NCBI GenBank assembly: GCA_026399025.1
Contig: JAPLRU010000035.1
Span: 1 to 41,842 of the forward strand
Direction of reading: 5' to 3'
Length of the DNA: 41,842 nt
From: Methylobacter sp.
GTDB lineage: Bacteria; Pseudomonadota; Gammaproteobacteria; Methylococcales; Methylomonadaceae
The notes beneath the pieces are model-generated. The model searched no databases. It was not told where the DNA came from and saw only the letters and a list, made by a program, of their open reading frames with translations. A program made the position numbers and the translations under genes. Of this stretch, positions 1 through 41,842 are shown piece by piece. Each line of letters starts with the position of its first letter. Positions within the stretch are counted from its first letter, which is position 1.

Positions 1-958
1 TTGGGTCAAAGGGTTTGCCAGACTTAAGGACGCCAAATGCAATATGAATAAGTTTGCGCATCGCGGCACAAGCAACCGCTTTACCATTCTTACCGTTTGC
101 TTTGAGTCTTTCACAAAAAACACGTATTAAAGGATTATACCTCCAAGCTACAAGTGCGGGCATATACAAGGCTTTACGCAAGGCTGAGTCACCATTTTTG
201 GCAATATGTGTATTGCCTCGCCATTGCCCAGACTCGCGTGGTGCAGGAGCCAGTCCTGCAAAAGCAACGACTTGCTTAGCATGGTTAAAATTGTGATGAG
301 CGCTCAATGCGATGAGTAAATAAGCAATAGCGGCATCGCCAATGCCAGGAATTGAATCAAGTAAATCACCCCGTTGCTTGAGGTCTGGGTCGGCATTAAT
401 GTGATCATGGATAGCTTTACGTGTCGCTTTAAGTTCTGCTTCTAACGTTGCTAGAACCGTATTGATGGAGCCAACAACATTGTCTTCGGCGGTTTCCTGA
501 CGGTTACGTTCCATCTGGATCATCTCCAAAAGGTGTTCAACGCGGCGTATCAAGGATTGTAATTCGCGAATATTGATGGGTGCAGGTATCCACAAAGGAG
601 GCTGCATCATTAAAGCGTAACGAGCAATGAGCTTGGCATCGGCTTTGTCGGTTTTGGCACGGCTTAACTCGCTTTTGCCAAAAGCATGAATTTTAGCGGG
701 ATTAACCAAACTGACAGAATGACCTTGTTTGGCTAGAAAATCAGCAAGTGGGAGGCTATAAGCTCCGGTTGCTTCCATGCAAATCAGTGGCTTAACGTCA
801 CCACATAAGGGAAGGAGCCACGCTACAAAAGCAATAAATCCAAGTTTATCGTTAGTGAATGTTTTATGTTTGTATTTGCCTTCAATTAAGCTGGCAACAT
901 CGAATTTTTTCTTAGCAATATCAACACCTATAGTGATTTTAAAGGATATTTGAGACAA
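1..958 (-). CDS. IS110-family transposase (DEDD/serine recombinase), 3' end outside window
   Basis: About 319 residues are present; full IS110 transposases are about 330-345, so only the last few residues are missing. The N-terminal RuvC-like DEDD domain shows GVDIAKKKF, then CMEATGAYS, then SRAKTDKADAKLIARY, supplying the acidic residues. The C-terminal Tnp_20 domain shows LLDSIPGIGDAAIAYL and FAGLAPAPRESGQWRG, in which the serine after RE is the expected nucleophile. The chosen start is a TTG at 956-958, nine bases after a GGAG; no ATG is available at the N-terminus of the conserved domain. The enzyme would move the element by RNA-guided recombination without classical inverted repeats. No frameshift or stop is seen, so it may be active. 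Confidence 0.9.
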   Translation of the reverse strand, partial: MSQISFKITIGVDIAKKKFDVASLIEGKYKHKTFTNDKLGFIAFVAWLLPLCGDVKPLICMEATGAYSLPLADFLAKQGHSVSLVNPAKIHAFGKSELSRAKTDKADAKLIARYALMMQPPLWIPAPINIRELQSLIRRVEHLLEMIQMERNRQETAEDNVVGSINTVLATLEAELKATRKAIHDHINADPDLKQRGDLLDSIPGIGDAAIAYLLIALSAHHNFNHAKQVVAFAGLAPAPRESGQWRGNTHIAKNGDSALRKALYMPALVAWRYNPLIRVFCERLKANGKNGKAVACAAMRKLIHIAFGVLKSGKPFDP

Positions 959-1009
959 GATGCTACACTCCGAAATCTGAAGATAATAAAAATGATTAAT
1001 AATCGAAAC

Positions 1010-1170
1010 CACCGCTATGTTCAACCTTATAAATACAGGCTTCAAGCCTAAGAATACCGTTCGAACTACAATAGCAGGTGTGAATAGCGAGGAGTTCAAT
1101 CTACGAAACAGGCTTTATGCCTAAGGTCGGGCACGACTTCCTCGCCATTCGCCCGATGATCAATCGGGGA
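1010..1170 (-). ncRNA. candidate bridge RNA of the IS110 element
   Basis: Read on the minus strand, the region upstream of the transposase forms three stem-loops in a row. The first is a 6-bp hairpin (CCCGAT...ATCGGG, 1152-1168). The second has an 11-bp outer stem (1140-1150 with 1082-1092), two internal-loop arms of about 16 bases and a terminal AGGC/GCCT hairpin (1108-1125). The third has an outer stem (1071-1077 with 1012-1018, plus GTTC/GAAC), internal-loop arms, and another AGGC/GCCT hairpin (1035-1052). Both outer stems contain pairs that are G-U only when transcribed from the minus strand. A 5' hairpin followed by target- and donor-binding loops is the architecture known for IS110/IS621 bridge RNAs. 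The role is inferred from fold and position. Confidence 0.6.
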
Positions 1171-1203
1171 TTCTGGCCTTTTGAGAGGTCAGAATCAAGA
1201 TAT

Positions 1204-1310
1204 AAGGTCGGGTTAGCGGTAGCGTAACCCGACATAAGGCGCGAGTGTGTCGGGTTACGTTATCTAACGAATAAGGTTAGATTGTGCGAGCGATAGCGAG
1301 CCACAATCTG
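1204..1310. repeat. hairpin-rich intergenic repeat
   Basis: GTCGGGTTA at 1207-1215 pairs with TAACCCGAC at 1225-1233, and a further copy of GTCGGGTTACG lies at 1249-1259. A second hairpin pairs GATTGTG (1280-1286) with CACAATC (1302-1308). It looks like a dispersed palindromic repeat rather than a gene. The function is unknown. Confidence 0.55.
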
Positions 1311-1325
1311 AACCGGTTGTTGGAA

Positions 1326-1520
1326 TTAAGTAACCACAATAACTGATGAATAATGCAAATAAATCATATTTTGCGAATGTGGAGGACTAGGTTGAATACT
1401 AACGACATCTTCGTTTATAGACGAAATTTTTCCGTTAACAATCCCTAGTTCTGGAATTGCAAAATTTACTGGATTTCCACTTTGCTGCAAATTTAACAAG
1501 AGGCTTTTGAAGTCAGGCAT
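1326..1520 (-). CDS. small hypothetical protein, 64 residues
   Basis: A short protein starting at an ATG preceded by AGGTGA about eight bases upstream. Its C-terminal half alternates hydrophobic and polar residues (GIVNGKISSINEDVVSIQ, then MIYLHYSSVIVV), which suggests a small beta barrel of SH3/Sm type, but no family could be named. It lies 24 bp downstream of the lipoprotein gene on the same strand, so the two are probably cotranscribed. There are no cysteines, signal peptide or membrane segment. It could be a small regulatory or nucleic-acid-binding protein; that is speculation from the strand pattern alone. Confidence 0.6.
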   Translation of the reverse strand: MPDFKSLLLNLQQSGNPVNFAIPELGIVNGKISSINEDVVSIQPSPPHSQNMIYLHYSSVIVVT

Positions 1521-1544
1521 TGTAGATTCACCTATTAAAATAAT

Positions 1545-2111
1545 TTATTGTTGTTGGGGGGTAAGAAATTGTTGAATTGCTTTTTGAGTTTTTGAGTCGG
1601 ATGCGGAGTCAAGAGCATTTTTTACTTCTTGCGCCGCGGAAGCCTTGGAAAATAGAACAGCTGCATCAATAACCTTGTTATAAAGCTCTTTTACTTCACC
1701 TGGCGCAAGATTGCCGTTTACTCCTTGTTCACACAGCCTATACATAGCTTCGCGTAAAAATAGTATTGTTTGCGTTCTCCCTGCTAGCTGAATAACTTCA
1801 TTGGCGAACTTAGCCTTGAGTTCTGCGTCGACCGTTTCTGGTAACTTTGCGCTCCCCGCTATTTCAGAAGTATGCTCTAGGGCAACATCGGGGACAGGCT
1901 CGGCACAAATAGAAAATGCAGTAGGTGATGTTGATGTCGGCTTAGGTAATAAAAATCCACCTCTACGTTCGGCTGCGTAGTCGAACCAATAAACTTTATT
2001 TGTTTCTGATAAAGATTCGTTGCGAGCTGGACTTGTTAATGTTGTGCAGCCTGTGGAGACTGAAACTACGGAAATAATTCCTAATAATTCAAACAATGAT
2101 ACTAACTTCAT
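1545..2111 (-). CDS. putative lipoprotein of unknown function
   Basis: About 188 residues from the start at 2111, which has GGGGGAA six bases upstream; an ATG eight codons earlier would give a poorer signal peptide. The N-terminus is a lipoprotein signal, hydrophobic SLFELLGIISVVSV followed by STGC, so the cysteine near residue 22 should be lipidated and the protein anchored in the envelope. The rest is predicted alpha-helical and soluble (repeated ALFSKASAAQEVKNALDS-like segments), with a pair of cysteines. I do not recognise the family. It is followed by the small gene at 1326-1520, and together they form an isolated two-gene unit between the IS110 element and the TetR gene. Confidence 0.7.
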   Translation of the reverse strand: MKLVSLFELLGIISVVSVSTGCTTLTSPARNESLSETNKVYWFDYAAERRGGFLLPKPTSTSPTAFSICAEPVPDVALEHTSEIAGSAKLPETVDAELKAKFANEVIQLAGRTQTILFLREAMYRLCEQGVNGNLAPGEVKELYNKVIDAAVLFSKASAAQEVKNALDSASDSKTQKAIQQFLTPQQQ

Positions 2112-2471
2112 AAATTCCCCCATAGCGATTAACAACTAATGAAAAGTTAGAAAATTCAGACGGACACTTCTAACTAATATTAGCCCTCCTAATAGACACA
2201 AACCATTGCGTCACAAAGTTGTCTAACACGTTATAAAAATTAAAAATAATGGTTATTTCAAACTATTGCGTAAATTTAGCCCGTCCTAAATTCAACCCGT
2301 ATAACGTCAAACAAAAGCCCGGATAAAAAACCACAACGGGCGGGGATAATAAACTCAAACACTAGAGACCGCAAACCTTTCATGTATGCCTAAATCGCTA
2401 AGTCAGCCGCATAGCGGTATTGAAGTATTACAACTTCCCTACAGAGTCGCAATACCTGCGCATTAAGCGGC
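2112..2471. other. intergenic region with imperfect hairpin
   Basis: No gene is seen. Near the right end AGCCGC (2405-2410) pairs with GCGGCT (2467-2472) and GGTATTG (2416-2422) pairs with CAATACC (2450-2456), a nested hairpin directly after the TetR stop codon. It could end the TetR transcript, but no T-run follows on the minus strand. The promoter of the lipoprotein gene must lie near 2120-2200. Confidence 0.4.
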
Positions 2472-3113
2472 TTATTTTATTTGCCGACCATTCAAGCAGC
2501 CGCGTAAAAACAAGCCCACCACCCGCCCCACCCAAACCTCGATTTCCGCTTCGTCGGGCGTAGGCTCCAAGCCCAATTGCAGTTTTTGAAAGCGCTCGCT
2601 GCGCAACGCGCTCAAAAATTGATCGGCCAAAAAATGAGGCTCCATAGCGCTGTTAAAATAGCCCGCCCGCTGCTGCCGGGCGAAAAACTGCGCAAGATGA
2701 TCGAGTGTGCGTTGCGGCCCTTGTTCATAAAATTGAGTGGCGAGATCCGGAAAACGTAACGATTCGCCGATCAGAATGGCGCGGATGCGCACGGCGTCCG
2801 GCCGGGTAACGCGATGCAGGAATTGCTTGGCAAAAGCGCTCAGCGCTTGCTCGGGCGAGTGCTCCAAAACGTGTTCTTCCGACAAGCCGCTGACAAACTG
2901 ATCGCTACAGCGCCTGATGACCGCGCCGAACAAGCCGGCCTTACCGCCGAATTGGCTGTACACGGTGCGCATCGATACATGCGCGTCCCGAGCGAGGGTT
3001 TCCAGGCTGAGCTTGCCGTAGCCGTGTTCGAGGAATAGCGTGAAGGCGGTGTCCAGTAATCGGTCACGGCTTAACTGCTCATCGCCTTTGCGAGGTCGTC
3101 CGCATTTAATCAT
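2472..3113 (-). CDS. TetR/AcrR-family transcriptional repressor
   Basis: 213 residues. The N-terminal helix-turn-helix domain is typical of TetR: RDRLLDTAFTLFLEHGYGKLSLETLARDAHVSMRTVYSQFGGKAGLF at about residues 16-63, with YSQFGGK as the recognition helix and its turn. The C-terminal ligand-binding domain is helical and variable. The gene is divergent from an RND efflux operon, the classic arrangement in which the regulator represses both itself and the pump until a toxic compound binds. It most likely senses a pump substrate; the ligand cannot be read from sequence. Start at ATG 3113 is directly followed by a basic stretch (KCGRPRKGD), usual for this family. Confidence 0.9.
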   Translation of the reverse strand: MIKCGRPRKGDEQLSRDRLLDTAFTLFLEHGYGKLSLETLARDAHVSMRTVYSQFGGKAGLFGAVIRRCSDQFVSGLSEEHVLEHSPEQALSAFAKQFLHRVTRPDAVRIRAILIGESLRFPDLATQFYEQGPQRTLDHLAQFFARQQRAGYFNSAMEPHFLADQFLSALRSERFQKLQLGLEPTPDEAEIEVWVGRVVGLFLRGCLNGRQIK

Positions 3114-3215
3114 GGTGTCGCGCCCCTGAAATTAATCGAGCCAAATTATAACTCTAGCTCAAGTTAAAATGATAATATGTCTTACCGTTTCCGTTAAAAA
3201 GCAAGGTGTCGTCAA
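3114..3215. promoter_or_regulatory. divergent promoter/operator region, tetR - RND operon
   Basis: An AT-rich stretch around 3145-3180 contains partly symmetric sequence (ATTATAACT ... AGTTAAAATGATAAT) and a TATAAT on the minus strand. It is the only place for the promoters of the divergent genes and a plausible TetR operator. No perfect palindrome is seen, so the exact site is uncertain. Confidence 0.4.
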
Positions 3216-3315
3216 GATGAAACAACAAAGGTATCGATCAATTAGGCTTTATCGTTTACAACCGTTGGCATCAAGCCCTGAAACCGAGTACGGAACAGGG
3301 CATCGAACAAACGCC

Positions 3316-4482
3316 ATGCCGGTTATGCGATACGCTCTGCTGGCCGCATTGACTCTAGCGATAAGCGGCTGCAAAAACGCGGATAATTCGGCTCCCCAAC
3401 CGGGGCAGGGGGCTGCACCTAAGGTAAAGATCGCACAACCGCTGGCGCAACACGTCACTGAATGGGACGAATATACCGGACGTATTCAAGCGGTGAATGC
3501 GGTAGACGTGCGCGCACGGGTCAGCGGCTATCTGGAGCAAGTGAAATTCAAGGCGGGAGACAAGGTGCATAAAGGCGATTTGTTGTTCCTGATCGATCCG
3601 AAACCGTTCACGGCCCAACTGAATTATGCCGAAGCCGAACTGGAACGCACCAAGTCCCGGCACGAATTGGCCCGAAACGATCTGTCTCGGGCCGAGCGTT
3701 TATTCCGCGCCAAAGCCATTTCCGAAGAAGAGCACGATGGTCGCAATAAGGGCCTTCGCGAAGCGGTTGCCGCCGAACAATCGGCGCAAGCCAATGTCGA
3801 TACGGCGCGATTGAATCTGGAATTTACTAAAGTCCGGGCGCCGATAGACGGCCGCATCAGCCGTGAGTTAATCACCGCCGGTAATTTGGTCAACGGCGGC
3901 GGCAACGACGCTACGTTACTGACGTCTATCGTTTCCACCGATCCTGTTTATGTGTACGCCGATGTGGACGAACGCTCGGTGCTGAAATATCGGCGTCAGG
4001 CTCAAAAACAAGGCAGCGGCAATTTGGGCGATGAACGGACGCCGGTTGAGTTGGCGGTGGCGGATGAGCTTAACTTTCCTCACCAAGGCTATCTCGACTA
4101 TATAGCGCCGCGCGAAGATGCGGCCACCGGGACTGTAACCTTGCGCGGCGTATTCGCGAATCCGGACGAATTGCTAAGTCCCGGTTTTTTTGCCCGTATC
4201 CGGGTTCGAGCAAGCGCTCCGTATCCGGCCATTTTGCTGCCCGACCGGGCTATCGGCACGGACCAGGCGCAACGCTTTGTCTGGGTGGTGAATCAGGACA
4301 ATCAAGTGGAATACCGCAAGGTCGAGCTTGGCGCTCATATCGGTCAAGCCCGCGTCATTAGCCAAGGCTTAAAGCCCGAAGAATGGGCGGTTACCGAAGG
4401 CATCCAAAAACTTAAACCGGGCATCAAGGTGAACCCGGAACGCATCTCGCCGGCCGGGCGCGACGAGGCATTAACACCATGA
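3316..4482 (+). CDS. RND efflux membrane fusion protein (AcrA/MexE-like lipoprotein)
   Basis: Periplasmic adaptor linking the inner-membrane pump to an outer-membrane channel. From the start at 3316 a lipoprotein signal peptide follows (MRYALLAALTLAISGC), so the cysteine near residue 19 is the likely lipidation site. Then come a beta-barrel/lipoyl half (YTGRIQAVNAVDVRARVSGYLEQVKFKAGDKVHKGDLLFLIDP), an alpha-helical hairpin rich in coiled-coil heptads, the second lipoyl half (VRAPIDGRISRELITAGNLV) and the membrane-proximal domain. The frame stays open upstream, with ATGs at 3169 and 3217 (the latter after AAGGTG), but these would put 37-53 residues ahead of the signal peptide. The stop overlaps the pump start by ATGA. 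No outer-membrane channel gene is nearby, so a TolC-like partner must be encoded elsewhere. Confidence 0.9.
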   Translation: MPVMRYALLAALTLAISGCKNADNSAPQPGQGAAPKVKIAQPLAQHVTEWDEYTGRIQAVNAVDVRARVSGYLEQVKFKAGDKVHKGDLLFLIDPKPFTAQLNYAEAELERTKSRHELARNDLSRAERLFRAKAISEEEHDGRNKGLREAVAAEQSAQANVDTARLNLEFTKVRAPIDGRISRELITAGNLVNGGGNDATLLTSIVSTDPVYVYADVDERSVLKYRRQAQKQGSGNLGDERTPVELAVADELNFPHQGYLDYIAPREDAATGTVTLRGVFANPDELLSPGFFARIRVRASAPYPAILLPDRAIGTDQAQRFVWVVNQDNQVEYRKVELGAHIGQARVISQGLKPEEWAVTEGIQKLKPGIKVNPERISPAGRDEALTP

Positions 4483-7400
4483 ATCGCTTGACTCATTTTT
4501 TCATCGACCGGCCGATTTTCGCGTCGGTCTTATCCATCGTGATTGTTCTGGTCGGAAGCATTGCGCTGATCCGGCTGCCTATTGCCCAATACCCCGAGAT
4601 TGCGCCGCCTACCGTGGTGGTCAGCGCCGCTTATCCGGGCGCTAACGCGCAAGTGGTGGCCGAAACCGTAGCGACGCCTATCGAGCAGGAGGTCAACGGC
4701 GTCGAGGATATGCTGTACATGTCCTCGCAATCGACCAACAGCGGCAACATGGCGCTGACCATTACCTTCAAGCCGGGCACTAATCTGGATAAAGCTCAGG
4801 TGTTGGTGCAAAACCGGGTGGCTTTGGCCGAGCCCAGATTGCCGCAGGAAGTGAGTCGGCAAGGCCTCAGCGTCAAAAAACGCAGCCCGGATTTGAGTCT
4901 GGTCGTTAACTTGGTGTCTCCGGACAAACGCTATGACAGCATTTATTTGAGCAATTACGCGCTGTTGCAAATCAAAGATACGTTGGCGCGGCTGCCCGGC
5001 GTCGGCGATATTATGATTTTCGGCGCCCGCGATTACAGCATGAGGCTGTGGTTGAATCCGGAGAAAGTTGCGGCCCGTAATCTGACCGCGAGCGATGTGG
5101 TGAACGCTATCCGCGAACAAAACGTGCAAGTCGCGGCGGGCGTGGTCGGTCAGCAACCGACCCAGGAAAACACCGATTTTCAGTACACGGCGACGACCAT
5201 GGGACGCCTGATGGAGGCGGATCAATTCGCCGAAATTGTGATTAAAAAAGGCGATGATGGTCAAGTAACGCTGCTGAAAGACGTGGCGCGTATCGAGCTG
5301 GGCGCTAAGGATTACAATTCGGGGCTGCTGCTGGACGGAGAGCCCAGCGTGGGTCTTGCCGTCTTCCAGTTGCCCGGCTCCAATGCGCTGGAAACCCGGA
5401 AAGCGGTGCTGGAGACCATGGAAAAGCTTAAGCCGCGCTTTCCCGAAGGGCTTGATTATACGCTGATTTACGACACTATCGTGTTTGTGCAACAGTCCAT
5501 CGATGCGGTGCTTAAAACCCTGATCGAAGCCATATTGCTGGTGGTGTTGGTGGTTGTGATCTTTTTGCAGAACTGGCGCGCGACCATCATTCCGCTGCTT
5601 GCGGTACCGGTGTCTTTGATCGGCACTTTCGCGGTCATGTCGGCCTTGGGCTTATCGCTTAACACTTTGTCGCTGTTCGGTTTGGTGTTGGCTATCGGTA
5701 TTGTTGTCGATGATGCCATCGTGGTGGTCGAAAATGTGGAGCGTCATATCGCGTTAGGCTTGACCGCTCGGGAAGCCACCCGGAAAGCGATGGGCGAAGT
5801 CGTCGGGCCGATCATTGCCACGGCGCTGGTGTTGGTCGCTGTGTTTATACCGACCGCGTTCATCACCGGTATTTCGGGAGCTTTTTATAAGCAGTTCGCG
5901 CTGACTATCGCGGTTTCCACGGTCATCTCGGCGTTCAATTCATTGACCTTAAGCCCGGCTTTGTGCGCGTTGCTGCTGGATCGGGCTCATGCCGACAAGG
6001 ACGCGTTGACGCGCGTGTTCGACCGCCTGTTCGGCTGGTTTTTTAAGGGTTTCAACCGTTTTTTCGATGCGTTCAGCGAAGGCTATGCGCGGCTGGTCGG
6101 CCGATTGATCCGTATGACCGCGGTTGTGCTGGTGCTTTATGCCGCGCTCAATGGCCTTAATTTCCTGGCTTTCGAAAAAGTGCCGACCGGCTTCATTCCT
6201 CAGCAAGACCAAGGCTACCTGATTCTGTATGCGCAACTGCCCGATGCGGCTTCGTTGGCGCGCACTCAGGAGGTGGTGCAACAGGCGACCCGCATTGTGT
6301 TAAAAACAAAAGGCGTCAAGCATGTGATCGCCTATGCCGGTTTTTCGTTTCTGACCGGCTCCAACCAATCCAATGTCGCGACGATGTTCGCCAGACTGGA
6401 GCCTTTCGACCAACGCGCAGGCCATCCCGAACTTCACGCCGACGCGGTGGTTAATCAGCTCAAACAGGATCTGGCCCAAGTCGAGGGGGCATATATTACC
6501 GCGTTTCCGCCGCCTCCGGTTCGGGGCATGAGCGTAGTCGGCGGTTTCAAGCTGCAAATTCAGGATCGTTCCAATGCCGGTACCGACGCGTTGCAGACTA
6601 TCACCAACGACCTGATCGCCAAGGGCGGCAAGCAACCGGGCTTGGTCGGGCTGTTTACGACCTTCCGCGCCGGAGTGCCGCAACTGTTCCTGGATGTGGA
6701 TCGCACCCGCGCAAAATCGATGGATGTTCCGTTAAAGGACGTGTTCGATACCTTGCAGATTTATCTGGGATCGCTTTATGTAAACGACTTCAACAGCTTT
6801 GGCCGAACTTATCAGGTGGTGGCGCAGGCCGACTCGGAGTTCCGGATGAAGCCCTCGGACATTAGCGAGCTGAAAACCCGCAATGCTCAAGGCGGCATGG
6901 TGCCGCTCGGATCTTTGATGTCGGTTAAGGAAATTACCGGGCCGGACAAAATCACCCGTTACAACATGTATCCGGCGGCGGAAATCAACGGCAGCACCTT
7001 GCCCGGCGTCAGTTCCGGCCAAGCGATTGCTGCCATGGACAAGCTGATGGACGCGGAACTGCCGCCGGGCTTCGGCTTTGAATGGACCGAGCTTAGCCTG
7101 CAACAAGTGTTGGCTGGAAACACGGCTATGCTGGTTTTCCCGCTCAGCGTCATTTTTGTGTTTTTGGCCTTGGCGGCCCAATACGAAAGCTGGTCGCTAC
7201 CGTTTGCGGTGATTTTGATCGTACCGATGTGTATTTTGTCGTCGTTGGCCGGGGTGTGGTTGCGCGGCATGGACAATAATATTTTCACTCAAATCGGCTT
7301 CATCGTATTGGTCGGCTTAGCCAGCAAGAACGCGATTCTGATCGTGGAATTCGCCAAGCGGCGGCAAGAAAACGGGCTTAGCCGTTTCGATGCGGCGGTT

Positions 7401-7667
7401 GACGCGGCACGGATTCGCTTACGGCCCATTTTAATGACCTCGTTCGCGTTTATTTTGGGCGTGTTTCCGTTGGTGATTTCGCAAGGAGCGGGAGCGGAAT
7501 CTCGGCAGTTGCTCGGTACCGCGGTGTTTAGCGGTATGCTCGGGGTGACCTTGTTCGGCTTGCTGTTAACGCCTGTTTTTTATGTAGTCGCGCAGGCTTT
7601 GGCGCAGCGTCGGCAGGCTTCGCCGCCGAAGTCGCCGCAGGATACTTTATCCGGCCATGAGTTATGA
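4479..7667 (+). CDS. RND multidrug efflux pump, HAE1 family (AcrB/MexF-like)
   Basis: 1062 residues, full length for the hydrophobe/amphiphile efflux family. The inner-membrane proton antiporter shows the expected order: N-terminal FFIDRPIFASVLSI helix, a large periplasmic porter loop, helix 4 with GIVVDDAIVVVENVER (Asp411 and Asp412 match the proton-relay pair of AcrB), a second porter loop containing a proline-rich PPPPVRGM segment, and helix 10 with VGLASKNAILIVEFAK carrying the relay lysine. Its start overlaps the adaptor stop (ATGA), so the two are translationally coupled. The closest subfamily by eye is MexF. It probably exports hydrophobic or aromatic toxicants under control of the divergent TetR protein; the true substrate is unknown. 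Confidence 0.95.
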   Translation: MNRLTHFFIDRPIFASVLSIVIVLVGSIALIRLPIAQYPEIAPPTVVVSAAYPGANAQVVAETVATPIEQEVNGVEDMLYMSSQSTNSGNMALTITFKPGTNLDKAQVLVQNRVALAEPRLPQEVSRQGLSVKKRSPDLSLVVNLVSPDKRYDSIYLSNYALLQIKDTLARLPGVGDIMIFGARDYSMRLWLNPEKVAARNLTASDVVNAIREQNVQVAAGVVGQQPTQENTDFQYTATTMGRLMEADQFAEIVIKKGDDGQVTLLKDVARIELGAKDYNSGLLLDGEPSVGLAVFQLPGSNALETRKAVLETMEKLKPRFPEGLDYTLIYDTIVFVQQSIDAVLKTLIEAILLVVLVVVIFLQNWRATIIPLLAVPVSLIGTFAVMSALGLSLNTLSLFGLVLAIGIVVDDAIVVVENVERHIALGLTAREATRKAMGEVVGPIIATALVLVAVFIPTAFITGISGAFYKQFALTIAVSTVISAFNSLTLSPALCALLLDRAHADKDALTRVFDRLFGWFFKGFNRFFDAFSEGYARLVGRLIRMTAVVLVLYAALNGLNFLAFEKVPTGFIPQQDQGYLILYAQLPDAASLARTQEVVQQATRIVLKTKGVKHVIAYAGFSFLTGSNQSNVATMFARLEPFDQRAGHPELHADAVVNQLKQDLAQVEGAYITAFPPPPVRGMSVVGGFKLQIQDRSNAGTDALQTITNDLIAKGGKQPGLVGLFTTFRAGVPQLFLDVDRTRAKSMDVPLKDVFDTLQIYLGSLYVNDFNSFGRTYQVVAQADSEFRMKPSDISELKTRNAQGGMVPLGSLMSVKEITGPDKITRYNMYPAAEINGSTLPGVSSGQAIAAMDKLMDAELPPGFGFEWTELSLQQVLAGNTAMLVFPLSVIFVFLALAAQYESWSLPFAVILIVPMCILSSLAGVWLRGMDNNIFTQIGFIVLVGLASKNAILIVEFAKRRQENGLSRFDAAVDAARIRLRPILMTSFAFILGVFPLVISQGAGAESRQLLGTAVFSGMLGVTLFGLLLTPVFYVVAQALAQRRQASPPKSPQDTLSGHEL

Positions 7668-7681
7668 CACGGTATTGCCAT

Positions 7682-7989
7682 CGGAGTGCAAGCTTTGCTT
7701 GCGCTTGCAGGTAAAGCCTCACTGCCATTAAGTTAAGGATGGACAGTCCCTTCTCCCTCAGGGATAAGGCTAGGATGAGGGGATCAAATAACGCTTTTTA
7801 CCTTATTTTTATTCTCCTCGGCAACCGCTCCCTGCGTTGCTCTACCTCCTGCATCCGTGCAGTCGTCACCCCAACCCTCTCCAGCAGGATGCCTACATGG
7901 ATGTAGGTAAGTAGAGCAATGCAGGAGCAATTGCCGAGAGGGAGCTTTTTTCTTAACTTAATGGCAGTGAGGTAAAGCCTGCACTCCGG
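7682..7989. repeat. older palindromic repeat split by a MITE
   Basis: CGGAGTGCA at 7682 and TGCACTCCG ending at 7989 are inverted copies flanking the MITE. Removing the 250-bp insert plus one 11-bp duplication restores a compact hairpin of about 47 bp, so the element appears to have landed in a pre-existing palindrome. Confidence 0.6.
7720..7969. mobile_element. MITE-like non-autonomous element, 250 bp, 11-bp target duplication
   Basis: The ends are perfect inverted repeats: CACTGCCATTAAGTTAAG at 7720-7737 and its complement at 7952-7969. The sequence AGGTAAAGCCT occurs immediately outside both ends (7709-7719 and 7970-7980), a clear 11-bp target-site duplication. The interior holds no gene and is itself palindromic: 7817-7856 pairs imperfectly with 7899-7938 over about 40 bp. 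The terminal sequence and duplication length resemble IS4-family elements as far as I recall, so a transposase of that kind elsewhere in the genome may mobilise it. Confidence 0.8.
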
Positions 7990-8051
7990 CCGCACATAGT
8001 GGTCCACTTTATTCCATGCTCGTTGCTAAGAAAGATGTTTTTGGGAAAATC

Positions 8052-9857
8052 TCAATCCCCGATATTTTCAGGCGTGACTCTTAACATCTCATCGATACTG
8101 GTGATTCCCGCCGCTACCTTTTCAGCGGCGCTCAGCCGTAAGGGGCGCATGCCTTCAAGCATGGCTTGTTTTTGCAGTACGGTATTATCGCAACCGTTGA
8201 CCATGAGTTTTTTTAGCGCCGATGAGTTGCTGAATATTTCATAAATGCCGATTCTGCCCGAATAGCCGGTGTGTCTGCATTCTTTACAGCCTACCGCTTC
8301 GTAAACATGAGTAGGCGTCGCCGCTTTGTAAGGGGTGATTAATTGCGACCATTGTTGATCGTCTATGCCGACCTGCTTTTTGCACTCCCTGCATAAAACC
8401 CGCACCAAGCGTTGCGCCATCACGCCTAATAAAGTCAGCTGGATCAAATACGCCGGTACGCCGATATCCAATAAGCGAACAATCGCCGACGGCGCGTTAT
8501 TGGTATGCAAGGTGGAAAACACCAAATGCCCGGTCAGGGACGCCTGAATCGCCATTTCCGCGGTTTCCAGGTCGCGAATTTCGCCGACCATAATAATGTC
8601 GGGGTCTTGACGCATCAAGGCGCGAATGCCGCTGGCGAAGGTCAGCCCGATGCTTGATTTAACTTGCAGCTGATTAAAACTGGGCTCGATTTGCTCAATC
8701 GGATCTTCGACGGTACACAGGTTGACTTCGGAGGTGGCTAAATGTTTTAACGTTGTGTACAGCGTGGTGGTTTTTCCCGAGCCGGTCGGCCCTGTGACCA
8801 AAATGATGCCGTGCGAGTGTTGAATCAACTTGGTCCAAATCGCCTGTTCATGATTGTTAAAACCCAATTGTTTGTAATCGCGGGTCAGCACCTCGGGATC
8901 GAAGATGCGCATGACCATTTTTTCGCCGAAGGCGCTGGGTATCGTGGAAAGCCGTAACTCGATTTCTTTTTTTCCGCCGATATGGGTTTTAATGCGGCCG
9001 TCTTGCGGCAATCTTTTTTCGGCAATGTTCATTCTGCCCAGGATCTTTAACCGGCTCATGACCGGGTTCATGATCGCGGCGGGTAATTGATAAACATCAT
9101 GCAAAATGCCGTCTATCCTGAAACGCACATTGCCTTGGTTACGGCGCGGTTCAATATGAATATCGCTGGCGCGTTGATCGAACGCGTATTGCATGAGCCA
9201 GTTCACCAAGTTGACGATATGCTGGTTTTCCGCATCCAGATTGGTGATCTGGCCCAGTTCCACCAATTGTTCAAAGTTATAAATGGAATTGCCGGACTGA
9301 TTGGCGGAGTTATCGGTCGCGCCTTTTAATGATTTTGCAAACGCGTAAAACTCGCCCAAATAGCGTTTGATTTCGTCCGGATTGGCTATTACGCGGGTTA
9401 TTTGGCCCGATTGGATTTTTTTAAGATCCGCCTCCCACGACCGGATATACGGTTCCGCGGTCGCAATCACGGCTTCGTCTTTGCTGACTTTAATCGGCAG
9501 GATATTGTAATTTGCCGCGTAAGCGTGGCTGTAAATCAAGGTCACCGAAGGAATGTCGATTTTTAACGGATCGATGTAGTAATAGGGCAGGTTGACTTTT
9601 TTTGCCAGCCATTGGGTTAAGTTTTCAAGCGTTAAAGGTTTGCCGAATTGGCTGGGGTCGGTTACGCCGCATTCGACCGGAATATTAAGCGGATGCTTGG
9701 TTTTGCTGGACGGCGCTTTTCCGTAGATTCGGCATTGTTCAAGGTCGGCGCTCGAAATCATGCCGTCTTGTTGCAGCCACAGCAAGACTTGGTTAAGCGT
9801 TAGTTTCGCCTCTGGCGGCTCCTTGGAGCTAATGGATCGGTGGGGCATGGTATTCAT
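8052..9857 (-). CDS. GspE/PilB-family type II secretion / type IV pilus ATPase
   Basis: 601 residues. The N-terminal half resembles the MshEN/GspE N-domain (about 20-165). The ATPase core has an Asp box with DQRASDIHIEPRR (about 227-239), Walker A GPTGSGKT at 356-363, Walker B DPDIIMVGEIRD at about 418-429, the His box TGHLVFSTLHTNNA at about 442-455, and a zinc-binding tetracysteine motif (CRECKK ... CKECRHTGYSGR) typical of GspE and PilB. Such enzymes power pseudopilus or pilus assembly at the inner membrane. No other secretion or pilus gene is adjacent, so it works with components encoded elsewhere or is a paralog. No strong ribosome binding site is seen; the ATG nine bases downstream is an alternative start. 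Confidence 0.9.
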   Translation of the reverse strand: MNTMPHRSISSKEPPEAKLTLNQVLLWLQQDGMISSADLEQCRIYGKAPSSKTKHPLNIPVECGVTDPSQFGKPLTLENLTQWLAKKVNLPYYYIDPLKIDIPSVTLIYSHAYAANYNILPIKVSKDEAVIATAEPYIRSWEADLKKIQSGQITRVIANPDEIKRYLGEFYAFAKSLKGATDNSANQSGNSIYNFEQLVELGQITNLDAENQHIVNLVNWLMQYAFDQRASDIHIEPRRNQGNVRFRIDGILHDVYQLPAAIMNPVMSRLKILGRMNIAEKRLPQDGRIKTHIGGKKEIELRLSTIPSAFGEKMVMRIFDPEVLTRDYKQLGFNNHEQAIWTKLIQHSHGIILVTGPTGSGKTTTLYTTLKHLATSEVNLCTVEDPIEQIEPSFNQLQVKSSIGLTFASGIRALMRQDPDIIMVGEIRDLETAEMAIQASLTGHLVFSTLHTNNAPSAIVRLLDIGVPAYLIQLTLLGVMAQRLVRVLCRECKKQVGIDDQQWSQLITPYKAATPTHVYEAVGCKECRHTGYSGRIGIYEIFSNSSALKKLMVNGCDNTVLQKQAMLEGMRPLRLSAAEKVAAGITSIDEMLRVTPENIGD

Positions 9858-9916
9858 TAAGGATATGCGGATTATGTGTAATAGCCGGAGGACTCGGAGT
9901 GCGAGTTGCCTTAGCG

Positions 9917-10495
9917 CTAGTCTCGCTTGGAACGCTTCACTATATCCAAGACCGAACGCAGATTGGATTCGGGTTCAGGTAAAAGCAGGGTGATGACCAT
10001 CTCTTCAACGGCGGCGGCGATGCATAGTATCGCGGCCGCTCGAAACGGCCACGGCGGGCCGCCCAGAAACAGCACATATAAAGTTAAACCCATGGCGGCG
10101 GCGGCGATTTTAACGGCCCAGGTATGATAGCTGGTAAAACGTCCGAACTTGAAAAATCCTACAACAGCCGGTAACAGGCAACTGGCGACAATCAAACCGA
10201 CATAAAGCCGCTCTTTGCTCACCACTTCGGGCCACAACCACCAGCAGCACAGCGCTATGGTCAGGTAAGTGATGACGTCCGCCCAACTGTCGAGCGTGGC
10301 GCCGAACTGCGTCACTTGCCCGGTTAAGCGGGCGGTCATGCCGTCGAGCAGATCGGTCAGAAAAGTAATCGCCAGCAGTTCCATAAAGGCGATGCCATGA
10401 TTATGCCAGGCCAGCCACAGCAGTATCGGTGCGGCGATAAAGCGGAATCCGGTCAGCAAGTTGGGCAGCGTCAGTTTTGATGGCGTAGTGTTCAT
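9917..10495 (-). CDS. CDP-alcohol phosphatidyltransferase family membrane protein
   Basis: About 192 residues from the start at 10495, whose ATG overlaps the stop of the upstream gene (ATGA). The family signature DxxDGxxAR(x8)GxxxDxxxD is intact as DLLDGMTAR...FGATLDSWAD near residues 48-74. It has about five to six membrane helices. Members transfer a phospho-alcohol head group from CDP-activated lipid (or the reverse) at the inner membrane, as PgsA and Pss do. The genomic setting, directly after a CarS-like CTP transferase and a YbhP-like protein, suggests it uses the CDP-lipid made by the first gene. The acceptor cannot be read from sequence. A start 16 codons further upstream is open but lies inside the preceding gene. 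Confidence 0.85.
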   Translation of the reverse strand: MNTTPSKLTLPNLLTGFRFIAAPILLWLAWHNHGIAFMELLAITFLTDLLDGMTARLTGQVTQFGATLDSWADVITYLTIALCCWWLWPEVVSKERLYVGLIVASCLLPAVVGFFKFGRFTSYHTWAVKIAAAAMGLTLYVLFLGGPPWPFRAAAILCIAAAVEEMVITLLLPEPESNLRSVLDIVKRSKRD

Positions 10496-11238
10496 AAGGC
10501 AAACAAGGCGGTCAACGGCGCATGGTCCGAAAGCGTATGCCACGGGGCATGGGCCAAGCGGTCGCAGGATAGCGGAATTAAACCGCGGTAATAAATTCTA
10601 TCCATCGGCAGGAGCGGCAACCAGGACGGAAAACTTCGCGCATAACGGCCATGGGTTTCTCGGAAAATTTCCTGTAAGCCTAAATGGTCATGGAACAGCC
10701 GATCGGCTTGGCCCAGCCAATCGTTAAAATCACCGGCAATAATCAGCGGGGCGTCGGGCGGTACATGGCTGTCGATATGGGCGGATAATTTGCTTATTTG
10801 CAGGCGGCGCTCCTTGCCGAGCAGGCCGAAATGTATGCATACGATATGCAGTTGCTTTTCAGGCAGTCGAATAACGCCGTGCAATAAGCTGCGGCTGGCC
10901 CAGGGAAACGGCGACACATTAATGTTTTCCCAGTGCTCGAAAGGATGCTTGCTCAGGATGGCATTGCCGTGATGGCCGGCATTGTAAACCGCGTTTTTGC
11001 CGTAAGCGTGGAACGGCCAGACATTTTCCGCAAGAAATTCAAGTTGGGATAACACCGGCCAGTCGGGGATTTTTTGCTGATGTCGGCGGTGTTCGCCTTG
11101 CATTTCCTGCAAGAACATCAAATCGGCGTCGGCGGCTATCAATGCCTCGCGAATTTGATGCAGCACAAACTGCCGGTTGCCGGCATTAAAACCTTTATGG
11201 ACATTGTAGGTGAGTACTCGTAATCCTTTTTTGCACAT
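10492..11238 (-). CDS. endonuclease/exonuclease/phosphatase family protein, YbhP-like
   Basis: About 248 residues from ATG 11238. It matches E. coli YbhP along its length by eye: VLTYNVHKGF at the start, LMFLQEMQGEHR (metal-binding Glu), AYGKNAVYNAGHHGNAILSKHPFEHWEN, IVCIHFGLLGKERR, IIAGDFNDW (active-site Asp-Asn) and the final WHTLSDHAPL with the catalytic Asp-His pair. The fold is that of DNase I-like and inositol-phosphatase-like enzymes. In E. coli the gene sits beside cardiolipin synthase ClsB; here it sits between two lipid genes, so a phospholipid-related phosphodiesterase role is plausible. A start at 11310 is also open but would overlap the upstream gene by 52 bp. Confidence 0.85.
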   Translation of the reverse strand: MCKKGLRVLTYNVHKGFNAGNRQFVLHQIREALIAADADLMFLQEMQGEHRRHQQKIPDWPVLSQLEFLAENVWPFHAYGKNAVYNAGHHGNAILSKHPFEHWENINVSPFPWASRSLLHGVIRLPEKQLHIVCIHFGLLGKERRLQISKLSAHIDSHVPPDAPLIIAGDFNDWLGQADRLFHDHLGLQEIFRETHGRYARSFPSWLPLLPMDRIYYRGLIPLSCDRLAHAPWHTLSDHAPLTALFAL

Positions 11239-11258
11239 AGATGTTTTTGCTAAGCGTT

Positions 11259-11762
11259 CTAATAAGGCCGTTGGCGAAGATGCAATCGATAAAGAACCGG
11301 CGAAATCCATTCTTCAATCAGGAAGAAAAGCGTGACCGCCAGGACGATGTCGATCAGGCTCAGCGCCAGCGGTTGTTTTAACACTAATACCGGTAATAAC
11401 GATTCCGGCAGGGTATCGAGACCTCGCGCCCGGCTGCTTTCAACGCAACCTGTCCGGCGTTTGATAAAGCTGGTCAGCAAGTCTCCGGTCATGGCTAAGG
11501 CGCCGAATAACAGACCGGTCAAAACATCGAGGCCGCTTAAAAGCGCTGCTGTCAGGGTAAAAAAAATAGCGGAACACAAGCCCCGCCACGTTTTGCTGTC
11601 GCCGAGCAAACGTCTGCCATCGCGCAGTTTTACCCCATTATCCACCGGCCATGCCCAACGTTTGCCCAGCAGATTATTGACCAGCACCGGCGCGCCGTTT
11701 GCAATAACCAGCAATGCGATAGCTTGAAGCAGGCAGGATAGACATAACGACAACGCAGTCAT
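11259..11762 (-). CDS. CarS-like CDP-archaeol synthase family protein (DUF46)
   Basis: 167 residues and about five membrane helices. The sequence carries the CarS/DUF46 pattern: ANGAPVLVNNLLG near residue 22, then PVDNGVKLRDGRRLLGDSKTWRG near 39-61, and a cytoplasmic loop with FIKRRTG...SSRARGLDTLPESLLP. Archaeal CarS transfers CMP from CTP to unsaturated archaetidic acid; bacterial relatives probably make a CDP-lipid. It is the first gene of a tight three-gene set with the YbhP-like protein and the CDP-alcohol phosphatidyltransferase. The combination suggests a complete CDP-lipid-dependent route alongside the standard CdsA pathway. Function in bacteria is inference from the family and neighbours. 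Confidence 0.8.
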   Translation of the reverse strand: MTALSLCLSCLLQAIALLVIANGAPVLVNNLLGKRWAWPVDNGVKLRDGRRLLGDSKTWRGLCSAIFFTLTAALLSGLDVLTGLLFGALAMTGDLLTSFIKRRTGCVESSRARGLDTLPESLLPVLVLKQPLALSLIDIVLAVTLFFLIEEWISPVLYRLHLRQRPY

Positions 11763-11880
11763 AGTGGAAACCTCGATTGTGCAAAATAACCGGTCTTATT
11801 TGATCATAGTTAGCGGGCACTGTCGATTCAGAGTAAGGGCGGTTTCGCCAGCGCTTGAGCGCGTAAAACAGGCTGCTTAA

Positions 11881-11907
11881 AAATGCTGTAAAATGCTGTA
11901 AAATGCC
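11881..11907. repeat. tandem repeat of AAATGCTGTA
   Basis: AAATGCTGTA occurs twice in direct tandem (11881-11890 and 11891-11900), followed by a partial third copy AAATGCC. It lies about 45 bp before the Trm112-family gene, in its probable promoter region, and may be slippage-prone. Confidence 0.6.
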
Positions 11908-11948
11908 ACACGCAAAAACCTTTGCCCTATAAATATTACGAGAAAACC

Positions 11949-12143
11949 ATGATAGATAAAAAACTGCTTGATATTCTGGCTTGTCCTTTATGCAAAAGCC
12001 CGTTGATTTACGACAAGTCTAAGCAGGAACTTATCTGCAAAGCCGACCGTATCGCTTTCCCTATCCGCGACGATATTCCCGTTATGCTGGAAGATGAAGC
12101 GCGCGAATTAACCAATGACGAAATCGACGCATTAAGAAAATGA
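11949..12143 (+). CDS. ycaR: Trm112-family protein (YcaR-like)
   Basis: 64 residues from ATG 11949 (GAG about eight bases upstream). [22 protein letters not shown], a two-cysteine knuckle, followed by [29 protein letters not shown], is the standard small bacterial Trm112/YcaR protein. In eukaryotes Trm112 activates methyltransferases; the bacterial role is unsettled. Its stop overlaps the kdsB start (ATGA), an arrangement conserved in many proteobacteria. An ATG nine codons upstream is open, but the conserved family N-terminus begins at MIDKKLL. Confidence 0.9.
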
Positions 12144-12910
12144 GCGTGCGTTTTAAAGTCGTTATTCCGGCAAGATACGGCTCGACAAGATTGCCGGGTA
12201 AACCGTTGCTGAACATCGCAGGCAAGCCAATGATTGCGCATGTTTGCGAACGCGCGCAAGAAGCCGATGCTGACCAGATTGTTGTCGCCACCGACGATGA
12301 GCGGATTTTTCAGGCTGTCAGCGATTTAGGCATAACAGCGGTGATGACCCGCGCCGACCACCAAAGCGGCACCGAAAGAATCGCCGAGGTGGCGAGGTTG
12401 TGCGGGTGGGCCGCTGACGACATCATCGTTAATCTGCAAGGCGATGAACCGCTGATTCCGCCCGCCTATATTCGCGAGACCGCTATCGCCTTAGCCGGTC
12501 AGCAGCAGGCGGGCATAGCGACACTGGCCGCTCGAATCACCGATCCCGAAGAAATCTTCAATCCCAACGCCGTCAAAGTGGTGTTGAACCGCGCCGGTTA
12601 TGCGCTTTATTTTAGCCGCGCGCCGATTCCTTGGGACCGGGATGGTTTTACCCGGTCGGGCGGCACGCCTTCCGGCAAACAGCCTTATCTCAGGCATATC
12701 GGCATGTATGCATATACGGTCGGTTTTTTAAACCGTTATTGCCTCTGGGACGCATCAAGGCTTGAGTCGGTCGAATCTTTGGAGCAGCTGAGAATTCTTT
12801 GGTACGGCGAAGCTATTCGAGTGCATATCGTCGATAAAACCCCGGCTGCCGGTGTCGATACGCAAGAGGATTTGCTCCGCGTAGAACAGGTATTACGCTT
12901 GGATCATTAG
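12140..12910 (+). CDS. kdsB: 3-deoxy-manno-octulosonate cytidylyltransferase
   Basis: 256 residues, the normal length of KdsB. It activates Kdo with CTP to CMP-Kdo in the cytoplasm for lipopolysaccharide inner-core synthesis. Motifs: [17 protein letters not shown] (nucleotide binding, residues about 8-24), [36 protein letters not shown] and [13 protein letters not shown], with [11 protein letters not shown] at the C-terminus. It is translationally coupled to the Trm112-family gene. It indicates an LPS-bearing Gram-negative cell. Confidence 0.97.
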
Positions 12911-13155
12911 CTGTCCGGGTACTGTTTTCATTTATAACGCGGTCGGAATAAGCCCTGTGTAACGACTCGGCTATCAAAAAAATGGAACGCAGATAAGCGA
13001 TAAACGGATTTTTCCGGAATCCTTCAAAAAATCTTAATCTGCGTTTTAGTGTTCGACCTACAGGGCTGTTTCAATTTGACATAGCCTATTAATAACAGTA
13101 CTTTGGGCAACATTTTTTAACTTTCACTTAAACATCGGTTTTTCAAGAGCTGTCA
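12911..13155. other. intergenic region with hairpin repeat and candidate promoter
   Basis: AACGCAGAT at 12986-12994 pairs with ATCTGCGTT at 13037-13045, with a small CGGATTTTTCCG hairpin inside; this looks like a dispersed palindromic repeat and may also end the kdsB transcript. TTGACA at 13076-13081 is a perfect -35 box, but only a weak -10 (TACTTT, 17 bases later) follows; it could drive the aminotransferase gene. Confidence 0.45.
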
Positions 13156-14340
13156 ATGGAACAATTTCATAGAATAAGTCGTTTACCTCCCTACGTTTTT
13201 AATATTGTTAATGACTTAAAAGCCAAGGCCCGAGCGGCGGGAGAAGATATTATCGACTTCGGCATGGGCAATCCCGATCAGGCCACGCCCGATCACATCG
13301 TCAATAAGTTGATTGAATCGACCAAACGCCCCGATACCCATCGTTATTCCGTTTCCAAAGGCATACCCCGATTAAGAAAAGCCATTTGCACCTGGTATAA
13401 AAACCGCTTCGATGTCGATTTGGACCCGGAAACGGAAGCCATTGTCACCATAGGCTCAAAAGAAGGTTTGGCGCATTTGGCTCTGGCAACGTTAGGGCCG
13501 GGCGATGTAGTGCTGGTGCCTAATCCGGCTTATCCGATTCATCCATACGGCGTGGTGATTGCGGGCGCCGATCTGAGGCATGTGCCGATGATTCCGGGCG
13601 GCGATTTCTTCGAGGAACTGCAAAAAGCCATTATCGATTCCTGGCCCAAGCCGAAAATGTTGATTCTTAATTTTCCGGGCAATCCGACCAGTCAGTGCGT
13701 GGAGCTGGATTTTTTCGAAAAAATTATCGCCGTGGCTAAAGAACACAATATCTGGGTGGTACAGGATATTGCCTATGCTGACATTGTTTTCGACGGTTAC
13801 AAAGCGCCGTCGATTCTTCAAGTCGAAGGCGCAAAAGACATCGCGGTCGAGTTTTTCTCGCTGTCGAAAAGTTACAACATGCCGGGCTGGCGCGTGGGCT
13901 TTATGTGCGGCAATAAAGAGCTGGTTGCGGCTTTGGCGCGCATTAAATCCTACCTGGATTACGGTACTTTTACGCCGATTCAGATTGCCGCGATTGCCGC
14001 TTTGGAAGGCCCGCAGGAATGTGTTGCCGAAATCGCCGAGATGTACCGGAAAAGACGCGATGTGCTGTGCGACGGCTTAGCCTCAGCAGGCTGGCCGGTG
14101 GAAAAGCCGAAAGCCACCATGTTTGTTTGGGCGCGTATTCCTGATGCGTATCAGCATATGGGCTCGCTTGAGTTTTCCAAAAAACTGTTGGCAGAGGCTA
14201 AGGTTGCGGTGTCGCCGGGTATTGGTTTCGGTCAGCATGGCGACGATCATGTCAGGTTCGGTTTGATCGAGAATGAACACCGGACCCGCCAAGCGGTTCG
14301 CGGCATACGCAATATGATGAAGAAAGACAAAGTCATATAA
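13156..14340 (+). CDS. alaC: PLP-dependent aminotransferase, AlaC-like (alanine transaminase)
   Basis: 394 residues, fold-type I aminotransferase of the AlaC/YfdZ and LL-diaminopimelate aminotransferase group. Features: [14 protein letters not shown] near 35-48, [16 protein letters not shown] substrate region, NFPGNPTSQ at about 172-180, and the PLP lysine Lys238 in [26 protein letters not shown] carries the carboxylate-binding Arg near the end. AlaC makes alanine from pyruvate using glutamate. The gene lies upstream of hom and thrC, an order common in gammaproteobacteria. AAGAGC precedes ATG 13156. A diaminopimelate or other amino-acid specificity cannot be excluded by eye. Confidence 0.88.
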
Positions 14341-14392
14341 TAATCGGCGTCTTAACTTAAACGCTGCTCCTCTTATGCTCTATGGAGAAATC

Positions 14393-14644
14393 ATGGAAAC
14401 AAATGAAATTTATGAATATATTGGAGAACTTGCGATTGCCTTGTACTCCAAAAAAATACAAATAAGCCTTTCCTCATTGAATCAAATACTTCAAGACAAA
14501 GGAAGTGAATACGGGAGTAATCGTGGGCTTGCAAGTGGTGTTGCAGCCGCTTATCGATTTTGGGAAAAGAAAGACCCAGTTATTCATCACGCGATTGCAT
14601 ACACATATACAGACAGATCTGGTGAATTGCCTTGGGATAAATAA
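14393..14644 (+). CDS. small hypothetical protein, 83 residues
   Basis: Starts at ATG 14393, six bases after GGAGA; a start six codons earlier has no such signal. The protein is hydrophilic and helical, with no signal peptide or cysteines, and ends with AYTYTDRSGELPWDK. I do not recognise a family. Its AT-rich composition differs from alaC and hom on either side, which suggests it was acquired. It sits between alaC and the segment that appears to have been inserted before hom. Confidence 0.6.
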   Translation: METNEIYEYIGELAIALYSKKIQISLSSLNQILQDKGSEYGSNRGLASGVAAAYRFWEKKDPVIHHAIAYTYTDRSGELPWDK

Positions 14645-14719
14645 AATTCACATAACATACTTAGTAGTTAGTGCGAAGGGTAGATTGAGCTTGTGAATCC
14701 CTAGCTTGGGAACCAGCCC

Positions 14720-14752
14720 AACGATAATATTTTTTAACTGGAGTTTGATTTG
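14720..14752 (+). repeat. upstream copy of the hom leader
   Basis: A 33-bp stretch nearly identical to the sequence immediately before and including the hom start codon at 15364-15397: both run AACGATAATA, then TTAACTGGAGTTTGATTTG, including the GGAG ribosome binding site and TTG. Only two or three positions differ. No reading frame follows this copy. Confidence 0.8.
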
Positions 14753-14756
14753 CTAT

Positions 14757-14970
14757 CGTTCCCACGCTCCGGCGCTCATCTTTATACACATCTCTATGTA
14801 GGCCGGAATAAGCCGGTCCGCGCTTTAGCGCAGGACCGGCGTTTCCGGCATCCCGAGGCTTGGGAGTGCCGGAAACGCCCACCCTGGCTATCGCCGGGCG
14901 GGCTTATTCCGGCCTACGTTCTGTCTTGAACAGACTTGTGTATAAATACGAGCGCTCCGGCGTGGGAACG
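14757..14970. repeat. composite palindromic repeat element, about 214 bp
   Basis: The outer arms begin CGTTCCCACGC at 14757 and end with its complement at 14970, and remain mostly complementary over about 34 bp. Inside them GTAGGCCGGAATAAGCC (14798-14814) is perfectly inverted at 14901-14917. Further inside are two more hairpins, CCGGTCC/GGACCGG around the loop at 14813-14839 and GCGTTTCCGGCA/TGCCGGAAACGC to about 14878. The whole unit could fold into one long branched cruciform. No reading frame is present. Confidence 0.75.
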
Positions 14971-15075
14971 CAGTGAGGGACGCTCCTGCGTCCCGTACCG
15001 CTAGAGCGGTACTTCGGCAACGATGTCGCTTTATTTACTTCGGACTTTATATTTAAAGTTAATTCAGGGGTTAAT

Positions 15076-15318
15076 ATGTCAGACAATGTAGAAACTATAG
15101 CTTTAGAACATTTACGCCATATTCGTAGCAGAGTTGACCAAATAGCCGATGATATGTCCGATCTTAAGCATCGCATGTCCAGTCTTGAGTTAGCCACGGT
15201 TTCAGTTAAGCATGAAGTTGCTCATGGTGATGAAACCGATGCAAGGCAACAAATAACGCTCGACAAAATTATCGATCGCATTCAGCGCATAGAAAAAAGA
15301 CTGGAGCTTATTAGTTAA
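15076..15318 (+). CDS. small coiled-coil protein, conserved hypothetical
   Basis: 80 residues starting at ATG 15076, four bases after AGGGG. The sequence is almost entirely amphipathic helix with heptad pattern (LEHLRHIRSRVDQIADDMSDLKHRMSSLELATVSVKHEV, then LDKIIDRIQRIEKRLELIS). Proteins of this look are widespread small genes of unknown function in proteobacteria. It lies inside the segment bounded by the two copies of the hom leader, so it may be cargo of an insertion. Confidence 0.7.
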   Translation: MSDNVETIALEHLRHIRSRVDQIADDMSDLKHRMSSLELATVSVKHEVAHGDETDARQQITLDKIIDRIQRIEKRLELIS

Positions 15319-15363
15319 GTGGTGTGTTTTCATTGTTCCCATACTTGGCGTTTTAAGCGAAGG

Positions 15364-15397
15364 AACGATAATAATTTATTAACTGGAGTTTGATTTG
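15364..15397 (+). repeat. hom leader, downstream copy with ribosome binding site
   Basis: The functional copy of the duplicated leader. GGAG at 15385-15388 stands six bases before the TTG start codon of hom at 15395-15397. Confidence 0.75.
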
Positions 15398-16705
15398 AAA
15401 CCGGTAAAAGTAGGTATATTAGGATTAGGTACTGTCGGTGGCGGCACCGTCAATGTGTTGAAGCGAAACGCGGCGGAAATCGCCCGCCGGGCAGGGCGGG
15501 AAATTATCATCACCCGTGCTTCGGCCAAGGATTTAAACAAACAGCGCATCTGCGACACGCAAGGCATCGCTTTAACGACCGATCCTTTCGAAATCATTGA
15601 TGATCCCGAAATTGAAATTATTTTGGAACTGATCGGCGGGGCAGGGCAGGTCAAAGACATGGTGTTAAAAGCCATAGCAAACGGCAAGCATGTCGTTACC
15701 GCCAACAAGTCGCTGATTGCGTTGCACGGCAATGAGATTTTCGCCAAAGCCGGCGAAAAAGGCGTCATCGTCGCGTTTGAAGCCGCTGTTGCTGGCGGCA
15801 TTCCGATTATCAAAGCCATCCGCGAAGGTTTAAGCGGCAATCAAATCGAATGGTTGGCGGGTATCATCAACGGCACAGGCAACTTCATCCTGACCGAAAT
15901 GCGCGACAAAGGCCGCGATTTTGCCGATGTATTGGCCGAAGCGCAAGCTCTGGGCTACGCGGAAGCCGATCCTACTTTCGATGTGGAAGGCATCGATGCC
16001 GGTCATAAATTAACCATTCTGGCTTCGATTGCTTTCGGTATTCCGTTGCAATTCGACAAGGTGTTTACCGAAGGCATTACCAAAATCACCCGCACCGACG
16101 TCGAGTACGCAGAGCAACTGGGTTACCGTATTAAGCATTTGGGCATCGCCCGCAAAACGCCGGAAGGTATCGAATTAAGAGTGCATCCGACCTTGATCCC
16201 CGAGCGTCGCTTGATTGCCAATGTCAATGGCGTGATGAATGCCGTTCTGGTCAAAGGCGATGCGGTCGGCCCAACGCTTTATTACGGTGCCGGAGCCGGA
16301 GCCGAACCTACCGCATCTTCCGTCGTCGCCGATGTGATCGATGTGGTCAGAGCCTTAACCAGCGATCCTGAAAACCGCGTGCCGCATTTAGCTTTTCAAG
16401 CCGATGCGATAGCCGATATCCCGGTTTTGTCTGCGGATATGTTCCGGACAGCTTATTATTTGCGGCTTAATGCCGAAGATAAACCGGGTGTTTTGGCGGA
16501 AGTGACCCGGATTCTGGCCGAGCATCAAATCAGCATCGAAGCCATCAGCCAAAAAGTGCCGCTGCATAATGAAACGTCGGTACCGATTATCATGCTGACT
16601 CAGGTCACGCTGGAAAAAGAAATGAACGCGGCTATCGCTGAAATCGAAGCGTTAACAACCGTCAGCGGTAAAGTCAACCGCATCCGTTTGGAAACTTTAG
16701 GATAA
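15395..16705 (+). CDS. hom: homoserine dehydrogenase
   Basis: 436 residues, monofunctional enzyme reducing aspartate semialdehyde to homoserine for threonine and methionine. The N-terminal NAD(P) domain shows KVGILGLGTVGGGTVNVL at residues 4-21. The catalytic region has VVTANKSLIALHG, FEAAVAGGIPIIKAIREGLSGNQIEWLAGIINGTGNFIL and AEADPTFDVEGIDAGHKLTILASIAFG. The last 85 residues are an ACT domain (YYLRLNAEDKPGVLAEVTRILAEHQISIEAI), usually giving feedback inhibition by threonine. Translation starts at TTG, forced by the leader and the length. It is followed after 9 bp by thrC. Confidence 0.97.
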   Translation: MKPVKVGILGLGTVGGGTVNVLKRNAAEIARRAGREIIITRASAKDLNKQRICDTQGIALTTDPFEIIDDPEIEIILELIGGAGQVKDMVLKAIANGKHVVTANKSLIALHGNEIFAKAGEKGVIVAFEAAVAGGIPIIKAIREGLSGNQIEWLAGIINGTGNFILTEMRDKGRDFADVLAEAQALGYAEADPTFDVEGIDAGHKLTILASIAFGIPLQFDKVFTEGITKITRTDVEYAEQLGYRIKHLGIARKTPEGIELRVHPTLIPERRLIANVNGVMNAVLVKGDAVGPTLYYGAGAGAEPTASSVVADVIDVVRALTSDPENRVPHLAFQADAIADIPVLSADMFRTAYYLRLNAEDKPGVLAEVTRILAEHQISIEAISQKVPLHNETSVPIIMLTQVTLEKEMNAAIAEIEALTTVSGKVNRIRLETLG

Positions 16706-16714
16706 ATAAAAAAC

Positions 16715-17698
16715 ATGTCTACGCATAAACACTACACCGGCTTGATCGAACGCTACAGAGACCGTCTGCCGGTCAGCGCAAGCACCCGCATTATCAGCTT
16801 GAATGAAGGCAATACGCCGATGATTCAATTGCAGAATATCCCTCGGTTGATCGGCAAGGAAGTTGATATTTATGTCAAATTCGAAGGCTTGAATCCAACC
16901 GGTTCATTCAAAGATCGCGGCATGACCATGGCGGTCACCAAAGCCGTGGAAGACGGCAGCCAAGCCATCATCTGCGCCTCCACCGGCAATACCTCCGCCG
17001 CTGCCGCAGCCTACGCGGCGCGCGCGGGCATTAAAGCTTTCGTGTTAATCCCCGACGGCAAAATCGCTCAAGGCAAGCTGGCGCAAACGCTGATGTACGG
17101 TGCTGAAATTATTCAGATTAACGGTAACTTCGATAAAGGCATGGCCTTGGTTAAAGAAATCGCCGACCATGCGCCGGTCACCATCGTTAATTCGATTAAC
17201 CCATTCAGGATTGACGGACAAAAAACCGCCGCTTTCGAAATTGTCGACGATTTGGGTTTCGCGCCTGATTATCACTGTCTGCCGGTCGGCAATGCCGGCA
17301 ATATTACCGCTTACTGGAAAGGCTATTGCGAATATGCCGCTGGCCGCGTATGCAGTAGTCGCCCGATTATGTGCGGTTACCAAGCTGCCGGGGCGGCGCC
17401 GTTTTTAGCCGGTCATATGATCGACGAGCCGGAAACCATTGCTACAGCCATTCGCATCGGCCACCCGCAATCCTGGGATTTTGCTTGGGCCGCGCAAAAA
17501 GAGTCCGGCGGTTGGTTTGAGAAGTTCACTGACGAACAGATTTTAGCCGCGCAGAAAATGCTGTCCCAGTATGAAGGTATCTTTTGCGAACCGGCTTCGG
17601 CGACTTCTTTAGCCGGAGCCTTGCATGATATCGGCTCCGGGAAAAGATCCCGATACGGCTATTTCTCAATGTTCTGCTGCGCATCCTGTGACGATTGA
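16715..17698 (+). CDS. thrC: threonine synthase, C-terminus frameshifted
   Basis: PLP enzyme turning O-phosphohomoserine into threonine, second gene of the hom-thrC operon. The body is normal: EGNTPMIQL, the PLP lysine Lys66 in NPTGSFKDRGMTMA, ICASTGNTSAAAAAYAARAG, the phosphate loop PVGNAGNITAYWKGY, and EPASATSLAGALHDI. After residue 308 or so the frame changes to a run ending FSMFCCASCDD and stops at 17698. The expected C-terminus, starting KDPDTAISQ, is present one frame over from 17643. Compared with relatives, about 16 residues containing CTLTGNGL appear deleted with a net frame change. Either the gene is damaged or the sequence has an error; the core up to the break is complete. Confidence 0.9.
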   Translation: MSTHKHYTGLIERYRDRLPVSASTRIISLNEGNTPMIQLQNIPRLIGKEVDIYVKFEGLNPTGSFKDRGMTMAVTKAVEDGSQAIICASTGNTSAAAAAYAARAGIKAFVLIPDGKIAQGKLAQTLMYGAEIIQINGNFDKGMALVKEIADHAPVTIVNSINPFRIDGQKTAAFEIVDDLGFAPDYHCLPVGNAGNITAYWKGYCEYAAGRVCSSRPIMCGYQAAGAAPFLAGHMIDEPETIATAIRIGHPQSWDFAWAAQKESGGWFEKFTDEQILAAQKMLSQYEGIFCEPASATSLAGALHDIGSGKRSRYGYFSMFCCASCDD

Positions 17699-17744
17699 AG
17701 CCAGTTTGGATGCGGTTAAGCGGGCTATTTTGGATTGTTTGTAA
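17643..17744 (+). pseudogene. out-of-frame C-terminal end of thrC
   Basis: In the +1 frame relative to thrC, 33 codons read KDPDTAISQCSAAHPVTIEA and on to AVKRAILDCL before TAA at 17742-17744. This matches the usual end of threonine synthases. It marks the point where the reading frame was lost. Confidence 0.85.
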
Positions 17745-17864
17745 ATAAGTTTTGCCGGGAAGAACACGAGTTTTTATAACTGGGTGGGGCATGTTGCCTC
17801 GCTCGAAACGTTTTGCGTCTATTGAGGGCGCTTGACATAACTCAAATTTAACGAAGGATAAATT

Positions 17865-18071
17865 ATGGAACTGTCCGCTATATTGACTCCCGCCGTTGAG
17901 GGAGGGTATGTCGCTTTTAATCCTGAAACAGGCACTACAACACAAGGCGAAAGTATCGAAGACGCTCTTGCAAATCTTCAAGAAGCTACCGAGCTTTATC
18001 TTGAAGAGTTTCCGCTAACCATTACCGGACGTTCCCTGCTGACTACATTCCATGTTGCCGCACATGCCTAA
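17865..18071 (+). CDS. hicB: HicB-family antitoxin
   Basis: 68 residues with GAAGGA shortly before ATG 17865. The sequence ELSAILTPAVEGGYVAFNPETGTTTQGESIEDALANLQEATELYLEE is the typical HicB partial RNase H fold that binds and neutralises the mRNA interferase HicA. The usual C-terminal end is present. Its partner gene begins inside its last codons but is truncated, so the antitoxin appears to be an orphan. Confidence 0.88.
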   Translation: MELSAILTPAVEGGYVAFNPETGTTTQGESIEDALANLQEATELYLEEFPLTITGRSLLTTFHVAAHA

Positions 18072-18159
18072 TTTACCTGTCGTTTCGGGTAATGAAGCGA
18101 TTCGTGCATTGCAATATCTTGGTTTCATAGTGGTTCGTCAGCGATGGAATCCCGCTTGA
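18064..18159 (+). pseudogene. hicA: truncated hicA toxin gene
   Basis: The ATG at 18064 overlaps the hicB end and reads MPNLPVVSGNEAIRALQYLG then FIVVRQRW, matching the first helix and strand of HicA (YcfA-type) toxins. Then it runs into NPA and a stop at 18157. HicA needs the following GSH-containing strand, with the catalytic histidine, which is missing. About 31 of about 70-80 residues remain, so no active toxin can be made. Confidence 0.8.
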
Positions 18160-18254
18160 GACTTCATGTCGTGTGACCAACTTCGGATTCTATAGCATGA
18201 AAAATACCGCCTAAGCAGACAACCAAAAGTTTTTTCACAAAATGCAAAGAGCAA

Positions 18255-18313
18255 TTCACCACGAAGACACGAAGATCACGAAGGAAAACATAAAATTTCA
18301 TATCTTCGTGGTG
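18255..18313. repeat. dispersed CACGAAG hairpin repeat, copy 1
   Basis: ATTCACCACGAAGACACGAA and the following GATCACGAAGGAAAA (18255-18288) are 34 of 35 identical to bases 35488-35522. The left arm can pair with TCTTCGTGGTGA at 18302-18313. It lies between the hicA remnant and the convergent end of the CheW-domain gene and may act as a terminator or be a selfish repeat. Confidence 0.7.
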
Positions 18314-18363
18314 AGTGAAAATGTTAAAAGAATTTTGAGCCACTACTTGTCTTACAGTCCGAG

Positions 18364-20934
18364 TTAGCGTTTGCGAGCCGAGGCAAGAATCAGGTCTTGG
18401 TTCAATACGATCAGCATTTTTCCCGGCGTGTTGCTTTCAGGAATATTAACTAGCGCTTTTACGTAGCCGCCATCACCGCGCAATAATTCAGTAACCGGTT
18501 GAATTTGCTTTTTTTCAAAAGTGGGAATGGCGTCAAGTCCATCAACCAAGAGGCCAATCAGGCCTACTTGGGTTCGGACAACGACGATGGCCCCGGTCGT
18601 TTTTTCTTGTCGCCCCGGCTCGGCGGGCTTGTTGGTCAAAATGCCGCCGTTAATGACGATGATGGGAGTTTTTTCATTGTTGCCTTCGGCGCTGTTATCG
18701 CAATACATGATGCTGCCGACAATGTAGGGTTTTACGCCGGGCAGACTGTTGATCAGTTTAACGTCGACGGCTTCCAGCACATCGGACGCGACAAAGGCGT
18801 AGATTTCCGAACCTATATGAAAGGTTGCCAAGTCGACAACTTCACCGTTAACCGGTTCTTGCGGGTAAGCGATGGATTCGCGTTGTTCCGAACCGGTTGC
18901 TTCGGCCTGTTCGCAAATCGGAATAAACACGAACGCGGCGACATCATTTTGATAGTCTCCGGTGGTTTTAAACTCGCGATAACCGCGTGACGAGTAGCAA
19001 CCGACCGCATAATATTTTTTGTTGTGAAGCACGATTTTGGATTTCCCGGTTCCTTCCGGCAGCTGAAAAAATTCAGGGTCTATCCAAAGCACCTCGCCGT
19101 TTTTGTAATTAGAGCCTTCGGTTGAGGCAATAATCCGGCCGCTGGGCCGTTCCACAAACAGACCGAAAGCGCCGGGCTTGTCGGGCAGACAATCCTCAAG
19201 CATATGCTTGAATTCGGGCGTGGCGTCAAAAACAATGCCGATGCCGCCCACCACTTTGTTGAGGTCGTCAATATGACGGATGGCGGCATTGTAAACATAG
19301 GTGGGATTGCCTTCGTACAGCCAGGATTCTTCGAACGGCGATACGCGGTATTCCTGCGGCGAGCGCAAAGAAAAAGTCTCTTGTGTGGAAACGGTGTTGG
19401 CTTGTCTGCCGATGGCATCGACAGGATCGTTATGCAGGTTGGATTCAGCTACGATGGTGCCTTTGATGTCATAGATAAAAAGACGCGTGTAGACGGTATA
19501 AAGGTTGTTGATGTAGATCAGAATATCGGTGATTTTTACTTTGTCGTCCATGTTCATGCGGCCTTCCGATAGGATCCGCCGGATTTCCGAAGTCAGCGCC
19601 CACCACCGGCAATCGTTACTGCGCTCGTAGAGATTGCGATCCATAATATCAATCATCAGGCGTGCGATGGATTCGGCATTACGCAGTTCGGACGTAATCA
19701 TCGTGGTATGCAGCTTGCTGCTGGAGTCGGCAAGCGCTTGAGCGGTACGGGCGCCCATCGAACGAATTTGCTTTAGAATGGCCTTGAGCGATAACAGGTT
19801 GCCATGCTCATTGGTCGCCATGACTTGGCCGTTCCAGATAACGCGGTGCAGAAACAGGTTGATGTCTTTGGCCGCCCCGGCAATGATGCTGGACAGCTCG
19901 GGAGACAGCGAGTCGCCGTGACGCAGGATTTCGGCAGTGATCTCCTTGTCGGATGCGGAAGCGCCAAAGGCGGTATGCAAGGGAATCATTGCGTGTCCGT
20001 ACCATTCTTGACCGGTATAGCTTTGATAAGGACGGCCTCTGTGGGTAACCGACAGATATTCGCGGCCGGCAAAGTCGGTCACTCCGTAGTCATCGCCGTT
20101 CGGAACGGCTTCAATGACGCGGCCTATCGGGATATGGTCATGGTCGCTGGTGGCAATCACCACCGAATCGGCATTCAGCAGCAACATGACGGCTTTGTCG
20201 CCTTTTTTTTGCAGGCTGCGGAAGATGCCTTCCATTTCGTTATCGAAACGAAAGGATAAGCATAAAATGCCGATCACCGAGTCATCGACCGGATCGACGA
20301 TGCGTTTTGAATAAATAAGAGCTCTGTCGGTACCGGGGCGAAGACTGGTTTTGCCGAAAGTTTCAACATACTCTTCGGTCGATTGCAAAGTCTGGCGGAT
20401 AATCGGGGCGGAAATGCTTTGAGCGACAGGCGCTATGCTGCGGTCCAGTCGGGCCAGTATGCGGCTGTCGGTGTCCAGAATGATAATGTCGTCGTATACG
20501 GTATATTTTGAGCCGTACTCGTCAAGGAGGTGGTTAATAAGCTCGACTTCCGCCACTTGGCCTTTCGCAGCGGCCAGCACAAAATTACAAATATCGGCAT
20601 TGGTAGCCAGAAAGCCGATGTCTGCGGTGCGCTCATACAAATTGCGCACCAGAATATCTATCGATACTTGGGCTTTAGATTCAAGTTCAAGACAGGTTTT
20701 TTTGATTTCTTCAGAGACCAGCTGACTGGTCAGTTTACCTTCCAGATCGCTAAAACCTACTTTTGTGGCTTCCATCGCCGGCAGTATGGTTGCGGCTTCT
20801 TTGGGACAACTGATCTCCGCAATGGCGGAAATCAGGCCCCAGGTTCCATTCAAGTCGCGGAGGATTTCCTTGCACTGAGCAACACTCCTAATGTAAGGGG
20901 AGAAAGTTTCAAAACGTTCGGCTTCTGACAACAT
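18364..20934 (-). CDS. double sensor-domain protein with C-terminal CheW domain
   Basis: 856 residues and no obvious membrane helix. Two similar sensory modules follow each other: each starts with a RNLYERxxD motif (residues 97-103 and 433-440) and continues with a Cache-like fold (ILDTDSRILARLD in the first, IYDIKGTIVAESN in the second). A linker contains a helical stretch (about 330-425). The last 150 or so residues look like a CheW domain (EVVDLATFHIGSEIYAFVASDVLEAV and VVVRTQVGLIGLLVDGLDAI). There is no methyl-accepting signalling domain. It could plug a cytoplasmic ligand signal directly into a chemosensory array by way of the CheW domain. No other chemotaxis gene is adjacent. Domain calls are by pattern only. 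Confidence 0.75.
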   Translation of the reverse strand: MLSEAERFETFSPYIRSVAQCKEILRDLNGTWGLISAIAEISCPKEAATILPAMEATKVGFSDLEGKLTSQLVSEEIKKTCLELESKAQVSIDILVRNLYERTADIGFLATNADICNFVLAAAKGQVAEVELINHLLDEYGSKYTVYDDIIILDTDSRILARLDRSIAPVAQSISAPIIRQTLQSTEEYVETFGKTSLRPGTDRALIYSKRIVDPVDDSVIGILCLSFRFDNEMEGIFRSLQKKGDKAVMLLLNADSVVIATSDHDHIPIGRVIEAVPNGDDYGVTDFAGREYLSVTHRGRPYQSYTGQEWYGHAMIPLHTAFGASASDKEITAEILRHGDSLSPELSSIIAGAAKDINLFLHRVIWNGQVMATNEHGNLLSLKAILKQIRSMGARTAQALADSSSKLHTTMITSELRNAESIARLMIDIMDRNLYERSNDCRWWALTSEIRRILSEGRMNMDDKVKITDILIYINNLYTVYTRLFIYDIKGTIVAESNLHNDPVDAIGRQANTVSTQETFSLRSPQEYRVSPFEESWLYEGNPTYVYNAAIRHIDDLNKVVGGIGIVFDATPEFKHMLEDCLPDKPGAFGLFVERPSGRIIASTEGSNYKNGEVLWIDPEFFQLPEGTGKSKIVLHNKKYYAVGCYSSRGYREFKTTGDYQNDVAAFVFIPICEQAEATGSEQRESIAYPQEPVNGEVVDLATFHIGSEIYAFVASDVLEAVDVKLINSLPGVKPYIVGSIMYCDNSAEGNNEKTPIIVINGGILTNKPAEPGRQEKTTGAIVVVRTQVGLIGLLVDGLDAIPTFEKKQIQPVTELLRGDGGYVKALVNIPESNTPGKMLIVLNQDLILASARKR

Positions 20935-21343
20935 GGGATTTATCCTTAATTATGCATTTAAAAATGACCAAGCAAAATTTGAGCCATATGTCTTTATTGC
21001 TGATACGGGTAGGCTGGAGCGGGTGTTGTTAAAGTGGATGTTTTGAAATATGCACGGAAACAGGGCGCAATATTGCTAATGTTGTGCATGAGCGGATAAG
21101 CGTTTTTTTATAGATAGTCTGTTAAAACACAAGCCGAAACGGGAGCAAAAGTTGAACGGTTTGGGTTTCACGAGGCTGCGCGTCGTACTGATGAAATGGA
21201 CAGAGGGTTGGAGCAGCGGATTCTTGCCGGTGTGGTTAATCGGGAAGCCGAATGACAATAGTCAAATATTCTCTTATCAAAAAATCGTTTTGCTCAAATG
21301 CACAAAAAAGCGCATCATTCGATGACACATTAGGAGAAAAATC
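20935..21343. other. intergenic region
   Basis: No complete gene is seen. From about 21116 to 21255 the plus strand is open for about 45 codons (…HEAARRTDEMDRGLEQRI…) ending at TGA 21253-21255, but has no usable start; it may be a gene remnant. AGGAGA at 21331-21336 is the ribosome binding site of the VapB gene. Confidence 0.4.
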
Positions 21344-21559
21344 ATGAGAACCACTGTTGTCTTAGATGATGAATTACTGGAAAAAGCTCAAGCTTTGACC
21401 AACGTACAGGAAAAATCCAGCCTGATAAAAGAAGCCTTAAAGGCTCTGATAGAACGGGAAAGCGCTAAAAGGTTAGCCTGTTTAGGGGGTAGCGAGCCGC
21501 AATTACTAGCCATTCCTCGTAGGCAAAGCGCCGCTCAAGTGCATGATGATCTTAGTTGA
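21344..21559 (+). CDS. vapB: VapB-type antitoxin
   Basis: 71 residues with AGGAGA seven bases before the start. RTTVVLDDELLEKAQALTNVQEKSSLIKEALKALIERESAKRLACLGG is a ribbon-helix-helix DNA-binding antitoxin of the VapB type found with PIN toxins. It binds the toxin and represses its own operon. The 3' end overlaps the toxin start by 14-17 bp, so translation is coupled. Confidence 0.88.
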   Translation: MRTTVVLDDELLEKAQALTNVQEKSSLIKEALKALIERESAKRLACLGGSEPQLLAIPRRQSAAQVHDDLS

Positions 21560-21914
21560 TACTTCCGTTTGGATTGACCATTTCCGTAATAATGAACCGT
21601 TGTTAGTCAGTTTGCTAACGTCGAATAATGTCCTTTGTCATCCCTTTGTTCGAGGCGAGTTGGCGTTAGGGAATCTCAGCCAACGCCACATTATTTTGAG
21701 TGCTTTGGATAATCTGCCTCAAGCTCCTGTCGTCTTTGCCGACGAGACCTCTCGGTTCATAGAAACGCATTCTCTGTTCGGTTTAGGAATAGGGTTTATC
21801 GATGTGCATTTATTAGCTTCTACGCAATTGGCAATCAATGCCAAATTGTGGACTCGCGATAAACGTTTATTGGCGGCTGCCATCCGTCTTAATTTGGCGG
21901 CAGTGCCGGAATAA
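21546..21914 (+). CDS. vapC: VapC-type PIN-domain toxin ribonuclease
   Basis: About 122 residues. All four PIN acidic residues are visible: Asp in ILVDTSVWIDHF, Glu in FVRGELALGN, Asp in GFIDVHLLAS and Asp in LWTRDKRL. VapC toxins cut tRNA or rRNA when freed from VapB. The gene overlaps the vapB end; the start could be ATG 21543 or 21546, which are consecutive. Full length, no damage, so the module is probably functional. Confidence 0.9.
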   Translation: MILVDTSVWIDHFRNNEPLLVSLLTSNNVLCHPFVRGELALGNLSQRHIILSALDNLPQAPVVFADETSRFIETHSLFGLGIGFIDVHLLASTQLAINAKLWTRDKRLLAAAIRLNLAAVPE

Positions 21915-21975
21915 ATCGACTAACAATTTAATGCTCCGGATGCCGATCTTGATCGGCTTTTTTATTGGAAAACTC

Positions 21976-23721
21976 ATGTATTATCAAGGTGTAAAGAAAA
22001 CCATCCGACCCCGTCCCATCATTAAAAAACGCGCTAACTTGGGCGAAATGCACCCGATATTGGAACGCATTTTTTTAGCCAGGGGTTTAACTTCAGTAGA
22101 GGAACTGGACAGGACGCTGGCAAAACTGCCGTCCCCCTGGTTGCTGTCAGGTATCGAGGACATGGTCGGTCATTTAATTACAGCCATTAATGAGCAGCAG
22201 CGGATTTGCATTGTGGCCGACTTCGATGCCGACGGCGCGACCAGTTGTGCGGTGGCGATCAAGGGTTTGCAATTGCTGGGAGCGGGGGATGTAACATTTG
22301 TCGTCCCGAACCGGTTTGAATACGGTTACGGCTTGACGCCTGAAATTGTCGAGCTGGTGAAGCTGCAAAAACCCGATGTGATTATTACCGTCGATAACGG
22401 CATATCCAGTATAGACGGGGTTAGGGTAGCTAAACAGCTGGGCATGAAAGTCCTGATTACCGACCATCATTTGCCGGGCCATGAACTTCCTGTTGCCGAT
22501 GCTATCGTCAATCCCAATCTGGCCGATGATAAATTTCCCAGCGGCGCATTAGCCGGTGTCGGCGTTATTTTTTACGTATTGATGGCTTTAAGGAGCCGGT
22601 TAAGAGAACAAAACCGGTTTGAACAACATCAGGTTCAAGAGCCCAATCTGGCTCAGTTGCTGGATTATGTCGCATTGGGTACGGTCGCTGATGTGGTGGC
22701 GTTGGATCGGATCAACCGGGCTTTGGTGTACCAAGGCTTGTTAAGAATACGAACGAAACGCTCGCATCCGGGCATCAATGCGCTGATTGAAGTATCGGGC
22801 AGAAGACCGGAAGCTATTCTTGCCTCCGATTTAGGCTTTGCCTTGGGGCCGCGGCTGAATGCCGCGGGGCGCATGGATGATATGTCGCTGGGAATTCAAT
22901 GTTTGCTAAGCGAAGACCCCGCGTCGGCCAAACAAATGGCGCTGCAATTGGATGAGCTGAATAACGACCGGCGCGAGATCGAAGGTCAAATGAAAAATGA
23001 GGCCATGGCTTTATTGCATGAAATGAAAACCCTTGATGAGCACCATCTGCCTGCGGGGGTTTGTTTATTTGACGCACGTTGGCATCAAGGCGTTATCGGG
23101 ATTTTGGCGTCGCGGATTAAAGACCAGCTGCACCGGCCTGTGATTGCTTTTGCGCCTGCCGGAAAAGATGAAATAAAAGGCTCCGCGCGTTCGATTCCCG
23201 GCGTTCATATTCGGGATGTGCTGAGCGATATTGCCGCGCTGCACCCAAAATTACTCAGTAAATTCGGCGGACATGCGATGGCGGCGGGCATGAGTTTGAG
23301 AATGCGCGACTATCCGCCGTTTGCGTTGGCTTTTGATGAAGTGGTCAGGAAGCGTTTGCTTACTATCGATTTGGAGCAGCTTATCTATTCCGATGGCGAA
23401 TTGACTGAAAACGAAATGACTATCGAATTTGCCGAGTTATTGCAAAACGCCGGAACGTGGGGGCAGGATTTCCCCGAGCCTGTTTTCGATGGGGTCTTTG
23501 ATGTTATTCAAGCGCGCATTGTCGGGCAACGCCATCTTAAGTTAGTGCTGAGAAAACCGTTCGGCGATTTGTTGATTGATGCGATTGCTTTTTACGTTGA
23601 TAAACCGGAAAACTGGTTGGGCTTACGCCATATTAGGGCGGCTTACAAGCTCGACATTAATGAGTTCAGGGGAAATCGCAGTGTGCAGTTTATCGTGCAA
23701 TATCTGGAAAAAATCACATAA
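21976..23721 (+). CDS. recJ: single-stranded-DNA-specific exonuclease RecJ
   Basis: 581 residues from ATG 21976 (GGAA seven bases upstream), matching the usual RecJ length of about 577; the open frame upstream runs through vapC and is not part of it. RecJ digests 5' single-stranded ends in recombination and mismatch repair. Motifs: IVADFDADGATSCAV (DHH motif I, residues about 79-93), IITVDNGISS, ITDHHLPGHELP (DHH), YVALGTVADVVAL, FALGPRLNAAGRMDD, and the DHHA1 domain with HQGVIGILASRIKD and LLSKFGGHAMAAGMSLR. It ends at a hairpin terminator shared with the convergent gene. Confidence 0.95.
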   Translation: MYYQGVKKTIRPRPIIKKRANLGEMHPILERIFLARGLTSVEELDRTLAKLPSPWLLSGIEDMVGHLITAINEQQRICIVADFDADGATSCAVAIKGLQLLGAGDVTFVVPNRFEYGYGLTPEIVELVKLQKPDVIITVDNGISSIDGVRVAKQLGMKVLITDHHLPGHELPVADAIVNPNLADDKFPSGALAGVGVIFYVLMALRSRLREQNRFEQHQVQEPNLAQLLDYVALGTVADVVALDRINRALVYQGLLRIRTKRSHPGINALIEVSGRRPEAILASDLGFALGPRLNAAGRMDDMSLGIQCLLSEDPASAKQMALQLDELNNDRREIEGQMKNEAMALLHEMKTLDEHHLPAGVCLFDARWHQGVIGILASRIKDQLHRPVIAFAPAGKDEIKGSARSIPGVHIRDVLSDIAALHPKLLSKFGGHAMAAGMSLRMRDYPPFALAFDEVVRKRLLTIDLEQLIYSDGELTENEMTIEFAELLQNAGTWGQDFPEPVFDGVFDVIQARIVGQRHLKLVLRKPFGDLLIDAIAFYVDKPENWLGLRHIRAAYKLDINEFRGNRSVQFIVQYLEKIT

Positions 23722-23746
23722 AAAAGGGCGGTTGAACCGCCCTTCT
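23721..23746. terminator. bidirectional rho-independent terminator
   Basis: AAGGGCGGTT (23724-23733) and AACCGCCCTT (23735-23744) form a strong GC-rich hairpin between the convergent recJ and parvulin genes. On the minus strand it is followed by TTTTTT, a good terminator for the parvulin operon; on the plus strand the tail is CTTCTT, weaker. Confidence 0.85.
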
Positions 23747-23763
23747 TGGTATAAACGCAGTGC

Positions 23764-24876
23764 TTATTTTTTTGTTTCAGTAGCAGGAGCCGCCGGCGCT
23801 GGCTCGGCTGCTTTGGCAGATTCGCCGGCTTTAGCAGGCTCCGGCGCAGGAGTCGCCGGTTTTTCTTCAGTAGCCGCAGGCGCCTTTTCAGTTGCAGGCT
23901 GTTCAACAGCCTTGGCAGGTTCGGCTGCCGGTGCTTCTTCGACGGCCGGTGTTGCCGGCTCAGCCGCAGGTTGTTCCGCTGGAGCGGCTTCGGTTTTTGG
24001 TTTTTCTTCGGTCAACGGCACTAATATTTCTACTTTAGCCTGTTTGCGCAATGATTCGATCATATCCTGAACTTTTTTGCGTTGCAGGAAAGGCGTCAGT
24101 TGCTCTTTAACCGCTTCCAAAGGTGGAGGTGTAACCGGACGTGAATCTTCTTTCAAAATGATATGGTAGCCGAATTGGGTCTTAACCGGCTCTTTGCTGT
24201 ATTTGCCTTTTTCCTGTGCGGCCACAGCTTCAGAGAAAGGAGCCACCATTTGTGCGGCGGAAAACCAGCCTAAGTCGCCGCCATTTTGCGATTCTTTAGC
24301 ATCTAATGAGTTTTTGTTGGCTAATTTGGCAAAATCCGCGCCTTTGTCCAATTCGGCGATCAGCTTTTTAGCTTCCGCTTCGGTTTTAACCAGGATATGG
24401 CGGGCTTTATACTCGGTTCCCTTTTCAGCGGCCACTTTACTGTCGTATTCGGCTTTGATCTCAGCGTCGGTTACCGGATTGGCTTTAATGAAGTTTTGCA
24501 GGTCGGCTTGAGTTAACAAGGCTTTTTTAGCCGCTTCAAGCTGGGCGGTGAATTCAGGTGATTTATCCAGTTGCTTTTGTTCCGCATCTTGAACCAGTAA
24601 TTCACGTTGTACGAGTTCTTCAACCAGTTTTTCTTTAGGAAAAGTTTGCCCGTGGCTACGCTCGGCGATTTCTTTTTCCAAGGTATCCAGTGTTGATTTG
24701 GCAATGTAATGACCGTTGACAACAGCGATAGCATCGGCTTTATCAACCGCGGGGGTAGCGCTTGTAGCAGCAGGAGCGGTAGTGGTGCTGCCGGTATCAG
24801 CTGCCTTCTCTTGATTACAACCGGCCATTAAGGCTGTGCCGACAACAAGTAAGGGGATAAGCTTTTTCTGTTTCAT
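23764..24876 (-). CDS. parvulin-type peptidyl-prolyl isomerase lipoprotein with Ala/Pro/Glu-rich tail
   Basis: 370 residues. Lipoprotein signal with lipobox ALMAGC (Cys20). After a Thr/Ala-rich linker, residues about 47-140 resemble a SurA N-domain (VVNGHYIAKSTLDTLEKEIAE). The parvulin domain is ARHILVKTEAEAKKLIAELDKGADFAKLA...GGDLGWFSAAQMVAPFSEAV...VKTQFGYHIILKED at about 158-255. The last 85 or so residues are a low-complexity repeat of Ala, Pro, Glu and Lys (EKPATPAPEPAKAGESAKAA), unusual for the family and possibly a cell-wall spacer. It helps fold exported proteins in the periplasm. It is the last gene of the yciB-yciI-bolA operon, its ATG overlapping the bolA stop. Confidence 0.9.
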   Translation of the reverse strand: MKQKKLIPLLVVGTALMAGCNQEKAADTGSTTTAPAATSATPAVDKADAIAVVNGHYIAKSTLDTLEKEIAERSHGQTFPKEKLVEELVQRELLVQDAEQKQLDKSPEFTAQLEAAKKALLTQADLQNFIKANPVTDAEIKAEYDSKVAAEKGTEYKARHILVKTEAEAKKLIAELDKGADFAKLANKNSLDAKESQNGGDLGWFSAAQMVAPFSEAVAAQEKGKYSKEPVKTQFGYHIILKEDSRPVTPPPLEAVKEQLTPFLQRKKVQDMIESLRKQAKVEILVPLTEEKPKTEAAPAEQPAAEPATPAVEEAPAAEPAKAVEQPATEKAPAATEEKPATPAPEPAKAGESAKAAEPAPAAPATETKK

Positions 24877-25154
24877 TAGAATCTTCCTTTGGTTTCTTCA
24901 GAGGGTGAGAGAGCATTAATGCCTAAGGCATGAATTTGTTGTTTCATCATGTCGCCGAGCGCTTTATAAACAAGCTGATGCCGCTGAACTAAAGATTTTC
25001 CTTCGAAAGCTTCAGCAACAAGAGTGACATGATAATGACCGCCGCCGCTACGTGCTCCGGCATGTCCGGCATGTGCCGCACTGTTATCGATGATTTCCAA
25101 AAGCTCTGGTTTAAAAGCATCGTTTAACAGCTGTCTAATTAATTCGGGTGTCAT
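24876..25154 (-). CDS. bolA: BolA family protein
   Basis: 92 residues with a type II KH-like BolA fold: [50 protein letters not shown], where the histidine-rich loop and the HxxVY pattern are characteristic. BolA proteins pair with monothiol glutaredoxins in iron-sulfur handling and stress responses. It overlaps the yciI stop upstream and the parvulin start downstream, so expression is tightly coupled. Whether it is BolA or IbaG type is not certain; the HAG-rich loop suits BolA. Confidence 0.9.
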
Positions 25155-25453
25155 TGTGGAAAGACCTTTTTAAATGGTTTAACGGTAACTTTGGCGTAAA
25201 CGCCGGCCGCGACATAAGGATCAACGTCCGCCCATTGTCTGGCATCGTTTAGGCTGTCAAATTCGGCAACCACCAAGCTGCCGGAAAAGCCCGCCGCTCC
25301 GGGATTATCGCTATCGATTGAGGGATGAGGGCCGGCTAAAACCAGCCGTCCCGCATCTTGTAGTTCTTGCAGCCGTTTAACATGCGCCGGGCGCACTGAC
25401 AGTCTTTTTTCCAGACTATCCGCTATATCTTCACTGATAATGGCGTATAACAC
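25151..25453 (-). CDS. yciI: YciI family protein
   Basis: 100 residues, ferredoxin-like dimeric fold: [44 protein letters not shown] and [33 protein letters not shown], with the conserved His of RPAHV and the Asp of ADVDPY. The biochemical role is unclear. It overlaps bolA by ATGA and follows yciB after 3 bp; the same order is seen in many gammaproteobacteria. Confidence 0.93.
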
Positions 25454-25456
25454 GTA

Positions 25457-25993
25457 TTACTCCTCTGTATCGGGGATATATTTATATAAAAAAACCATTT
25501 GCAACAGAATAAAAACAACCATCAATGCGGGTACGCCGAAGGTTTTAAAGGTAACCCAGTCATCGGTATTGTAATTGTACATTACGTAAAGGTTGATAAA
25601 GCCGACACTGATGAAGAAGCAACCCCATAGCGTATTCAGCCGTTTCCAGATCAAAGCGGGTAAGGTTAAGCTACTTGACAGCATTTTTTCAATGAAAGGT
25701 TTTTTACCGATAAACTGGCTGCCTAAAAAGGCGGTACCAAACAGCCATTCTATGATGGACAGTTTCCATTTGATAAATTGCTCATCCTGCAAATAAAGCG
25801 TTGCGCCGCCCATGACCAGAATCAATCCTAAAGTAATCCATTGCATGGTTTCAACCTTGCGGTGTTTAAACCAGGCATAGGCGACCTGAATAATAGTTGC
25901 CGCAATAACGACGGCGGTGGCAACATAAATATCGTAAAGTTTAAACGCGATAAAGAATAAAACGATAGGGAAAAATTCGAAAAGCTGTTTCAT
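25457..25993 (-). CDS. yciB: inner membrane-spanning protein YciB (septation protein A)
   Basis: 178 residues with five predicted membrane helices. Signature segments: FFPIVLFFIAFKLYDIYVATAV, LILVMGGATLYLQDEQFIKWKLSIIEWLFGTAFLGSQ and LIWKRLNTLWGCFFISVGFINLYV. YciB/IspZ affects envelope and septum integrity and interacts with division and elongation proteins. It is the first gene of the operon, so its promoter should lie between 25994 and 26014 or further upstream. Confidence 0.95.
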   Translation of the reverse strand: MKQLFEFFPIVLFFIAFKLYDIYVATAVVIAATIIQVAYAWFKHRKVETMQWITLGLILVMGGATLYLQDEQFIKWKLSIIEWLFGTAFLGSQFIGKKPFIEKMLSSSLTLPALIWKRLNTLWGCFFISVGFINLYVMYNYNTDDWVTFKTFGVPALMVVFILLQMVFLYKYIPDTEE

Positions 25994-26014
25994 TAGTAGC
26001 CGAAAGTAGGGTGA

Positions 26015-26338
26015 TCAGGCGTAAGCATCTATTCCTGTAATCAATTGAGCACGGTGGTCCTGCTGCGGCGCATTGAATTCCTGAGTGTAGGCGGAAAGTG
26101 CTCTTAAAGTTCGTGCATTGGTTGGCTTAATAAGATTATCTTGGCTTGATAAATCAGTTACCGAGCTAACATTATCCAGTGCTTTTTTAATCTCTTCGGG
26201 CGAAGAGGGTTTATTGGCCGGTTTGTTTTGACTATCCGATAGTTCATTGGGGGCTTTATTTTGCGCGCTATCGTTCCTACCAACTTTCTGGCTAAGGTTT
26301 GCAGGCGAAAAAGCTAACGATGAACTATGAATTTTCAT
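26015..26338 (-). CDS. small hypothetical protein, 107 residues
   Basis: Starts at ATG 26338 (MKIHSSSLAFSP); an ATG eight codons upstream is also open. The middle is Ser/Asn/Lys-rich and probably disordered (QNKPANKPSSPEEIKK), and the C-terminus is a conserved-looking helix, ALSAYTQEFNAPQQDHRAQL, then ITGIDAYA. Similar short proteins ending in a QRAQLISGID-like motif occur in gammaproteobacteria with no known role. It may be cotranscribed with yciB, 21 bp downstream. Confidence 0.6.
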   Translation of the reverse strand: MKIHSSSLAFSPANLSQKVGRNDSAQNKAPNELSDSQNKPANKPSSPEEIKKALDNVSSVTDLSSQDNLIKPTNARTLRALSAYTQEFNAPQQDHRAQLITGIDAYA

Positions 26339-26457
26339 ATAGAGAAGCAAGTTGTTACACAAATCCAGCTATCGCTTCATTGTAAAATCTTTACTGCGGA
26401 ATGTACATGCTTGAATAGCTGTTTCTGCTAGAATAGCGATTATTTTGGAGCACATCA

Positions 26458-26760
26458 GTGGATAAAAATACACAAACCGAATTAGAAGCGGCTGCATTCA
26501 GACGCTTAGTCAATCATTTTCAAAAGCATACCGACGTTCAAAACATCGATTTAATGATATTGGCGGATTTTTGCAGGAACTGTCTGGCTAAATGGTATAT
26601 GGCGGAAGCGGTAGAGCGGGGCGTAGAGATGGATTATGAGCAAGCCAGAGAAATCATCTACGGCATGCCTTATCAGGAATGGAAAGATAAATTTCAAACC
26701 GAAGCGACAGCCGAACAATTAGCAGCCTACGACCGTAAACAACAAGCCAAATCACAATGA
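26458..26760 (+). CDS. DUF1244 family protein
   Basis: 100 residues with a GTG start at 26458, seven bases after GGAG. The sequence AAAFRRLVNHFQKHTDVQNIDLMILADFCRNCLAKWYMAEAVERGVEMDYEQAREIIYGMPYQEWK is the DUF1244 family, including the CxxC pair in FCRNCLAKW and the GMPYxEWK end. The function is unknown; the size and helical content suggest a small cytoplasmic protein. Its stop overlaps the start of the methyltransferase (ATGA), so the two are coupled. Confidence 0.9.
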   Translation: MDKNTQTELEAAAFRRLVNHFQKHTDVQNIDLMILADFCRNCLAKWYMAEAVERGVEMDYEQAREIIYGMPYQEWKDKFQTEATAEQLAAYDRKQQAKSQ

Positions 26761-27464
26761 CTGACACATCAAAATACGACGCCCTATTTTCAGGCGTTAT
26801 CGGGCAGGATTACGAACTGCTCAACTTAATCTGCCCTTTGTCCACCCAAATGAGTCAGCGGGTAGGTGCGTCGGCCGGTGAATACGCCATGCAAGCAAAC
26901 GGCAATCTCACCGTCGTCGAACTGGGCGGCGGCACCGGCATTACCACGTTGGCGCTATTAACGGCATCGGATAGCTTCAATATCTTAAGCATCGACAACG
27001 AACCGGTCATGCAAGACCAAGCCAAAAAACATCTGCATAAATGGGCGCAAGAAGGCAAACTGGCTTTTTGCGACGATGACGCATTAACCGCGTTAAAAAA
27101 CCTCCCGACTGACAGTGTCGATATAGTAGCTTCGGCTTATACCTTGCATAACTTTCTCGATACCTATCGCAAAGAAGTCATCAATGAAATTTTCAGGATT
27201 CTAAAGCCCGGCGGTCAATTTATAAACGGTGATCGTTACGGCTTGGATGATATTTCCGAACATACCCGCATCATACAGGAAGAAGTCAGCCGTTATTTCA
27301 AAGTGTTAATCCACATTAACAAACTGGACGTACTGGAGCACTGGATAGTGCATTTGTTTAGCGATGAATCGGAAAATCATGTTATGCGTGAATCGGTAGC
27401 GCTAAAGCAACTACGCGAAACCTTAGCCACAGACTGGAAGTCAATGCGTTGGTCACCGCTATAA
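26757..27464 (+). CDS. class I SAM-dependent methyltransferase
   Basis: 235 residues with a Rossmann-type methyltransferase core. Motif I is TVVELGGGTGITTLALL (about residues 52-68), the acidic end of strand 2 is ILSIDNEPVMQDQAKK, motif III-like CDDDALTALKNLP, motif IV VDIVASAYTLHNFLD and the post-motif RILKPGGQFINGDRYG. The substrate is unknown. It is translationally coupled to the DUF1244 gene and 22 bp upstream of the lipoprotein hydrolase gene. Confidence 0.9.
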   Translation: MTDTSKYDALFSGVIGQDYELLNLICPLSTQMSQRVGASAGEYAMQANGNLTVVELGGGTGITTLALLTASDSFNILSIDNEPVMQDQAKKHLHKWAQEGKLAFCDDDALTALKNLPTDSVDIVASAYTLHNFLDTYRKEVINEIFRILKPGGQFINGDRYGLDDISEHTRIIQEEVSRYFKVLIHINKLDVLEHWIVHLFSDESENHVMRESVALKQLRETLATDWKSMRWSPL

Positions 27465-27486
27465 AGCCCGGTTTATAAAATTACTC

Positions 27487-28728
27487 ATGAAACATGTCGT
27501 CAACATTTTTTGCTTACTTATTGTTAGCACTCAATTAAGCGGTTGCTCAAGCTTAGGTAAAGGCATGGTTGAAGCTTTTCTGGAAAAGCAACAATCGGCC
27601 GATACCCGTCTTTGCGAAATATGGGGAAAATCTTTCAAAGGCATTTCGCCGTTCCTGGACAACAAGCAAGGCAAGATGAAAGTGCTTATGGTGCATGGGG
27701 TAGGGGACCATTTACCCGGATACTCCACACAATTTCTAGAAAAACTGGCAACCCAGCTGGATTTGCCGGTGATGTCAAAAGAATACAAAAACATTACCCT
27801 AACGACCCGGCTTGATGCCAACAAAAATCTGGGCAACCTAAGAGTTACGCGCTTATTAAGTAAAGACAGAAATAAGGAATTACTGTTTTACGAATTAACG
27901 TGGTCGGTGATTACCGCCCAGCAAAAACAAGTGCTGGCTTATGATAACTCAGGAGAATATTCATTTCGGAGAGCCGAAGTCAATAATTTGATGAAAAAAT
28001 TCTCCAACGATACCGGCCCCGATCCGATTATTTATTTGGGAGAAAGCAAGGATGAAATACTGGTCTCATTCGGTCAATCGTTTTGCTGGATGACCAAAAG
28101 CAACTGGAATGATTTGCCTGACGGTGTGATGCAAGCCTGCTCATTTAACGATGATACGGCGGCAAAGAATATACTGGTCGATCAATATGCTTTTATTTCG
28201 CACAGCTTGGGCAGCCGCATCATTATCGACGGCATGCAGCGCATTGCTACCTTACTGGACAAACGCGACGCCGATTTTACCGAAGCATTAAAAAAGAAAG
28301 AAATACCCATTTATATGATGTCCAACCAGCTGCCGATGTTGCAGTTAGGCTGTAAATTACCCGCTGTCAGTAATCAAAAATCCGCTTATTGTCAGGCGGA
28401 CGGTGAAAAGTACAATCAACGCATGGTGGCTAAAACGCCGATTATTGCCTTCAGCGACCCCAACGACCTGCTAAGTTACGCCCTTCCCAAGGGCTTCGTG
28501 GAAAAATATCTGGATTCAAGGCTTTGCATAGACGTCACCAATGTTAACATCAATGTGGCGACCATCTTTGACGCATTTGGTTTAGGCAAGCTCGCCAATC
28601 CTCTTGATGCGCATATAGGTTACGATACCGACGACCGAGTGGTTGCACTTATCGCTAACGGGATTGACAGCAAGAATACCGCCAAAATTGTGAATGATCG
28701 TTGTCGATGGGTTGAAACGATAGATTAG
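27487..28728 (+). CDS. lipoprotein with alpha/beta-hydrolase-like motifs
   Basis: 413 residues. Lipoprotein signal peptide MKHVVNIFCLLIVSTQLSGC, Cys20 being the lipidated residue, so it is probably anchored in the periplasm or outer membrane. Hydrolase-like elements: VLMVHGVGDHLPGYS (oxyanion-side HG loop, about residues 66-80), AFISHSLGSRIIIDGM (GxSxG-like SHSLG nucleophile elbow), and a possible acid/His end around LDAHIGYDTDDRV. It looks like a serine esterase or lipase of unknown substrate; several long insertions make a family name unsafe. It follows the methyltransferase gene on the same strand. Confidence 0.75.
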   Translation: MKHVVNIFCLLIVSTQLSGCSSLGKGMVEAFLEKQQSADTRLCEIWGKSFKGISPFLDNKQGKMKVLMVHGVGDHLPGYSTQFLEKLATQLDLPVMSKEYKNITLTTRLDANKNLGNLRVTRLLSKDRNKELLFYELTWSVITAQQKQVLAYDNSGEYSFRRAEVNNLMKKFSNDTGPDPIIYLGESKDEILVSFGQSFCWMTKSNWNDLPDGVMQACSFNDDTAAKNILVDQYAFISHSLGSRIIIDGMQRIATLLDKRDADFTEALKKKEIPIYMMSNQLPMLQLGCKLPAVSNQKSAYCQADGEKYNQRMVAKTPIIAFSDPNDLLSYALPKGFVEKYLDSRLCIDVTNVNINVATIFDAFGLGKLANPLDAHIGYDTDDRVVALIANGIDSKNTAKIVNDRCRWVETID

Positions 28729-29079
28729 GCTGTATATCGCATGTGTTCGGATGAAGAAAAGTGTTCCCACTCGGCAATTTTCATTATCGCCCCGCTATCC
28801 GATCTTTATTCATGGCCTACCTTTTTGCTGTCATTCGCTCCCGGCAATCTTATTTCAGCAGCGGTCGCCGCCTTGTAGCTGACTATTTAATTATATTTCA
28901 ATTGATTATGCCTTGGCGCAGGAGTGATTTTACAAAAGCACATGGCGTGTTTAATCAAAGGCTTACATAGTTTTCCAAATTCCACTAGAATTGTAGGCCG
29001 GTAAAAGGCGGGGCATACTAAAAAAATAAAAAACCATGCCTCAATATTATTTATTTCCTCCTAACACGGAGATTTTCCT
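28729..29079. other. intergenic region, no gene seen
   Basis: Low-complexity AT-rich sequence with no convincing reading frame. A short open frame at 28761-28970 lacks a ribosome binding site and protein-like composition. CGGAG at 29068-29072 is the ribosome binding site of the next gene. Confidence 0.5.
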
Positions 29080-30768
29080 TTGCAATTTTCAAACGGGTTT
29101 TTCATTCAATTCATTAAGTTAGCAGGACCTTTTTGGTATTCTGAAAACAAATCCACGATTCGCAGCCTGACATTGGCCCTATTCATGCTGACCATCATGC
29201 AAATCGGCATTGCTGTGGTCATTACGGTATGGAGCGCCGACCTTTTTAACGCGCTTGAACAACGCTCAATGAGTGGGTTATTTACCCAGATCGGCCTGAT
29301 CGTGCTGATTTTCGGGGCTAATATAGCGGTTACTACCGCCCATTTTAAAGTCAAGCGGCGCTTGCAGCTGGATTGGCGCAGTTGGTTAACACATCACTTG
29401 ATCGGTAAATGGATGACCGATGGCCGCCATTATCTGGTTACCCATATTCAGGGAACGCATGATAATCCCGACGGCCGAATCGCTGAAGATATCCGCATTG
29501 CCACCGAAGCGGCTATCGATCTTTGTCATTCCTTAGTTTATTGCTGGTTAGTGCTTATCAGTTTTACTAAAATTCTGTGGACGCTTTCCGGCACGGTTAC
29601 GCTTAATCTATTGTTTTTCGAGATTCCCATTCACGGGCATTTAGTCTGGTTGGCGATAATCTATGCCGCTTGTGCTTCCTCGTTGGGATGGTGGCTAGGT
29701 CGTCCCTATACTTTGGCCACCGATGCCCGGCAAACCGTAGAGGCTAATTTCAGGTTCGGCTTGGTAACCGCGCGGGAAAACTCTCTGGCGATTGCGCTGG
29801 TTCATGGCGAAGCCAATGAGCAAAGCCGCTTTATTGAGCTTTTTAAAAATATTGTCCACGCTTGGCAGCGGCAAACCCTGGCTTGGTCGCATCTATTCAT
29901 GCTGACTTCTGGGTATTCGGTGTTATCGATGGCATTCCCTATACTGGTGTCCGCGCCCCGCTATATTACGGGAAGTATTTCGCTGGGCGCCTTGATGCAA
30001 TCGGCCCAGGCCTTCCAACAAACGGCCGGGGCGTTGTCTTGGCCGGTCGATAATATGGCCAAGGTTGCCGAATGGCGCGCGTCGGTTGAACGGGTATTGG
30101 GCTTGATTAACGGCTTAGACCAACTGGAGCAGGAAATTGTCCGTCATGACCCGCATCGTATTCATCTGGAAAAAGCCGAACACGATGTTTTGCGTTTTCG
30201 CGAACTGTCTATTATCAGGCTGGACGGCATGGTGTGCATATCGGCTATGAATGCCGAAATCGGGCCGGGCGAACGCGTATTGATTGCCGGCAATGCCTTT
30301 ACCGGTTCCAAGTTGTTTAAGGCCATCGTGGGTCTTTGGCCGTGGGGCGAGGGCGCTATTGAGTTACCGCGCGATCCTGTGTTTTTTATGCCGCCCCGGC
30401 CTTATTTGCCGACCGGGACTTTGCGGGCTGCAATTTGCTATCCGTCGGCCAACATTGAATATGCCGAGTCTGCACTTATAGAGGCGCTTGAGCTGGTCGA
30501 TTTGGAAGAATTAAAAGAGCAGCTTGATCACGAAGATAATTGGGCCGGTGCGCTTTCCCGCGAGCAGCAACAACGGTTGGGCGTCGTGCGCTTGCTGTTG
30601 CAACAGCCTAAGTGGATCTTATTGCAAGAGTCTATGGATTCGCTTGATTCCTCATGCGAGATGAAAATGTTGCGCTTGATTGCTCAAAAGCTGCCTGATG
30701 CCGCGATAATGACCATTACCAATGAACCTCTGGCGGAAGGATTTCATCAGCGGCGGATTGTGCTGTAA
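29080..30768 (+). CDS. SbmA/BacA-like ABC transporter with degenerate ATPase site
   Basis: 562 residues, TTG start eight bases after GGAG. The N-terminal part (about 1-340) is an ABC_membrane_2/SbmA-type domain with six membrane helices, including NPDGRIAEDIRIATE and WPVDNMAKVAEWRASVERV, both hallmarks of this family. The C-terminal nucleotide-binding domain (about 365-562) is degenerate: Walker A reads GNAFTGSKLF, with Ser410-Lys411 where GK[ST] is expected; Walker B is WILLQES, Gln516 replacing the Asp; the signature is LSREQQQRLG; and the switch histidine is replaced in TITNEP. It probably cannot hydrolyse ATP normally. Family members import peptides or long-chain lipids; here a proton-driven role, as in SbmA, is possible. 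Confidence 0.85.
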   Translation: MQFSNGFFIQFIKLAGPFWYSENKSTIRSLTLALFMLTIMQIGIAVVITVWSADLFNALEQRSMSGLFTQIGLIVLIFGANIAVTTAHFKVKRRLQLDWRSWLTHHLIGKWMTDGRHYLVTHIQGTHDNPDGRIAEDIRIATEAAIDLCHSLVYCWLVLISFTKILWTLSGTVTLNLLFFEIPIHGHLVWLAIIYAACASSLGWWLGRPYTLATDARQTVEANFRFGLVTARENSLAIALVHGEANEQSRFIELFKNIVHAWQRQTLAWSHLFMLTSGYSVLSMAFPILVSAPRYITGSISLGALMQSAQAFQQTAGALSWPVDNMAKVAEWRASVERVLGLINGLDQLEQEIVRHDPHRIHLEKAEHDVLRFRELSIIRLDGMVCISAMNAEIGPGERVLIAGNAFTGSKLFKAIVGLWPWGEGAIELPRDPVFFMPPRPYLPTGTLRAAICYPSANIEYAESALIEALELVDLEELKEQLDHEDNWAGALSREQQQRLGVVRLLLQQPKWILLQESMDSLDSSCEMKMLRLIAQKLPDAAIMTITNEPLAEGFHQRRIVL

Positions 30769-31136
30769 GTTTCATTAATTGCAATGCTTGCGGTTGCGCG
30801 TTGATACAGCAGAATGTAGGGCAGGGCACAAGACCTGCCCCTTACAAAAGCATCAAGCCGGAAAAACAAGAGACCTTTAAAACATAAAACGGCTTTCAGT
30901 CCTCCAAAATTAGGATGGAGTTTACAACCCCCTCATGCTTTTGCGATAGCTGAGTTAAGTCGCTACAGTTAAGCATCGCTTTACGTTTCCAACGGGGCAA
31001 CAATATGCTTACCCGATTCGGTCCGGTTGACTGGAGCCATCACGAAAAGCTTATTAATCCTTTGCCTTGCCCATGTCAGCGCGGCAGGTCTTGCCGTATT
31101 GGAGTGATTGTTGAGAATTGTGAAGAAGGTTAGAGT
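30769..31136. other. intergenic region with hairpin
   Basis: GGGCAGG and CCTGCCC around 30822-30841 form a 7-bp hairpin that may end the ABC gene transcript, though no T-run follows. A 41-codon open frame starts at ATG 31004 but has no recognisable product. Nothing else is seen. Confidence 0.4.
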
Positions 31137-31730
31137 ATGACGATTGAGCAAGGAAAATTAGTACGCTGGGTTGATGATAAAGGTTTTGGCTTCATAAAGC
31201 CGGAAAGCGGGAGCGGTGATATTTTTATCCATATTTCGGCATTAGCGGGTATGAGCCGCAAACCGGTTATTGGCGATATTATTCTCTATCAAATCGGTTT
31301 TGATGCTAATGGTAAGACGTGCGCGGTTAACGCCAAAATTGAAGGAGTCAGTCAGATTTTGTCTTTAGCTCCTTTAGAACGGAAGCGTAAAAAAGACCTT
31401 TCGACTCCGGTACAGGAAAGAGTTAATCGGAAACCGGGAAAAATTAACAATTCGAAGAAGCACTTTAAATTATTACCGCTTCTGATTGTTGTCGTAGCGG
31501 TTTTTATTTACGATAAAGTTTCAAAAGAAAAAACTGTCATTGATCGAATTAAAATGCCCATGGCTGAAACACCCGAAGTAGAACAAGCTGAGCCGTTTCA
31601 ATGCCAAGGTAAAATATGGTGTTCTCAAATGTCATCTTATGAAGAAGCCTTATTTTATCTTCGTCATTGTCCCGGCACTAAAATGGATGGCGATAATGAC
31701 GGTATTCCGTGCGAACGGCAGTTCCAATAA
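31137..31730 (+). CDS. cold-shock domain - membrane helix - excalibur domain fusion
   Basis: 197 residues in three parts. Residues 1-70 are a cold-shock domain with both RNA-binding motifs, KGFGFIKP and DIFIHISAL. Residues 105-128 are a single membrane helix (FKLLPLLIVVVAVFIYD) following a basic stretch. Residues 150-197 are an excalibur calcium-binding domain (CQGKIWCSQMSSYEEALFYL, then DGDNDGIPCE). The nucleic-acid domain should face the cytoplasm and the calcium-binding domain the periplasm. The family resembles the DUF1294/cold-shock membrane proteins. It may sense or bind in two compartments; the function is unknown. Confidence 0.88.
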   Translation: MTIEQGKLVRWVDDKGFGFIKPESGSGDIFIHISALAGMSRKPVIGDIILYQIGFDANGKTCAVNAKIEGVSQILSLAPLERKRKKDLSTPVQERVNRKPGKINNSKKHFKLLPLLIVVVAVFIYDKVSKEKTVIDRIKMPMAETPEVEQAEPFQCQGKIWCSQMSSYEEALFYLRHCPGTKMDGDNDGIPCERQFQ

Positions 31731-31917
31731 ATCGGGTTTAGCCGGCACGATTGGGTGGTCGAGTAGAGGGGCATCGTATCCCCTTTCGAAGCCCAACTTT
31801 ACCAAGACTCGACTAAGGTTTGACGATATTTTTAATGTAATCTTTTGATATTGAGCACTTATCCACAGCGTTGTTTTTTTACGCTATCTTCCGTCCTGCA
31901 AAAAGAGAGGTTCAACA

Positions 31918-32553
31918 ATGCAAACACATCTGCTACCCACGTTGCCTGATCACCTTCAAAACCCAAACAGTAAACGTTCGACAGCTAAAACATCCTGGTG
32001 TTGGACTGTTCTATCGGCATTAGTGTTAAGCCTGTCGTTTTCCGCGCCAAGTTACAGCCATAGAGGCGCGCTTGACGAGATTGATGTTTGCCGCATCAGG
32101 GTCGGTACCGAAAAAATTCACTTTACCGCTTATACCCCGACCTTTAGCCAAAGCCAGGGTTATTGCCGCTTTATTCCCAATGTGGGCCTGACCAATCTTA
32201 TTTTTGATTATGAAGGCAAGAAGCTGAGGGATGTGTCAATAGAGTTTGAAGTGACTAAAGAGCCCGAAGGGACGCGTATTTTTTATTTGGAGCCGCAAAA
32301 AACCAAATCCGGAACGGTTAAGGCGGACGTTGATTTTTCCAAATACGGCGCCGGCGATTATCTTGCGCATGTGACCATCGTTCATGACGGCGAAAAGCAG
32401 GATACCCATTTGCCGTTTGTGGTCGGCGCCGAAGAAGAAAAAACCCCTTGGCGCCGGTATTTGTATATGTTGGGAGCAGTTGTGGTGTTGGTGGTTACAG
32501 GCATTACCGTATTAACGCGTAGGCAAGCTAGGCAAGAAAATACCGATCTTTAA
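31918..32553 (+). CDS. exported, C-terminally anchored protein of unknown function
   Basis: 211 residues. A long polar start is followed by a hydrophobic signal segment (TVLSALVLSLSFSAPSYS) near 30-47. The mature part begins HRGALDEIDVCRIRVGTEKIHFTAYTP and includes YCRFIPNVGLTNLIFDYEGK; two cysteines could form a disulfide. After a beta-sandwich-like stretch, a second hydrophobic helix (YMLGAVVVLVVTGITVL, about 182-199) and a basic tail anchor it in the inner membrane. Similar proteins seem to occur in methanotrophs and nitrifiers, as I recall, without an assigned role. GAGAGG precedes the start. Confidence 0.7.
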   Translation: MQTHLLPTLPDHLQNPNSKRSTAKTSWCWTVLSALVLSLSFSAPSYSHRGALDEIDVCRIRVGTEKIHFTAYTPTFSQSQGYCRFIPNVGLTNLIFDYEGKKLRDVSIEFEVTKEPEGTRIFYLEPQKTKSGTVKADVDFSKYGAGDYLAHVTIVHDGEKQDTHLPFVVGAEEEKTPWRRYLYMLGAVVVLVVTGITVLTRRQARQENTDL

Positions 32554-32638
32554 ATAGTCGTATCGAAAGGTACGCAACGTGCTTTTCGATACCGCTAAGA
32601 AATGTACATGAAATAACGTGAGTAAATTTTATTTTTAA

Positions 32639-32700
32639 CCATGAAGAGCATGAAAGGCATGAAGGATTTAAGTCTTCATGTCCTTCGTGCTCTTCATGGT
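32639..32700. terminator. long hairpin between convergent genes, ATGAAG repeat family
   Basis: ACCATGAAGAGC at the left and GCTCTTCATGGT at the right close a hairpin of about 26 bp per arm (32639-32700). It lies between the exported protein gene and the convergent sigma-54 activator gene and could terminate both. The heptad-like make-up resembles the CACGAAG repeats at 18255 and 35488. Confidence 0.65.
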
Positions 32701-32756
32701 CATTGCTTAAATTAATTTATGCCTGTTCCTAAGTTTTATCCCGCCATAAAACGCTT

Positions 32757-34106
32757 TTATATGCCGTAAAGCTTGCGTTTACGCCAAAACGTCGCTCGGC
32801 TCATGCCCAGAGTACGCGCCGCCAGAGTCACTTTACCATTGCTCTGCGCGAGCGCTTGGCGGATTGCAACGGATTCTTCCGCTGCCGATAGCGGCACATT
32901 TTGTCCAGCTTGCAAGTCAACGGGATGGGTTTCCCTGAACTCAGGAGGCAATTCAGACCAACGTAAGGTCGAGCCCCGGCCTACCGCAAAAGCATATTCC
33001 ACGACATTATGCAGTTCCCTGACATTGCCCGGCCAGGCATAGTCCAATAAAGTCCGCATCGCTTGCGGATCGATTTTTTCGATTTTTCTAAAGCCGGGCG
33101 CATTATGCAGCCGGATAAAATGCCAAATCAGTAAACCGATGTCTTCCCTACGATCCCGTAACGGCGGAATAAAAATAGGCACGACTCTGAGCCGGTACAT
33201 CAAGTCTTCACGGAAACGGCCCATTTTCACTTGTTCGCGTAATGAGCGATGGGTTGCGGCAACAATACGCACATCGACATCAATCGAACGATCTCCGCCC
33301 ACCGGAATATAGTTTCTTTCCTGAATCACCCGAAGCAGTTTGGCCTGCAACTCAAGCGGCAGTTCGGCGACTTCGTCCAGAAACAGCGTTCCGCCGCGCG
33401 CACGTTGAAACAGGCCGCTATGGTCTTTGATCGCGCCGGTAAAGGCGCCGCGCACATGGCCGAATAATTCGCTGTCCAGCAAGCTGGCGGACAAGGCCGC
33501 GCAATTGATCGCCAGAAAAGGCGCGTTGCGGCGAGCGCTTAAATCATGGATTGCTTTAGCGACCAGCTCCTTGCCGGAACCGCTTTCGCCTCTGGCCAAT
33601 ACCGTCGCTTCGGTTTCGGCGGCATTTTGAATAATCTTAAAAACCGCCTGCATGGCCGGCGAGCGGCTTAACATGCCTTGAAAGCTCTGCTTTGCCGGTA
33701 CCGGGAATCCGTTTGCGCTGTTCGGCCAAGGCGTAGCTGCCGACGCGGGCGTCAGCAAGCCTAAGCCGCCGGAAAAAACACCGTCCCGGTCATATAAAGC
33801 CTGGCTGACTTTTGCCAACTCGATGTGATGTTGATTATTTTTAAACGGTTTTATCAATTGTTTTTTATGGTCATCGCTCTCGCTAATCTCGTATTCTTGA
33901 ACACAGGGTTTGCCTGCGACATCTTCGGCTTTCAAGCCCGACAGCCGCTCTGCGCCACGGCTCCAATAAATAATGTGTTGATTCCGGTCAACGATGTATA
34001 AGCCTGTGTCATCGCAAAGAGCCAGCAGTTTTGAAATCAAGGGGTGTAGCGATTGCTGCGCCAACCAATCCGATAAGACGGCGAATTGCTGTTTATTTTG
34101 TTTCAT
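32757..34106 (-). CDS. sigma-54-dependent activator, FisR-like, PAS-AAA-Fis
   Basis: 449 residues. N-terminal PAS-like sensor (about 25-125: [23 protein letters not shown]), then the sigma-54 AAA+ domain with Walker A GESGSGKE, the GAFTGA loop that contacts sigma-54, Walker [14 protein letters not shown] and the arginine finger region [15 protein letters not shown] Fis-type helix-turn-helix ends the protein ([26 protein letters not shown]). It is divergent from a persulfide dioxygenase gene with a sigma-54 promoter, matching FisR, the sulfide/persulfide-responsive activator known in other bacteria. Only two cysteines, Cys31 and Cys68, lie in the sensor, fewer than the three described for FisR, so the sensing chemistry may differ. 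Confidence 0.9.
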
Positions 34107-34157
34107 ACATGTTTCATTGAATCAGGAGAGTGTTTCACTGAAACACTATATGAAACA
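34098..34157. promoter_or_regulatory. activator binding region, TGTTTCA half-sites
   Basis: GTGTTTCACTGAAACAC at 34130-34146 is a perfect 17-bp palindrome. Further copies of the half-site are TTGTTTCAT (34098-34106), TGTTTCAT (34110-34117) and ATGAAACA (34150-34157). Five half-sites within 60 bp, about 100 bp upstream of a sigma-54 promoter and beside the activator gene, look like the enhancer to which the activator binds. Confidence 0.75.
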
Positions 34158-34160
34158 GGC

Positions 34161-34217
34161 CAAAGGCGCAAGGCGAAGGTACGGTTTCGTTGTCTTCGGC
34201 CTTTTGCCTTGCGTCTT
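34161..34217. repeat. AAGGCG-type hairpin repeat in the promoter region
   Basis: AAAGGCGCAAGGCGAAG (from 34162) pairs imperfectly with the arm ending TTTTGCCTTGCGTCTT (to about 34217). The same motif family recurs at 37170-37266. It sits exactly between the enhancer sites and the sigma-54 promoter and may affect DNA looping. Confidence 0.55.
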
Positions 34218-34224
34218 AACTCTC

Positions 34225-34239
34225 TGGCACAGCCCTTGC
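34225..34239 (+). promoter_or_regulatory. sigma-54 (-24/-12) promoter
   Basis: TGGCACAGCCCTTGC: the GG and GC pairs are separated by exactly 10 bases as required, and TGGCAC and TTGC match the consensus. Transcription should begin near 34251, 30 bp before the start of the persulfide dioxygenase gene at 34281. The activator is encoded divergently next door. Confidence 0.88.
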
Positions 34240-34280
34240 TTTAACCCATTGTAGATACCTAACTCAAGCCGAGAAACATC

Positions 34281-35387
34281 ATGCTATTTAAACAACTATT
34301 CGATCAGGAAACCTGGACTTACACTTACTTGATTGCCGACCCGGTCGGTAAAGACGCCATCTTCATCGATCCGGTCAACACTCATATCGATGAATATATT
34401 GAGTTACTGGAAGCGCACGGCTTACAACTGAAATATTCCCTGGAAACCCATGTTCATGCCGATCACATCACCGCCAGCGGCCTGTTGCGCCAACGCTTGG
34501 GCGCTCATACCGGCGTCAGCGGATTATGCGGCGCCGAATCGGCCGATATTCAAATTCAGGATGGCGACATTTTTCAATTCGCCGGTAACGAACAGCTCCG
34601 GGTGATCGCGACACCGGGGCATACGCGCGGCAGTATTTCTTTTTTATGGCGCGACCGTTTGTTTACCGGCGATTCTTTATTGATCGGCGGTTGCGGGCGT
34701 ACCGATTTTCAAGGCGGCGATGCCGGGGTGCTGTACGACAGCATTACCCAGCGTTTGTTCACCTTGCCGGACGAAACATTGGTCTATCCTGGCCATGACT
34801 ACCAACAACGTTGGGTCAGCTGCATCATGCAGGAACGTACTACCAACCCGCGTCTGGCCGGTAAGAGCCGCGAGCAATTTATCGAGATCATGAACACGTT
34901 GAACTTGCCCAAGCCCCGGTTAATCGACGAGGCGGTGCCCGCCAACCGTTATTGCGGCCTGGATGAAAATGAGCGTCAGGATGCGGTAGCGCACAGGGAC
35001 GCAACACCGCCGGTTCGCGCCACCACAAAAACCGAAGACTTGGTCGCCGAAGCCAAGCGGCACATCGTTGAAATCGATGTCGCCAAATCGAAGCAACTGC
35101 TTGAGGAAGGCCCTATCACGCTGATCGATACCCGCGAAGAAAGCGAATATGCGCAAGGACATATTGAACAGGCGCTGTTAATCCCGCGCGGTATGCTGGA
35201 ATTTAAAGTCGGCAACATGCCCGAATTGGCCGACCAATCGAAAACGGTGCTTATCTATTGTCGGTCCGGCAATCGCTCGGCATTGGCGGCGCAAACCCTG
35301 CAACAATTAGGCTACACGCATGTGCTGTCCATGGCCGGTGGCTTTGAAGCCTGGAAGAAAAGCCAAGCATCGGACAGAACGGTATAG
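34281..35387 (+). CDS. persulfide dioxygenase - rhodanese fusion
   Basis: 368 residues. N-terminal metallo-beta-lactamase fold of the ETHE1-like group: THVHADH (His57, His59, Asp61, His62), TPGHTRG (His114), FTGDSLLIGGCGRTDFQGG (Asp131) and YPGHDY (His172). The iron site is that of persulfide dioxygenases, which oxidise glutathione persulfide to sulfite. A C-terminal rhodanese domain (about 260-360) has the catalytic Cys327 in YCRSGNRSALAA and would transfer sulfane sulfur between glutathione, sulfite and thiosulfate. It is driven by a sigma-54 promoter. With the sulfide:quinone oxidoreductase downstream it forms a sulfide detoxification or oxidation route. Confidence 0.93.
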   Translation: MLFKQLFDQETWTYTYLIADPVGKDAIFIDPVNTHIDEYIELLEAHGLQLKYSLETHVHADHITASGLLRQRLGAHTGVSGLCGAESADIQIQDGDIFQFAGNEQLRVIATPGHTRGSISFLWRDRLFTGDSLLIGGCGRTDFQGGDAGVLYDSITQRLFTLPDETLVYPGHDYQQRWVSCIMQERTTNPRLAGKSREQFIEIMNTLNLPKPRLIDEAVPANRYCGLDENERQDAVAHRDATPPVRATTKTEDLVAEAKRHIVEIDVAKSKQLLEEGPITLIDTREESEYAQGHIEQALLIPRGMLEFKVGNMPELADQSKTVLIYCRSGNRSALAAQTLQQLGYTHVLSMAGGFEAWKKSQASDRTV

Positions 35388-35487
35388 CACCGCTTTAAAA
35401 ACATATAGAGTCCGAAATGAATAAAGCGACATTGTCCCCACGCCGGAGAGACTGTGAAAGTATTACCAACATTAGTTTAAAAATCTA

Positions 35488-35580
35488 TTCACCACGAAGG
35501 CACGAAGATCACGAAGGAAAAATAATTCTTTAAACTCAATGTATTGAAAACTTCGTGTCCTTCGTGCCTTCGTGGTGAAT
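35488..35580. repeat. dispersed CACGAAG hairpin repeat, copy 2
   Basis: Left arm 35488-35520 (ATTCACCACGAAGGCACGAA ...) pairs with right arm 35550-35580 (ACTTCGTG ... CTTCGTGGTGAAT). The left arm is nearly identical to bases 18255-18288. It lies after the persulfide dioxygenase gene and may act as its terminator. Confidence 0.7.
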
Positions 35581-35662
35581 GCTTTTGCTGCTTTTGCTTT
35601 TGTTCTAAAACGAATACTTTCACAGTCTCCGGAGCGTGGGAACGATAGCGAAACAAGAACAA

Positions 35663-35794
35663 ATGGATGCCGTAACCATCGGCAAGGATAATTGTTGCGA
35701 ACTCGGCAAGTGGTTGTATGGAGAAGATAAAGCTCAATGCGGCAAATTACCGAGCACTATTAATTCAAAAAATACACTGATGCGTCTTAAATAA
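35663..35794 (+). pseudogene. remnant of a chemoreceptor zinc-binding (CZB) domain
   Basis: 43 codons from ATG 35663 read MDAVTIGKDNCCELGKWLYG and continue EDKAQCGKLPS before drifting to a stop at 35794. The pattern D-x-C-x-LGKWLYGE...LPS is the second half of the CZB domain, in which the cysteine is a zinc ligand. The first helix, with its His/Trp motif, and the final H-x3-H are absent. It is probably a leftover of a chemoreceptor or diguanylate cyclase gene lost from this site. Confidence 0.65.
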
Positions 35795-35907
35795 AGAATT
35801 AGGTTGATATAAAGAAAATGGAAGCATGACAAAAAAAGTGTGTTGTTTTATGCTTTTTTGCCGTATACCCCAAAAGCTTCCATTAACTACATATTCGAGA
35901 GGAATTT

Positions 35908-37161
35908 ATGTCAAACCACCATCACACCTTGTTAATTATCGGGGGAGGCGCCGCCGGCGTTTCCATTGCCAACAATATGCGCCGTCAAAATGCCGAAATC
36001 GATATTGCTCTTGTTGAACCGTCGGACGTTCATTATTACCAGCCGGGCTTTACCATCGTCGGCGGCGGCGCTTATACCTTAAAACAAACCATGCGTAATG
36101 AAGCCGATTTGATCCATCCGAGCGTGACTTGGATTAAAGATTATGCGGAAAGCTTTCAACCGGATGACAACAGCGTCAGTTTACGTTCCGGCGCTACGCT
36201 GAGTTACGACTATCTGGTGGTTTGTCCCGGTTTGCAACTGGATTGGGGGAAGATTGAAGGCCTAAAGGAAACGCTGGGCAAAAATAATGTGTGCAGCAAT
36301 TATTCCCCTGAGACAGTCGAATATACCTGGGAATGTATTCAAAATATTCAGCAAGGCACGGCGCTGTTTACGCAGCCGCCGATACCGATCAAATGCGCGG
36401 GCGCGCCGCAAAAAATCATGTATCTGGCCGCGGATCGCTTCCGTAAAAGAGGCACTTTGGATAAGTTCACTATTGAGTTTTGCAATGCCGGCGGGGTCAT
36501 GTTCAGCGTACCGTTTTTCGCCAAAGCCTTATGCAAAGTCGTCGCCGACTACGGGATTAAAACCAATTTCAATCACAATCTGGTCGCTATTGACGGTCCG
36601 GCAAAAATCGCCACCTTTGAAGTCAGCGACAGCGAAGGCAACAAGGAAAGAGTGACCAAGGCGTTCGACATGATTCATGTGACGCCGCCGCAAAGCGCGC
36701 CGGATTTTATTAAAACCAGCCCGCTGGCCAACGCCGCCGGGTGGATCGATGTCAATCCCAGAACCCTGCAACACAACAAATACAGCAATGTATTCGGCTT
36801 GGGCGACGCCGCCGGAACAACCAACGCCAAAACCGCCGCCGCAGTGCGCAAACAGGTTCCGGTGGTGGTTGACAATATTCTTAGCCTAAAGAACAGCAAA
36901 GCGGTTCAAGAAGGTTATGACGGCTACGGTTCCTGCCCGTTAACCACCTCCTTGGGTAAAGTGATGCTGGCTGAATTTGCTTATGACGGCAAAGTAACGC
37001 CTTCTTTCCCGTGGCTGGACCCCAGAAAAAGCCGTGCTATCTGGTGGTGGGGTAAAACCACCGGTTTTCCTTGGCTGTATTGGTATTTGATGTTGAAGGG
37101 CTATCGTATCGATATTCCTCATCGTGAATGCTATGCCAAAAAGTTTATGAAGGAAGAATAA
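35908..37161 (+). CDS. sqr: sulfide:quinone oxidoreductase, type II
   Basis: 417 residues, with GAGAGGA before ATG 35908. An FAD-binding Rossmann motif LLIIGGGAAGVSIANNM opens the protein (about 8-24) and VFGLGDAAGTTNAKTAAAV near residue 295-312 binds the flavin. Two cysteines expected to form the sulfane-sulfur relay are visible: Cys163 in PIKCAGAPQKIMYLAADRFRKRG and Cys343 in YGSCPLTTSLGKVMLAEF; both segments are typical of the mitochondrial-like type II enzymes. It oxidises sulfide at the membrane surface and passes electrons to quinone, giving persulfide to the dioxygenase encoded upstream. An amphipathic C-terminus (WLYWYLMLKGYRI) attaches it to the membrane. Confidence 0.95.
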   Translation: MSNHHHTLLIIGGGAAGVSIANNMRRQNAEIDIALVEPSDVHYYQPGFTIVGGGAYTLKQTMRNEADLIHPSVTWIKDYAESFQPDDNSVSLRSGATLSYDYLVVCPGLQLDWGKIEGLKETLGKNNVCSNYSPETVEYTWECIQNIQQGTALFTQPPIPIKCAGAPQKIMYLAADRFRKRGTLDKFTIEFCNAGGVMFSVPFFAKALCKVVADYGIKTNFNHNLVAIDGPAKIATFEVSDSEGNKERVTKAFDMIHVTPPQSAPDFIKTSPLANAAGWIDVNPRTLQHNKYSNVFGLGDAAGTTNAKTAAAVRKQVPVVVDNILSLKNSKAVQEGYDGYGSCPLTTSLGKVMLAEFAYDGKVTPSFPWLDPRKSRAIWWWGKTTGFPWLYWYLMLKGYRIDIPHRECYAKKFMKEE

Positions 37162-37169
37162 ATAACTAG

Positions 37170-37266
37170 GTGAAAGGCGAAAGGCGCAAGGCTAAAGGCT
37201 AAAAAATCACTCTTGCTGCCTTCGCCCTTCGCCCTTCGTCCTTCGCCTTGCGCCTTTCGCCTTTCC
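37170..37266. repeat. AAGGCG-type hairpin repeat between sqr and sulP
   Basis: The left arm (GTGAAAGGCGAAAGGCGCAA and on, 37170-37200) is mirrored by a right arm rich in CTTCGCC/TTGCGCC (37218-37266). Same motif family as 34161-34217. Its right arm has a chance open frame that extends the SulP reading frame upstream. Confidence 0.7.
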
Positions 37267-37269
37267 CTT

Positions 37270-39066
37270 ATGCCCATGCTACCGTCAAAATCCAATAATT
37301 TATGCTTAAAACAATTATTTCCTATTGCTTGTTGGCTGAAATCCTACACGCGTCAGGAATTTAACAGCGACTTGTTCGCGGGCATTATTACCGCTATTTT
37401 GCTGGTGCCGCAGGGCATTGCCTATTCGATTCTGGCCGGTTTGCCGCCGCAACTCGGGCTTTACGCGAGCATTTTGCCGCCGGTGCTGTATGCCGTGCTC
37501 GGCACCAGCCGCACCTTATCGGTCGGACCGGCCTCAATCGCCGCGATTATGATTGCCGGTGCATTAACCGCGCCGGAAGTCAGCATGTTAGGCAATCCGG
37601 TTCAAAGCGCGCTGATCTTGTCGGCGGAAAGCGGTTTCATTATGTTAGTGATGGCGTTGTTGCGGATGGGCGGACTGGTTAGTTTTATCAGTCATCCGGT
37701 ACTGACCGGTTTTACCAGCGGCGCGTCTTTATTGATTATCGGCAACCAACTGCCGCTGTTGTTCGGTTTAAAAACACCTTCGTGCGGCATTGATGTCGCG
37801 TGTTACGGCTCACTGTTGCAGAGCGTTAATATCGCTACTTTATCAATCGGTCTTAGCGCCCTGGCCTTATTGCTGTTGTTCGGCAAGCCGCTTATTTTTA
37901 CGCTTAAAAATATCGGCATGAAACCCGCGTTAATCACTGCAATCAGCAAATGCGGACCGTTGTTGACTATTGCGCTGACAACCTTGGCGGTCAGTTATTT
38001 GAATTGGCCGGAACAACGCCATGTCGCGGTGGTCGGACAAGTTCCGTCCGGTTTGCCCGCGTTAAACTTTATCTTCGCCTCGACCGAAAAATGGCGCACC
38101 TTACTGCCTTATTCCGGTTTTATTGCGTTGATTGCTTATGTCGAAAGCGTCGCGATTGCCAAAGTCACGGCTAATTTCAGGGGCGAAAAAATAGCCCCCA
38201 ATCAAGAGCTGATAGCGCTGGGCGTCGCCAATCTGGCTGCGGCGCTGTCCGGCGGTATGCCGGTAGCCGGCGGCTTTAGCCGAACCATGGTGAATTTTTC
38301 GGCCGGTGCGCGCAGTCAAGTGGCTATGCTGATCGCCGCCGCCATTCTTGCTTTAGCGGTTATCTTTTTTAGCCCGTGGTTTGAAAACATCCCCAAAGCC
38401 GCGCTGGCCGCGATTATCCTGATTGCGATTACACCTTTAGTGAAACTAAAAAATATTGTTAGCACTTGGCGTTACGACTTCGGTGACGGCATGGCCGAAA
38501 CCGCTACTTTGCTGGGCGTGTTGATTTACGGTATTGAAGAAGGCATCACCTTGGGCATTATCCTGACGTTGATTTGCCACTTGCGCAAAACCAGTCATCC
38601 CCATATTGCGGTAGTCGGGCGCATACCGGGCACCGAGCATTACCGCAACATCAAGCGCCATCAAGTCGAAACCTGGCCGCATTTGTTGTTATTGCGCATT
38701 GACGAAAGCATTACTTTCGCCAATATCGATTATATCGAGGAATTTATTAGCACTGAAGCAGAGCGGCATTCGGAGGTCAAGCATATCGTGCTTATTTTTA
38801 CCTCCATCAGCGATATCGACAGCACCGCGCTGGAAGTGTTGGAAAACCTGATCCAGACCTTGCAGGCATCGAATATAACCTTGCATATTTCGGAAGCCAA
38901 AGGCCCGGTGCTTGATAAACTGGAAAGAAGCGATTTTCTAAAACACCTGAAACCCGGCAAGATATTTTTCCATACCGAAAGCGCGGTTAAGGAGTTAAGC
39001 ATCTATATAGATACCCCAGTTGATAAAGCGACGCAAAGCCCTCTCCAGCGGGAGAGGGTTGGGTGA
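37270..39066 (+). CDS. SulP family anion transporter with STAS domain
   Basis: About 598 residues from ATG 37270 (or 37276). The frame is open further upstream, but those residues are encoded by a hairpin repeat and are unlike any SulP start. SulP features: DLFAGIITAILLVPQGIAYSILAGLPPQLGLYASILPPVLYAVLGTSRTLSVGP in the first helices, NFSAGARSQVAMLIAA, about 10-12 membrane helices, and a cytoplasmic STAS domain (about 475-590: LLLRIDESITFANIDYIEEFI ... LIFTSISDIDSTALEVLENL). It carries sulfate or bicarbonate. Next to sqr and the dioxygenase, sulfate or sulfite handling is likely. The last nine residues (SPLQRERVG) are encoded by a dispersed repeat that supplies the stop codon. Confidence 0.9.
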   Translation: MPMLPSKSNNLCLKQLFPIACWLKSYTRQEFNSDLFAGIITAILLVPQGIAYSILAGLPPQLGLYASILPPVLYAVLGTSRTLSVGPASIAAIMIAGALTAPEVSMLGNPVQSALILSAESGFIMLVMALLRMGGLVSFISHPVLTGFTSGASLLIIGNQLPLLFGLKTPSCGIDVACYGSLLQSVNIATLSIGLSALALLLLFGKPLIFTLKNIGMKPALITAISKCGPLLTIALTTLAVSYLNWPEQRHVAVVGQVPSGLPALNFIFASTEKWRTLLPYSGFIALIAYVESVAIAKVTANFRGEKIAPNQELIALGVANLAAALSGGMPVAGGFSRTMVNFSAGARSQVAMLIAAAILALAVIFFSPWFENIPKAALAAIILIAITPLVKLKNIVSTWRYDFGDGMAETATLLGVLIYGIEEGITLGIILTLICHLRKTSHPHIAVVGRIPGTEHYRNIKRHQVETWPHLLLLRIDESITFANIDYIEEFISTEAERHSEVKHIVLIFTSISDIDSTALEVLENLIQTLQASNITLHISEAKGPVLDKLERSDFLKHLKPGKIFFHTESAVKELSIYIDTPVDKATQSPLQRERVG

Positions 39067-39134
39067 GGGGAATCTAAAATAAGGAAAATGCTATTTATAT
39101 TCCCCTCATCCCAACCTTCTCCCGCTGGAGAAGG
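39040..39134. terminator. long hairpin repeat overlapping the sulP stop
   Basis: CCTCTCCAGCGGGAGAGGGT and the following TTGGGTGAGGGGAAT (39040-39072) pair almost fully with 39099-39134. It lies between convergent genes and probably ends both transcripts. It belongs to a dispersed family with a CTCTCC-GGAGAGG core. Confidence 0.7.
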
Positions 39135-39155
39135 AGCAAATGTCTCTATATCCCG

Positions 39156-40202
39156 CTATTTCGAAAACGCAATAAAACGCCGATAAGGCGAGCCTTGCTT
39201 CCAGGTAAAAGCCTCGGTGTAATAATGCATTAACGCCAGATAACCCAGCAGGCCCAAGGTAATCGCCTTATGAACCTCCACCCCGAAGAAAAATTCGCTT
39301 AAGCGATTAACCGCTGCGTCCCCGTATGATTGCAACACAAACGCCAACGCAAACGAAAACAGAGGCAACACGATAAACACCGGCAAACGACAACGCGCCG
39401 CAGAGCGATAGATAAAGTTTTGCGCCTGCCGGTGATGCTTGTTGTAATCATGGACCACATAAAAAATATAAGCCGTCGCGTCATGCACCAGTCTCGGCAC
39501 CAAAATCGCGAGGAAATAATACTGCTGAACAAAAAGATAAAACGTGCTTAAAACCAACAACACGTTGGACCATAAAAACCAAGCGCCCGACGGCGTGGTG
39601 ATATAGCGTTGGCATAATAGCGCGGTGCCTATCAGTGCCGCGCACAAACTGCCCGCAATCAGCTTAATCCATTCCACTTGCTGAACATCCAGACTGTTTT
39701 TCAGAAAAATGCCGATGTACACAAAAAGCCCGGCCGTCACACTCAGCCACAATAACACATAAAAAGCCCAATCCGGAAGACGGTATAAGCCGCGGCCCAC
39801 GCCCAACTGTTGTTTGAGCACATGATACACGGTCCAAGCCGCGACTATCACGTACAGCGCTTTATAAGGCACAAACAGACTGCCCACGCCGAAAACCACA
39901 ATAATAGCCAGCGTCATCGAAATGATTTTTAACCGATAAAACTTCAGGTAGTCGGTGTTGCTCGCCAGCAGGATGGAGCTGGCGACGATGTGCGGGGTTC
40001 CGAAAATAATCTGGAACAATAAGAACTGCTTGGGGCTGCTGGGTAAACTCTGTAGTAAAAAACCGTGCCAGAACCAAGCATCGAATAACTGTAATAATAA
40101 ACACAAGGGAATAATCGCATACAGCCCCAATAACAAGCGGAACGACACGGTCAAGGGGCTATCGTTAGGTATATCTTGAGCTGAAACGGTTGTGGCAGAC
40201 AT
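39156..40202 (-). CDS. polytopic membrane protein with conserved-looking histidines
   Basis: 348 residues, strong ribosome binding site AGGAGG seven bases before ATG 40202. About nine membrane helices are predicted. Polar positions within or next to helices include FGTPHIVAS (His71), TVYHVLKQQLGVGRGLYR (His127) and RLVHDATAYIFYVVHDYNKHHRQ (several His and Asp), and the C-terminus has ALMHYYTEAFTWKQGSPYRRF. Such a spread of histidines resembles membrane metal enzymes such as the Brp/Blh carotenoid oxygenases or fatty acid hydroxylases, but no full motif of either is present. The family is not recognised. It stands alone between sulP and the kinase gene, with its own promoter region from 40203. 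Confidence 0.7.
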   Translation of the reverse strand: MSATTVSAQDIPNDSPLTVSFRLLLGLYAIIPLCLLLQLFDAWFWHGFLLQSLPSSPKQFLLFQIIFGTPHIVASSILLASNTDYLKFYRLKIISMTLAIIVVFGVGSLFVPYKALYVIVAAWTVYHVLKQQLGVGRGLYRLPDWAFYVLLWLSVTAGLFVYIGIFLKNSLDVQQVEWIKLIAGSLCAALIGTALLCQRYITTPSGAWFLWSNVLLVLSTFYLFVQQYYFLAILVPRLVHDATAYIFYVVHDYNKHHRQAQNFIYRSAARCRLPVFIVLPLFSFALAFVLQSYGDAAVNRLSEFFFGVEVHKAITLGLLGYLALMHYYTEAFTWKQGSPYRRFIAFSK

Positions 40203-40485
40203 AAACTATCCTCCTGTTATTATTGTTATATTGTCAGTCAGAGTATTAAGTGTTTTTTAGCGCCCGATTATGAGCTGCGATGATTTGGCCGGTAAAACGA
40301 CATAATACATGATGGAGTTTGGTGAAACAAAAAGCAAATCAGGGGGGCGGGCAAACCCATTAAAACATCCGGTCAAACAAGGTATTAGTAGAAAAGTGAG
40401 CGTTCAATGCGGAGTTTTATAAGGTGGCTTTCGATAACCGGTCTTGCTAAAGTTTTCCGGTATTTATCCACTACACAAACATAAT
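40203..40485. other. intergenic region
   Basis: No gene or convincing RNA is seen. It must hold the promoters of the two divergent genes on either side. No good ribosome binding site precedes the kinase start. Confidence 0.4.
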
Positions 40486-41046
40486 ATGATTATTATCAAA
40501 TTGGGCGGTAGCCTGTCTCGCTCGGAAGCGCTTGTTAATTGCCTGAATGCGGTAGAAAAAAACTACCCGGACACGCCGGTGGTCATTGTTCCCGGCGGCG
40601 GCGCGTTTGCCGATCAAGTCAGGCTTGCGCAACAGCACTGGCGATTCGACGACAACACCGCGCATCGCATGGCGCTGTTAGCCATGCAACAAATGGCTTT
40701 ACTGTTTAAAGGACTTAAACCCGATTTTGCCGTCGCCGATAGCGTTCCGGCCATTCAAGCATTATTAAACTCGCAAAAAACCGTTATCTGGTCGCCGGAT
40801 ATTATTGAACTCGATAACGCAGGCATACCGGCAAGCTGGGATATAACCTCGGACAGCTTGGCGGCATGGTTGGCCGACATGCTGTCGGCCAGCGAACTTA
40901 TCCTGATAAAGTCAGCCGCTATTGACGCCAAGCTGAGCCTGCATCAACTCGCCGAGCAAGCTATAGTCGATAAAGCGTTTTGTGGTTTTGTCGCGCAAGC
41001 CGCGTTTAAAGTACGCGTTGTTAGTGCACAAAGCCGGCGTGGATAG
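40486..41046 (+). CDS. mfnE: amino-acid-kinase family protein, MfnE-like
   Basis: 186 residues from ATG 40486 (MIIIKLGGSLSRS); the upstream ATG at 40444 would add 14 residues unlike the family. Nucleotide- and phosphate-binding motifs of the aspartate/uridylate kinase fold are IIKLGGSL and VIVPGGGAFADQVR; DDNTAHRMALLAMQQMALLF and WDITSDSLAAWLADML complete the pattern. MfnE in archaea and methylotrophic bacteria phosphorylates 5-(aminomethyl)-3-furanmethanol phosphate in methanofuran synthesis, and methanotrophs need this cofactor for formaldehyde oxidation. The identification is by pattern and organism context, so another small-molecule kinase is possible. Confidence 0.75.
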   Translation: MIIIKLGGSLSRSEALVNCLNAVEKNYPDTPVVIVPGGGAFADQVRLAQQHWRFDDNTAHRMALLAMQQMALLFKGLKPDFAVADSVPAIQALLNSQKTVIWSPDIIELDNAGIPASWDITSDSLAAWLADMLSASELILIKSAAIDAKLSLHQLAEQAIVDKAFCGFVAQAAFKVRVVSAQSRRG

Positions 41047-41310
41047 GAGCATTCGCCCAGCGTCTGAAAAAATCATGGGATGCGCCATTTATCGAATGCG
41101 GACGAGCGAAAACCAATAAATAACGAATGCTTGGCCGGACGTTACGTATAAGTGCGGTATCCAGCGCCACGAATTTTGACCCAAGTTTTTTTGGCTTTTT
41201 AAAAATATAGAAAAATCAGTCGGTTGTGTGATGGTGGTTTAGCTTTGGGTAAATCAAACTAAATCTCCTGTATACTGCTGCACAACTGGCCTTAAGGTTT
41301 TTTTAGGCCA
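41047..41310 (+). promoter_or_regulatory. CRISPR leader region
   Basis: The stretch is AT-rich from about 41180. TATACT at 41271-41276 may be the -10 box for array transcription; no good -35 is seen at standard spacing. Immediately before the first repeat CTGGCCT (41286-41292) pairs with AGGCCAG (41305-41311), a hairpin whose last base is the first base of the repeat. New spacers should enter on this side. Confidence 0.6.
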
Positions 41311-41743
41311 GTTCTCTGCCGTATAGGCAGCTTAGAAAAAAAACATAAACCAATTCTTCTTCAAGCTCCTGTTCTCTGCCGTATAGGCAGCTTAGAAAGA
41401 ACAACTCATCAATCACCAATGTGTTGCCGAGTTCTCTGCCGTATAGGCAGCTTAGAAAAATAGGGTTGCTGACGCGCTGTGAACGGCCATGTTCTCTGCC
41501 GTATAGGCAGCTTAGAAAGAGGTCGCTTCTATTCGCATGTCCGAGATGGCGTTCTCTGCCGTATAGGCAGCTTAGAAAAAATATCGACCAACTCCATTAG
41601 CGTGCGCCGAGTTCTCTGCCGTATAGGCAGCTTAGAAAGGAAAGAGCTCTTTGCTGGTCGCAGTCCAAGTGTTCTCTGCCGTATAGGCAGCTTAGAAAAT
41701 ACAAAGCGGTTCGAAATGGAAGCTTATTCTGTTCTCTGCCGTA
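41311..41743 (+). CRISPR. type I-F CRISPR array, seven full repeats and one interrupted
   Basis: The 28-base repeat begins GTTCTCTGCCGTATAGGCAG and ends CTTAGAAA; copies start at 41311, 41371, 41431, 41491, 41551, 41611 and 41671 with no variation. Seven spacers are each exactly 32 bases. The repeat sequence and the 28/32 spacing are those of type I-F (Csy) systems. An eighth repeat starting at 41731 keeps only its first 13 bases before foreign sequence begins. No cas gene lies in the window on either side. Spacers show no obvious match to other parts of this window. Confidence 0.97.
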
Positions 41744-41842
41744 ATCGGGTCGGGGTAACGGGATTGCGCCCGTCACCTCTCCCACACCACCGGTAATGCG
41801 GTTTTCCGCAACGGCGGTTGAATCCAACAGCCTATGCTGTTG
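41744..41842 (-). mobile_element. 3' end of a group II intron inside the eighth CRISPR repeat
   Basis: Read on the minus strand, the sequence contains a domain V-like hairpin: ACCGCCG (41812-41818) pairs with CGGTGGT (41786-41792) and encloses TGCGG-AAAA-CCGCA (41797-41810). GGTGGTGTGGGAGAGG then leads into a domain VI-like stem (ACGGG/CCCGT) and the end CCGACCCGAT at 41744. These are hallmarks of bacterial group II introns, and the pairing needs a G-U pair that exists only on this strand. The intron-encoded protein and 5' end must lie to the right of the window. The 3' exon is the first 13 bases of the repeat, read in reverse. Confidence 0.85.

Follow-up and report, generated by a model that had tools for sequence, protein, structure and literature searches.

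Bacterial group IIC introns are the closest described systems. In the solved E. rectale IIC complex of PMC10190682 the insertion point is preceded by a DNA stem-loop, then by a short spacer and an IBS1 of four bases, and PMC8919778 describes terminator-associated bacterial-C introns. The element described here resembles the introns of both sources in its 4-nt IBS1, the IIC-like reverse transcriptase of a relative, the stems at its other sites and the absence of target duplication. It differs in that the hairpin at the CRISPR site lies astride the insertion and not upstream of it.

In integron-linked group IIC introns attC serves as the stem-loop target, whereas the CRISPR repeat discussed here is cut in its loop. 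The likeness is that there, too, a IIC intron resides in an array of palindromic sites; the link of such introns with integrons is the subject of PMC7923331. In the M. tuberculosis complex, too, a mobile element splits an array region, the direct-repeat (CRISPR) locus, which PMC5310062 presents as a hot spot with 0, 1 or more copies of IS6110. Against this hot spot stands the one case found here. IS6110 is a DNA insertion sequence and not a retroelement. In the portion of the open-licence literature that was covered, no case of a group II intron within a CRISPR repeat came up, and the parts consulted of PMC4853749, PMC12479173 and PMC8919778 contain no such intron either. The novelty is the landing site, and the element itself is ordinary. 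A retroelement appears to have cleanly split an array of adaptive immune memory, and both junctions can be read.

The locus lies at the end of the analysed window, i.e. the whole stretch of 41,842 nt, which is the entire contig C119 of a Methylobacter sp. draft genome (G000; 5.23 Mb in 138 contigs). The contig ends inside the intron, and the sequence that we take to lie on the other side of the insertion is found on contig C78. The features are as follows, with plain coordinates referring to the window:

41161..41310, plus strand: array leader, the 150 nt upstream of repeat 1, homologous to the leader of array 2
41311..41698, plus strand: type I-F repeats 1-7 GTTCTCTGCCGTATAGGCAGCTTAGAAA, all intact, and the six spacers that separate them, out of seven in the window (Rfam RF01317, 60-nt spacing)
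41699..41730, plus strand: spacer 7 (A7), following repeat 7 and preceding the broken one
41731..41743, plus strand: first 13 nt of repeat 8, GTTCTCTGCCGTA, which form the intron 3' exon on the minus strand (direct reading)
41744..41842, minus strand: last 99 nt of the group II intron, domains V and VI, terminus CCCGAT, running past the contig end
C78:1-136, minus strand: intron 5' end, 136 nt; the reverse complement begins GTGTGCCCAGC, with a GTGTG start
C78:137-151: missing 15 nt of repeat 8, TAGGCAGCTTAGAAA, adjoining the intron 5' end
C78:184-1711: 26 intact repeats (from the reading of C78)
C78:1744-1759: truncated last repeat, broken after 16 nt

Array 1 thus has 35 repeat positions (7 + 1 split + 26 + 1 truncated) and 34 spacers, 27 of them beyond the insertion. 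The seven window repeats are mutually identical and 28 nt long, and each scores 44.5 bits with the Rfam model CRISPR-DR4 (RF01317; gathering threshold 35). A type I-F array is indicated by this 28-nt I-F repeat, by the leader and by the I-F Cas proteins found in the genome.

An earlier note, made from the window alone, had claimed that the eighth repeat breaks off and runs on into an intron 3' end in reverse complement, and the break is confirmed at 41743/41744. It had interpreted this as a group II intron inserted into a type I-F repeat, and had expected, past the contig end, an intron-encoded reverse transcriptase and an intron 5' end of the form GTGYG, followed by the remaining 15 bases of the repeat and by further spacers. 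The minus strand of C78 does carry GTGTG, and the 15 bases and 26 intact repeats come after it. Both intron termini are intact and the two half repeats rebuild one repeat: the 13 nt on C119 and the 15 nt on C78 add up to the exact 28-nt sequence, with no duplication and no loss. Group II introns insert without target duplication, and the exact restoration of the repeat is in accordance with such an insertion. On the minus strand the insertion point is between CTGCCTA and TACGGCAG, the cut falling within the loop of the repeat hairpin. The intron is antisense to array 1, as the earlier note had stated. We consider it very probable that an intron of the IIC family has inserted into repeat 8, on the minus strand, of this 35-position type I-F array.

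We note that, for the CRISPR copy, the assembly covers the first 136 nt and the last 99 nt, the interior with the reverse transcriptase and EBS1 being absent, and that we infer the joining of C119 to C78 from the sequence, as no contig spans it. The 99-nt 3' end recurs, complete or shortened (67 nt on C98), at the ends of four further contigs (C67, C73, C57 and C98), each time with different flanking DNA. Its presence at five contig ends with differing flanks marks it as the end of a multicopy mobile element and not as a chance sequence. The same multiplicity leaves room for a rearrangement in place of a simple insertion, in which recombining intron copies, or a join made in assembly, would have set intron sequence beside a broken repeat, since there are at least seven copies and the junction contigs end inside the intron, so that flanks cannot be paired by contiguity. 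Nevertheless, the intron termini are intact at both junctions and the two flanks together restore one perfect repeat; moreover C119 carries the leader and C78 the broken last repeat, and the repeat loop variant GTATA occurs on both sides, whereas the loop of array 2 is GTGTA. We therefore give a rearrangement very little credence.

Intron junctions were found at seven 5' ends (C78, C24, C111, C98, C91, C50 and C62) and five 3' ends in G000, and at all of them the contig ends inside the intron. The GTGTG 5' end and the 3' end of the CRISPR copy are identical to those of the other copies. The group II character of the element is indicated by the GTGYG 5' end and by a 3' terminus common to five places in G000 and to relatives. 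The intron 5' end occurs in 17 of 101 genomes, G000 included; as relatives we took 20 places from the 5'-end matches, which are a part of all matches, and the 5' junction was readable at 18 of these. Three full-length relatives (L055, 1871 nt; L065 and L066, both 1874 nt) share the CCCGAT-type 3' terminus of the G000 copies, and open reading frames of 439 aa (L055) and 416 aa (L065) were found. The L055 protein, read from an internal methionine (417 aa), contains RVT_1 and GIIM domains and passes the group II reverse transcriptase/maturase model TIGR04416 (377.8 bits, cut-off 300). Among solved chains its nearest match is the GsI-IIC reverse transcriptase (4e-112), followed by 7uim/7uin (1.8e-86), which we take to be the E. 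rectale IIC complex; the full-length relative L055 accordingly carries a reverse transcriptase/maturase of the IIC type. In G000 the same protein matches a 55-aa C-terminal fragment at C73 with 71% identity, and two other reverse transcriptases with 34% and 30%. As for the RNA, two full-length relatives match the Rfam model D1-D4-3 (94.2 and 89.3 bits), and L065 was reported by the domain V-VI model RF00029 at 40.3 bits (gathering threshold 40); at the thresholds used, that model reported neither the intron 3' ends of G000 itself nor that of L055. The start of domain V reads CCGCC, which presumably corresponds to the CGC triad of IIC domain V. Judged by the reverse transcriptase sequence of its relative L055, from which the class is read, the element is an ordinary IIC-type intron.

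Diverged or partial pieces resembling the intron family are present at C131:30105, C56:60744-60836, C87:12045 and C121:16106, which suggests a long residence in the lineage. On C98 (L013, 1-5014) one intron copy is situated at each contig end, in the same orientation, and the ca. 5 kb between the ends contain a monooxygenase A-B-C operon (PF02461, PF04744, PF04896) of the particulate methane monooxygenase kind. Five of the seven intron copies (C111, C98, C91, C50 and C62; L031-L035) come directly after similar short palindromes, e.g. GGGGCGCGATGCGCCCC, and C50 has another palindrome copy ca. 60 nt farther upstream in inverse orientation. These palindromes seem to be a dispersed family of repeats that supplies the intron with targets. 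A second, different group II intron is found on C114 (L036, 1-2050), with a 448-aa reverse transcriptase frame and an RF00029 score of 57.8 bits; it adjoins a GCAGGC-rich palindrome.

The distribution of exon sequences points to a common target word. All seven 5' exons in G000 end in CCTA, as do 17 of the 25 exons from G000 and its relatives (counted by eye). In the alignment to the Rfam D1-D4 model, the candidate EBS1 is the loop that caps a domain I hairpin. When 14 loci were given, five returned no loop, and the loop reads UAGG in six of the nine relatives that did. Three kinds of loop and exon covary: UAGG occurs with CCTA or CTTA, UAGC with GCTA, and UGUU with GGCA or GACA. Since the changes of the loop match those of the exon and pairing over 4 nt, with G-U allowed, is seen in all eight relatives having both a loop and an exon, we identify the two as EBS1 and IBS1; this is a comparison by eye and carries no statistics. 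The word CCTA is present at the CRISPR junction, the EBS1 for that copy being read from the relatives. There the repeat reads GCCTA, which is a mismatch to the fifth EBS1 base of L055 (UAGGG). On the minus strand CCTA, within CTGCCTA, is present in 44 exact repeats of array 2 and at 34 of the 35 positions of array 1, the split one being counted.

The stem upstream of the insertion gives a different picture. At all 24 non-CRISPR junctions a stem lies within the last 36 nt of the exon and ends 1-6 nt short of the intron, the energies (DNA parameters) ranging from -1.3 to -14.3 kcal/mol. As a background control we used the 127 CCTA sites in the first 40 kb of the window, 68 of which have such a stem and 59 none; 18 of the 24 family stems are within the lowest 5% of the background energies and six are outside. 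No stem of this kind was found in the 36 nt upstream of the CRISPR junction. This failure concerns the CRISPR insertion site and not the element. The locus is thereby a natural test of how strict the IIC requirement is for a DNA stem on the 5' side of the target word, as the word is present and the usual stem absent.

The earlier note had suggested the hairpin of the repeat as the target. Guidance by a hairpin could take two forms, either an attack in the loop of the repeat's own CTGCC/GGCAG hairpin or the use of an inter-repeat stem, in which GGCAGAGAA of the previous repeat pairs with TTCT..CTGCC of the split repeat and the spacer serves as the loop. PMC10190682 describes the recognition of a 5' stem-loop and then of IBS1 by IIC introns, and with a 60-nt exon the inter-repeat stem (-5.9 kcal/mol) stops 2 nt short of the junction, as stems do at ordinary IIC targets. 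At the equivalent position, 26 of 27 repeats tested in array 1 (C78 side) and 42 of 44 in array 2 also have a stem of one kind or another that ends 1-6 nt upstream. However, 26% of the 127 background CCTA sites equal or better -5.9 kcal/mol, which makes the stem an ordinary one, and with a 76-nt exon the stem vanishes because the upstream repeat prefers its own hairpin. As regards the first form, the arms of the repeat's own hairpin straddle the insertion, so that a cut in the loop sets the hairpin astride the intron and not upstream of it; the usual IIC form of the suggestion is thus unsupported. We note that in the 60-nt constrained test the exons of L055, L070 and L072 also fail, the test being weak in both directions. 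Given the results with 36, 60 and 76 nt, hairpin guidance is the main rival but in our view rather unlikely, and a route guided by sequence is the one we moderately prefer. As the usual upstream stem is missing, the event is best seen as an ectopic insertion into a word of which the two arrays together contain about 80 copies, and guidance by the EBS1-IBS1 pairing is the likeliest course. According to this sequence-guided reading, the intron RNA-protein complex would pair its EBS1 loop (UAGG in most of the relatives read) with the CCTA of the repeat, in target DNA that is perhaps single-stranded at replication; the intron would then reverse-splice into the repeat and be copied by its own reverse transcriptase.

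A second mark is found at the last repeat of the array. The 16 nt of this truncated repeat are followed, after a gap of 15 nt, by CCAG + TGGGCTAAAACTCGTT, which is similar to intron nt 7-28 with a 2-nt gap. The exact 16-mer TGGGCTAAAACTCGTT occurs nine times in G000, i.e. in the seven intron copies, in the C131 fragment and at the array end, and its reversed control not at all; one mismatch adds a single further place, on C69, apparently inside a gene. The local alignment score of the array-end fragment is 34, the best of 1000 shuffles being 29, and there was no other above-chance intron match in the 460 nt tested at the array end. One explanation is that the array is a recurrent intron target whose broken last repeat marks an older, second insertion, and both the confinement of the 16-mer and the alignment score speak for it. 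Nevertheless, the match is only about 20 nt long and in the other orientation, it has no intact GTGTG and no 3' part, and there is no CCTA in the exon; a deletion joining a fragment to the array end explains the mark equally well. We hold a recurrent target to be improbable. The fragment may be the remnant of an older insertion or a piece joined by deletion, and it is too short to decide between the two. The broader proposal, that type I-F repeats with their multi-copy CCTA beside a hairpin arm are usable and recurrent landing sites of IIC introns and that this array was hit twice, seems to us quite doubtful. If true, it would mean that I-F arrays act as multi-copy targets for IIC introns.

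The search of genomes for the same junction, also proposed in the earlier note, gave no second case of an intron in a repeat; the junction patterns detect only the same position, the same orientation and a GTGYG start. The pattern TCTWAGCTGCCTNGTGYGCC had two matches in the genome_contigs collection, from which records near G000 may be left out, one in Cytophagales and the other in a Mogibacterium MAG. Both were taken as chance matches, as no CRISPR repeat is seen in the stretch read around them and no second I-F core in 8 kb of either (no copy of AAGCTGCCT and one of AGGCAGCTT in each). With up to 2 mismatches, the junction was found among 311 genomes of the order in G000 and, with two mismatches each, in G227 and G285, which are chance matches in 3-kb loci lacking the I-F repeat core on either strand. 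Among 369 genomes drawn from the class, exact CTWAGCTGCCTRGTGYG occurs in G000 only. A 14-base pattern of the 3' junction matched at least 120 stretches of viral contigs and is too short to mean anything. An empty-site allele was looked for in 23 genomes of the genus with a 129-nt query (end of B0, B1, B2) and was not found: ten genomes match, G000 included, and among the matches listed the others are at most 91% identical and none is full-length, which is what shared repeats would give.

Array 2 is situated on C34 (L014, 20012-22681), adjoining the genes of cas6f/csy4 and Cas7fv; it has 44 exact repeats with the loop GTGTA, and its last repeat is degenerate (GCAAA loop) and unbroken by an intron. 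The Csy4/Cas6f protein scores 137.1 bits and Cas7fv 489.7 bits, the latter pointing to the I-Fv variant. As the leaders of the two arrays agree at 133 of 152 aligned columns, array 1 is probably served in trans by the I-F Cas genes of C34. The consequences of the insertion for immunity can be predicted in terms of which spacers lose function. It is established group II biology that an intron antisense to the array is unable to splice from the pre-crRNA. The Cas6f hairpin of repeat 8 would be destroyed and the two flanking spacers (A7 and B0) disabled, the crRNA of spacer A7 being left without its 3' repeat hairpin. If the CRISPR copy is as long as its relatives, the intron would set the 27 distal spacers ca. 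1.9 kb farther from the leader. The intact repeats 1-7 suggest that the insertion missed the leader-proximal repeat, the hit having probably fallen outside it since this is the repeat that templates new ones.

The spacers of both arrays (34 + 42) were compared with the window, with L030-L074 and with the L055 intron, and none matched above chance. The best matches outside the own array are 17 nt long with 94% identity (E 0.043), from B2 to L065/L066/L054 and from C21 to the window. The gene beside the leader of array 1 (window 40444-41046) resembles the MfnE phosphate kinase family at 85 bits, far below the cut-off of 300. A locus on C136 (L037, 520-5900) encodes Cas1, a separate reverse transcriptase frame (241 bits, under the group II reverse transcriptase cut-off of 300) and a Csm6-family protein next to an array of 36-nt repeats; by its gene content it has the appearance of a reverse transcriptase-linked CRISPR system of type III.
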